Positions 1 through 64,000 of a stretch of 64,000 nt of DNA are shown in pieces. A model generated the notes under the pieces. It did no database searches and was not told where the DNA came from. It saw only the letters and a list, made by a program, of their open reading frames with translations. This DNA is from Kondoa malvinella (lineage: Eukaryota; Basidiomycota; Agaricostilbomycetes; Agaricostilbales; Kondoaceae): assembly GCA_039545315.1 (NCBI GenBank), contig BCIM01000011.1:62001-126000 (forward strand), in the 5' to 3' direction. A program made the translations under genes and the position numbers. How positions within the stretch are numbered: the stretch's first letter is position 1; each line of letters starts with the position of its first letter.

Positions 1-2066
1 CATCACCTACGGCGAACTGCTACGGCAAGTCTGCGCTGCAGCAAACACCTTGACCAACTTGGGCGTCAAGAAAGGCGATGTAAGTGTCTTGTTCTTCAGA
101 GTCACGTCAGCTAACGAGTCTATAGTCGGTCGCTATCTACTTACCTATGGTACCAGAAGCCGCCGTCGCTTTCCTAGCTTGCGCTCGTGTCGGTGCAGTC
201 CACTCTGTCGTCTTTGCTGGTTTCTCGGCCGAATCACTTCGAGACCGTATCATCGACTGCAAAGCCAAAGTAGTCATTACGACGGACGAAGGCAAACGAG
301 GAGGCAAGACTATTGCTACAAAGTCCATCGTCGACGCTGCGGTTGCTGAATGTGGTGATTTGGTCACCAATGTCCTGGTTGTTCAACGTACAGGCAACAA
401 GGTCAACATGAAGGAGGGTAGAGATCTGTGGTGGGGAGAACAACTGGCTTCCGCTAAACCTTACTGTACTCCTACCGCGGTCGGTTCGGAAGATCCACTT
501 TTCATCCTCTACACCTCTGTAAGCTGTCCTTCTCTACTCTGTGTAATTGTACTGATGACAGTACTGTGATCTAGGGAAGTACCGGAAAGCCAAAGGGTGT
601 TGTGCACTCCACAGCTGGTTACCTGCTTGGCGCTGCCTTGACAGTCAAATACGTTTTCGATGTGCATGAAGATGACAGATTCGCTTGCATGGCTGATGGT
701 ACGTATTAATACTCTTCTACAAGCTGTAGTACTTAGGACTTATCATTTGCACAGTCGGCTGGATCACTGGGCACACGTACATTGTCTACGGTCCATTGAT
801 GAACGGCGTCACTACCGTCATCTTCGAGTCTACACCCGTCTACCCTGATGCATCAAGATACTGGAAGGCTGTTGAGCACCACAAGCTTACTCAATTCTAC
901 ACTGCACCCACTGCTATTCGTCTATTGCGCAAGATGGGCGAGAAGCACGTCAAAGGTCATGATCTTAGCTCGTTGCGCACTATCGGATCGGTTGGAGAAC
1001 CGATTGCACCTGATGCTTGGGAATGGTTTGTTCTCTATCGAATGTCTGCTCTTAAGCACCCTGAAAGGATGATTGTACAGGTATCATGAGCATGCAGGCG
1101 GCGGAGAATGTGCTGTAGTCGACACCTACTGGCAAACAGAGACTGGATCCATCATCATCACCCCTCTGCCCGGAGCTACCCAACTCAAACCTGGTTCAGC
1201 TACTCTGCCATTCTTTGGCATCGAGCCCGTCTTGCTAGACCCGACTACCGGCAAAGTCATTGAATCGGAACATTCGGAGGAAGGACATGCTGAGGGTGTT
1301 TTGGCGATCAAGAACCCTTGGCCTTCTATTGCTCGAACCATCTACGGCGACCACTCAAGGTTCATGGACACTTACCTTAAGCCTTGTAAGCATATCCTAT
1401 TGTTGGGTAGACGAGGCTCATACGTTCGTCAGATCCTGGATACTACTTTACCGGTGACGGTGTTGGCGTGGATAAGGACGGCTACCACTGGATCAAGGGC
1501 CGAGTCGACGATGTCATCAACGTGTCTGGTCAGTCTCCCTCCACCTTATCCATGTGTGAGCCAAGCTGAGAAATTTTGGTACAGGTCACCGTCTTTCGAC
1601 TGCTGAGATTGAAGCAGCTCTCATACAACACCCTGGTGTCGCTGAGACTGCTGTTATCGGAGTCAAGTGAGCTCTTTTCTGTTCGTATCCGAGTCGTACT
1701 GATGCGGTTGCAGTGACGAGATGACTGGACAAGCCGTCTTCTCCTTTGTCATTCTGAAACCAGACTTCTCGTACGACAAGGAGGAAGCTCTGCTCAAGGA
1801 ATTGACGCTTCAAGTCCGCAAGAACATTGGACCGTTCGCTGCACCAAAGAGAATCATGCTCCTTTCCGACTTGCCCAAGACGAGAAGTGGAAAGATTTTG
1901 CGTCGTATCCTCAGAAAGATCTCGAGCGGCGAGAGCGATTCGCTGGGAGACTTAAGCACCATGTCTGATCCAAGTAGGTCGAGCCTCTGTCGCTGACTTT
2001 CGATTTGCTAATGTCTCCGCTTTAGCCATAGTGGAAGAGATCAAAAAGGCAGTGGCTGCTAAATAG
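1..2066 (+). CDS. ACS1: Acetyl-CoA synthetase, 3' part (5' end outside window)
   Basis: Cytosolic/nuclear AMP-forming acetate-CoA ligase, making acetyl-CoA from acetate, ATP and CoA. The gene enters the window already inside the coding region. Exons read as <1-79, 126-518, 575-698, 755-1025, 1081-1385, 1433-1528, 1585-1666, 1714-1973 and 2026-2066. Visible signatures are the family N-terminal stretch [11 protein letters not shown], the P-loop core [13 protein letters not shown] rebuilt across the 519-574 intron, [18 protein letters not shown] with [20 protein letters not shown] split by the 1529-1584 intron, and the C-terminal acyl-lysine motif TRSGKILRR with the catalytic Lys (around 1889-1897). 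Stop TAG at 2064-2066. The intron at 1529 uses a GTCAGT donor. ACS1 versus ACS2 naming is a guess; the enzyme identity is firm. Confidence 0.96.
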
Positions 2067-2378
2067 ACCCTTCGTCAAAGCATCTCATCTGTAATTGTAC
2101 CTATAAAGTATGCGAAATGCAAAAGACAAGTACTGTACTCGCACCAAATTTGACTGGCTGGTTTGACGCTCTTGATCCAAATCAACGATTCTTGCCTCAA
2201 TATGACAGCGTAATGCTCTGCAGCCTCGGCCCGCACTGGACTGACCGCTATGTGTCGCGTGGATACCTGTCTGTGCTTCAGCGTCGAAAGAAGGCAGCTT
2301 CCAAAAGTCCGAGCGACTCGTCGTGATGGGACTCTCATTTCCGTTTCTCTTCTCATTCATATACTCTGGCTGTGCTCT

Positions 2379-3441
2379 ATGTATACCCTGTTCGCTCTTT
2401 TCACCTTCTTCGCGGCTGGTCCGCTTCCATCTGTGTTTGCTCACGGCGTCATCACTTCACACAAGATCCGACAATATGGCCCTTCGGTAGCTGAGCGCTG
2501 CGTTTCGAAAGACGGCATTGATCACTGGTGAGTTAGCTGTCAATACTGCTAGAGTGAGCTAATATGAAATAGGTCCCCCGAGATGATCGACCCCATGGTA
2601 AGAGAATACAGTCGTTGAGCTTATCCATCTCTTACAACAACAATGGCAGGCTCCAATCAAGAATACTTACCTAGTCGAGAACTCTTTTGAGCGGCGAGTA
2701 AAGGACCTTGAAGCTTGTCGGGAGTAACCAGATCACTCACTCCCTGCTCTTCTGAGTAGTCCGACAGACGCGTTCCAATGTCGCAGCTACTCATTCGAAG
2801 ACAGCAACAACGCTAGCTACTCGCAGGTCTACAAATTCGGTCCGGGCGATACGATACCGTTCACTTGGGACTTTGGCGCTCCGCATCCCGGTCATGCCAA
2901 TCATTCTATCGTAACTTCGGTCGCTGTTCACTTGAGACCGTAGCTAATCTTCCACTAGGTTGATCTGAAGACCAACAAGATTGTCGGAACACCTCTCAAG
3001 ACCTGGTCCAAATACGGCGCCAGTGCCGATAATCCGCCTGAAGACGAAGTCGCCTGGAGCATTCAGATGCCAGACACATTACAGGAATCTTGCATGCAGC
3101 CCAATAGATGCGTCCTGCAATTTTGTAGGGGTCCAGCCTGTCATTTGTCTCCATTCGCTGACCCAGTATGCATAGATTGGAACGGAAGCCCAGATAGTCT
3201 CGAGCAACACTACGCCAATTGTGTCGACTTTGTCTTTGATCCATCTTTGAAAGCTATCAACAATCGGACAGAATTTCTTACAGCGAAAGAAGCTATGGGC
3301 GATATCAAGCTGCCCGTTGCTCAGGAAACCCCAGCTAAAGATGTGGATACTTCGAAAGCTTCTTCAGCTCGCCCTGCTATCTCGCAAATCGCTAAAGCAA
3401 CTCGTCTACCGCAATGCATTAGTCGACGTAAGCGGTCGTAA
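2379..3441 (+). CDS. Secreted LPMO-like (chitin-binding type-4 / PF03067-like) protein
   Basis: Predicted extracellular protein of 276 residues. Exons 2379-2527, 2573-2597, 2650-2723, 2760-2910, 2959-3124 and 3176-3441 sum to an open frame. A hydrophobic signal peptide of about 20 residues ends in VFA, so the mature chain starts at His (HGVITS), as in copper LPMOs whose N-terminal His forms the histidine brace. Further family-like features are CRSYSFED, FTWDFGAPHPGHANHSIVDL with candidate second-ligand His residues, the YWNG segment created by the 3125-3175 intron, and HYANCVDFVF near the end of the domain. The last 50-60 residues are a basic tail with no recognised domain. The fold assignment rests on remembered family patterns; oxidative activity and substrate are inference. 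Confidence 0.75.
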
Positions 3442-3565
3442 AGTCGAGTGGCTTAGGAACGTGCTGGGCATCGTATCAGGATCAATGTGACAAGAGTTTA
3501 GTGTGCAAATGCAGTGCATTGATGCAACTACGGCTATTTTACAATCATCGATAACATCCTCCTTC

Positions 3566-4717
3566 TCACTCCTCATCTTCCATCACATCTTCATTCGACT
3601 CTTCAGCAGGTGTGTCAACTTGAGCTTCAGTCTCCTCATCGGCCAGCGAATCGGAGAGATCTGCATCTGTCGATTCTTCATCTGCTGATTGAGCTGCTGG
3701 GGTTTCTTCTGATTCGACTGCAGTACTGCTTGATGTAGGAACTGGAGCATCGGCATCCGCGAGCGTCATTGGTGCATAGAGCGTTTCAGTAGTAGCTGGA
3801 CCCATAGGATATCTGAATGAGAATTAGCTATGCGTTGAGTGCACGAGAAGGGAAGGTGCTCACCCATTCTGATCCAGTTGAGCGATAGTAACGACAGTCG
3901 GGACAAGGGTTTCGACTTGAGTAACAGTGCGAGTGATAGCTCCTTCGACGGCAGTAGGTTTCTCGACGAAAGCAAAGTTTGCAGCGGGGAGCTTCTTACT
4001 GTGATTGAGAGGGAACATGAGCACTTTGTGTCAACTCGGTGAAGAGTGCGCTTACGTAGCCTCGGAAGCGACTTGGCCATTTGCCTTTTGACCCTCAATC
4101 AACTGTCTCCTTGCGACTTTGCTATCTTTCGCTTTGAGCATAAACTTTGCATTGTTGAAATTTTGAATGGCCTTGATCAAAGGTTCCAAATTGGGGTTTG
4201 CAGTAGCTGTTGCCCAGAAGCCGGTAGTAGGTGAAGGAGGTAGGTTGGCAGCGTAGATAGAAGGGGCATCTTCCATTTGGCGTTTGACCATTGTTGGAAC
4301 ACTACCGTTACGGCGAGGAGTAGGAGCTTGTCTCTTTGCTTTAGGTTGAACAGGTTTGTATTCGACAATGCTGCGCTTGGCTTTAGGCTGAACAGGCTTG
4401 AATGCAATAGTATCGCGCTTGACTTTAGGTTGGACAGGCTGGAAAGCGACAGTGTTGCGTTTAGCGAGCTTTGGGTTGACTGGCTGAAGCGGGTTGATGC
4501 TACGCTTGGCGAATTTTGGGTTGACTGGTTGAGCATCAACTGCTCGTGTGTCGAACCAGCTGTCCATTGCTGGAACAGGCGCATTACGTGCGACTGTAGT
4601 GCGACGAGTGTTGGAACGAGCTTTGATCCCGAACCGGCGGGTAGGCAAAGCTTCGACTGATTGATGAAGCATGACCAGCATGGCACCGAAGCAGATGAGG
4701 TAGTTGAAGCGAGCCAT
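3566..4717 (-). CDS. Secreted Kex2-processed repeat precursor (KEP-type)
   Basis: Protein of 347 residues from exons 4717-4056, 3998-3864 and 3812-3566. A signal peptide covers about residues 1-23 (MARFNYLICF...VEA). Residues 59-129 hold five tandem units of 12-15 residues, each ending in Lys-Arg and sharing the core PV(N/Q)PK: AVDAQPVNPKFAKR, SINPLQPVNPKLAKR, NTVAFQPVQPKVKR, DTIAFKPVQPKAKR and SIVEYKPVQPKAKR. A diverged sixth segment ends in KR at 145-146. The C-terminal half has no repeats and ends in a long acidic Ser/Glu/Asp-rich tail. In fungi this architecture is typical of precursors cleaved by the Golgi protease Kex2 into several peptides. The peptide function is unknown; pheromone, repellent-like surface peptide or effector are options. 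A longer reading frame exists upstream, but only this Met gives a clean signal peptide. Confidence 0.85.
4331..4543 (-). repeat. Tandem coding repeat, about 42-45 nt period, five copies
   Basis: Five in-frame copies in the secreted precursor at 3566-4717, each encoding a 14-15 residue unit ending in Lys-Arg. The core words PVQPKAKR and PVNPK recur, while the first four to five residues of each unit vary. Confidence 0.85.
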
Positions 4718-5351
4718 TAGTTCTTTGTGTTTTATGTGGTATTGGTATTGGATGCTGGGTTTTGTGTGTAACGTAAGGGTGATTTGAAAGGCTCGAAAGT
4801 ACCAGACTTTTCGGCTACAAGAAACAAATGAAAGTGAACTAGGTTGAAGAGAAAGAAGAAGAGGAGCAGAGTCAGGCTTTATATATGAGAGAGAGAGATG
4901 ACAGCCTTCTCTGTTGAAATTTGGTCCAAGCCATCTCGCGAGGTTGAGATGGCTTGACTTTGTAAGAACAAGTAAAGTCGAGTATGAGCACGCAAAGAGG
5001 ACAAGCAGGAGGCAGCAGAGGCTCCTATATAGGCACAGAGATGATACATAGTAGCAGCAGTGCTCGAGAGCCATTGAAGAGACTTGACAAGTTGATTTGA
5101 GCGATTTGAGACATGCACGCCATTTCTCTGTAGATTTGTTTGAATGGCTTGTGCGCGAGCAATCAGCGTATTTGTGCTGCGTTCGAGCATGATACGTCGT
5201 CCTTCACCAGTTGTCAAGGGTCCATCGGTGCATGAAGCCAAGACGCATTCCGAAGAGCAAGCTACGTCAATTCGAAAAGTTGGCTATCTACACAGTGTCC
5301 AGAGAGCTTTATCCTGCTCTTCCCTTTTCCGACCAAACTCTAATTATCCAC
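4718..5351. promoter_or_regulatory. Promoter region of the Kex2-repeat gene
   Basis: Non-coding stretch between the start of the repeat-precursor gene (-) and the stop of 6-phosphogluconolactonase (-). It holds a TATA-like TATATAAAG on the minus strand at 4885-4877, about 160 bp upstream of the ATG, and a GA-rich run next to it. A perfect 10-bp inverted repeat (AAGCCATCTC, 8-nt spacer, GAGATGGCTT) lies at 4929-4956. No supported gene. Confidence 0.5.
4929..4956. repeat. Perfect 10-bp inverted repeat in the promoter
   Basis: AAGCCATCTC and its exact reverse complement GAGATGGCTT are separated by GCGAGGTT, about 212 bp upstream of the repeat-precursor ATG. It could be a dimeric regulator site or a hairpin. 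Its function is inference only. Confidence 0.5.
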
Positions 5352-6442
5352 TCACAACTTGATCGCATCACCCTTCGTGTCGGCCTTGGGATCAAACGTG
5401 CTCTTCTTGTACTTGAGGTGACCAGACGCGGCTTTATCAGAGAACCAAAAGACTCTTCCAGGGTTGACGGGTGTGACACGAGCGCAAGGTAGATTGGCGC
5501 CTTCTCCGCGTCTGTCGTCGAATACTTTCGAGAGAAGTTCTTTTTTGCTTTCGCCTGCAACGACAAAGACTGCTCGGTGGGCATGGTTGAGGACAGGGAA
5601 GGTAAGTGTCTGTGAGATGGTTAGTGGGTTGTCTATCTTTGGGTGGGTAGGAACGCACTATTCTCGTTGGTGGAGGTTTTGGCGAGTCATCTAGGTGCGC
5701 TACCCATCTGAGGTCTTCTTTAAGGAGAGGGTGACCAGGGAAGAGCGAGCAAGTGTGGCCTAAGGGAAAGATCAATGACTGTTTCCAAGGCGCTGAGTGA
5801 AAATGACAAACCGTCCGGACCCATGCCCAAGAGCAACAAGTCGAATTTAGGGAAAGCGACGGCGTTCTTGCCCACAAAGCTAGACATGAGCTTTTGTTCA
5901 TAATCTTCCGCTGCTGCTTCTGGGTCGTTGAGCAATTCCGGGTTGATGGTGTGCACTTTATCAGCTGGTATCGAGACTTTGTCCAACAAGAATTCTTTGA
6001 CGAGTCGGTAATTCGAGTCTTCATGGTCCAAAGGCACAACTCGTTCATCCGCAAAGAAGACCTCCCTGTCGTCACCAAAAGTGTTGGAACATGTTTCTTT
6101 GCTCGACGCTTGCATAATGTGACTGACCATTTCTCCCATTTCATACCCTCGCGTCCTGTCAAATGCTGTCCTAGCAATTTGGGCAAACTGCCTCCAGAAA
6201 CGGCAACTTTGAATGAATCTCGCTTTTCGAGTACTTCATCTTGGGCTTTCACTACAAATTGTGCCAAAGCTTCTGACAGAGCATCGCTGGTGTCCAGAGA
6301 GTACAAAATAGGGTCAGGGATGGAATGTCTAAAGTACAGAGCATGACAAAGATAAGAGACCAGAGCATTTTGCAGCCAAAGAGAACACGCACAAGCCTGA
6401 TATTGAGCGGCCTGAGTTGGCTTGGGTATTCGCTTCAGTCAT
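5352..6442 (-). CDS. 6-phosphogluconolactonase
   Basis: Hydrolyses 6-phosphogluconolactone to 6-phosphogluconate in the oxidative pentose phosphate pathway (cytosol). Exons 6442-6393, 6328-6128, 6065-5812, 5759-5659 and 5609-5352 give 287 residues, normal for the family. Signatures: [14 protein letters not shown] near the N-terminus, [41 protein letters not shown] (the GPDGHT motif is rebuilt across the 5811-5760 intron) and the C-terminal [12 protein letters not shown]. The first exon adds 17 residues ([17 protein letters not shown]) before the conserved start; the phase fits only with the GTGCGT donor at 6392. The second intron uses a GTCAGT donor at 6127. Confidence 0.95.
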
Positions 6443-10128
<3,686 letters not shown>

Positions 10129-10409
10129 TCATGGGTCGGATATGCGAGCACCTTGTATAATTTCTAGAGTCAGGATACGTTAAGGGTTCCTTTGAGTTCT
10201 TTTGCAAAGAGGTTCTTTCATTTGGGTCACTTCTTGTGTCTGATTTCTTTCATTTGGTTTGCTCGTCGTGTCAGACTCAAAAAAAAAGTATTCACTAATG
10301 CTGTCGTTTCACGTCATGTAGGTATATAACAGATGCAGGTATCCAAATCTTCTGCTCCAGCTATCAAGCAAGTGTTTCACCATGTGAACTGTCATGTACT
10401 TAAGACAAT
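10129..10409. other. Convergent 3' region, PAB1 / ferric reductase
   Basis: Short gap holding the 3' untranslated parts of two converging genes, with T-rich stretches and an A9 run near 10280. No gene seen. Confidence 0.4.
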
Positions 10410-12672
10410 TCAAAAGCATGCAAGCGAGAGGCTCACCTCTTCGGTCTGCAAGAACACTTCGTGAGGGCCTGCTCTGTCAAGTGCAACGTTCTTTTGAAGG
10501 TCTGCGACAGTGTTTCTGACGTCGTAGACCATTCCTTCAGGCCCGCACACTGAAATAGCAGTAGAAGCATCCCTGACACACTCTACAAGAAAAACGTACC
10601 TGCAACACCCAATGACTGTGAATCCAGACCGAGCGCGAGCTGATGAATAGCATGCGGTAGTACAGCACGTTCGAACAGGATCTGCTTCTGAGCAGTGCTT
10701 TGGCCACTTTTGACCGATTCAATGTCATCGTCGGACTTCTCCTTCACTGTCTTTGCCGGTGACATAGATAGGGCTGGGGAGCTGACATTAGAAGCAGCTC
10801 CAGAGACATGAATAGTGAGCGCAAGGTGTTCTGAGCAGCTTTCGACATGAGTTTGTCTAGGGTGCCTTCGAGCCATTTAATCGCGTCTGCAGTCCAGCTC
10901 AGCAGAGAATGACGATGGCCCGATGAATATACCTTCGTCTCGAACCGACCAAATCAAATGAACAATCATCCACGGCATCTGTGGAGCTTCATCCATACGA
11001 CGAACGAGATCTTGCAGGATAGGCAAGCAAAAAGAGATTCCTGCACCTCCAGCAACAAGCAGAACTTGATCGTACATTCCGAGGTTGGCTGGCCGTCCAT
11101 AAGGTCCATCGATCAAGACCGAGGTGCTTCTTTCCGGTTGAGGTCCGCCGCCGCAAAACTTCATGAGGCGTTGAGTCATGCCTGCTTGTTGTCGAATGTA
11201 GACGACCATTTCCTGATGATCTGTACTTCTTGGGTTGGCACGGCTAGCGATAGTGAAAGGGTGTCTGCGAGGCAAGTCAGCGCCTGTTCAGTTATGATGG
11301 TCTTGGGCGTACGATTGGAAAGGTTGGACATGAATGAAGTTCAAGTAATAGTGCTGGCCAGGTAGCCACATCTCTTGGGGGTTGCATCGAATGGTGAGCT
11401 TGATCATTCGCGATGGAAGGATCTCATAAGTAGCTTCGGGAATCCCGCTGGCATTGAGGTAGAACATCCATGCGAAGCGTGCCAATGTAGAGCCGGCAAA
11501 GATGGCGGTCGTAGCCCAGAGCTATACAGAAAGCTTCAACCTAAGCGTGCCACAGTACCAGAGTGCAAGCATACGTAGTCCCAGCTACCAAGTAACTTAT
11601 TGCTACAGCTGCCGTAGCATTGACGAGGAAGTGGTACCCACCAGTGAACGAAGAAGAAGGCAGTGAAGAGAATAGCAGAGATGACATGCAGCCATTTGAA
11701 CAGTTCGTAACATTTGCGTCTAAAGATTGGCAGCGAAGCCCGGCAGAGCCAAGCGAGAATGACCAATAGAGCAGTGCCTGATGCTATATCAGACACGTGT
11801 CGGTTTGCAGGAAAGGAAGACCATACCTGACCAATAGTAGACCTTGTGCGCGATATGCCAACTCCATTCCAATTGCGTCAAACCATCGACATTGTCAAAG
11901 GTCTCGTCACTAGGCTTGATCTCCCTCATGCCTATGCAAGCATAGCAAGGTAAGCCGTATGCAGCGAAGGGGAGATTGCGCGCTTAACCAGAATGACGAA
12001 AGGAAAGGTATGCACAAGAGAAAGGAAGAGGAACAAATGGCTCATCCATTGATGATATACTGATACAGGTTTGAGCGCGGCTCTCAAAGCTAAACACATG
12101 ACTCACCTTGCAGCTTTTCATAGCTGACACCCGTGATGAAGCTGACGATGTTCCATTTGGCACCAAAGGCGATGATGAAGGGGAAGCAAGCAAGTGCCAT
12201 CATTCCGGATCTCATGGCTAACGGAGGAGAGCCGACTCCCCATCGGCTGCGGTAGTATGGACGCATTCCCCATGTCCATGCTGAATACTATATCAGATAG
12301 ATATCGTTTATAGCTCGCATTGCCTACTGAATTGAAAGATAAAGAAAATGACCATCAAGAACAGCATACCCGAAGTCGGTAGATGCCAACCAAGTACTTT
12401 GAGCTGGTGTGAGGAGAAGTAGCGACCAAAAGCAGTAACACGCTTGTGAACGCGCGAGTTGCCGAGAGCATTGGAGAAACGAGAGTTTTCACGCAGATGT
12501 TGAATCAGGCGAAAGATAACAGCGATGAGCATGACGATGCCTAGCCAGCCAGCTGTGCCATGTGCATATTTTGGTGTCTCTTCGTACTGTCAAACATGTG
12601 AACAAGTGATACTTCGGCTTAGGATTTGCTTACGGGATCAATGAGCGTTTCTGCCATTTCCGAGTCTGACAT
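10410..12672 (-). CDS. Ferric-chelate reductase (FRE/NOX family), with an apparent frame break
   Basis: Plasma-membrane flavocytochrome b that passes electrons from NADPH via FAD and two hemes to extracellular Fe(III) or Cu(II). Exon 1 is 12672-12634, exon 2 is 12586-12328 and exon 3 is 12280-12107, followed by further short exons. Visible parts: N-terminal membrane segments, the heme-His helices HQWMSHLFLFLSLVHTFPFV and FKWLHVISAILFTAFFFVHW, the FAD motif HPFTIAS, the NADPH motifs VLLVAGGAGISFCLP and VCGPEGM, and W(S)VRDE. Two uncertainties remain. The 3' splice site after LVHTFPFVIL (around 11930-11985) is ambiguous. Between DKLMSKAAQNT and ALTIHVSG (about 10825) the frame shifts by one base unless a 65-nt intron with a poor GTCGAA donor is used. 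The exact C-terminus near 10410 is also uncertain. Confidence 0.85.
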
Positions 12673-13430
12673 TGCCGTCTGACTGTGTCTAGGGAAGATG
12701 GTCGCCATGATGATCAGAGAGACGTTCGCAGAGCGGAACAAGCATCAAGAAGCTCCATGACAGATATTTCGAACTTTGAGGCAATTTGAGGCTAATCATA
12801 GCAGAAAAGCCGCATAGTCTGGGCGTCTTGAGTACATCGCATGCTCTTGGCTTGCACCTTTGCGACCAAACGTGAGAGCGGGAATAGTCATAGCAATAAG
12901 GGAATCTCGTGGAAGACGGAATTTGGCGTATGTGGCAGCAGAGCCTCTCCCACAACACTTCGCCTCTTGTGCGCTGCCAGAGATACAGAGCGCCAATATA
13001 CGCAGAAGAGAGCTTCAACGCGTTCGTAGTCATGCAGGCAAGAGAGTCGCAAACCATAGACTGTTTTTCGCGAGCAACGACGTTTAGCAGATATTTGAGA
13101 GCAAAGCCGATTTGCGCAGGCAGAGAGAGTATGCTGCGCTTCAATGGACTCTTCAGAACTTCTTTCTGTCAAAGCTTCACGTCGTCTTCTGATGTCGAGT
13201 ATGGAAATTGGTGTCATCCTTTGTATCGCCTCTTCTCTCCGAGCTTGTGCGCCGTCTCCGTCGTGTCCATTTGCTGCTATGTTGTGCTGGTGCTGGGCGG
13301 CCGAACCATTCTGTTGCGGTCCGCGCAATGCAGACTCCGCGGATTCTCCGCAGTTGGCTCCGCATGCTCTTTACTGCTCTCTCTCCCTTCTGCTCTCTTC
13401 GTTTTACAACACACATTATACTTACACAAG
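12673..13430. other. Divergent intergenic region, ferric reductase / bicupin
   Basis: About 760 bp between two divergent starts. Several overlapping open frames exist (for example 12909-13568), but none shows protein-like features and the longest overlaps the start of the downstream gene. The 60 bp before 13431 is C/T-rich, like a fungal core promoter. Confidence 0.35.
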
Positions 13431-14810
13431 ATGGCAGACGCAATCCGAAAAGCAGTCAACGGCAATAGCCATGTACACAAAGTCACTCACGGAGAAGGAG
13501 AGCTGTGGACCATTCCTGGTACAAACAGCTCTATAGGTGAGCTTCTATGCACGCGAAATGTCTTATAGCTAATCCGTGTGCAGAATTCCTTGTCAGCAAA
13601 GAGCAAGCACCCTTTGCTGTTATACATTCGAGGTCTATGCCGGACGCGCCTGTGCCTCCTCACTTTCACAAGATGGCTATTGATACCTGGTTGGTGCTTC
13701 AAGGCAAGCTGAACGTATGGTTCGGCGATGAAGGAGTGCGTTTTCTTGACTGAAACTCGAGGTATAAGCTGATTTGCACTACAGAGAGTATTGTCAGCGG
13801 GCGACTTTGCATATGTGCCGCCAGGCGTAGTACATGTGAGCGTACCACTTTGTCAATTATAGGCCGAATCTCACATATCCTCGCAGTCGTATCAAGTCCT
13901 TGAACCGCATACCGAATTCATGGGCGTCATCCACCCTAGCGAATGGGTCGACTTCTTCAGAGCTATCGGCGAGAAATACACAGGCGCTTCTCCCTTCCCG
14001 TCTACAGACGACCGACAGTTTCCAGTCCAGAAGTTCATCAAGGCTATCCAAGATGGGCATGATGTAGTGTAAGCTATCATCTGTCATATGGAGTGATTGC
14101 TGAGGTCTATCCAGACCTCTGCGCGATCACAAGCTTGGCGAAGCGCAAGCCGTTTGGTCAGATTCGGGACTCCAAGAAGCGGGCAAAGCGTATGCTTTAA
14201 AGGTCATTCTCTGTCTTGCGCATTGCATACATTGCTGATCTGTTTACCAGGCACATCGTGGACCTCGATATCAACTAGGAGGCCTCACCTGCTCCCCTCT
14301 ATGCACGAACAAGACAACGAATGGCAAGTTCAGCATGTCCTATATCGAAGGTTCTTCGAGCATCCCTCACCCGTCTGAGCTGGCCACTATCAAATTCAAC
14401 AAGGCCTGTGTCTCGATCACTGTTCTGGCTGGTAAATGGGAAACTGTCATCGAAGGAGACACAAGTGTCTTGTCTACTGGCGAATCTGTCTTTGTTCCTG
14501 CTGGTCAGGCATACAGCCTCAAAGCAGTCACAAGATTCGCAAGGTAAGTCCCTAACTGTTGACCCACTACTGATCGCGCTGACGAGGTGATAGACTGCTT
14601 GCAGTAGCCGGAGAAGGATGCGGTCCAGAAATCTTGTTTGAAGCAGCTGGTCAAAGGATAGAAGGCATCGTTGGGTCAGTCTCGAGCGATGTGACAGACG
14701 AAGTGAAGAATAGGATGCTGGATGCGGCAAAGAGCAATGACATCGAGGTCGATGGTCTATCGGAGACCTCAGGCATTGCATCAGGGCTCAACGGGACTCA
14801 TATCGCATAG
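13431..14810 (+). CDS. Quercetin 2,3-dioxygenase-type bicupin
   Basis: Predicted metal-dependent bicupin that would cleave flavonols such as quercetin, releasing CO. Exons 13431-13536, 13584-13735, 13785-13835, 13887-14068, 14115-14202, 14251-14543 and 14594-14810 give 362 residues. The N-terminal cupin has PPHFHKMAIDTWLVLQGKL (His-x-His-x4-Asp) and GDFAYVPPGVVHSYQV supplying the third His. The linker LRDHKLGEAQ and the second cupin (FSMSYIEGS, LAGKWETVIEGDT, GESVFVPAGQAYSLKA) match fungal quercetinases. In well-known quercetinases the position after His-x-His-x4 is Glu; here it is Asp. There is no clear signal peptide, unlike secreted Aspergillus quercetinase, so it may be intracellular. Confidence 0.82.
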
Positions 14811-14874
14811 TCGAGTGCAACATGTACATTTTGGATTGAATGAGATGATACACCCGACGCTTCTGCTCCTACAT

Positions 14875-16476
14875 TCACTCGACCTTCCATGACCAAGGAG
14901 TCTCAATCTCGCCATATTGCCTCGCCGCCAATTCATTCAGCATCACCCTGGCTATATCACCCAACCCATCCTCCGCTACTGGCACAGCAATGTTCTCTCC
15001 CATATATCCCAAGTTATTGATCGGGCTGACTACCGCCGCTGTTCCACTACCAAACATTTCTTTCAATTGACCTTGTTTCTGAGCCGCAACGACTTCCGGC
15101 ATGGTCATTTTACGTTCAATCACTTCTAATTTGTCTGGTAGACCGGGTAGGCGCATTCGACCTGAAGCATGTTCATGTGCTAGATCGAGGATAGAGTCTC
15201 TTGTTACGCCGGGCAGAACCATATCTTCCAAAGGTGGTGTTATAAGTTGTGTGACTAGCAATTTGATCAGTCTTAGTCTACATAATGGGATGGGCAAGCT
15301 TACCACCAGCTTCGTTCTCTAGTACGACAAAGAGGTTCATTGTACCTACTTCTGTTAGGTAGTGTTCTGGTCCGAAGAGCCACAGAATTTGCTGATGCCC
15401 TTGCGCGGCTGCTTGTATTTGCGGTCTATACAGAGTGTCAGTTAGCTGTCAAATCATCCTGATCGAGGGCATACACGACTCCTGCTGCGTAATTTGATCC
15501 GAGCTGAAAGGAGAAGTATGAGCTAGAGCTACGACACTATAACACACCGCACCTTGTATGCTCCAGTACCACCTGGGAATGCTCTGACATACTGCGTCGT
15601 CGCTAGAAGACTGACTGGCCTATACAGCAAAAATGGACAATCAACACTTGCGGCTGAAAACTTTACGCTGGAAAAACAGACTTGAAGCCAGTCTTGTAAT
15701 ATGGGCCAACAGGTGAAGCAATGACAAAGAGCAAGACATCCGACGAAGCGCCTATGCCTAGAGCGGCTTGCGTCCCAATCATTGTTGGTCTGATATAAAG
15801 CGAATGACCGGGTTCAGAAGGGATCCAATGCTTGTCCATGCTGACGAGTTTCTTGATGAGTTGAATCACAGCCTCGCCATCGAAATCAGGGAAAGCCAAT
15901 CGTTTTGCTGAATGCTTCATTCGAGCCATGTTCTTGTCTGGTCGAAAGAGTCGAGGTGTGCCCGCTTTGTCGACGTAGGCTTTTAGACCTTCAAACAAAC
16001 ACGGTGCATAGTGAAAGACGGTTGAAGAGGGATCCAGTGCTAGAGGACCATAAGGAACGATTGAAGGAGCTGACCAACCCTTTTCTGCGTTCCAAGGGAT
16101 CAAGAGCATATGATCTGTGAAAGTATGACCGAATTGCAAATCGGCATTAGGAGGTGGTGTCTTCTTGTTTGTATTCTCCTTTATCGTCAAGGCAGAGACC
16201 TTCAAGACACTTGCATGAGTCACCACACAAGCTCAAACAACAAGCAATTCGGCGCACGTCTATGTCTGGCACTGGATGAGCAGCAGCTTTCTTGATTTCC
16301 GCTTCAGAAGGCCGGACATGCGCATCGCCTGCTCTCGCTTCCAATTCATTCAACACTTGAGACTTCTCTCGCAAAATCGGGCTGAGGGAGATGTTTCGTT
16401 TCGCTGCAGGCAAGGCATGTCGATTACTGCCCCTGGCTATTGAGCGTAGGATAGCCCGTCTGCTGCTGTTCAGCAT
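14875..16476 (-). CDS. BAT1: Branched-chain amino-acid aminotransferase, mitochondrial
   Basis: PLP enzyme exchanging amino groups between Leu/Ile/Val and 2-oxoglutarate. The N-terminus [16 protein letters not shown]... is rich in Arg/Ser without acids and looks like a mitochondrial presequence; an in-frame Met at 16515 is an alternative start. Family signatures: [26 protein letters not shown], the PLP-lysine region [21 protein letters not shown], and [10 protein letters not shown] with ...[11 protein letters not shown] near the C-terminus. At least five introns interrupt the gene. The first 3' splice site (around 16190-16215) is ambiguous between two AGs. Stop TGA at 14875-14877. Confidence 0.93.
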
Positions 16477-17562
16477 GATTTTCGTTGACTGACAAGCTTG
16501 ACCTTTGTCCACCATGTCGAACGCTACACGACTTGTCCAAAAGATTGATCCGGTCTTACTACGCCTCAGATCGCCGTGTGTATATCTGCGCGAATCAGAA
16601 TCTGTCCTGTCCTTTGGCTAGAACGCAAGGAGTCGACTCATGGCCCGCTTAGCTGTTTCGGTGTCTACACTCGCTGTATCATGCTGTACAAGGCCGCCAA
16701 GATCGTTCATGTCGTCATCTTCTGCATAGCAATTGATCTTTAGCGTCGGTGCTGTTGTCGCTCGAAACCTGCATGTCTCAATTTGTTCGAGTGCTCTATT
16801 GACGTGCGCCTGCTGCGACTATGCTGCTGCCTCAAAGAGCAGTGGTTATATTGTCTACCTTACTAGCTCAAGCTGAATCCATTGCTGTCTCTGGAGTCTT
16901 AAAAAAGCGACTCATCTCGCTTCGCGAATTCTCGCGTCCGACCAATGATCCTTTGAGGTACTTGAATGTCATGATGTCTTGCCTCGCTTCCCTGGCTAAA
17001 GCTGTGAGCCAATGGGATCCACATGTTTCTAGCTAATACGAGACTTTTCCTTGCTATGTCGTGCCCAGACGACGCTCGAACGGGACTTGGCCGCTCCAAA
17101 TGCCCACGCGCTGGGTAGCTTGGCCATCACTGATAGAGCTCTATCGACCGTGCTGTTGTATAGATGGATTGAGCATTATCGTCGGATATGGCTCAAATCT
17201 GGAAAGCATAGGATTGTCTTGACCTCGAGGGGCACGGCATGAGTTGTACCGCTTGCTATCATATTGACCTGATCGGCGATCACGACGGCGGTTCCGTTCT
17301 TAAGTTCCTAAAGTCTCCGAGAGGGAGAAAGGTGGACTCACAAAAGTGGAGGGGGAAGTGCTGAGGAAGCAACTTAAGGCTCTTTGAGCCGATTGTTTTT
17401 CGTTCCCTGACAAGCACACTAGTATATCCGCAGAACACCGCCGTCCTCACTCCCTCAAGGACACCCCTGAAGGGCTTTCTTCAGCTGTCCGACCTCCACT
17501 TTAGCAAATAAACCCAATCTCACATCACATAACCCTTTTAAAGCTATTCTCCTCCATAGGGA
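16477..17562. other. Divergent intergenic region, BAT1 / Zn2Cys6 gene
   Basis: About 1.1 kb with no supportable gene. The open frames at 16821-17036 and 17051-17242 are short and featureless. The final 120 bp before 17563 is C/T-rich with a TTTTAAAG element near 17536, consistent with a core promoter. Confidence 0.35.
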
Positions 17563-20500
17563 ATGCAACAGACGGCTCTGTACCCAATGGCTACAGGCAA
17601 TCAAGCTTCCACTTCAGCTTTGAAAGCTTCACCGCGAGAACGAAAGACTTCTGAAGGTCAAAAACGCAAAAGTTGCGCTTACTGTCGATCACGCAAGGTG
17701 AAATTGCCCACGCTCGGCGCATTCGACGGATCTAATGTGCTTTGACGTTAGGCCCGCTGTGTGCCGTCCCCTGAAGATGAAGACCGCTGTATCGCTTGCG
17801 TCAAGAAGAACAAAGCATGTGTTCACGAAGCTCAATCGTTAGCTTTACCTGTGTCAAGCATATATTCGACATGCTGAATGCTCAAATCTTGACAGCGTAA
17901 TGGGAAGGCCAAAGAAGAATGCAGGAGAGGGCGAAAGTGAAGGGCGGACTGTTTCATCAAGACCGGCGAGGAGTAGGACCACATCAAATAGGGACGCAAC
18001 GCTTCAAGCTCCTTCTCTCAGCCCAGATGTATACCCATCCAGCTCTTCAGAAGGACTCTTTAGCGATTTCAACTCTTCTCATATGAACGCGTCTCATTAT
18101 GGTCATCCTTACAATCAGCCAGAGCATCGTTCACCTCTTCACTCGGAACAGCAGCCAATGCACGGAGTCACTCCCTGGATGACGCAGTTCCCTATCTATC
18201 AAGAATCAACACGTCTTTGGCATGCGAATCCGCATGCAAACACGAGCGGCCCAGATCCTTATGATAGCGATACGACAAAGCTTCGACAAGCAGACTCTTT
18301 GCCTGCTGTTACACAACGCTTTGATCAACAAAGCATAGACAGTATGTTGTTTAGCTTGTACATGTGAAAGCTGCTCAGCGCTTTGTCTTAGACCTCGCCA
18401 ACGCCTTTTGGAAGCTTCTAGGTCAAGGTAATCAACCTTCTGGATCTAGTGCTTCTCCTGCCGACGAGAAATCAGCCTTTCTGCGCAAGATGATCAAATT
18501 GGGTGCCGATGCTCAACCTCCTCAACATGCTTGGTCAATGCCTACCCGATCAATGGACGCCCAGCACGTCTCTTCCATCTCCTCAAGATATTGGAGCGTG
18601 TTGAGCATCAACCTCGTCTCTCTTGCTACGACAGGCTCGCTCTCCAATTCCGTCTTTGTTTCCCGGCCGTCTGCAATGCCTTCCATCGCTGGACTCCTTA
18701 TGGCCGATCGAACTCCTCCCAGCTCCATTCTAGCGCAAGAAGCCGTACCTCAGACTGACCCAACATCCACAATGTCTGACGCAGAAATCAAAGCCTTGTT
18801 GACGATATGGTTCTCTCGCTCTCGCTACGCCTTTATCCTCAACGATTGTATCCTTCTTCGCGACATTGAGATTCAAGAACACGATCCAGCTTTATTAAAC
18901 GCCATCATCGCTATGGCGCTCTCCTTTTGTTCCGCTTCAGATCTCGCTAGTCGACCTTTTTGGCCAGCTGCAACTCAATGCATCGCTTATGCTGAATCCA
19001 TCATCTTTGCAAGAGTTCTTGGAGGTGATGCGCATACCTTGGCTACGACCCAGGCAATGTGGATCATTGGAGAATACGAAGGTGCCAACATGCACATTAG
19101 GAGACATTGGCTCTATTGCTGCATTGCTCATTGTCTGCTTCGTGATTGTGAGCCTTTCTCAGACTTCTGGGGTGAAGGGAAGCTGACGATTAGGCAGTAA
19201 ACAAATTCGCTAAACAGCGGCCAGCCCAAACAAAGCGCGGTGATGGTCCGACTCGAGCTGAAGTAGAGCAGGAGTTGTTGAGCAATACATGCTGGGCAGC
19301 AAATGCGCATTGTGTCATGAGTTTCTTTGCTATGGGTTTGAAGCCGGAAGAAGTTGGGCTGGAAGAAGTGATGGATCGACTTGCTCTGCCGCCTAGGTAT
19401 GACCCATCTGGTTTTCTTTTTGGTTCCCTTGCTGATGTCTTACAGGGATCCTGCTGCGTACAAGTCGATACTTTACCGAACTACCAGAGCGCCGAAACTG
19501 GATGGCATCGACAGCAACCTCTTTCTTCAGCTCAAGGCTTTCGCAGAGACTGTCCGTGTCGTGGATCTCATCTATTTGACGACATCGCGCAATAGTAGTT
19601 TGAGCGCGTACCTGGCGGCTGATCCGACTCTGTCAAATCCTTCGCCGAAGAATTCGCTCGCTTTGATTGGGACTGGCGCGCTGTCCCCTACTGGTATCGC
19701 CAACGTTCGCATCGTACGTGTGCCTTTGGCTGTCACAGGGAGACTCTGGCTGAACTTGATCTGCAGGCTCAATTTTTAGTCAACATGGCACGAGAGTCTG
19801 GTAAGCCTGACGGAATGGACGGACTATAATTCTAACTTGTTCGTTATAGCAATGTCCGCTGTTCGCCTTCGTCAAAGCAACGAGCGCAGCTATCAGCTTT
19901 CTGCGCAATCGGAAAGCTTCCTTGCTGGAGCATGTTCCGTATTGGTAGGCTTAGTATCTCTTCCCCCAAGCCGTCCTGATTTTTGCCCCAGGCACTCCAT
20001 CGCTTGAAACCTTTCGACTCATCAATCAACGGCATGGTCATGGCTACCAGCTTTGTCCGATTGGCTCTTGATGCGCTACAAAGCATTGTTGCCGCGGCCG
20101 GATCTGTCAAAGACTTGGATCTCATCGCTAGCCATACATCAGAATCTAGCAAAGTCCTTCAACTACTTGCAGATGCTATGCCGTTCGCTTTTGACCTCGC
20201 CGAGAAAGTTCAAGATGATGCAGAAGAAAAGGAGCCGATCATGGCCGCCCTATCGCAAGCAGCCGAATTGACCATGCCGAATGGTCCTTCGCTGTATTTT
20301 GCCGCAGATAATGCAGACGTCAGTACAGGAACTCTATCCTCCGCGCTCGCTGACCTTTTGTCTAGATGGCGCTCGCTACGACCTTGGGTTATTCGCCTGT
20401 CGCATCCGAACCCAGTCCAGCTCATTCGGCTCACTCTCATTCGACTCATTCTGCACATTCTGTGCATTCTGCGCATTCCGGCCAGACGTTTGCAGAGCCG

Positions 20501-20578
20501 ACCTTATCTTTTCTACCCAACACAACATTGGACGAACCTTCGCACACAGCATGGCACGCACCGGTATTCGAGGCGTAA
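17563..20578 (+). CDS. Zn2Cys6 fungal-specific transcription factor
   Basis: Nuclear DNA-binding regulator; the target pathway is not readable from sequence. The zinc cluster is C38-x2-C41-x6-C48 followed by CIACVKKNKAC; the intron starting at about 17698 falls inside it (SCAYCRSRK | ARC). A basic stretch and a long Ser/Pro/His-rich linker follow. The middle-homology (fungal TF) domain is recognisable from MSDAEIKALLTIWFSRSR and DPALLNAIIAMAL onward, with later short exons (LSNTCWAANAHCVMSFF, LFLQLKAFAETVRVVDLIY). The C-terminal exon begins after a GTCAGT donor at 20319 and encodes a His-Ser-rich tail. Stop at 20576-20578. Confidence 0.88.
20418..20481 (+). repeat. His-Ser codon repeat at the C-terminus of the Zn2Cys6 protein
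   Basis: A run of CAT/CAC and TC-rich codons encodes alternating His and Ser with occasional Ala/Thr/Val (about 20 residues). It is a hexanucleotide-like low-complexity tract inside the last exon. Confidence 0.7.
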
Positions 20579-20760
20579 AAAGGCCAACATATTCTCTTTG
20601 GGTTTTACTTGCTTACGGACAGTCAATATACATGTAGGGCTTGATCGTATAGGTGCATATTTATTCCAACCTTATTACTATTTTCTTTTGTCGAGATCCA
20701 GGAGGTTTAAACATTATTAATAGTACAGTCGGCGCACTGCCTTTGTTGCATATACACGGA

Positions 20761-21560
20761 TCACTCATATTCGCTTTGATCCTCCCTTCCCTCATTTTCA
20801 AGTCTTTCTGCCTCTTCTGGATCTAGTGCGATCAAACGCTTCATTGCCAGACTGAAGAAGGGTCGGACTTCATTCAGCTCCATTGCCGAGATGTTTGTCA
20901 TCTGTCAACACCACTTAGCTTGCAACGAAATCGACATCGAGCTACTTACTTCAACATGCACCGCATCTATCACTTCCATACCTTCTCTTGACTTTGACTG
21001 ACGTGCTTCGCGCAAGTCTTTAAGTATCGAGCGTACTTTATCAGGTGAAGGAATATCATCTGACGCTCTATGATTGACCTCTTCTCAGGTTGGCCATAGT
21101 GTTTAGGGAGAAAGCGAGCTCACGCTTCAAGCAGTATTCGAGCTATCTCCATGTATCGAAAAGGAACAGACGAGAATCCAGGTTGACTGATCTCCTGCCG
21201 CAGCAGGTTCTCCAAGTGCTCTGATGATGCTGAAATGAGACAATGTTCTGCAACATTACTTGAAGCACTCACCGACGCCCATCCATGAAGGAGCTACTAT
21301 CCTACACTTGCGTCGTTTCTTGAGAGCACACGCAATCCAAATTGGCACTCTAGCTTTCCTCGGAGGTTCGAATGGCCCAACCATGCCCTGACACGTTGGA
21401 ATAAGAACAGAATCATACGAGCAAAGAGCAGAGAAGGTACAGCTATCGTTCGAATAGGCAGCATGCGAAATAATGGCACGATGTCAACATCTTCGAGTTC
21501 AGCGACAAATTCGAGCTCAGCAGGCAAGAAGGTGTTGAGCAGAGCTGGAGGTAGGGCCAT
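20761..21560 (-). CDS. PSF2: DNA replication complex GINS protein PSF2
   Basis: Subunit of the GINS complex, part of the CMG replicative helicase. Exons 21560-21441, 21387-21273, 21229-21124, 21067-20950 and 20901-20761 give 199 residues, the family's usual size. Signatures: MALPPALLNTFLPAELEFVAELEDVDIVP, VPIWIACALKKRRKCRI (basic patch), FRYMEIARILLEAASDDI, VRSILKDLREARQSK, and the closing MTNISAMELNEVRPFFSLAM typical of Psf2. All junctions are GT-AG and keep phase. Confidence 0.95.
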
Positions 21561-22207
21561 TCGTATGCTTAGGGAGAGTCGCGCTGACAACTTGGCTGTC
21601 GCGTTTCAATGAATTGGCAAGTTGTCGCGCAACGAGCATCTTGCCTACTACGGATCATGCAGGAATCGCAAATGGACTCGTGCAAGAAAGCCGGTACTTC
21701 GTGATTGACCAAGAAGTCCTGCCTCACCTCGCCTTGTTGGCTCGGGGCTGTTTTCTCCATTCTCTTGAAACTTAAAAGGCGTCGTATGCCTTCAGCGACA
21801 CCTCTGCGCCATATAGATCGCAAAGACCACCTTCAAAGATTTGGTCATTGAAGAGACAATCGCTCTAGTCCGCGAGATACGTCAAGGCAAAGGAAAGCAC
21901 TATCCGCAGGGCGACTCAAACTGTCCAGGAGAAGGATGCCATCTGCTATTCAAGCTGAAACCACTGCTTGATCCAGAAAGCCATTCTTGTTTCACCGGAA
22001 TGTCCCTTTGTCGTGCTTCAAGCGATGGGTCAGCCGGCCGTCTACTATCTCTTACTACGACGACAACGAAGATCATAGTTTCGCGCTTTGTATCTGGTAG
22101 CATTTCTGGAGCTTTTTCTTAGTGTTCTCTACTCGAATCCTCTGCTGCGATATTCGAAGGCATTCTCTCCTCAATCATCATCAGAAGCAATCTTCCAAAC
22201 AGCCGCA
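21561..22207. other. Divergent intergenic region, PSF2 / hypothetical
   Basis: About 650 bp. Open frames here (21841-22122, 21569-21823) lack protein-like features. Likely two promoters back to back. Confidence 0.35.
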
Positions 22208-23040
22208 ATGCCTCCTTCCACTGTACCGCAACCTGATAAGCTTACTCTCCGTAAGATTAGATTGGGAACGGTCAGTGCCTTTCTCCGGCTGGGGTTACCA
22301 ACAGTCTGAAAGTCAGTCGTTACAGGCCATCCAAACTATTTCGAATAATCTCGGCAGAGCAGTGACTGCAGCTTGGGAGGAAAGAATCATCGGTGTCTGC
22401 TTAGATGAAATGGTCAATCCATCGGACCAGGTCTTTGAAACAGCAGTCAACATTGCGCAATCAAGGATTCAATCTGAGCAATCAACCATTGATTTTGCGC
22501 GAGCGGCGATCCACTCTGCCGCGAACCAGCAAATCCAAGATTTGCCGAAACAGCCCAGCACCAAATTTCTCGCCTCTCATCATTGGTCTGATGATGACAC
22601 GGACATCATTCTCGCTCATCGAAATGGAAGCCGTACGGAACAGCAGCTTGTGTTTGACCTTGTTTGCTTCGCTCATGTACGTACCGCTCTACTCCAGCGG
22701 TTCGACTAGGCTGAAATACAAAGCTGTTTAAGTATTTTTGGGCGGACCTGGACAAGCAGCGCTGGTGGAAGCCGCCGAACCAAGAGAAGAACGCAGTGAA
22801 ACATCAATTTGATGCAAATTACAAAAAGTTACGACGGATCACAATCAGAGGCTGGTGCCTCGAGCTTATCGGCAGTACTTTGAGGCATACATTCGCGAAG
22901 ATTCCAAGGGCATCAATCCTGACCGACTGAAGGTTTTTGCAGAGCAAGCCGTTGGCAGGATCAGCACATTATACAACAAAGACGTGCCGATACCAAGCAA
23001 CCTGACCGGCCCTCAGAAGTTGTCTGGCAATGCCAAATAA
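22208..23040 (+). CDS. Hypothetical protein, 222 aa
   Basis: I do not recognise this protein. Exons 22208-22270, 22326-22676, 22733-22795 and 22849-23040 sum to 223 codons and every junction keeps the frame. It starts MPPSTVPQPDKLTLRKIRLG and continues with a helical region (AIQTISNNLGRAVTAAWEER). It then has an aromatic-rich patch (YFWADLDKQRWWKPP) spanning the third exon, and ends in a Lys/Asn-containing tail. No signal peptide or membrane span. The first intron uses a GTCAGT donor. Confidence 0.7.
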
Positions 23041-23179
23041 ACCAGTACGAAGCTCAGAGACACGGGCCCTATAGACTGTATTATGCCTTTTGCAATGTTT
23101 TCTATCCGTGTCATTGAGGCTGGTACTTCAGCAGAAGCGCTCATATTCGGTCACTATGTTTACATTGCTTGCGACTGAT

Positions 23180-25249
23180 TTACAAGCTTCTCGGTGGTCT
23201 TACATGCTTATGCTCTGCTTGTTTCGGTGTCCCTTCTAGACCTCTTCGTATTTCTGGCAAAGCATCTTCAGCATACAACACTGGCTCTCGCACTTCCTCC
23301 TCAATTCTTCCTTGAGCTAATGGCGGTTGAGCAGGTGTGACACGCCGACCTTGGTGTGTTATGTTTTTTATGGTTGAACCATCAGATTTAGGTGGAGCGT
23401 AAGCCGTTGCCGAGAGAGGTGAAGGTTGAGAGCTATTAGAAGAGGCAGAGGTATGTCGAACCCAAGTTGGTTTAGCTGGTAAAGGATGTCGAGGTTGAGG
23501 TGCTGCGCTCCGTTCTCCTGCGTCTTCGTCGATCCTAGAGGACGAAGAGGTGACGCTTGAGGCGCTTCTGGTTTGTTTTCGCTTCTTGGGTGATCGCATC
23601 TCTTTCAACTCTGGCAGACCCGGACCGTAATTCACAGACCCCCTATTGGACAGAGACGATGCCGCTGTTCGGGACGAGCAAGTCGAAGATGAGCTAGACA
23701 TTTCCGAAGAGGGTCGACCTTTCGGTTGGGACATGAGCGTAGGTGGCCAGAGGGCGGACTCAGATCTTTTGTTCAAGGCAGAGTTAATCTGAGGAGACGA
23801 AGCTGAAGAGGAAGATGGGCGAGAACTACTACTGCTCGCTGTACTGGGACTATGGTTGGCGTATACAAAGCGCATAACTTGCTGAGATGGTGGAACGGCA
23901 TATACAGAGCCATCAGGTGCATACATGGTTTGGTTCGTCCAAGGCGGAACACCGGGTCGAGGTAAGGTTTCCGGTTCAGGAGGTGGATCTGTCCGAGTAC
24001 TGAAGGGCGGGTATTCGTAGCCTGGGGGAGGTGGAGGTAGAGTTGGTACGTGGTTGTACGAGTTTGGAAGTGCTTGAGAGTCGTACACGCCAAATTGCTG
24101 ATCTAAGGTTGGATAATAGTCGAAGCGAGACGAGACACCGAAAGACGGGTCAAACGCAGGTGCAGAAGGACTAAGTCGGGCGGTCTTCTTAGCACCTGTA
24201 TTGACCACGGCTCGAATTGAGGAGTTGACGGAAAGAGAATCAAAAGCGTTTGTCATGGACTGAGGTGAATAAGGGTGCTCGGAGCGCTGCAGAACAGGCG
24301 AGGTGGACTGGCTTTCTCTAAAGATGCGTTCTCGAGCTTGCTGGTAGGCGGCTTCTCGCTCTTGGAAGGTCAGCCGACGAGAAGCTTCATCATTAGGGGT
24401 AGATGGCGATGCTTCGCCTGATCTGGAGAGACGATCGCTGCTTGAAGCTCGAGACATGATTCGAGTGACGGTAGGTGCGGCAGGCGAAGGTGAAGTATCG
24501 CGCAGGTCAGCCTCAGGCGAGATTGGTGTCGCCAATTCAGCTGCTGGTGTGCTCGACAAGGGCGAAATAGGTGGCATAAACTTGTTGGCGAGTACAGAGA
24601 GCCGCACTGGTGGTCTGGAAATGATGCAGATGTCAGCTACTGCTCCACAAAGATTATGAGCAAACCGACATTCTAGTGTCAGAAGACTTGTTCAAGACCA
24701 AGAAGCCCGACTGTGCTCCTGACTGTCCCGCTACTTGCATCGCTCCTGTCCCTCCACCACTGCTGGACTGCTCAAAAGTGCGAGTGATACAGAACGTATC
24801 GGCCAAGCGGTGAATCAGCAGCCTCAGGAATGAATTGCCGAGGAACGGAAAGACTGGAGGTAACACTGGCAGTCGAGTCAAGCTGATATAAGGTATATCA
24901 GCGACCTGAGATAGAAGACGTATTGGAGAACCGACCTGCTGTCGAGAACAAAGCACTCCATTTCGATGTCTGCCCTAAGAAGGATCTACGACAGCCAGTA
25001 TATGTCAGTACGAAGGTGATGGGCTCCTTGAGCGAGGCATACGGGTCTATACCGCGGATTCGAGATTGCGCTGACAAGTATCTCATCAAAGAATGCTTCA
25101 CACGGCAGATTAGAAGCCAGGTTGAGGGGCACGGGTCGCTCTATTGGTGCTGTCGGTGTTGCAGCAGCTGTAGCCAGCGACAGATCGCCAGAAATATGCG
25201 TTTGACCTTCTTCCCTCGAGGGCCGTAGAATAGTGAACGGTGCGGCCAT
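23180..25249 (-). CDS. R3H-SUZ domain RNA-binding protein
   Basis: Predicted post-transcriptional regulator binding single-stranded nucleic acid. Exons 25249-25053, 24974-24936, 24882-24670 and 24614-23180 give 627 residues. The R3H domain is visible as FPFLGNSFLRLLIHRLADTFCITR (Arg-x3-His helix). The SUZ motif is RRLTFQEREAAYQQARERIFRE. The rest is disordered: Pro-rich (LPPPPPGYEYPP), Ser-rich runs and a basic SPKKRKQTR patch. This R3H-SUZ order is seen in R3HDM/ARPP21/Encore-type proteins. Two introns (24935 and 24669) have GTCGGT donors; without them the R3H domain is out of frame. Confidence 0.85.
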
Positions 25250-26486
25250 GTCTAGTTATGCGGGTATATTGGAGTAGAGGTATTGATACAGCCTCAGCTC
25301 CATACTAATGCTTGAAATTCGCGCAGGTGGTTCGATGCAAGAGCACAAAAATACAGTCATGGCGGCTTTACGAAGGTCTATCGCGTGCTTACTCATATTA
25401 CACCTGCTAGCCATAATAACTCGCCCTTCAGATATCAACGCTGCCTGTCGCGATAGCGCCCATTTGATGCACCCCCAAGCAAACACAGCACGCATCCTCT
25501 ACAAAGCAGAATACGGTGCAGAAGCTGCTTGAGATCAGACAGACGCAGTGCTGTGTACTGTTGACGTTGGTCCGAGGCTTGATATCAAGACAGTACTTTC
25601 TGCTTCATCGGGGCTTCATGCGTACTTGCGCGATTGCTTGTCGAGTCAGGACACTAAACCACAAACCAGGCAGCCATCTGCCACGAGAGGACGCTTTCAT
25701 TCCAGCCAAGTATTGACGAGAGGCTCGGACCATGCACAGCTTCAGTGCAGTTCATGACACCTTGGCCGATGAATATCCGCTGATGACCAGGCCTTTCTCT
25801 TGACTGTAACGGATTTGCATGCCGTAGTAATTTTGCAGGAGAGAGACAGAGAGAAAGAGGGAGGGAGAGGGAGCGTTGAGGATGGGGACGACTGCGGCCG
25901 CTTTAGATCTCCAGACTATAGTTTCCGATGCTTCTTTGACCCGAACTGCCTGAAAGAGGAAGATATCAAGCAATGCTGACTACCGAGCTGCACCGGTAGA
26001 GCTTTTGCGACAGGTCCCAGCCGCGGATAAAGCGTTCGAAGATGCTTCCGACGGTTTGAGGTGCACTTTGGCAAGATAGTATCTCTCTGCGCTCATAGCC
26101 TGTCTTCTGCACTTCTTTGCGTGTGTTGCCGTTGCTCTGACTGCACGTCACAAGTCTCTTCCGTATTCATTCAGACATCGTCGCCGTTCTGGCAAAGTGT
26201 CGGGCGTACTCGAACTTGTCCTCTAGTCTTTGTCTTGCCGTACAAAGCTCCCGCTACGTTCTCTTTCCTCTTTTCCGTCCTCTCTCGTCTGTCCGTCTAC
26301 TCGTTTATACTGCCCAAGTGCCCTTTGCGCAGCCAATGCGTAGTCGATAGTCAGTCGCTGCTGTGCGTATGTAGTTTAGGCGGTGCGAATACCTAACCGT
26401 ACGGAATAGTCGTCCATCTGTTCCATTTGGTAGCTTTCCTGCCTACCACCATCCCTATCCAGCCGATCACATTTCATCAACATTGC
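25250..26486. other. Divergent intergenic region, R3H-SUZ / ABC transporter
   Basis: About 1.2 kb with no supportable gene. A polypurine (GA-rich) tract lies at 25836-25875, and the last 400 bp before the ABC start is pyrimidine-rich. The open frames at 25308-25532 and 26061-26396 look like chance frames. Confidence 0.35.
25836..25875 (+). repeat. Polypurine GA-rich tract
   Basis: Nearly uninterrupted purine run of GAGA, AAGAGG and GGGA words, with a single C, in the divergent promoter region. Low-complexity sequence; possible nucleosome-free or triplex-prone element (inference). Confidence 0.6.
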
Positions 26487-29380
26487 ATGATGAAAGACAC
26501 CAATTCTGGCAAGACCAAGCTAGAGAAGACGTACTACATCATCAGAGATACTGATGACGGAGCGGAAAGGTGACACATACTCATGGTTGTTCGCTTCAAT
26601 TAGCTGACGATCTCTTATAGGACGACATTGCATATGAAAGTCGCTCAGTATTCCTTGTTCGGTCTTCGAAAGCAAATCATGGACAAGCTCGACGTTCAGC
26701 GCCATTTCCTTCTTACTGCTTATGCTGTCCTGGCGGATGTCTGGACTCGCGACCCGCTTCTGATGATCGTCCTTGCTGCTCGCAAGTTTTCAGACATGCT
26801 GTATTCGATCCTGCAAGCTTACTGCGAAACGAAGATGGTGATGCTTGTGAGACTTTTCCTGCGGTGTATAGGTACCGTTGATATGGTATCAATAGACGCA
26901 AGCCTATGTCTCCGAAGGCCATCTACCGGTATCTTCGATCCTTTTCTGCCTGGGTAGCTGGTTTCTGTTCGCTGCAATAAAGAAGGTCCGTATACTGCTT
27001 CTTCTGAATACAAAAGACTGAGTGCATATTCTTCTAGACTCTTGACGCTAAAACGATCTTCTACCAAGGCCGTTTCCATCTCTTTTACAACATTACAATC
27101 CAGCGATCTCTTCTGCAAGCGACTGAGCATATCAACCTCGAAACTCGCGAAAGAGCTAGCACGAAGTCGCTTCTAGAAGAGGCTGAGAAGCTCGGCGAGG
27201 CCTACGCGGATGCTCGACTGCTGCCGGACACCCTGCTAGAGATGCTTTTTGAGTGGACCTCTTTTCCGTGAGCTGTACTATCAACGCAATCAAATAATGC
27301 TGATAAGTGCTTTCCAGGCTACGTGTCATTGCTGTTGTGACTGTCGTTCCTCGCTCTTTGCTGCCTCTCGTTGTCGCGAAAGTCATCTATCAATTGGCTG
27401 AAAACCCGGTTCGAACAGCGCTCTCCGGACAGGACTGGTCACGCGCCAGTGGCATTTCCTCTATAACGAACCCTCTTTTGGTCCGCATGGCACGCTTGTA
27501 TGATCTCGGCACAAAGTCCGAGTACAGCAAGGATGTCCAGCTCTTAGGTATACTGTCGTCTGGCATTCATCATCGGTGGAAGCTCAGAGCAAGGCTATAG
27601 GTATCTCCACATGGATTACGGCCCGCTATACATCTGCTGCTGCATCGCTCTCTCCTCAGGTTGCAGCTACCGGAGAGCTAGCGGATGATCAGAGAGCCCA
27701 AGCAAATAGAAATATGCAGCACAGCATCCGATCCGCTGTGTCACTCGTAAGACCACTCAGCCTTCGTTCATATCTGTTTTGATTACTTTAAAGGGTATCA
27801 TTGTTGCGCTCAGCCGAGGAGGATCGGTTGCACTGACGGCAGCTACCTATGCTGTTGTCGAGTCGTCAACTTTGTCTTTCTATACCCTGCTGCAAAGGCT
27901 CGATAGCCTCCACAAAACCATCGGGTGCAAGACCCGCCAGTTCACCGCATACGAGCAATATCTCGACCTTAGTCGGGAGTGCCTCAAAGAAGATGCCGCG
28001 AGGCAATCGATGCCTATGGATCATCAACATATTGGCCCCGGCTTACCTATTTCCTTTCGCAATGTATCTTTCAAATACCCAAACTCGGAAGATGCAGACC
28101 GGCTGATTCTGCGCGACCTCTCTTTCGAGATCCCTGCTGGGTCCTTAGTGGCAGTGGTCGGGTATAATGGAGTTTGTCTTCGCGAAGTCCTACTGCCTTT
28201 TCTACGTTAAGATTGAACATAGGCTGGCAAATCAAGCTTGATTAGTGCACTTACTGGTGCGTACAACGTACAATCCGGCGAGATACTGGTCAACGGCGTC
28301 AACATTAACAACATCGATCGGCATCAGCTGGTGTCGAACATGTCGGTCCTTCCACAAGGAAGCGCACTTTTCGAGTCAGTAGTCAGCTTGATTTCGTCTT
28401 CATGCTAAAAACCTTACGCAGTCTGCCCTTGCGTGAGAACATTGCCTTTTGGGATCGCGAAAACGACAACGTAGTCAGGCGGGCTGTTGAGGCTTCGGAT
28501 GCGAGGAGTTTTATCGAAAGGCTTGACAATGGTTACGAGTGAGCTCGACACCTCATTGCTTTATCCTAGCTGACCAGCTACAGATCATGCACAGCTCCTG
28601 CGTCCAAACAAACCATGAGATGGTGGTACGGCCCGAACCCGCTGAGAATGCCCAACGCTTCAGATTGTATCACGCTAATCGACGAGCATAACCGAACGAT
28701 CCCCTCAAATAGTCGCCCGCTTATCCCTCAAGATCTGGATACCTCCAAAGAGGAGAACTGCGTAGCCATCTCAAAGCTCCTAGCTCACGTAAGTCTGTCT
28801 CGACCGGCGACTATAGTTTGTTCATGTCCTGGTCGCGATGCAGGGATTTAAGGAAGGCTGCCGCTTCAGCGGGGGCGAGCAACAGAAGGTTGTTCTCTCA
28901 CGAGCTTTCGCAAAGATTGACCGTCCCTTGGCCATCTTTGATGAGCCAGCTTCCAACCTGGACCCGGAAAGCGAGCATCAACTCTTTAAAGTAAGGTCCA
29001 AGATTGTCTGCCAGCCTTCTCTGACGATATTTCGGCAGGAGATAGGTGCTATGAAAGGCAAGAAGACGATCATCTACATCAGTCATCGGTCAGTGCTTGC
29101 GCCGTTTCTAAGTCATGTCTCAATCTGAGTCAGTTGGCGCGGGATCACCGACAAGGCTGATCTGGTGCTCTTTATGGCTGGTGGCACGGTTAAAGAAGAA
29201 GGGACACATCGTAGTCTGCTGGATAAGAACGGAGGTGAGTCTATGGGCTGACTGTCTCTGGCTTTACCTAATGGCTGTGAAGATTACGCTCGTCTTTGGA
29301 GACTACAGACCGAGTCGGAGGGTCTATCTCTAGCCGAAGAAAAGGCAAGCACAAACGTGCAATCTAGTCGAGTAGAGTGA
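26487..29380 (+). CDS. ABC transporter (permease-ATPase half or single-NBD type)
   Basis: Predicted ATP-driven membrane exporter; the substrate is unknown. Many exons: an N-terminal part (MMKDTNSGKTKLEKTYYIIRD...), a membrane segment LPVSSILFCLGSWFLFAAIKK, and a second hydrophobic region around LRVIAVVTVVPRSLLPLVVAKV. The single nucleotide-binding domain begins at FRNVSFKYP. Walker A is VVGYNGAGKSSL, split by an intron at about 28172-28225. Then come Q-loop LPQGSALFE, signature FSGGEQQKVVLSRA, Walker B LAIFDEPASNLDP and H-loop ISHR. About 70 residues separate the NGYE segment from the signature, seemingly normal for this basidiomycete subfamily. One intron uses a GTCCGT donor at 26986. Exon edges in the 5' third are partly inferred. 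Confidence 0.85.
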
Positions 29381-29638
29381 TATGCGCGGGATGTGGTAGA
29401 CATGGGTCACCTTCCAGTAGAGCTGTACAATACAAGCGCCTGCATAGCTTCAAATCCAAATCGAACTGTCTTCTCCAGAACCCGGCCGGTCTCCCAAAAT
29501 CTGTGATCGGCGTGCAAAAATCAGCCGTTCGTCATGGAGCTGACAGAGAGAATCAGCTTTCGCAAGAGGAGAAGCACCATTGCATACAATGGTAACCTCT
29601 GCGGCGATTGACGAGAATGCTCTGGCTCTTCCCGATCC

Positions 29639-31103
29639 TCAGATCGCATTTTGCACGAGTCGACTGACAGCGTTGGCCATGGCTGGTGCGAAAGCCTTTC
29701 TTGTCGCATCAGGGTTCCCTTGCGTCCATAGGCTGAAATTTCTGTTGTCCTTATGTTCTAGATCCGGGTGAGGCTGCTCTGACTTCCACCACACCAAGTC
29801 CAGCTGTTCCCTGAAATCCTCTACCAATGTGTTCGAGACACTCATCATGTCACGCCTGGTGTAGTACAGAAACGCTTCTCTTCTTCCCTTTTGGTTGTTT
29901 TTCTTTGTTGTCCGTGTATAGCTCGTGAGTATGCCGACAATATCCAATGACCTCTCTTCCGCCCAAGCTTGTGACGCAGACATAATCCCTTCCCATCCAT
30001 CCCTTTCTGACCAATCATCGAATGACATTGGTACGCTTGACAAGCCGTATCGATACCCGTTCTCGCTGGAATATTGCTTATAGTCCCGCCGCAGCAGATC
30101 GCGCGATGAAAGGTGAGAGATCGCGTACTTTGCTTCCTTCAATTGATCGAATTTGTCTTGAAAGAGTGAAGAAGGGTCTGACGCTGCCAAGCTGGAGGAC
30201 AGGCTGAGCACTTGCGACAGGTAGGAAAGAGCCTCAAAGTCTTGCGGTGTTGCCTTGCCTTTGATTTGCTTGAAGTTGGCTGTGTCGACAAGTTGCGCTC
30301 TGTATTGCACTTAGATTGTGGCACCAAGGAATGCAGCAAACGTACGATACAATGAGCTTGGCGAGCTGTATAGGGAATTGATCGAGTGATAGTTGCTGGG
30401 AGAAGTGCAGAGTTACGAGAGACGAGCACGAGCCAGTCGGCACTTGTATCAGTCTAGGCGAAGCAGATAGATGATGCTTCTCGTCTTCGTGGTGATCAAT
30501 GACTGCGACAACAGCCTCATCTCGACCGCCGAATTCCGCCGACAGCTTGTTGTGATCTACCAGTGCAATAGAGACGCCCAAACTCGACAGATCCAAAGTA
30601 GCCAGATCGTCCAGAAACATGATGTCGCTCTCTGAGATGCCAGCTTCCTCAAAGGCCAGCTGATTCTCCTTGCGCAGCACCAAGTCTTCCACATTTGAAC
30701 GATACAGCACAGCATATCGCTTGTGTTTGCCTGATAGCTGTGATGAGAGATAGGCGAATGCTATGGCAGAAGCGGCAGAGTCCAGATCTGCAGAAGGTCT
30801 TTAGTCTACTGTATCCGATGAGACGCTTTAGAAGCAGTTCCGACCTCCAGACTCATTGCCCATCACGAGAACCCACTCTTGCTTCTGCCCATCCTTGAGT
30901 GCAGCCAGGAAACCTCGCTTGCTATCACGCAAGAAGGCCGCCAGGTCGTTCGACATTGCAGAATCTGATTTGCTCGTTTGCGAAATAGAGAAGGTAGACA
31001 CGCGCGCGGTGTTTGGCAGACGAAATGTTTCGAACTGCACAGCTCCGAGCAGAGAGAGAAGGACAAAGGCGAGGAGTTGGACGCTTTGTTCAGTCTTTAG
31101 CAT
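29639..31103 (-). CDS. PPX1: Exopolyphosphatase (DHH/DHHA2 family)
   Basis: Releases terminal phosphate from polyphosphate chains, as yeast Ppx1. DHH-family metal motifs are clear: GNESGDLDSAASAIAFAY (the DLDSA Asp is created by the intron starting at 30844), IALVDHNKL, and VVAVIDHHEDEKHH. The DHHA2 half includes AQLVDTANFK (rebuilt across a GTACGT intron near 30355) and FGLSS...MSFDDW. Stop TGA at 29639-29641. The first ATG (31103) adds about 49 residues with a hydrophobic stretch (VQLLAFVLLSLLGAV) before a second in-frame Met (MSNDLAAFLRD), which is where cytosolic homologues begin. Alternative starts could give secretory and cytosolic forms. Confidence 0.92.
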
Positions 31104-31308
31104 TCAACGAGGGCGCAGCCGTACGTAGCAACAGGCTCATGTAGGCTGTTGTCAAAGAAATCACGTAAAGTCCAAAGGTATTGAAAGGTATTGACAAAGC
31201 CGGGAGCATGAAGCAGTGGATAGCATAACGAGACCTTATACAATGAATTCTACACGATCCAAACCCTCAACCAATGTACAAGAAGTATTAGCCAAAAGGC
31301 AAAGTCCA

Positions 31309-34135
31309 TCATTCTTCGCCGAATCCAGAATCCGTGTCGTCCATCGATTTGCCCATTGAACGGAAACTGCGCAGACAAGCTTCTTTGGCGTCTGAAAGAG
31401 TGTGCTCGTCTTTCTTGCTTTGCTGTTGTTGCCAGACTTGATCGTTCAGCAAAAGTCGGGTAACGGAGACCATGTTTGAAAGCTGTAGCATAGCTTCTTC
31501 TGGCATGTCCAAGCGCTTGCTGTCCCTATTCGCAATCAACCACCTCAAGCACACAGTCGCAACGAGGTCGACGCCGTTGAGCGGTTCTTGTTCCAGACGG
31601 GCCGAATCATGAGCAGTCGGATTGAGCAGTCGAACGAACGCGTGAGCTGATGCGATGTGCGTTGCTGGGCCGGCTTTTGAAAGTAGTGTCTCGAGAATCA
31701 TGCAGACGCTTCTTGCTCCCGTATAGTCATGGGTGCCAATGCAGAGGAAACCACGAGTGATGAGCGCTAGAGTATGTGAGGGAGATACAGGTACTGTCGA
31801 GTCAACGATGCTTTTGATTTGGTGGAGGATTTGGGTCGGTTCGACAGCGAATGTCAAGGGTGCTTCTCTTTCAGCTGCTGAACCTGGTGACCGAGGCGCC
31901 AATGCCTGGACGGTCGCTTTGAAGAGGTCGATCCAGATCGCTTTAAGAGAGGCGTGCACCTTGTCTTCTGCTACACGCAAAAGAGGAAGAGAGTCGCTAG
32001 CTGAACAGACGCGGTACGAAGGGCGGAAGGCGACAGAGCAGGCAGTATCATAATCAGAGGCTAGGGCTGCTTGTGCCCAACCTTCGATCATGCCATCCGT
32101 CGATTTCTTGGGCGCAGCTGCAGCCGTCTTCCAGAACCGGCGTCGACGAGATAAAGGTGAAGCTTGAGCGGCAAAGACAGAGACGAAAGCCAGAGCCATA
32201 GTAGCATCGACGTGCGGCCGAGACATGACGACAGGCTTGATCTCGAAGAGATCGTCGGACCAGTACTTGGAACGGACGAGGTTGTGTAATCGCATAATTG
32301 TATAGAGTCTTCCGGCTCGGTAGGAGATATGATTGCCTAAAACAATGTCAGCTCTAAGTCGGAAGAGAAGCGACTGTAGCTTACCGAAAGCGCTCTCGAC
32401 TTCAATCAACCTGACCAACGATACCACTCTCTCCCTCAAATCCTTGCCTTTGAGCGTCTTGAATACCATTGGCCTCAATCCAGCACCGATCAAATAACTG
32501 CTCAGACCTTCTACCACCAACCCAATCAAAGTGCCCAATAAGCCGAATCTCGGAGCATCGCTCAGGACCAATAGAGCGTTGCGCAGTCGACGAGCATGTG
32601 TGACTTGAGTTTCGCGGTCAGGTGACTGGGCGACTGCTTGTTCCGATTCGTGTAAAGTCATGAAGGCCATTTGTCGTTTGCCATCAATAATAGGGCTGTT
32701 GCCTGGTGCTGATTGACTTGCGAATCGATTGCTAAGGTAGTGGAAGAGATTGTAGAAGATGACGCAGGCTAGAGCAAAGATGCCAGTGTATACGAGAACG
32801 TGAAGGAGGGAGGGTGTATTGGATGTCAGTTGCGGTTTCGGTATAGACGCTTTCTTGACCAAATTGACAGAGCGAGCCCACGCTTGAGACGTCCCCTCTT
32901 TTACAGCTGATGCAGATTCCGACGAAGAAGCAGCGTAGCCAGTTCCCGCTAAGCCAAGGCCAGCAAAGAGACCGTATGCAGAACGGCGAGAAGAACCAGA
33001 ACCGTCTGATCCAGGCGAGTCGGCAGAGACGGCGCGTTGAGCTGCGGCGAGTGCCAACTCCTGTTCGTATGCTGCTTGGGCATGAGGTAGACGTTGTAAG
33101 ATCCGCTCTGCCACTTCCAACTTTTGCTGTATAACAGACCGCTCTTTCTTGAGATGCCTCAGGTATTCGATCCCTTTGTCTATGATTATGCCTTTGCTGA
33201 GCTTGTTAGGTACGACAACGCCATCTCGCTTCGAGCCAATCGGGTGTATATTCTGAGCTGAGGCTGACAAGATGAATGCAGACGATCGTCGAGGTGGTCC
33301 ACTAGCGCCGTCGCTCTCTTTTAGGTGATCTAGAGCTGGTATGAGGTGTTGTAGTTCAGTCAGGGAAGAATTGATCTTGGTTCTATATCGCTTTTCAACA
33401 GCGTCTGATCGAATGACATCAGCTCAGGACTAGCACCGAACGATAATAGTACATACTATGTCCTGTCGGACCCTCTGGTACGTCCTCTGCACCTTCTTCC
33501 GGTACATCTTCCGCTAGTTTCCGCTTCTTTTGACTAGCTTGCGAGACCTTTCTTGCTGTTGGTGCTGGACCGACCTGCTCGGTGACCGGCGCAAGAGATC
33601 TACTCTTGTCCGAGGAGTGCTTTGTAATGGTCTTTGATAGGTCTGGCGCGGTGGAAGCTGGCGGATAAGCCGTCGAACTAAAAGCAGCGGGAAGATCCAT
33701 AAAAGGCGAGAGATTGGGCGATACGCTCTGATACGAAGTTGAAGGGATCTGGTTCATCTGCACTTGTAATGACTGCTGTGCAGATATTCGCGGTGATGGC
33801 TGAGCCTGACTGCCGAAAGTGAAATCGTTCGAGTTCATGCCAAAGGAAGAATCGATGCCAAAGCTGCTTCCCGCATTCGAGTAAGGCATATTATAGCCAA
33901 ATCCAGGATCCAAAAACTGATTTCCGAACAGCGCATCATTGCCATTGCCATTCGGGGCAGGGGTATACGTAGGGTTGTTCAAGAAAGCTCGCGGGATGCC
34001 CAAGTCGTCAAACGAGGCTGTCAAGTAGCTGTTTTCGCTTGAGAGGCTCGAGTCAGGGCTGACGGGTACAGGCGAAAAGAAGTTCGAGTAGAATGTCTGC
34101 TCATCTTGCTGCGAGAATGGCATTAATCCGTCCAT
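31309..34135 (-). CDS. SRE1: SREBP-family bHLH membrane-bound transcription factor
   Basis: Predicted ER-membrane transcription factor, released by proteolysis when sterol or oxygen is low. Exons 34135-33457, 33404-32385 and 32336-31309 give 908 residues. The N-terminus is Ser/Pro/Gln-rich (activation-like) with a KKRK patch. The bHLH begins NAVEKRYRTKINSSL, carrying the Tyr diagnostic of SREBPs, has an unusually long loop, and ends LSKGIIIDKGIEYLRHLK followed by a leucine-zipper stretch. Two membrane segments follow: LHVLVYTGIFALACVIFYNLF and FGLLGTLIGLVVEGLSSYLIG. The long C-terminal region would bind SCAP-like partners. The second intron (32384-32337) is 48 nt, in frame and stop-free, so its retention would insert 16 residues. 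Confidence 0.93.
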
Positions 34136-34326
34136 GGTGAGCGAGTGTAGCGCACGACTACTGCTCCGAGTTGCTGTATCGCTGCTGTTTCGATGCCGTC
34201 TGCAAGATTACCGTGGCTTGCCTGATTTGGAAGTGAGTCGCGACCCTGCTTGGCTGTTTGGAGTAAATGATCGACACCCGCCGCGCGGCAATGTTAAGCT
34301 TAAGGCATAGCACGATAGCAGGGCAT
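34136..34326. other. Promoter of SRE1 and 3' end of the lactonase gene
   Basis: A 191-bp gap between two minus-strand genes; no gene seen. Confidence 0.4.
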
Positions 34327-36083
34327 CTACAAGTCATTAGGCATCTCACAAACCGACAGCCCTTCCGAGAGCAAGCTCGTCATGTAGAGCTTCCCGTCAT
34401 GCAAATGCGCGTTAGTGCATGCCTTGAGCGGACCGTGGCCTGGATCAGAGAAGATTCTCTCTATCTTGTACCTAGGCATCTCATCAGCGCAGTACATTGA
34501 GGCGCCACGAGACGGACTTCTCTCCATAAAAAGCAGCGTCGGAAGTTTCGTTCGACACGCGGAAAACCACTGCTGGTTGAACCTCATGCTTGCGCGCGTC
34601 CGCAGTCTGCACTGCTTTGTCAAACTGCAGCAAACTGGGCCAAAATCAGCACTCATTCGTCACATCTGATGAATGACCCACCTGGGCAATGCGGCACTGC
34701 AAACACGGTCAAAAGCGCCTTCCTGTTCAGAAAAGTCACTCACGCAATAATTTCCCCCTTCTCTGTCACGGCCAGGTTGTCTATAGGCATTTTGAGGTGA
34801 ATCCGATCCATTTCAATCAAGCTGTAATCGGCTTGTTTCTCCACGACATGTATAATTCCAGTGAGGGTATCGGCGATGTAGTAGGTGTCTTCTGGTCCCT
34901 GCACTGACGTCGTTAGGTTGAGTGTTTACTACAACTTGGCGTGACTTGCCTTTGCAATGCCATTCGGATGTCCAAGACCATCGTAGACTTGATGACATTC
35001 GCTAAAGGTGCAGTGGACCACGTCAGAGAGATCTGCTCCTGGTATTTTGCTGTACTTCCGCCGCAAGCCAGTCTTCCAGCGATGATCGTTCGTCGCGTAA
35101 AAGGACGTAGGTGATGTTGCGGCTAGATTATTTGGCGTTCGCAGCTTAGCATGACTGTCGCGTAGCATCAGCTCTGGAAATGTATGAGATCCAGGAGTGA
35201 CTCGCTTGACCGTCTTGACGTAATTTAATTCCGTCATTTCCGCACACCAAGTGCCTTCGTACACCTCGACAACACTGTTTGCCCCTCCTCGATAAGAAGC
35301 TTCCAAGTTGCCGTTGATAGCAGCTGTATTGGGCCTATGGTTGATGACAAAGACAGTAGCTTGATCGCCCTCAAGCCAGACATCTAATCCATGCAAGAGG
35401 AACAGCCCGACGGAGCGATCCTGCACAAATCAGCTGAGGCACATTATATCGTACAGAACATACTTCGGGTCGTCCCTGTAAGCTCAAGCGGCGGACAGCC
35501 CCAGTCTTGGTGTCATAAAGGGCAATGTAGCTTTGCGTAACAGCATCAGAAAACCATGGTCGTGGAATAGGTGATAGATCCAGCTTGCCGCTGACATTAA
35601 AGGCATAAGGGCAAGCTCATAGAGACAGATAGAGCAGTCACATAGGCGGAAACCAAGCTGTCTTGCTGTTCAAGTCCGCGGTGCATGCGAGCAGCGAAAG
35701 ACCAGAAGAACGACTTTCGAGCACATCAGACAGACGACAGGAGGGCCGAAGAGAGCAATTCACTCCAAGTACTGATCTTCACATCCTCGAAGCTGGGGGA
35801 CTTGCTTGCAATGACCATTGTTGATCTCTGGCACTTCAACGCCGAGACCAAAGAAAGCGAGTCTGCGTCGTATTGAGACTAGATCCTCTTCGGCCTGCCT
35901 TTGACCTACTGCGGCTTCACACTGGCCAGAAGAGAGGTCAAAATATTGCGTCGCGGAATTGGACTTTGCGCCTCACTATCCTTGATATCCTGCAGCAAGC
36001 ACGACTGCAAGCGCTATTGTAATCGACAGGAGTAGACCCAAAGGAGGACTCGAAGATCCTGGCGGCTTTGCTTTGTTTGCCAT
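34327..36083 (-). CDS. Paraoxonase/arylesterase-like lactonase with N-terminal membrane anchor
   Basis: Six-bladed beta-propeller hydrolase of the PON family; substrates are likely lactones or aryl esters. The N-terminus MANKAKPPGSSSPPL plus a hydrophobic stretch GLLLSITIALAVVLAAG looks like an uncleaved anchor. Family motifs: RRRLAFFGLGVEVPEINN, FEDVK, FLLHGLDVW, VFVINHRP, NNLAATSPTSFYATNDHRW (Asn/Asp calcium and catalytic region with the His), GHPNGIAK, DNLAVTEKGEII and the closing NAHLHDGKLYMTSLL. The splice joining the anchor exon to RRRLAFFG is unresolved: both sides share a frame but stops lie between. The last intron (34517 downward, 46 nt) has a GTCCGT donor. Stop TAG at 34327-34329. 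Confidence 0.8.
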
Positions 36084-36098
36084 TATTGGCTGTTCTGC

Positions 36099-37119
36099 AT
36101 GAGCAAGTAAGCAATTTGCTCGAAGCGCTGTTTCCGTTGGCTGATAGAATCTTTCAGCTTCCCTGAATGGCTCTCTATTGTTCCGCTCGAAGCAGTCTCT
36201 GGTCTGGTCTCGCCTGATCAAAATATCGACGAGTTCGGCATTGCAGGTAGTGCTCGAGTTGACTGCAGGGAACGCTGGCTGAGTAACGCCGAGCCGAGCA
36301 GGAAGAACTTGGGAAGCATCTATACAGTTTTCCCGCTATGTAGCAGCCTCTCATGAAGCATCCATCACCGGCTCTGTCTGTCCTTATCAGCCAACGTTCC
36401 CGCTCTTTCCACGAAGCGAAGCTAGCAATATCATCATAGACTTGGGATCCGGCACAGCTTTCGCAGCACTCAATCTCTCGTCTCACTTGAAGATTGCCGA
36501 TACTATCATCCTTACCGATCTGGAAGAAGTCACCAGTCTACTCCGCTCAAATGCACAGAAGCACACAGCATCTTCGGCTTCTAGCTCACTACCTCAGATA
36601 GAAATCAGGTCTCTGGACTGGTTCAAGTCTTCCGAAGTACAAAGCATTCAAGCTGAATTTCCCAAGATCGACATGATCATGGCCTGTGATCTATTCTATT
36701 TCAAGTCACTCTATCCGCCGCTGCTTAGGACATTGTTGCGTCTTGCATCGACGCCTAAGATACCTGTAAGTACATGCCTTCTGCCTTGAATGATCTAACG
36801 ATATCTAGGTGGTCTTGGCATATTGCGTTCGCGAAATAGCAAAAGAAGAGCCTTTTTGGCGAGCCTTTGGTGCGTAGTTCTATCTCTCACCGCTGGTCAA
36901 CAGTTGACAGTTGCTATAGGATACTGGTTCGATTACGAAACCGTTCAATGTCCATCTCAAGACCCGTCAAACGTTTTCATCTTTCTCGCACATCGTAAAG
37001 CAGCTACAGTACACGAAGACGCGCCGGAAGACGACAGCCAGCTTATGTATGGCAAGATGTCGGACACGTTTGAGATGCTGCTGTTGTCCGGCATAGACTT
37101 GAATGCGCAAGATCCTTAA
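36099..37119 (+). CDS. METTL21-type (Methyltransf_16) protein methyltransferase
   Basis: SAM-dependent methyltransferase of the lysine-methylating METTL21 group; the target is unknown. Exons 36099-36106, 36158-36246, 36299-36765, 36809-36869 and 36920-37119 give 274 residues. The first exon is only 8 nt (ATGAGCAA). It is required because the next exon has no in-frame Met and upstream stops. Motifs: AGRTWEASIQFSRYV, SAM-binding IIIDLGSGTAFAALNL, ILTDLEE, DMIMACDLFYF (motif IV DxxY/F region) and VVLAYCVRE. It is divergent from the lactonase gene, only 15 bp between start codons. Confidence 0.85.
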
Positions 37120-38203
37120 ACACCTTCATGCTTCCAGTGCGTGGCTCAAGTATATTACGCTTGGTGTTGCTTACAAGGTATTAGATGGCGTACCGACAAC
37201 GCTTTCTTCTAGAAGATATCGCCGCCAAGTCTAGTCACTTCCGCTGTCTTCTTCACCTTTGCAGTCTCATGAAAGCAGTTGACGAATCCCATGTGACACG
37301 CAAGACAACAATCGCTCCCAGTCGCTTTCTCGAGTCTTTCTGCATTCGACAGACTAGACAGGCCTACTCTCCTGTCTGTATTCTCGATCTAGCCGCACGA
37401 CCGATTTTACCTGCATCATTCTTCTCCGGTCGAAGCCAAAGTCACACCGAGGCGCGTTTGGCTATTTCGTCACAGCATATTTCGAAGATCGCTCTGCTCT
37501 GTACCGAAGTCAAATCGATTCATAGATATCATTCTATATCCTATCGAGAAGCTGCCTAGTCATGCAAGATTGGCTAAAGATGGTTCACTTTGATGCAGGG
37601 TAGATACAGGAGGAACGTGGATTGGCTAGAGCGAATGATGCACAATGCTATGTCCCTAGTAAGTGCATACTCAAGGACATTGCGAGAGTTCAGCTGACAA
37701 TATTCGCTCAGGCTGGAAGAAAGACGTGACCTCATTCACGACAAGTCCCCTTCCTTTTCGCTCTATCTCCTCGAAACCCCCGAGCTGCTTGTATACCGCC
37801 TTTTTATCCGCTGCCCGGAGCTCATGGCAGTGATATCCGAATTGGCTGGTCTTCAGCGTGTCTCTTGTCGTGGTAGCTGGTCAAGCTGTTTCAGCTATCA
37901 AAATCGCGATCCCGTGTCTTCGAATCTTTCACTTCCCAGAAACGCCATCATCAGCTTACTTTGCTTCAAAAAACTCCTGCCTAGACTTCGGTGTAGCCAT
38001 CTTGCCTGTGACGTCGCTTCGGATGATGTTGGAATCAGCTTTGCGTGCCAAGAATCTTCCTTTATCCATTTTTCAGCCCATGCGGTGTAACCTTCTGTTA
38101 CGGACTGGCTATTTAAGCTAGCCGGGAGCGCTGCACTCTCTTCATCCGCTCTACCTGCAATCTCTATCCATATCACCATCCCAAATTTCCCAAATTTCTC
38201 CTC
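37120..38203 (+). other. Region of uncertain coding content
   Basis: About 1.1 kb. It includes a 124-codon ATG frame at 37185-37559, beginning MAYRQRFLLEDIAAK and rich in Ser/Arg, and plausible splice signals further on (GTAAGT at about 37660, AG before CTGGAAGAAAG at about 37712). I could not build a convincing protein or recognise a family. It could hold a small unknown gene or only untranslated sequence. Confidence 0.3.
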
Positions 38204-38596
38204 ATGTGGTCAGACAAGACGAAAGACGAAAAACATGCCATGCCGCATTCAGGAAAGTCCCAGAGCAATGGATAGATCGGGCTTCTCATGAAGGTCATCA
38301 GCTGCTTTCGTATCAAGTATGCGTCCTCTGCCATCAGTATACCCTGGCTAACACGATCTTCAGAATTATAGGCTGGACACGACCCATGCGTTCTACAATA
38401 TGAGAAGCGATCCCGGCATGCAACTACCCTCTCCATAGTCGTGCCCTCTGGCTTCTATCAATGTCACGGTACAGACTATCCCTATCTGCGCCTGGATTTC
38501 AAGGAACAGATTGGCGTCAAAATGTTATGGTGGAGTACCGATCAGCGCGCTTATATCTGGACTCATTCTGGCAAAGCAAAGAGACTGTATGAATGA
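38204..38596 (+). CDS. Small hypothetical protein (low support)
   Basis: A possible spliced gene: a short ATG exon, a 44-nt intron (GTCAGA donor at 38209), an exon around KVPEQWIDRASHEGHQLLSYQ, an intron of about 50 nt, then an exon beginning AGHDPCVLQYEKRS and ending KAKRLYE with TGA at 38594-38596. The last exon has a protein-like composition (YPYLRLDFKEQIGVKMLWW). No known family. The true start may lie upstream. Confidence 0.35.
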
Positions 38597-38821
38597 TGGG
38601 AGTGCATAGAATTGTCGTCATGTCCTTTTGTTCCAAAGCATAGCTGCAGCCGTAAATCCCACTATCCTGCCCTTAGTGCCCAATTACAACTAGATGCCCA
38701 ACACGATGTACGCCGCTCTGCAGCATTACCAGCTCTTGGACTTTCACGAACCTGCTTCCCGCGCACTGTTGCATACTGATGTCAGAGACAGACGCATCAA
38801 GCCTTACAGATTCGCACGCAC

Positions 38822-40006
38822 CTAATAATATTCGTCATCGCTTGAACGCGTTCTATAGCCATGGTCCTCATCGCTATCATAATCGTACTTGATATGCCTA
38901 CTGCAGCCAGAGCAGCACCTTGCACACATTTCATTTGGACAGGAAAGAGCGGGGGTCCTGTAGCAGAGACAATCCCATGATGCATGCGAAATCTTAGGCG
39001 ATTTGACCTCTTGAAGGAAAGATTGGAAAGTTTTGCGACCGTAAGCCAATCCATCTCTCCAGCTTGGCATTACATCTCTTCTTTGGTTGTCATCCCCATT
39101 AGAGCAGTACAACCATTCCAGCGCAACCGTTGCTGTCTCGGGTTCGACACTTTGATCGGGATTGGCCAAAAGATAAGCATCAAGCAATGCCGGAACAGCA
39201 AGCCATTTTCGGTAGAACAACACGACAGATAGAACTTGCGTGGTCGTTGGGCAATCCTTCGACATGAGTAGAGCTCTGTGAGCTGCTTTGACTAGCTTGA
39301 GTAGTCTTGGTGCACTAGCGTCGATAGCGTCGACAGCGTCGGAATACGTAGACTGTTCATATGCTGAGAGATGGGTACGAAGAGCTTCGATTTCAGCTGT
39401 TCGTCTTGCAAACTTTTCTTCGTGCAACTTGATAATTTCCGATCTAGAATAACACCGAACGCCTGTTTCTTCGGTTTCGTAGCAGCGCAAATGCGCGACT
39501 TCTGATCGTCTGAGATATAGACCGGCCAAGTCGGCCTGCTCTATGCGATTTCCGCCCAAAAAAGAGCTGAAGCAATTTTGGCAGAGGGACGATTTGAGCA
39601 GCTCGTCCGGTAGGATGAGATGGTCTAAGAGGTAGTCGTCGTCAAGTTACTTCTTGCAGTCCACGCAATGAGCTACGTAAGATTTGGCCCATGCTGCTAT
39701 TGGTTCTTGCAGCTCCTCATCCTCTAGAGGGGACGAAGCGCCCCGATCTTGCCGTCGAAGTTGCTCCGTCCTTCGCTTCCACCCGACTGAATCTCCTACG
39801 ATCGTTTTGTACCAAGAACGACAAGCAAGCATCAATCTAGCGATGCTTTTGGTATTGCTGTCGGTCAGATTTTCGAGAATGTTGAGCCGAACTTCGAGTG
39901 GGAAAGCGCCTTTCGCGAGTGGAATAATGGGCGTGTTGATGTTTGGAGATACTTCTGAGCAAGCATCGGGGCTAGTATTGCTTGAGACATTATGTGCCTC
40001 ATCCAT
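38822..40006 (-). CDS. F-box-like protein interrupted by an in-frame TAA
   Basis: The first 119 codons encode MDEAHNVSS... and an F-box-like segment (FPLEVRLNILENLTD...IARLMLACRSWYKTI), a motif that recruits Skp1/Cullin E3 ligases. They end HCVDCKK followed by TAA at 39649-39647. The same frame then continues open for another 275 codons: LDDDYLLDHLILPDELLKSS, LCQNCF, a helical region, and a Cys-rich C-terminus (PNEMCARCCSGC) with an acidic Tyr/Asp tail. The two CxxC pairs (CVDC and CQNC) flank the stop as if forming one zinc site. It could be readthrough, a nonsense allele, a sequencing error or splicing around the codon. A 75-nt GTAGCT...GAG intron would keep frame but delete the first CxxC. 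Confidence 0.65.
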
Positions 40007-40656
40007 AATCGCGGTCTAAAGACGCTGTCAAGATCGAATCCATGGGAAATAACCGGAGCGTACTTTCAAGGCGATTTGGGTTTGCAAAGGTTGTGGTCGC
40101 ACCAGTATAAGAAAGAAAGTGATAGTCTGTGGCAGTCCGAGAGCCTAATTTGCGTGACAAAGAATAGAAGCCTCGACGTGTGGTATGTTGTGCCGCTGCA
40201 AGTAGCTGACAGAACAACAGAGCACAGCAGACTGCTTCGAGGCAAAGAATAGGTAGTGAGAGCATGAAACGAGATAATAGGTTTTCGAAGTGTTCAACTG
40301 TTCGGTCGGAAGCTGATGAGCGGACGGTATTCAGTACAGATTACGATATCTTGTTGCTCTAAGGGCTGCGATGTTCAAAAGCGCACGGAGAAGTGTACGT
40401 TGCAGACCTTCTGCTTGTCCTTGGGTCAATAGACATGCGAAACAGCAAGCAACTGGCTGTTAATCCGACTCTGCGTATTTCTGCGCTCTTATCAGACCAG
40501 CCAGATGTTCGACGACCTTGCCTTGTGCTGCGTCGAGTTTCTACAAAGTTCAAACAGTCTCGAGTTTCGACGTGGTTCATGTGCATCAACAAAGAGCAGT
40601 CCATCTGAATTGGATCGATCTGAGAAGCATGCATTGCCATTCTCTTCTGCTCATGC
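40007..40656. other. Intergenic region upstream of the F-box gene
   Basis: 650 bp between the F-box gene start and the STI1 stop (both minus). Short open frames at 40393-40720 show no protein features; nothing else seen. Confidence 0.35.
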
Positions 40657-42023
40657 TCAACGCGAACCCATCCTGATGATGCCCGCCTGCTGCAACTTTC
40701 TTATCGAGGTAGCGAATTGAGGATTCTTCATGTGCTCCATCAAAACTTTAGGATCTTCCTGTGCTTGCTGCAAGATTTGTTGCCTGAAAAGAACCATGAG
40801 CATTGAAGAGAATAAGTGGGATGGAAGAGACTCACAGTACAGGATCCTGCAATAGTTTAGCCACTTCCGGATCCCTCATCGCTCTCTGCACCCGCTGTTC
40901 ATCCGTCTCATTGCTATCCTGGGAATACATGGCTTCCATGCACTTTCTTTCCTGCGTCGCGATCTCAGAAGCGTTCTTGCCATCTTTATCAGCTGCTTTC
41001 GCCTCTGCTAACGCATCTGAAGCTTGAGTGTATTCCTTCATTGCGAATTTGACATGAGATTTTCGAATGTAGGCTTTCACTGTAGGACGCGGAAGCCTTG
41101 AGCATTTGAAAGTATAGCATAAAGATGAAGACACGCACCGAAAGTTGGATCAATCTTGATTGCCGCTTCGGCATCCTTGAGCGCCTCGTTGAGCGCTAGT
41201 AGCTTGGTATAAGCTGTTGCCCGGTTGTTGTATGCTTTTGGATCAGATGGGTTGCGCTTAATGGCTTCAGAGTAATGCCTGACTGAGCCTGCGAAATCGC
41301 CAGCCTGTGCATCATCTTAGTTCCTGTGACTAGAGTGAAGGGAAGAATGAAGCGCACTTTGAAGCAGACGTTGCCTTCTTCTCGTGCTTTGTCTGATAGC
41401 GCTGGGTCGATGTACGCTTGTTTCTCGGCTTCGATCTTTAGGTTCTCTGTCTATAGAGATGTGAGAAATGTTTAGGACTGGATAGGTTTGACTTACGTCT
41501 TTTAGCTTTGCGAGTACATCAGGCGTTCGGTGCTCAGTGAGCGACTTGTTGACTGTAAGCCGCAGTCTGTCCTCAGTACCAGATGGCACAGAAGCGACTG
41601 CTCGACCTACAGAATTTGACAGCATTGGCATAATCCTGTTTCTTCAGATATGCTGTGCCTATCCTGCCAAAGGATCTGTGCAACGACTCCTTAGCACATA
41701 GCAACAGTACGTCGCTTGTATTGAGTAGACGCACTTTGCAATAGTCTTGTAATCGGCTCTGAGGTCCCTTCCATCGTCAACAGCCTTTTGCGCCGTTTCA
41801 ATACTCTCATCAAGTTGGCCATTCTCGTATTGAGCTGCGGCCAAGTTGTTCAAGTAGGTGACATCCTTGTCGAGTTCATAAGCAGCTGTGTCTGATCAGG
41901 TCTCGGTGTTTGGATCTGCAGGATGCTATTACCTTTGAAATGTTCAATGGCTTCCTCGAATTTGCGCGCTTTGTAGGCTGCGTTGCCTTCTTGTTTGCGG
42001 GCTTGTGCTTGTTCTGCTGTCAT
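40657..42023 (-). CDS. STI1: Hsp90/Hsp70 co-chaperone STI1 (short form)
   Basis: TPR adaptor linking Hsp70 and Hsp90. Starts [30 protein letters not shown], which is TPR2A. It continues [49 protein letters not shown] and the TPR2B exons ([20 protein letters not shown]). It ends in the DP2 domain: [20 protein letters not shown] with [21 protein letters not shown] and AGIIRMGSR. At least six introns. The usual N-terminal TPR1-DP1 part of fungal Sti1 (about 580 residues) is absent: upstream is the divergent HypX promoter. A similar truncated layout is known for nematode STI-1. Internal exon edges were not all fixed. Confidence 0.88.
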
Positions 42024-42436
42024 TTTGAGTAGTTTCGCTGTTGCGTGCCAACCTTTGCCTTGCAACAATTCTCGAAGATTCCTCCCGAGCGGTCATGTCA
42101 TCCGAAAGGCTCTGCTGTCTACTCTGCGTGTCCGGCTGTACTTCAGTCAATATGCGCATGCCGTCTCAGTGGCTTGGGGCAATTCTACTCTGCTCCAGTC
42201 GAGCTCAACGCTGGTCTGTGTGATAATTCCAAAGTCGAGATTCAGCTGTTCGGGCTGACAGCTGTCGATGTAATCATGCTCTATGTCTTCTCGTACCATT
42301 TCCCTTTTCTCTTCTTGCTTTCATCCGTGTCTCATCGCTCAAATTCAACTGAGGTAGTCAACTTGATCCACTCTCAACTCTATATCCCTCTGTCGTGTGA
42401 TCTTCTGCTGCACCTTATTCCAACGCGTCACAAACG
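42024..42436. promoter_or_regulatory. Divergent promoter, STI1 / hypX
   Basis: 413 bp between two ATGs. The half nearer hypX is C/T-rich with long pyrimidine runs, typical of a fungal core promoter. I see no clear heat-shock element array. Confidence 0.4.
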
Positions 42437-44958
42437 ATGAAGATCCTATTCCTCACCACAGCACACAACTCACTCTCCCAAAGACTATCGCTTCTGCTCA
42501 CTTCTGCGCCTCATAACCACCATGTAACCGTCGAGCTCGCCCTCAGTCCAGAATGCATGATTGAAGCCGTCCAAATGGCGAAACCGGATTTGATTATCTG
42601 TCCTTTCCTTACCAGACGCGTGCCGCGTCTGGTTTATGACAATCACATCACTCTAATCGTCCATCGTATGTCTCTTCTGCTCGTATATGGCTCAAACTGA
42701 TAGCAATATAGCTGGACCACCTGGTGATTCCGGCCCATCAAGTTTGGACTGGTTCTTACTCGGCGAGCAATCTTCCTCCCCATCATCCGAACTTCCATCC
42801 GTACGCTACTGGGGCGTAACAGTCCTTCAAGCAGAAGAAGAACTCGACGCAGGTCCAGTTTACGCCTTTTCTCTATTCAAAGTCCCTCTTGGTATCTCTA
42901 AATCCGATTTGTACCGCCAACAAGTCACTTTTGCTGCTCAACATGCTGTTTTGGCTGCTATTGAATTGATCAAGAATGGGCAGAAACCAAGTGAGGAGAA
43001 TAGGATTTATTCAGTTCCTGATGGAAGGAAGTTTGAGGGCAAGACGAGGGAAAGACCATTGCTTAAAGCTTCTGATAGAGTGAGTCTTCCTTTCATCTGG
43101 ATTTACTGAATCGCGCTCATGTTATGTCAGGACTTTGACCCAACCAAAGAATCAGCCGACATCATTTCGCGCAAACTTCTCTCTGCCAATTCCCAGCCTG
43201 GTGTCTTGTCACGCTGTCTCGCTCCATACCTCGACAACCAACCTTCCCTCTTCCTCTACGGCGGTGAACTCAGCACCGTCTTACCACCCGGCAATCACGC
43301 ACCAGGAACAATTATCGCTCAGCGTGATGCTGCTATTCTCCTCATGTGTGCGGATGGAAGAGCAGTATGGATCACTCATGTTCGCGAACCGAAGAGCAAG
43401 AGTCAGACTATGTTGAATCCGAAATTACCTGCTGTTATGGGATTAAAGTTTAAAGTCCAGCCAATGGTGTGGGAGTATACCTTCGATCTGGGTGAAGGGA
43501 GGAGAGAAGTGAGGGTCGAGTGGGAAAAGACGTCTGCTGCTGCTTTGTTGAGGAGTGAAGGGCCTAGAGGCGATATCAGGCCAGATGGACTGCCTACAGG
43601 TAAGCTTTCTAGTATCTATCTCGTCGACTGAAGCTGATAAGCCATGACAGATGACTATAGCTCAGAAGAGAAGTGCTCCATTGCCTACATCCACTTTGGT
43701 TGCATCAACGGAGCAATGTCAACTGCCTCATCTCGACAACTGCTCAAAGCGCTCCATTACGCTATAGAACCATCTTCAGCTCCTTCTGGTCATCCACTCC
43801 GCGCGCTGGTCATGATGGGCGGCGAGCAATTCTTCTCTAATGGCATTCATCTTTCTGTCATTGAAGGCAGTCAAGATCCAGCTGCGGAATCGTGGGAGCA
43901 GATCAATGCTATTGATGATGTGTGCGAGTTTCTGTTGTCGATGAACCTCCCTGCGTAAGTCTTTTCTGCCATGTCCTCTCGAGGGAAGAGCTAATTTATT
44001 TTGCAGACGAAAGATTGTGACGGTAGCAGCAGTCCGAGCAAATGCGGCAGCTGGTGGATTCGCTCTAGCAACATGCTGCGATATCGTCATTGCCTCGGAA
44101 CAGGCTACTCTCAATCCTCATTATCGCGGTGTTGGTCTCTTTGGCAGCGAATTCCATACCTACACTTGGCGCAAACGCCTCGAGAAATGCGGCGACGCAG
44201 ACAACAAGTTCAACGAGATTACAAAAGGTCTACTACCGATGAGCAGTATCCAAGCTAAGGCGCTCGGTTTGGTCGACGAAGTCATTCCGTACTCCTCGTC
44301 AGAAGCCAACCAGCACGTCTCCAAAATGGTCAAGGCGGTCCTCTCTCGCCGAGTCGAATCTCGCGTCTTCGGGTCCATTTCTCCTTGGTGTCTACCTCTC
44401 AGCAACAACCTCGTAACTGGTGCTCCTCTGCTGCCTGCTCTACTCGCAAACAAGCTCAGAACTTTCGGAACGCTCTCGATTCCGCTGTCCGAAGTCCGCC
44501 AAGCAGAACTCAATCAAATGTTATTGGACTTTTACCATCCCTACCGATCTCAGCGCTATCATTCACGTAGAACAGCTTTTGCTCGCAAGATCGCTCCCAA
44601 AGCCAGCCCAAACCGATTTGCCCTTCACCGCCGGTTCTCTGATTGGACCGGCATCAACAAGGACGTAGAAGAGACCGAGTCATTTGATTCGCTAGCTTCC
44701 CTGGAAGAGACACGCGCGCGAACTGCCACACCACCTCCCGGCGAACTGGACGCGCCTTCGCTCACTTGTTCGCCTAGCTCGACAGTCGCTACTTCTTTCT
44801 CATCTTATCCTGTCGAGTTTGGCGCACCAAAGTACCTCGAGATCGATACAACGCGCCGAAACAGCTCGATAGCTGCTTGGGCTTGTCTAGAAGAGAAACC
44901 GGCCATGCCTTTGTTTCCTTGTTTATATGAAGTCTTAGAATGTGGCTTAGCCCGCTAG
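42437..44958 (+). CDS. hypX: HypX-like protein: formyltransferase domain fused to enoyl-CoA hydratase domain
   Basis: In bacteria HypX/HoxX takes the formyl group of N10-formyl-THF to CoA and decarbonylates formyl-CoA, producing CO for the NiFe-hydrogenase active site. Exons 42437-42665, 42712-43080, 43132-43599, 43651-43954 and 44007-44958 give 773 residues. The N-terminal half has MKILFLTTAHNSLSQRL, AKPDLIICPFLTRRVP, VHPGPPGDSGPSSLDW (split by the first intron) and WGVTVLQAEEELDAGPVYA. The crotonase half has MMGGEQFFSNGIHLSVIE, ESWEQINAIDDVCEF, RANAAAGGFALATCCDIVIA and LNPHYRGVGLFGSEFHTY. These match HypX, not ord­inary enoyl-CoA hydratases. Bacterial HypX is about 570 residues; this one has a central insertion and a Ser/Thr-rich C-terminal extension. 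No hydrogenase gene is in the window. The physiological role in a fungus is unknown. Confidence 0.9.
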
Positions 44959-45088
44959 GGTGTTTGTGCTCAAACTTGTATAGCTCGTTCGGTTGATTGC
45001 ATTTGATCGTTCGTTGGGCATTCGTGATATGAAACAAAGTAGCATTTGCACATGACTCTCAGTATCCTCCCCAGACCTATGTAGTGCC
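44959..45088. other. Convergent 3' region, hypX / IWS1
   Basis: 130-bp gap between two converging stop codons; no gene. Confidence 0.4.
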
Positions 45089-46665
45089 CTAGCGATTCTT
45101 ATTGGCGCTCTTGTTCATCTTCAACTTCCTGCTGAACTCCCTAAACCGCTCACTCTGCTCCTTCGACTGTCCATAGCTCTGACTGCCCGAATCCACATCC
45201 ATACTTCTAGGCGCAATAGTATACGTGTTCGTGCTCGCTTGTGGGATCCTCGCATGTCGTCTGACGGTTGCAGAATCACTGAAAGCAGGTTTGATGCTCG
45301 CCAATCGAGTACGTTGGGATGATGTCGCAGTAGGATGACCCAATTCACGCGCATCGTCTCGAGAAGAAGCGGTTTGGATTGGTCGATCGCGCCAAGTTGC
45401 ACTTCGACGAAGGAGAGGTCGCATCCAGTTGGTAATGAGGAGATCGGCGGTTCGGCGAATGGAAGCGTCGCATCGTTCACAGCGCGAGTAAAAGAGGATT
45501 ACTTTGCCGATACCGGATTCTTTCAGCGAGGCAGCGTCGCAAGTGAGCTGTGCATCATTCGACACTCATTAACGGTCATAACACGTTACGGAAGCTGTTG
45601 TACGCACGTTGAGCAAGATGGAGAACAAGGCACGAAGAATGTTCAATGCTGGAAGCGAGCGATCACCAAGCGGTTCGAGCCATTCTTTGATAGCGCCCAA
45701 AATGCCTTGATCCAAAGCAACGAGTTCCAGATGTTGCCTAAAACAATTCTCAGCATTCATAATGCAGTATTGTGATGATGCCTCACTTCTGAAGGGTCGC
45801 AGTGACCTGAGGCAGCATGCGAAGTTTGTGCACAGCAGGCTTGCCATCTGCATTAGCGTCCAGGTCGCGCTTGACAGCACCAAGCATGTCCGCTCGAAGA
45901 CGCAGAACTTCTTCTTCGTCTGCTGCTCCGCCAATGTCCTACCACATACACATGAGATTGATGACAATGAGTGTAAAGGAGAGCTGACCTCCTCATCGCC
46001 TGCACGCTTCTTCTTCTTTGTTTTGGGCTTCTTGATGATAGCATCTAGTCGCTTATCAAGATCCCGCTTGCGTTCTGTACATCACGAAAGGCACTGAGCA
46101 CTAAGATGGCACTAGAAAACCGCTCGACACACGTTCTTCAGGTGTCAGAATCTCCTCAGGCGAGAGCTCTCGTTCGACTTGTTGCTTGCGAGCGCGCTTC
46201 TTGCGTCTGTCAACAAAGTCACACAGTCAGCGACCATGGCGCTACACTCTGATACTGACTGACGCAGGAGCTTCACCATCCGAGTCTGCGTTTCTCTTTT
46301 TCCTTGGTTTGCTAGATTTCTCTTTAGGCTTCTTGCCAGCATCCGCAGCCTTGTCTGCTTTAGTACGATTGTCCTTGTCCTGATATTCGCCATCTCCTCG
46401 CCCGCCTTCGCCTCGCGCCGCATCTTCGCCTTCTGAAGCAGACTCTTCTGGTTCTGCTATGTCGTCCTGCCCGCGTCCATCACCAGCCTCCGATTCCAGC
46501 TCTGACAAATCAGAGTCTCCGCCGAAAATGTCGTGTCTAGCCCAAAAACGACTCAGTCTTGTCCAATTATTATTGAAAGCTGCGGGTAACGCACAAGTCA
46601 TCCTTGACCTCTGGATCTAACATATCCCTGATGTTGGGCACTGCCATGCTTGTGTCTTCTGCCAT
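45089..46665 (-). CDS. IWS1: Transcription elongation factor IWS1/Spn1
   Basis: Nuclear factor binding Spt6 and RNA polymerase II. The N-terminus (MAEDTSMAVPNIRDMLDPEVKDD) leads into an acidic then Lys-rich disordered region. The conserved core begins DEEEVLRLRADMLGAVKRDLDANADGKPAVHKL and continues through the TFIIS N-terminal (LW/TND) domain: LELVALDQGILGAIKEWLEPL, RSLPALNILRALFSIL, SGIGKVILFYSRC and LITNWMRPLL. The C-terminus is basic (FREFSRKLKMNKSANKNR). Several introns; stop TAG at 45089-45091. It starts only 55 bp from the divergent PFTA/ASCH gene. Confidence 0.93.
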
Positions 46666-46720
46666 TTGTGTAGAGAGATGCTTGTACAGGTTCAACCAAG
46701 AAGTCGAGCTGAAAACGGCC
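46666..46720. promoter_or_regulatory. 55-bp bidirectional promoter
   Basis: The ATGs of IWS1 (minus, 46665) and the PFTA/ASCH gene (plus, 46721) are separated by 55 bp, so the two leaders or promoters must overlap. Translation starts are well supported on both sides. Confidence 0.6.
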
Positions 46721-48085
46721 ATGTCCCTGCCTCAAGAGCTGTTCGCTGTATTGTCCTCTTTGTTGCTAGACTATCCAATGTAAGGCATTTCTTCTGCTTC
46801 ACGAGGCTTGGTGTTCAATCTGTTTCGTTCTCCCTTTGCATTTCTTGTTGCCTTCAACAGTGAGGCTATTGCACTCGCTCCTCATGCGCTTGAAGATGCT
46901 ACACACCCTCCTTTCGCTCTCTATGACTCTGTAAACCTAGTCATTCCAATCAAAGCCTTGTTTTCAATCTACCCTATCGCAAACTCGCATGTCAAAGCAT
47001 GGCGCACGACCGAACCTCGTTTACTGCATGCTGCATCCAGTATTGTCCTGATCCAGAGTCCTGAACATCTCACTGCGCTCAATTGTCGAAAACGTCTGCT
47101 GCAACCGGTGCCCAATCCGAAACGAGTGAAAGTCGGCTTGCAGCAAGAGTACTTTGATGCGATTGAAGCGGGTAGCAAGACTTGGGAAGGACGAGTCGAC
47201 CGCAGCATCTACAAGACTATTGAAAGGGGTGATCAAATCCTCTTCTACTCCAATAAAGATCCCCTGCTAACGCTACTTCGGACTGTTCTCTGCGTCGAAC
47301 GCTACTCAGACTTTGCTTCCATGTTACAAGATAAGCATCAATTCTTTCTACCACACTCGACCTTCTCTTCCGCTGTAGAGACCTACCTCTCTTTACCCGG
47401 TTATTCAAGCGCCATCACCACGCACGGCGCAGTCGCTTTCCAGCTCTCACCTCTTTCACCTATTGCCGAGCTGAAATTCAACACTGCCTTATTGTCGATA
47501 AATCAAAACAGCAAAGCACCTCCACTCTGGTCACACAGACGATGGCTTTTATCCCACTTTGACCTAGAAGACGATCCTCTGATCGCAAGGCGAGCATGCG
47601 AAGGGTATAAAAGGAATTACGCAGCTTGGACACATCGGCTGCTTTTGAGCAATGCAACAAGCAAGTCAGGGGAGCTGGACAATGCTTTGGAATGGTTCAG
47701 TCGAAATCCGGGCGATTGGAGTTGCGCGAGTTTCTTGATACGTCTTGTTGGTTCTGGGGAGAAGGGGAAAGTGTGGGAGGTTGTGGAAGAGAATGTCAGG
47801 CGGTATGGGAGGGAAAGTTCTTGGTTGGCTCTGAGAGCGTTGGTTGATGGTGGAAAGAGGCAAGATGGGTTGAGTTTATGCGAGGAGATGTTGCGAGGAG
47901 GAATGAGTACAGAAGGCAATCAGAGGGTGGAAGCGATCAAGTGGGCTAGGAGGACGAAAGCTTTTCTGCGTCGGAGGGTGAGTCGAGAATCTGATATTTG
48001 AATCACGCTGATGTTAGCGTAGAATGGTGAATTAGAGATGGAAGAAGCTCTTGCTGCAGCTGGACTGCTCAGGTCCGACCGCTAG
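46721..48085 (+). CDS. Prenyltransferase alpha-repeat (PTAR1-like) protein with inserted ASCH domain
   Basis: Exons 46721-46779, 46861-47977 and 48023-48085 give 412 residues. The N-terminus MSLPQELFAVLSSLL... leads to a first PFTA-like repeat (LLHAASSIVLIQSPEHLTALNCRKRLL). An ASCH/PUA-like segment is then inserted: QEYFDAIEAGSKTWEGRV (ligand-binding KTxExR-like), KTIERGDQILFYS, RTVLCVERYSDFASML and GAVAFQLSPL. PFTA repeats then resume: ELKFNTALLSINQNSKAPPLWSHRRWLL, YKRNYAAWTHRLLL and later helices. PTAR1 is an accessory alpha-type subunit of Rab/SNARE prenylation, while ASCH domains bind RNA or nucleosides. A single open exon covers both, so this is not an assembly join of two genes. Function of the fusion is unknown. 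Confidence 0.82.
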
Positions 48086-48452
48086 ATGCTATAAGTCGCT
48101 GCAAGCTAATGATCAACTCTCATGCCCGAAAATGTGATCGGAAGTTCATCGGCAGCCTCCCTTATACCGTACTCCTAGTCCTGGGGTCTCGAAGATCCAC
48201 TCGGTCAACAACGGATAGATGGCCAGTCAATTCGAAGCAACATTCGACGTCCAGCCGTCAATCGCAGCAATTAGTCCAGCTGTTCGAGCTGAACAAATCA
48301 ATAGGCTGAAATACCACAAGGCCTGGCAGTACTTTGTTGCACATTGCTTGTATTAATAAAGATGCAAAGTATTATATACTCAGTTGTAAAGGAGCCTGCC
48401 TAACGAGATGCACTTCTCCCAACCTCAAGTGGACAAAGTTTCTCAAACGAGA
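48086..48452. other. Convergent 3' region, PTAR1-like / RR-repeat gene
   Basis: 367 bp between two converging genes; AT-rich around 48330-48380; no gene seen. Confidence 0.4.
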
Positions 48453-49499
48453 TTACCAACCGGCTGTTTGCATGCAGGCGTCCATGTCTTCAAGCATAGC
48501 ACGACGGAGATCGAGCAGCTTTGGCTCCTTGTCAGACCCATGACCTAGAGGGCAGCGAAAACCATCAGCTATGTATCAAGTTACTGAGATCACGACTGAC
48601 TGGAAGAAGGCTTGTCCCCCTTCTCATTCCCTGACGGCTTTGTCTTTGAGCCAAATGTGTCTTCCAGAATAGCGCGTTCAGTAAGGAAGGAAAGATCGTC
48701 GGGATTTGACTGCTCTTCAGGCGCATCTGAATTCTCCTCTGGTACGAATGCAGTTGAAGGAAGGACTTCATCTCTTCGAAGGACTATAGAACAAGGTCAG
48801 AAGTGCTCATGATCAGAGAGCAAGGCAGCTCACTGTCTGCTACAACATCAGCATTGATTGAGTCTTGCTTGGGCATCCCTTTCTTGCTGGACAGAATCTT
48901 GTGAGCCCGACGCAAGATCTCCTTGTCTTCAACCGAGTGATCGTCCATCATGGTGCCCATAGAGTCGAAAAGGTCATCGTCTGTTGCCTCCCTACGCAGG
49001 ACTAGATATACGTCAGACTAGAGCCTAGACACGACTAACAATCAGACATACCGCTCGCGATAACCTTGACATCTACTAAATCATCCACCTTGTCCACCTT
49101 TGTCTTCTTGCCATTCGCAATAGCTCGGCGGATCAATGGATCATCTAAAACGCATCAGACAGAAGTCGTAAGCAGAACGTGTAGAGGCTCACCAGCATTA
49201 CCACCATCCTTGGTAGTAAGATCTTCGAACAGTCCATCATCCATTTCAGACATGTCGTCGCGCTTGTTCTTGTGCTTTCGTCGATGACCTCCCTGATGAG
49301 CTGAACGTTGGGGCTTGTTCTTCTTTGCCTTGCGTGCTGGTTGAGATTTACGCGGCGCAGGGGGTGTGGAAGATGAGGCCGCCGGCGCGGAAGGAGGAGC
49401 TGGTGCTGCTGGTGCGTTCGGAAAGGCTGGCGCGGCTGGTGCTTGGGCCAGAGAGAATGAAAAGGCGGTCGCGATTAGGAGGACTATGGAAGCGCGCAT
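48453..49499 (-). CDS. Secreted protein with repeated dibasic Arg-Arg sites
   Basis: Signal peptide MRASIVLLIATAFSFSLA, then an Ala/Pro-rich stretch (QAPAAPAFPNAPAAPAPP) and a very basic segment ending KNKRDD. Each of the following exons carries a dibasic motif followed by an acidic patch: PLIRRAIANG, VLRREATDDDLFDS, EILRRAHKIL, ILRRDEVLPS and LDLRRAMLED. It ends MDACMQTAGW with TAA at 48453-48455. At least four introns, several falling just before an LRR word, so exons roughly equal repeat units. The spacing of RR/KR sites suggests proteolytic maturation in the Golgi. No enzyme domain seen; a surface, spore-coat or peptide-precursor role are options. Confidence 0.72.
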
Positions 49500-50114
49500 G
49501 TCTGGGATGTGTTGAGCGAAAAAGTGTTGGATGAAAACGAAGTTGTAAAGACAGTGAAGAGCAACCCAGAATAGCGAATGACAGTGTAGAATGAAAAGAA
49601 GGGAAAGACGAAGAGTACCCTTTTTGAGGACATGCAATGTTGATTTGGAAGCAGGCCAGATACAATTATGCCAGACTGACCGACTGCCAGTCAGACTAGT
49701 GCTAGGTGAATGCGATACATCATGTCCGAACACAGTGAAGCACGCGTGCAGTAGAGGGAGAGACAGAAAGATTAGTCGGGCGTTTGAATGCCTTGACCCC
49801 AAGAACAACGCGATAGAAACGAAGGAAGTAAACGTGATCTTTCGTAGCAAAACGCAGCAGGAGAGCATAGCGGGTATATCGACATCAGTGCAGGCAACGC
49901 GAGTTTCAAGTTGTAGTCAGAGCATTTTGCGCTGCCGATGCTCTCACGACCCTTGTTTGGTGTAGTGCCGAATGTATGAAGTGGTCTGCCTGCTACGGCC
50001 TTCTCCAGGAGTCTTGTGCTGTGTGCTGTTGAGCGAAATCGAAGTTGTCCCGAAGTGACCAAGTCGAGAATACCCGTCTTTTGATACCCTGTTGGCCAAT
50101 CTTGCAGCGTCACT
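49500..50114. other. Divergent intergenic region, RR-repeat gene / MATH-BTB gene
   Basis: 615 bp between divergent starts; overlapping minus-strand frames look like chance; no supported gene. Confidence 0.4.
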
Positions 50115-52030
50115 ATGGCACCGCCGACATCTGAAGAGTCGAGGACTGTGACGCTCGAATGGAAGCTGACCAACTTGCGTGAAATGTTTGAAGCAACAAA
50201 GGGAGACATCAAGAGCAAAGTTGTCAAGAGCTGCCTGTTCGGCGATGGGCAATGGTGAGCATAGCGGCCTTCAGATGTATGAAGAGCTGATGCTTGGACA
50301 GGCAAGTATACTTCTACCCACAATCTGGCGATCAATACGCGAGTCCCGTGCTCAAGCCGACGCGTCTGCAGCTGACAAGCAACACAGATATCATTGTATC
50401 TATCCTGCGAACCTACTGCAGCGGAAAGAGCACGTGGTATTCCGAATGGAAGCGTAGTAGACAAATCGGCGAAAGCTCTTGAAGGGCAAAGTTCTTCAGC
50501 TGCTACAGAATCGGCTTTGCAACCTGCTTGGCAGCGTGAGGGAAGGTTCAAGTTCATCTTTGAGCTGCGTAGCGTGGACAAGCTCACTCGGTTTAAATGC
50601 ATCGACGCGGTTTGTTCTTTGATTCAAGCTAATATCCCGTCTGACAGAGTATGCAGGCAGACCACCAGTTCAGCTCAGCATCGCTCAATTGGGGTTGGAC
50701 CCAATTTGCAGCCCGCTCTTCAGTCTACTTCACCAATTCAAAGGTCAAACAAGATGATGCCATGCTCATAACCTGTACCGTCGTCTACCAAGCTACTGCA
50801 CCTACATCTGCACCACCAAGCACATCAATACCCAAATCACTAATCCCTTCAGAGCTAGTATCAGCCTATGCCTCGCTCTTTAACGACAAGGATCATTCCG
50901 ACGTTGCTTTTCTCATCAAACCAATCTCTGCCTCCCGTCCCGCTACCAAACCACGTAAGCTCTACGCTATTAAGAAAATCCTGTCCCTTCGCAGCGAGTA
51001 TTTCTCCGTCCTCTTATCTGGTGATTGGTCAGAAGGTCAAAACGAACCTGGTTCACCTAGTGTAATTCGTTCATCAACAAACGGTGCAAGCTCCTCAGAA
51101 GACGATATATCCGACTCAGACGTCTCAGATGAAGATGAAGACTTTGCTTCGGATGAAGAACATGCTCATCTTTCTGCTTCGACTTCAGTTCTGGTAGAGA
51201 GTGATCCACCGGCTTATGCGAATGACATATCACCGAAAGGGACAGCGACCCCGCCTACTGCTGATGAGGAACTGTTGAGATCGGTGTATAATACGCCTAG
51301 TAGAAGGACTGCGAGACAGAGGGCCAGAGGGAAAAGAGGGCAGATGGAGAGAATGTCTGTAACTGTTACAGATGTGAGCTTGGGATGCGCTGCAGTGATA
51401 CGTGCTGAACGTGCATTATAGGCCAGCTACAAGACGTTCAAGAGCCTACTATATTACCTTTATACCGATTCAATAGGTACGCTGGAAAACATAGATTCGA
51501 ATTTAGCTGATGATATCGTAGTCTTTGCACCACTCGCATCAACTTATCGAGCAGCCAAGGAAACGGCGAAATCTCTCGGTCAACCTTTCCCTTACGAAAG
51601 CCGTTCCGAGTTCTGTCGCGCCCATGCTCAATCACAACATGTCGAAGGCCTAGTCAAACAAGACACGCTTCAAACAGATATGGCCAACGCCAAAGAAGTC
51701 TACATCCTAGCAGACAAGCTCGGACTCCCCGATCTCAAAGCCCGCGCTTTTGCCCATATTCAACAATCTCTTTCTGAATCCACTGTAGCTTATGAAGTCT
51801 TTTCGCCTTTTTCTCAGCATTACGAAGAGATCCAGAACCTGCAACGGACGTATTTGCTTGATCATTGGAAAGAAGTTCGAACGAGTTTGGCAATGAAGAC
51901 TGTTTTTGCGGAAGTTCAGCAGAAAGCGACGAGCAGACGCTATCCTGCTTTTTCAGAGGTATTCGCTCGACTGTTGTCAGTGCTTGAAGTTGTGGCCCCT
52001 GCGGCGAATGAAGGTGCAGTTAGTGTATGA
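50115..52030 (+). CDS. MATH and BTB/POZ domain protein (SPOP-like)
   Basis: Candidate substrate adaptor for a Cul3 ubiquitin ligase. The MATH domain starts VTLEWKLTNLREMFEATKGD and continues WQVYFYPQSGDQY, ISLYLSCEPTAAER, REGRFKFIFELR, then NWGWTQFAARSSVYF and MLITCTVVYQ. The BTB domain follows: LIPSELVSAYASLFNDKDHSDVAFLI, RKLYAIKKILSLRSEYFSVLLSGDWSEGQ. A large acidic Ser/Asp/Glu insertion splits the BTB, and its end plus a BACK-like helical part resumes at TYKTFKSLLYYLYT and KEVYILADKLGLPDLKARAF. The intron at 50339-50387 reads GCGAGT...CAG, a GC-AG intron, needed to join GDQY to ISLYLS in frame. Stop at 52028-52030. Confidence 0.87.
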
Positions 52031-52083
52031 TAGTGTATTGATTTATACAAGATGAGTGTACAATGTAATGCTATGATGTAATT

Positions 52084-52952
52084 CTATTTCTTGCGATTCG
52101 CCGCACCTCGCTTTCGTTCTGCTTTGGATGTATAGGCCGGTCGAGGAGCGTGATGCGGATCTATGGACGGCTAATGAGAAGAGCCTCATCGCACGAACGA
52201 CATTCACGCACTAGCTTTTGTAGCCTTCTTCTTGACCAATCCTTTCGTAGTCATCTTCGGTCTATCCGTTCTCGGCGGAGGCTTAGAGGCACGGGAAAGA
52301 TTCATTCGCGAAGGATGGAAATGCGGGCCAGACTGTTTCGGCTCTTCTGGATCGACATTGAGGTCTACTTCTTCTATAGTCACTGTAGCTTGGACATCTT
52401 CGTCTTGGTAGTCTTGTTGCGTTTCGACTTCTGCTTGCTGCGAAGGGAGGTCGAACTGCGCTTGATCTGGCTCAGAGTCGCCTAGTGGATCTATAGATGG
52501 TATAAGCAGACTATCACAGTGTTGATAGCGAGAAGACTTGCCTCCATACATCAGACTAGCTGCTTCAACGTTTTTCTGCGCTTGCTCTTTCCTTTGATCC
52601 CGTAGCTAGGCACTTGTCAGAGCTTGTCTACAGAGACAGCTTTCAAGCATTACCTCTTGCCTCATCTCGTTTCTCGCCTGCCTATCTTTTTCTTCCGCTC
52701 GAGCTGCAGCAGTTTCCTTCCTTGCTTTCTTCCGCTTACTGAACCCAGTCAAATAGTCCCTGAACGACGACAGATCAGCCGCGTGACAGCCAAAGGGCAA
52801 AGACAGCCGAACCTTCGAGCTTCATCATCAAATTCAGCTTCGAGCTTTCTTTTAGGTGGTCGACTGGCTTTCTTTGGATCTATAGGCGCTCGTTTGCCTG
52901 TCGAATACTTGAACTTCTCTGGCTTGGCCTTCTTGTTGTTGGTATGCGGCAT
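52084..52952 (-). CDS. RRP17: Ribosomal RNA-processing protein 17 (NOL12 family)
   Basis: Nucleolar 5'-3' exonuclease-related factor in large-subunit rRNA processing. Starts MPHTNNKKAKPEKFKYSTG with a basic N-terminus. The family core is KLEAEFDDEARRDYLTGFSKRKKARKETAAAR joined across an intron, then Glu/Arg coiled-coil EEKDRQARNEMRQE and RDQRKEQAQKNVEAASLMYG. An acidic middle (DPEEPKQSGPHFHPSR) precedes a Lys-rich tail, and the last exon ends SKAERKRGAANRKK with TAG at 52084-52086. At least four short introns. Confidence 0.88.
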
Positions 52953-53071
52953 CTTGAGGGGGTATAGCTGTTCGTGAGCAAGCAGTGGAAAAAAGACCAA
53001 CATGTCAAGCAAGCGCAATTCTCGGTCTAAATGCTATATTCAATTCTATTGTACAATCAAATGGTTTGATG

Positions 53072-56000
53072 CTAATCCACATCTATCCGCACAAAGTCAT
53101 GATCGTCAGCGAAACTGTCTCTTGACGGTTGACGATAAAGCGGTGCATGTTCTAGATGCGTAGACGAGCGCTTATGCTGCAAGTTCGAGTATGGATGGGG
53201 TGAGCTGTCTGTCGGTGAACCGCTGAGCATGTCTTCGAAATCGCCAGAGGACAAAGAACCCATATCGCGAAGAGTCGAGGAAGTCAGATCTTCTTCTAGC
53301 ATGTCGGTGTCGTCACTCTCAGCTGACAGTGAACGAGAGCGCGATCGAGAATGAGGAGGATGTGTCCCATTCGTGTGCCCGTTCTGTTTGGGTAGAGGTG
53401 ACGATGTAGGTTGTGACGACGATGATTGATTATTCGGAGAAGTCTCCAGACCCGAGTTGGAGCGAGAGAGGGTGCTGTGGTTGCGCATCGTGTTGGCGGA
53501 TTGCAACAAAGGCTCGAATTGCGAATTGGCCAACATCTCTCGAACCGTAGTGTCCGAATCAGATAGTAAGCCGAGGTAGATCTGGTCAAAGGAGAGATGG
53601 CGAAGATTAGGTGGATTGTAAAAGCCTGCTCACGAGCAGAGATCAGTAACGCTGACATATACCAATTGGCTTGAGCTGACCTTTTGTTACGAGCTGTCGC
53701 AACAGCTTGGCGAGAGCCAGGCGAACATTCACTATGGGATCTTTTGCTAATGTCGAAAGCGTAGGTAGCAAATCGGTCTCGAAGCATTCTCTATGTGCGC
53801 CAGCTTCTATCAGTGTTGATACCGCATTGACATAACTTTCGCGAAAGTCAGCATCAAAGAGATGTCGTGAGACGGAGCACTTACGTTGTTCTATGTCTAT
53901 ACGACACATCCTCTGCGAAATTGCGCCGTAGGAAGCGAACGACGAAGCCCATACTCTCGCCATGTTCTTGAGCGAGCTTGTATATGGAAGGTATCTGGGC
54001 GAAATCAGCGCTGCACGCGTACATACTGCAAAAGAACCTACTGCACGCAGAGCTGCATCCCGCACAGCCGCTACTTCGTCCTTCATCAAGAAGCGCAACA
54101 TGTCAAAGAAGGGAGTGCTGGCATCTTCTTTCTCTGGCAAGTTGGACAAGAGCTGTTGCGTCAGAGACGACAGCTGAGCGGCGCCCTTCTCCCGCAGCCG
54201 CCAAGGCATGGGATTTCCAGCATCTGGCACTACAGCTTTTTTTAGCACATCAAGGTATTCATCGTTTGCTGAAGACGGCAGCTGTGCGATAAAGCAGAAG
54301 GATTGGTCGATTGCCATCTCTCGTACTTCAGGACTGCTGTCTGAAAGGAAAGACTTGAAGAGACCGGCGAGATCAGCTAGGGCTTGTTCGCTACCGATGA
54401 TTTTGGCGACGGCGTGCAAAGAGGCAGCCAGACTTCGTCGGACTGGATACTGTTCGTGTCTTGCGAGCGAGGCATGGAAACTGCGGATCTTACTCCATTG
54501 CTTGGCTCCCAGCGAAAGGGCAACCGCTGGGAAATTGAAGGCGCATATCATGGCTCGCTCAGGATCGAAAGATTGTATGTAGCTTGACGACTTGTCGGAG
54601 TCGGTAGGTATGGACGATTTAAGAGAGGACAGGGCTGTCGGTAGAGGAGCGAAAGGATTTGAATTTGGTGTCGGCTTGTTTTCCTGGGCGGCAGAACCAC
54701 CGAGATACCACTCCAACAGTTCATCTGGGACCGTTGTATCCACGAACAGATGTATTAATTGACCACTGATCTCCGTCAATGCGCTGCGGACTTCGCGGGA
54801 ATTATCACGTGAGAATTTCGCTGTCGCTACGATCGCTCGACTTCTCTTGATGTCGTCCGGTAGTCGACCAAAGATCTCGGGTAGCACTAGGCAAGCCCAC
54901 CGCCGGACGCTAGGCTGCGCATCGTTTGCAAATGAGTCCATGAGGGGTAGCTAGACCTAAAAGTCAGCCAAAGAATGTCATGATACGAAGAGACCTACGA
55001 TCGTGGAGATGATGGCTTCATAGGGTACTACTTTCGCCATCGGACCGATGGCAGAAGCAGCCAGACTGCGAACTCGAAAGGCGGGATCTGTGACGAGTCG
55101 ACTGATTTCTGGCACAAAGGTGTCGGCCAATTGCGCGCCAGCTAAGCAATTGGCTTCCGCTATCGATGCAATGAGCTCCATTGACGCCATCTTGCCTTGT
55201 GTCGTCTCATTATCGCTAGCGGTAGCGGAGCTGAAATACCTGCCATGATTGATCGGAGTCGAGCCACTGAGCATGAGCGGGCTTTGAGTCGCATGCCGCA
55301 TGAAAGGTCGCAATGGCATGCCCCAATCTGGCGAAGAGCTTTCTATCTGCATAGTGGTATCTTGACTTTCTGGCGAGCCCCATCCATCGTCACTGCCTTG
55401 GCTCTTGGATTCCGGCGGTGACGAGCTCGGCTGATCTTGGTCGTCTGCTGTTGAAGTTTCTGATTCAACACCTTCCATAGCTTCAGGATCCTGGTCTTCT
55501 TCGCCTTCCAGCCGCGCCAGACCGAGCACGACATCGTAAAGGATTTGGCGCTCAAGAGCTGATCTTGCTTCTGTTGTCAGAGTGTAAGGATGATGGACGT
55601 GAGCCCGCGCAACGTCGGGTTCGCCTTTGACAGGTGTCGCCATGACGGGCGGCTGATCGTCGTCCATATGATAAGTGGGAAGCTCCTTCTCATACAATCG
55701 ACATAGAAAGCGAACGACAGCCGCTCTTGCCCATGATGTGACTTCAAGATGTGTGTCCATCAAAAGCAACCCAAGGATGGGGGTGAAAGATCCGACAAGA
55801 AGCTTTGGAGGCTCAATGACTTCGTCAGTGGCTGCATCGGCTGGAATAGGTGATGCGGCTTGAGCTTGACCAGGGATAGTGGGGGGTGATAAGTCGAGGT
55901 AAGGCGAGGAAGCATCGAAGGCAGAATGCTCCATTTCAGTGTCGTGAAATTCATTCTTTGAGTCTTCTGATTCGGCAAGTGGACAGCGAGAAAAGAAGTA

Positions 56001-57979
56001 CATCATGATGCGATCCAGGCCTTGCGCAAGACCGATCTTGACTTCGTCCTCTAATAAATCGACACATTGAGTAAGATTCTGCCAGAGATGAGGCGGACAT
56101 ACCGTCTGCGGCAAGACCATTCAAGAGCGGGAGGATATACTCGACCGCTTCGCAAATGTCTACACTTTCCAGCCAGTCAGGCAGAGCGCGCGCGACAGCC
56201 GTACTGTGAAGACATATCCACATCGGACAAAGCGCTAAAGCAGCAATGCAAAGGACTGACCGATGCTCTCGATATTCTGACTTCGAAAAGATAAAGATGC
56301 GCTCGAGCACACTGAGCGATTCATCATCCGTGATCATGGGGTCGATTCTTGCTTCAGGAGAATCAAAGAAGCGTTCCATCGTATTTGCTTCGTCGTTGTC
56401 GCCTGCTGGCCATTCTGGATCTGCGCAAATGTCTTTGGGCGAGATGGGCTTTACTTGCTGTGATTCAGGAGAAGCTGATCGAGCTCGTATTGTCCGTTCT
56501 TGAGGTGAATCTGATCTTTGTAGCGCAGCCGGTAATCCAGCAACAGAACCTCTCGGTCGCATGACCTGACTCTCTTCTTCCTCATCTTCAATCTCGCCCT
56601 CTTCTTCATCACCTTCGTCTTCATCGCTCGCCTCATCTTCTTCATCAGAGAAATCATACCCACTTCGCTCAGGCATAGCCAAATGCGCATGTTTGACCTT
56701 CTCCCTTTTCCCACTTGCAGAACCATCACTCTCATCGCCCGATCGCTCAAGACTGCTTCCTCTACTTCCACTGCTCATTCGTCTACGCCGGCGTCTAGCT
56801 TGCCGTAGCGTCATTTCCTCATTCTCGGATTCGGAATTTGAATGAGGTGAATTTGCTTCTCCTTCATGCGATGAAGTACGTCTCAATTTAGCAGGCGGCG
56901 CCGGATCCAGTACGAAGGAATTGGGCGATGTCAGCCCAGGATGAGCAGGAGAAGCGGGCGATAAACCGGTCGGTGATTGAGGACTGGCAGGACGAAGTGA
57001 AGGTGAACCAAAAGAGCGCGGTTCAGGCCAATGCGCATTGATATCTGGATCATCTGGGCCTGATGGGAGAGATAATGCCGGCGGGGCGAGAGCTGACAAG
57101 GCTGAATTTCGTAATAGGGCATGAACTCCTGGAGGTGAAAAGACAGACGATGTCGGAGGTCCTGATGTGTTTGATCGAGGTGCATGAAGTAGATCTAGGA
57201 TATGGTTGCCGTTGTTGTGAGGTGAAGTTGATAGTGTTGGCAAATCGCCTGGCGCTGATGATGTTCTGACAGGTTTGTGAGGCGACAGGCCTGGCGAGCT
57301 GGGCATTTGCGCAGGCATAGATGTAGAAAAGGGCGGACTTCCAGCTAACAGTGAAGGTGATACGCCTCTTCTTCTACCAGGACTAGCAGTGGGTTCTTCA
57401 TAAGACGTAGCTGATAACCTCCGATAGCCTTTATTCACTCCATAATATGGTTCTGCAATATTGTTCATCCTAGGTGAACCAGATTGCGTTCTCCTATGTC
57501 CATTCGCACTGGCATGAGATAATCTTGGGGAAGCAGGTGCTTTGATCCCATGATCGAAAGTAGGGAAAGGTCTGCTATTCACTTGAGCTGTATTACCGCT
57601 GCTGGATCCAGCCATCGAGTAAGTCGTATCAAACAGAGGCTCAGCAGCAGCGTCCAGCTGAGAGGATCGCTTCAAAATAGGTGAAAAGGCCGCTTTGCCA
57701 TCTGCAGAGTCTCGCCGAACATAAGGTGAAGACTGACTTTTCCTTGAAAGGACTGGACTAGTGCTTCCTGAGCTACGATTATCTGACCAGCCAGACTTGG
57801 ATTTGCTGTTGGTACGTTGGACGCTGCCTGTCCCAGAGCTGAAATCTAACTTGTAATGCGAATCTGCTATCTCGGGTTCTGCATCCTCTTCAAATTCAAA
57901 CGCAGGCTCGTCTGTCACGCGGAAACTGTCGCTTTAGCGCTTGATGCACATACGCAAGTCGCCCGAGCTGACCTGACAT
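53072..57979 (-). CDS. HEAT-repeat phosphatase regulatory subunit (PP4R1-like)
   Basis: Large protein of roughly 1,550 residues. Exon 1 is ATGTCAG at 57979-57973, joined through a 61-nt intron (GTCAGC donor) to DEPAFEFEEDAEPEI. About the first 560 residues are disordered, Ser/Pro-rich with acidic runs (DEEDEASDEDEGDEEEGE). Then HEAT/ARM-type helices follow: LLMDTHLEVTSWARAAVVRFL, DPAFRVRSLAASAIGPMAKVVPYEAIIST, QPSVRRWACLVLPEIFGRLP, FKSFLSDSSPEVREMAID and LSTLAKDPIVNVRLALAKLLRQL. The C-terminal tail is Ser-rich. Repeat layout resembles PP4 regulatory subunit 1; PP2A A-type scaffold kinship is possible. Stop TAG at 53072-53074. Confidence 0.75.
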
Positions 57980-58189
57980 GGCTTTTGTATTGTCGCTGCC
58001 TATCGCATAAAAGTCTTGTCCGAATAAGAAAGGCGGAGGAAGTCACGACAGGCTAGTCCCGCGTGACTCTTGAAAACAGGAATCAATCAGCAAGGGTATC
58101 GCTGTTCAGTCGTCGACAGAAGAGAGACCCAAAAAGTGGCAACGCTTGAAATTACGATCAATAGCACGGTCAAAGTATTATGCAGCCTT

Positions 58190-59569
58190 TTAAAGCTCTC
58201 CATCTATCTCTCTAGGATGCTGTTGTTTGGACGTGCCGCCCTGAACGACAAAGCTGTCTTCTTGATGAGAAGTTGGTCTTTCCGCGTGATGGTGCGAGTT
58301 GGAAGCAGAGATGCGTCGTGGTGTGCTTTCTTCTTCGTCGTCACGTAGACGAATCTCGCCCGCTCTGTTTGCTTTGTACTTGTAGTAAAGTGCCGAGGCA
58401 ATGAGGGAAACGAGTTGCAGAACAGCCAAAAGGACCAGAGGGATCTGCGTCTGTCATCAGCATTGCCCTGCACAGAGCACGCAATTTACTCACAAAGACT
58501 TGAGCAGGCTTAGGACCTTTGATCACCAATGCGACATAGAGGTAAATAGCCGATAAAGCCCAGACGACTTGAAGGGAACACGAGGTCAGCTTGTCGGAAG
58601 ACACCTTCTTGCCAAGACGACTCACTGTCGCGACCAATAAAGACGATGAAAGCGTTGATGAGACCAACACCCATCACGACACCGAATGCGATCCAGCTGT
58701 GGACGTTGTGTTCTCCCTCCCTGACGAAACATAAATGCTTGATCTTAAGACGTAATTTACAGACATACCATTTGCCAGGCCTGTCTGGAGAAGTAGGCTC
58801 TGGTCCAATGTACTTGAACCAACGGAAAGCAAGCAGGCCATTTTGCCAAACATCGACTACCAAAAGCAGGACGAGGAACATCTGTTTCAAAGCGTAAGCC
58901 ATGTTCATTTGGTTGGAAGGGTGGGCTCACTCTGATGGGCGCGTGAATGAACAGCGTGTCCATAGGTCTGGAAGTAAAGCTGGAAGGGTAGACGAGCAGC
59001 ATTGCCCAAATTGAGATGATGAGGACCAAAGCGAGAAGGAGGAAGATTTCCGATACGAGGAAGTAGCGCAAGCTGAAGAAGAGTGTCCATAGTGACATGC
59101 AGACGTTGGCAAAGACGAAACGCAGACCGACGGCGTGGATGATCGTGTCCTGATCAGACACTTCAGGACATTCCTATACGAGCTAGTGAAGTGCTTTACC
59201 TTGGTTTCCTGCTTGCGTACGGTGGCGAGAATGATGCAGTAACCAATCTGTGAGCCCTGGCATCAGCTACCATGGCGACAGAAAGTATCCGGAATGCCCT
59301 GACTTGAAGAACATAGAGGAGAAGCCAGTATGCGCCAATAAGCACTTTTCGAGGAGTCATGATCGTCAAACTACATTCAGATCAGCCTGACTCTCGGGCC
59401 ACAGTCTGGAAGCGCACTAGTTGTCGCTGATCTCGCCCAGAGATGGGTCAATTGCCAGTGAAGCGACCAGATTTGCGCCAATAGACACCAAAATGGAGAT
59501 GGGCGTCAAGATTTGCAGTCTGATGAGCCTTGACTGCTCCGTAGAGAGGCCATTCGAATGTTCAGACAT
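58190..59569 (-). CDS. Multi-pass membrane protein (DUF1774-like)
   Basis: Starts MSEHSNGLSTEQSRLIRLQILTPISILVSIGANL. It runs through about eight hydrophobic segments in short exons, including VLIGAYWLLLYVLQIGYCII, SLWTLFFSLRYFLVSEIFLLLALVLIISIW, MFLVLLLVVDVWQNGLLAF, WIAFGVVMGVGLINAFIVF and LAVLQLVSLIASALYY. The C-terminus is hydrophilic (IRLRDDEEESTPRRIS, His-rich). Motifs such as TPRKVLIGAYWLLLYVLQ and FIHAPIRMF recall the fungal DUF1774 (TspO-related) family; that link is from memory. It starts 83 bp from the divergent DUF726 gene. Confidence 0.72.
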
Positions 59570-59652
59570 GGTTATTGCTGTCCAAGATTGAATGACGTTT
59601 AAATTTGTTCCTCGTCGACTAATATCTCACCTCTCTGTCTCTACTCGCAGCT
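59570..59652. promoter_or_regulatory. 83-bp bidirectional promoter
   Basis: Divergent ATGs of the multi-pass membrane protein (59569) and the DUF726 gene (59653) share this gap; T- and C-rich on the plus side. Confidence 0.5.
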
Positions 59653-61592
59653 ATGAGCACACAAAGCTTTGCTGAGAAATGGCCAGCTCCATTGGAGCAG
59701 CGAATTGCTCAAGCTGCCAAATCCGTCGCATCTGAACCTCTCCCATGTCAAATTGCTCTCAAGGCCCTCTCTCGCTCCGATGAGCATGTCAAGCAAGCGA
59801 AAGATGCTTGGTCATCCTCTCTCTTATCCCATTTATCTATCGAAGCCTCCAAGTTATCGGATGAGCTGTCGTCTTTATCCCTCTCCGAACCTGCTTTACC
59901 CCATGAAGAGCAGCAACAAATCACTGAAGAACTTCTTCTCCTCGCTCTAAACATCTTGCCCATCTCATCAAAAGCAACAGACAACAAGCCTCATTACACT
60001 GCAATCCGTAGAAGCTGCCTCGTCCACTTATTGGCAGCGCTAAACATTCCCCTATCACTCTTGATCAACGTAGAGAAAGCGACAGCGCAACATTTGTACT
60101 TTCAAATGCTAGAAGCGGAACGAGAAAAGAACAAGAAAGGTTCAGCTACGTCGGGTAAAACGTCGAGTGCTTTAGCTGCAGCGAGCGCGAAAGCTGGGAG
60201 TTGGAAATGGGCTGCTACGGGAGCTGGTTTCTTGGCTGGTGGTCTGGCTATTGGTATAACAGGTGGTCTGGCTGCACCGGCTATCGGAGGACTCTTGTGA
60301 GTTGTGCTCATTGGTTTGCTTTCTTTCCCTTACAATTGCTGTTCTAGAGCTGGAGGTACAGGCGGGCTTTTAGGCTTTCTCGGAGGGACTGGCGGAGCTG
60401 TATTCATCGGAACGCTCTTTGGACTTGGTCAGTCGCTTTTCGACTAATCTTGAATATGGCAACTAAAGCTTCTACAGGTGGAGGTGGTTTGACAGCTTAC
60501 AGAGTGAAAAGAAGAGTAGAAGGAATAGAAGTGAGCTCTAATTACTAATTATGTACAGGAAAGGCCAGGCTAATCAGGTCAACAGGAATTCGAATTTGAG
60601 CAAATCAAGCCCGACGGCGAAGCGCCTGAAGTACCTTCTTTGCACGCCACTATCGCTTGCGCGGGACTATACGTGAAAGAAGGTGGCTATATCAATGTCT
60701 TGAAGCCTACATATGAGGTCACGCCAGACCAAAGGGACGTCTTTGCGATCAAGGTAGACACTACAGGTTAGTTTTGCCTTGATTGGAGTCGAACGAGGAA
60801 TTCATACTGCTCGTAGCTTTCCTTGCTCTCGGCAAATCGATAGAATCATACACATGGAGTGAGTCTGCAACTCGCCATCTAGAAAATTGCTAAGTCGTGA
60901 GCCAGATTTCCTCAAAGGCCATGCAGTCAAAGAAGTCCTCAAAAGGACCAGTATACAAGCTATCATGTCTGCCGTCTCTTTACCAGCTACCATTTACAAG
61001 ACCTCTACATCATTGTTCGATTCTGACTGGATTCGCTGTCTTGAAAAAAGCAAGAAAGCGGGTCGATTACTAGCGTCAGTCATTCAAGATGGGGTGCAGG
61101 GTGATAGGCCTGTTATGTTGGTAATGGTCATTCTTTACCGGGTTAAGATGCTGCTGACTCCGAGAAGACCGGCACTTCGCTAGGCTCTGTCGTTGTTTTC
61201 TACTGCCTACTTCAGCTAGCGGAAGAAGAAAAGCCACCTACAGATCTCATCTATTCCGCTAGTCTTATCTCCTTACCTATTGCGCCTACCACAGAAGCTT
61301 GGCAGAAGGCTAGATCAGTAGTCGCTGGACCGCTAAAAAGCGCTTGGAGCGGGAATGATTGGGTTCTGGCGCTTATGGCTCGGATGGCTATTCACGTATG
61401 TCTACTCACTCACCGTGCTGAAGTGTCGCTCACATACAGCAGGGCGACATGGCCATCAAACAACCAGCAGGGCTCGGTGAAGTCTCAATCGACGGCGTGC
61501 ACAATGTGGACCTCAGCGACCTCCTCGAAGGTCACATGGATTTAGCGAAAGCAGACAAGCTCAAGACGGTCTTTGAGCGCGTCGACTGCTGA
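59653..61592 (+). CDS. DUF726 / TMCO4-like membrane hydrolase
   Basis: Starts MSTQSFAEKWPAPLEQRIAQAAK with a helical N-terminal region. A Gly/Ala-rich membrane segment follows (WKWAATGAGFLAGGLAIGITGGLAAPAIGGLL, continuing AGGTGGLLGFLGGTGGAVFIGTLFGLGGGGLTAYRVKRR). The cytosolic alpha/beta-hydrolase-like part includes EFEFEQIKP, LHATIACAGLYVKEGGY and the nucleophile-elbow GTSLGS (G-x-S-x-G) before VVVFYCLLQLAEEE. It then has LIYSASLISLPIAP, NDWVLALMARMAIH and the closing GVHNVDLSDLLEGHMDLAK. At least eight introns; stop TGA at 61590-61592. DUF726 is the family name I recall for this layout; activity is not established. Confidence 0.85.
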
Positions 61593-61736
61593 GGGTGTCA
61601 AGTATTGTTCAAATTGCCATACGTCAGGTTTCAGCCCTCGCGATGCTTCGCACTTCTTCTCCCGCTTTGTTTCCCGCTCTCTGACGTGTTCGCTTTTTGT
61701 TTTCTCCTTCACTCTATACAACCATTCTGCTACAAT

Positions 61737-62423
61737 ATGACTGGCGGTATGTTGATCTGCTTGTCAGCGAAGAAGCTCATCATTGGGATGCATTCCAGAA
61801 GGACAAGATCTTACATCTCGACAAGCAGCAGGTACGTGCGTACTTCAATGTCCGAGCGGTGCTGATGCAAAGTATGTACAGGCTACAAAGGTATGTCGCC
61901 TACCCGCCGCGCACACAGTTGACTTCGGTGCTGATGTCCTTTGTCGACAGCTACACTGGCCAATCCCAAAGTGGGAGAAGCAGCAAAGGATCATGCTCGG
62001 GACGTACTGGACGCGGCTGGTATTGATCAGTGAGCCTTTCGACACACGACAATGTCTAATACTGACCCGAAGCTAGCGAAAAGCAAGATGGCAATAAGCA
62101 CACTGGTCCAAGCGTTCCCGAAGGACCAGCCCATGATTTGAGACAAGCTGCTAAGGAGGAGGCTACCCATAAGAAGACCCACGAGGAAGAGGTTCACGAC
62201 GTAAGTGGTTCTGCAGATGCAATCTCTTGCGCTAACCCTCAGTCTTCATAGCATCGCGTTCTTGGTGGCATGAAAGCTACGCTCCACAATCCAAATGCTA
62301 GTGATGAGGTGGGCAGCTCATTCTTGTTTTGTTCAGAACGGAGTCTGACATGCTTCATAGGCAAAGGAAAGGGCTGAGAAGTACATTGCCGAGTCAAAAT
62401 CTGACGCTATCGTCGAAGGATGA
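61737..62423 (+). CDS. con-6: Conidiation-specific protein 6 repeat protein, copy 1
   Basis: Small hydrophilic protein (124 residues) of the con-6 family, stress- or spore-associated in fungi. Exons 61737-61746, 61799-61831, 61882-61890, 61951-62029, 62077-62200, 62252-62308 and 62361-62423 sum to 125 codons. Two con-6 units are visible: GYKATLANPKVGEAAKDHARDVL and GGMKATLHNPNASDEAKERAEKYI. The third exon is only 9 nt (GCTACAAAG), encoding the middle of GYKA, and is identical in the second copy. The N-terminus MTGEGQDLTSRQAAG matches copy 2 (MTGSKQHTEDGEISTRQAAG), supporting a tandem duplication. Confidence 0.9.
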
Positions 62424-62611
62424 ATTGTAGCGACCCTTGATACGCGTTGGTACGCGCCTTAAATGCATGCAAGTTCTTTCCTTTGAATGACGTCTGACGC
62501 GACTGGTCTTCTAAGGCATCTGCTGCGGCGGCACAATTTGTGCATTCTCTCTCTCTCTTTTTCTGTCACCACATCCTTCCTCACCCTCTTACTAGCTAAG
62601 CAATACGAGTC

Positions 62612-63538
62612 ATGACTGGTGAGTCGCCTCTGCTTAGCGCTTAGCTGATACATATGCTTACGACCTTTTCTTGCAGGATCAAAGCAGCACACTGAGGATG
62701 GCGAGATCTCTACTCGTCAAGCAGCTGGTGAGGTTTCATGCGCTGTGCCGAGTCTCTTGCTGAAGTGGTTGAATGTCACAGGCTACAAAGGTATGCTTTT
62801 TCAACTTGTGCACGGACTCCCTCAAACTTTTCGCTCTAGCTACTTTGAAGGTACGTCTTCATCTTTCGCAGTGTCTATGGACTACGCTCAATCCCTAGCT
62901 AGAACACTCATGTCGGCGAAGAAGCTAAAGAGCATGCGAGGGTCAGTCAAACGCCTCGACATTCAAGCTTCCAGAGCCTCAATCGAGGCAACGACTGACA
63001 GGAAGTGCTTGACGCTGCAAGTCTGCTCTTCTTTCGGTCGTCCCATACTAATGCCTGTACAGGCTGGTGTAGAGTAGTAGGTCTTTCGTTGCTCTCAACA
63101 AATGATGCGTGTTGATTTGATTGCCACTACAGCGAGGACCCAGAAGGCAAAAGCCACAACAAGGAGGCTTCAGACTCTTCATCCAAATCTGGTGACTCTG
63201 CTGGTGCTTCTGAACACGACGTGAGTCTCCATCTCCCGCATCTAGTCTGTCTCTCACGTCTGTCCAGCATCGCGTCACGGGCGGCTACAAGGTGCGCTGT
63301 CTACCTTTCTGCACAGCTCAAACTGAGGTGAGATGCAGGCTACTCTCAAGAATGATCATGCTTCCGAAGAGTAACTTATTTAACCATGCTCTACCCTTCA
63401 GCGCTGACACAATTTCTTACACAGAGCTAAAGACCGCGTTCGCGAGAAGCTCGTGCGCCACAGGATGATCGCATTTTCCCTTCTGTCATCTAATCTGTTT
63501 TCACCTCACAGGACGCCGCTGGCATCGCTCACGAATAG
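62612..63538 (+). CDS. con-6: Conidiation-specific protein 6 repeat protein, copy 2 (12 exons)
   Basis: Tandem paralogue of the gene at 61737-62423. Exons 62612-62618, 62677-62727, 62782-62790, 62840-62850, 62903-62941, 63002-63016, 63063-63076, 63133-63220, 63268-63291, 63339-63370, 63425-63452 and 63512-63538 total 345 nt (114 residues). Con-6 units: GYKATLKNTHVGEEAKEHAR and GGYKATLKNDHASEEAKDRVREKL. The intron 63017-63062 begins GCAAGT, a perfect GC-type donor; a GT donor cannot give VLDAAGVEY, the counterpart of VLDAAGIDH in copy 1. The intron at 62942 has a GTCAGT donor. Coding exons as short as 7, 9, 11, 14 and 15 nt make automatic annotation unlikely to find it. Confidence 0.85.
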
Positions 63539-63672
63539 TAGGCATCACAGCAGCGACAGGGATCAGGGACAATGAAAGTAAAGCGAAAAATGCATGTGTG
63601 ACTTTTTCAGTATCTAGCTATATCTACTTGTCTAAACAGAAAATGAGGTGTCCATCTAGTGTTATCTATATT
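63539..63672. other. Convergent 3' region
   Basis: 134 bp between the con-6 copy 2 stop and the stop of the partial minus-strand gene; nothing seen. Confidence 0.4.
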
Positions 63673-64000
63673 CTACTTCTTTTCTTCAGACCCCATGAGT
63701 GCGCCCATAAAGCCGAAATCATCTACGCTTTCCTTCTTTTCATGCTTGCTGTCATCCATAATCACGTACGACACTGTGTGATCGTCCACTTGGATTGTTG
63801 GTGGATTAGAATCGAGCAGAGGGACTGGACTACCGGGTGGTGGGGTAGATGAGCGGAAACCATCTTGTGATAACGTAGGTGTAGTGAATGGGTTAGATAG
63901 AGGCGAAGTTGGGGAGATGAAGTGTTCAGAAGGAAGAGTAGGCGAAGCTGGTCTTGACTGGGTAGTATGAGCTTTGGTATTGGGCAGTTGAGCTTGAAAT
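63673..64000 (-). CDS. 3' end of an unknown gene (5' end outside window)
   Basis: An open minus-strand frame runs from the window edge to TAG at 63673-63675. It is Pro/Ser/Thr-rich and disordered (RPASPTLPSEHFISPTSPL, STPPPGSPVPLLD) and ends VDDFGFMGALMGSEEKK. No domain recognised; composition argues for a real coding tail rather than chance. Confidence 0.55.
   Translation of the reverse strand, partial: FQAQLPNTKAHTTQSRPASPTLPSEHFISPTSPLSNPFTTPTLSQDGFRSSTPPPGSPVPLLDSNPPTIQVDDHTVSYVIMDDSKHEKKESVDDFGFMGALMGSEEKK

Follow-up and report, generated by a model that had tools for sequence, protein, structure and literature searches.

The closest described systems are the HypX proteins of Aquifex aeolicus (structure 6J0P) and Cupriavidus necator. 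In the catalysis proposed for Aquifex HypX, His74, Asp80 and Asp109 act in formyl transfer and Tyr416 and Glu426 in decarbonylation, while CoA is contacted by R9, Q15, R131, S194, Q195, N306 and R542 (PMC6802093). Another relevant protein is CoxC of Afipia carboxidovorans, a regulator of CO oxidation whose MHYT domain senses CO and needs copper, with O2 acting as an antagonist; the CoxC paper (PMC11347149) does not mention HypX. CoxC represents a candidate type of CO reader, the MHYT type, and many hypX genes of bacteria have an MHYT gene next to them. No paper dealing with HypX and MHYT together was found in the open-licence literature searched.

The window analyzed here (64,000 nucleotides, the whole stretch of DNA under study) lies on contig 11 of the Kondoa malvinella genome (19.09 Mb, 20 contigs) and contains a gene whose product shares with the two HypX proteins the order and arrangement of the halves, the catalytic residues and most of the CoA contacts. 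It differs from bacterial HypX in a linker longer than that of Aquifex, in a tail of ~100 residues with acidic and FxCYY-like motifs, and in the possession of introns. In contrast to the hydrogenase bacteria carrying HypX/HoxX, its host is a fungus without detected hydrogenase or HypD.

The hypX gene of K. malvinella and its product

Splicing of five exons between positions 42437 and 44958 of the forward strand yielded an open frame encoding a 773-residue protein. Exon 1 (42437..42665, with the ATG at 42437) begins the formyl-THF-binding formyltransferase half and reaches the catalytic His76; exon 2 (42712..43079) encodes Asp82 and Asp122 (Aquifex D80 and D109), as well as Arg145 (R131); and exon 3 (43131..43599) contains the end of this half, the CoA 3'-phosphate residues Ser220-Gln221 and the beginning of the inter-domain linker. 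The crotonase half begins in exon 4 (43651..43954), with Asn375 and the peptides FFSNGIHLSVIE and ESWEQINAIDD, and continues in exon 5 (44007..44958, ending with the stop codon), which encodes Tyr496 and Glu505 (Aquifex Y416 and E426), Lys651 and then the tail. The four introns are located at 42666..42711 (46 bases, phase 1), 43080..43130 (51 bases, phase 0), 43600..43650 (51 bases, phase 1) and 43955..44006 (52 bases, phase 2), and all are of the GT...AG type, with lengths of 46-52 bases. The protein length, the four introns and the peptides quoted in the first-pass annotation were all present in this spliced model.

When a rust HypX (P0043) was used as a genome query, the same exons were recovered (C11:104431-106811), and no second copy of hypX was found with this query at E<=1e-8 among the best candidates scored. 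The four introns, a coding sequence GC content close to that of the window (51% compared to 50%) and the position of the protein inside a fungal clade (see below) bear out the earlier view that the gene is resident; bacterial contamination was ruled out by the introns and the phylogenetic placement. The fungal hypX is a resident and intact gene. Ten frames in its vicinity were scanned with Pfam, and four gave matches (HEAT repeats; helix-loop-helix; prenyltransferase repeats together with an ASCH domain; DHH). The reverse strand at 31312-33423 of the window, ~9 kb from hypX, encodes a large protein in which a helix-loop-helix domain was matched (PF00010). An Rfam scan of the window gave no match at the curated threshold.

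Among solved structures, the top match of the window protein was Aquifex HypX, covering both halves (E 5.9e-90), and plain enoyl-CoA hydratases came next (E 6.6e-6). In Pfam the crotonase half was clear, and two formyltransferase models matched below their cut-offs; both halves are present in the one chain. An AlphaFold model of a Colletotrichum relative (P0060), built with 52 sequences, had a pLDDT of 90.3 and a pTM of 0.89. The model of this relative (not of the window protein) matched HypX with a TM score of 0.90 by target length (E 8.7e-54); second among the families came the hydrolase domain of formyl-THF dehydrogenase, with an E-value about forty orders weaker (E 5.5e-13). Neither an ordinary FMT/enoyl-CoA hydratase fusion, which is ruled out by the Aquifex HypX match and by the fold of the relative, nor a loss of the catalytic residues was found. 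The window protein is almost certainly a true HypX, as had been proposed from the sequence, in view of the best solved match, the fold of the relative and the catalytic residues kept.

Conservation of these residues was followed in an alignment of 170 listed homologues, drawn from the matches of the protein search and of the basidiomycete profile described below (the named ones all fungi, many unnamed), and 80 bacterial HypX proteins. The window protein has all five catalytic residues (H76, D82, D122, Y496 and E505), as do 170/170 of the listed homologues. In the bacterial proteins, His74, Asp80, Asp109 and Glu426 are each found in 80/80, and Tyr416 in 76/80. Comparison with the HypX structure, a check that had been suggested earlier, also showed that 5/7 of the CoA-phosphate contacts are kept in the window protein, with R9 replaced by Ala and R542 by Lys. 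The same changes are common in bacteria (Ala at R9 in 49/80, Lys at R542 in 66/80). R131, S194 and Q195 are kept in 169/170 homologues (one gap each) and N306 in 170/170; across bacterial HypX, Ser194 and Gln195 vary (Ser in 35/80, Gln in 11/80). Judging from these residues, the fungal HypX is probably catalytically active and would convert formyl-THF to CO.

The fungal family extends beyond the end of bacterial HypX, in a stretch framed by two motifs. The acidic DEEExxxFD motif was found in 142/170 homologues. At the C terminus, 147/170 carry a C[Y/F/L]Y motif that usually reads FxCYY (131/170 in the strict form), and several of the homologues lacking it show CHY. Neither motif occurs in any of the 80 bacterial HypX proteins. 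The window protein carries DVEETESFD, which misses the search pattern used, and ends with the motif FPCLY. The Ser/Thr-rich tail had been described as a departure from bacterial HypX, which is correct, but it is a common trait of the family framed by conserved motifs. In the P0060 model, the first motif is followed by a confidently predicted helix, the pLDDT is <50 at residues 695-713, and values of ~65 are reached around the end motif; this raised confidence is a hint of docking, no more. As a guess, the tail and the two short motifs in it may regulate or anchor HypX.

Distribution and phylogeny of fungal HypX

A protein search scored 7999 candidates, 5857 of them at E<=1e-3, and the named entries among the best 120 listed were all fungi. 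The occurrence of HypX in a fungus, noted in the first-pass annotation, is not confined to one fungus; the family spans Ascomycota and Basidiomycota (the listed homologues from Dactylellina and Rhizoctonia belong to the former and the latter, respectively). Among the matches listed for a basidiomycete HypX profile, rusts, smuts, Tilletia, Ceraceosorus, Tilletiaria, Rhizoctonia and Ceratobasidium rank above the named ascomycetes, and no named Tremellomycete is present among the 120 matches listed for this profile. Names such as "Hydrogenase maturation factor HoxX" and "formyl transferase domain-containing" are already attached to some fungal database entries. These entries have the same family and domain make-up as the window protein, with ~37-44% identity to it among the matches listed, and appear to have inherited their names from bacterial proteins. 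The open-licence papers searched yielded no functional study of fungal HypX/HoxX; a Magnaporthe paper (PMC5491491) cites the 1994 hoxX paper in its references. One Rhizoctonia entry (P0200) joins HypX to a transposase domain (PF02992), perhaps through a gene-model join, and a close relative (P0174) is a EukProt entry that bears the name of a transcriptome and names no organism.

Fungal rows formed one clade in three trees, with an SH-aLRT of 98 in the tree with 17 fungal rows and support of 100/100 in those with 11 and with 15. The 17-fungal-row tree left out 15 of the 80 bacterial proteins, mostly near-copies, and held L079 and L082 in the wrong frame (the right frames were used in the 11-fungal-row tree and in the alignment); the other two trees were smaller picks. 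Within the clade, ascomycetes separate from basidiomycetes, and the window protein falls among the latter (85/97, 11-fungal-row tree), a pattern that old vertical descent would produce. The join between fungi and bacteria is poorly supported in the 11-fungal-row tree (67/95, to actinobacteria) and not resolved in the 17-fungal-row tree, with a long fungal branch. A clade of fungi and Nocardia-type rows without Streptomyces was rejected (p-AU 4.8e-5) in the 15-fungal-row tree, which also held two wrong-strand rows (L096 and L097). As to the earlier suggestion that the enzyme was transferred and repurposed, a transfer of hypX from a bacterium is possible, but after the database search no bacterial donor is nameable from the three trees.

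Bacterial hypX loci with hyp or MHYT genes

A scan of species genomes gave 475 bacterial relatives, and the best 80 loci were used. Genome-wide tests covered 49 genomes with 50/80 of the loci, the omitted ones being mainly near-relatives. A PF00374 (NiFe hydrogenase) match was found in 41 of these genomes and was missing from eight. The statement of the first-pass annotation that HypX belongs with NiFe hydrogenase in bacteria applies to most of the genomes tested, but the link is not universal.

The first MHYT genes beside hypX were encountered in three of the eight PF00374-free genomes (loci L029, L040 and L056). Four proteins of these loci seeded an MHYT HMM, and hyp genes were searched for by phmmer with five Hyp proteins of L013. 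Only hyp genes were found at 49 of the 80 loci, only MHYT genes at 12, both at none and neither at 19; without the three seed loci, MHYT genes are present at 9/77. The Aquifex loci were counted among those with neither, although Aquifex HypX has been studied as a hydrogenase-maturation protein, and this class is not evidence of another role. Pfam confirmed MHYT at L014, L018, L029 (two genes), L040, L056, L064 and L078, genome-wide PF03707 matches coincide with MHYT at L015, L016 and L036, and the assignment at L033 and L039 rests on the custom HMM. In L014, the gene order on the same strand is hypX, a response-regulator-like gene (below the cut-off), an MHYT-PAS-histidine kinase gene, a receiver gene and a receiver-kinase gene, and the scanned neighbours of bacterial hypX were mostly sensors and regulators.

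PF03707 matches were present in 19/49 genomes, and 10 of the 31 MHYT genes counted lie inside the 50 hypX loci. These loci comprise 0.4% of the bases, and MHYT is thus found there at ~80 times the even expectation, a value inflated by related genomes; the naive probability of such clustering (4e-17) treats the genes as independent and should not be taken as a measure of significance. In six genomes (G010, G012, G014, G029, G032 and G042), the hypX-linked MHYT gene is the only one listed.

Three family surveys were also made, which partly reuse genomes of the main set. In the Nocardia family, hypX was found in 11/151 genomes, with MHYT within 1.5 kb at 7/11 loci; in the Methylomicrobium family, in 52/151 genomes, with MHYT within 1.5 kb at 10 of the 30 loci cut (10/11 when complete loci at >=63% identity are considered); and in the Teredinibacter family, in 29/144 genomes, with MHYT within 1.5 kb of 19/29 genes. 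No hyp genes were detected in these 1.5-kb flanks, which are too short to exclude more distant ones, and some Nocardia-family genomes with MHYT-linked hypX have a hydrogenase elsewhere (strong PF00374 matches in G131 and G193). According to the trees, MHYT-linked hypX occurs in at least two, probably three, lineages, and the loci are not independent.

Several other features were observed at bacterial loci. A second HypX class, in the family of G010, contains a frame with a C-terminal hemerythrin-like domain, that is, an oxygen-binding-type domain fused to a CO-making-type enzyme. The pattern was seen in 7 of the 14 loci L116-L129 (L116, L117, L119, L122, L124, L125 and L127), and in L117 it matched Pfam PF01814 (26.7 bits, cut-off 25.3). 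In Photobacterium (L009:2511-4022, forward strand) hypX is directly followed by a gene for a chemotaxis receptor whose membrane segments are rich in histidine; in Marinobacterium (L037:12434-13939, forward strand) such a gene comes after hypX with one gene in between. A PF00374 match is missing in both cases. In Methylococcaceae (L004:383-1393) and Methylocystis (L065:8933-9988), a DJ-1/PfpI-AraC regulator identified by Pfam is encoded a short distance upstream of hypX, and frames that appear similar by eye precede hypX in L014 and L112. In Aliikangiella, a V4R match below the cut-off (L040:9054-9767, reverse strand) is located between the MHYT gene and hypX.

Carbon monoxide as a possible signal in fungi

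Profile searches of the K. malvinella genome gave no match to PF00374 or to PF01924 (HypD), for which 5/14 and 4/14 control genomes, respectively, were positive. The check for NiFe-hydrogenase or other hyp genes proposed in the first-pass annotation thus revealed no large subunit and no HypD. Hydrogenase maturation in this fungus was rejected on the strength of these absent matches, and since neither gene was found, any CO formed would not be destined for a hydrogenase. PF00551 identified three further genes, namely L001 and L002, which we take to be GART-like and FMT-like, and L003, presumably a PurU-like deformylase gene (all named by reading); the counts from these genome searches are lower bounds.

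MHYT genes are present in the same genome as hypX, at C13:176577-177634 and C3:220332-220475, on contigs other than that of hypX and so not beside it. Frames downstream of the C13 gene matched HATPase_c (27.9 bits, cut-off 26.4) and HisKA (24.5 bits, below the cut-off of 26.9), and this gene looks like one for an MHYT histidine kinase. Fungal MHYT proteins are on record from Taphrina (a kinase) and Aspergillus (PMC4007546, PMC3576715). Co-occurrence with HypX is partial: 16/27 named species listed for the C3-type MHYT are also among the listed HypX matches. Among the matches listed, Cryptococcus, Kwoniella, Cutaneotrichosporon and related yeasts have MHYT without HypX, and Rhizoctonia, Ceratobasidium and Melampsora have HypX without MHYT.

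From its residues and the fold of its relative, the fungal HypX is likely to form CO in two steps: the N-terminal half would transfer the formyl group from 10-formyl-tetrahydrofolate to bound CoA, as in bacteria, and the crotonase half would convert formyl-CoA into CO and CoA. Provided that the enzyme is active, folate one-carbon units would be a source of CO in many fungi; the open-licence papers searched contained no description of this route in fungi. We propose that this CO could act as a low-output signal or ligand that is read by MHYT membrane proteins, because in bacteria MHYT genes are repeatedly found next to those hypX genes that lie away from hyp genes, and because the fungus keeps MHYT genes. 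A CO maker beside a CO sensor would be the simplest reading of the bacterial pairs, and such a maker-and-sensor module might account for the presence of HypX where a hydrogenase is absent. That CO from the fungal enzyme serves signalling, with MHYT proteins as probable readers, is a tentative suggestion that we hold with some doubt. For the explanation as a whole, a catalytically complete HypX whose CO acts as a signal or ligand read by MHYT, the chances seem to us evenly balanced. The earlier proposal that fungi make CO or formyl-CoA for an undescribed purpose agrees with the catalytic residues kept and the lack of a detected hydrogenase; the purpose may be signalling.

Alternatively, the enzyme could be involved in folate housekeeping, draining surplus 10-formyl-THF and restoring tetrahydrofolate, with CO as waste. 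The retention of the folate-site catalytic residues fits this role, but the genome already has the presumed PurU-like deformylase gene (L003) besides those taken to be GART- and FMT-like, and the bacterial neighbours scanned are mostly of the sensor and regulator type; we consider it unlikely. It is also rather improbable that formyl-CoA is the product, or that a reverse reaction rescues formyl-CoA into folate, e.g., from oxalate or from alpha-oxidation, which is a source of this compound. Formyl-CoA is an intermediate of the bacterial enzyme and other sources of it exist, but it remains bound in that enzyme (PMC12134894), and the two residues tied to decarbonylation, Tyr416 and Glu426, are invariant in the 170 listed homologues.

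The known role of HypX in bacteria would suggest that CO is a ligand for the metal centre of some fungal enzyme, yet no candidate enzyme was seen and HypD is unmatched in the genome, which makes this quite improbable. A scaffold or regulator acting via its tail after loss of catalysis would account for the conserved tail motifs absent from the bacterial proteins, but is very improbable given the five catalytic residues in every listed homologue. Maturation of a NiFe hydrogenase in K. malvinella, the role of the HypX family, or an origin of the gene in bacterial contamination, is largely refuted by the missing PF00374 and PF01924 matches, the four introns and the placement inside the fungal clade, and its probability is negligible.

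A signalling role for HypX-derived CO has to be weighed against several of the results: hypX and MHYT are unlinked in K. malvinella and co-occur only partially in fungi, the 19/80 bacterial loci have neither partner, and MHYT was absent from 20/30 and 10/29 loci in two of the surveys. In addition, the MHYT domain is affected by O2 (PMC11347149). A broader view, which we regard as doubtful, is that over part of its range HypX is fundamentally an enzyme of CO signalling, making CO from one-carbon units independently of heme oxygenase in bacteria and Dikarya, to be read by MHYT proteins, and that hydrogenase maturation would be one use among several. In Ganoderma, an action of CO derived from heme oxygenase has been reported (PMC9659044), and fungal CO biology thus has a precedent, but from a source other than HypX. 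The K. malvinella genome contains a heme-oxygenase-like stretch with a weak match (28 bits, cut-off 23), which also counts against the signalling proposal as another possible source of CO.
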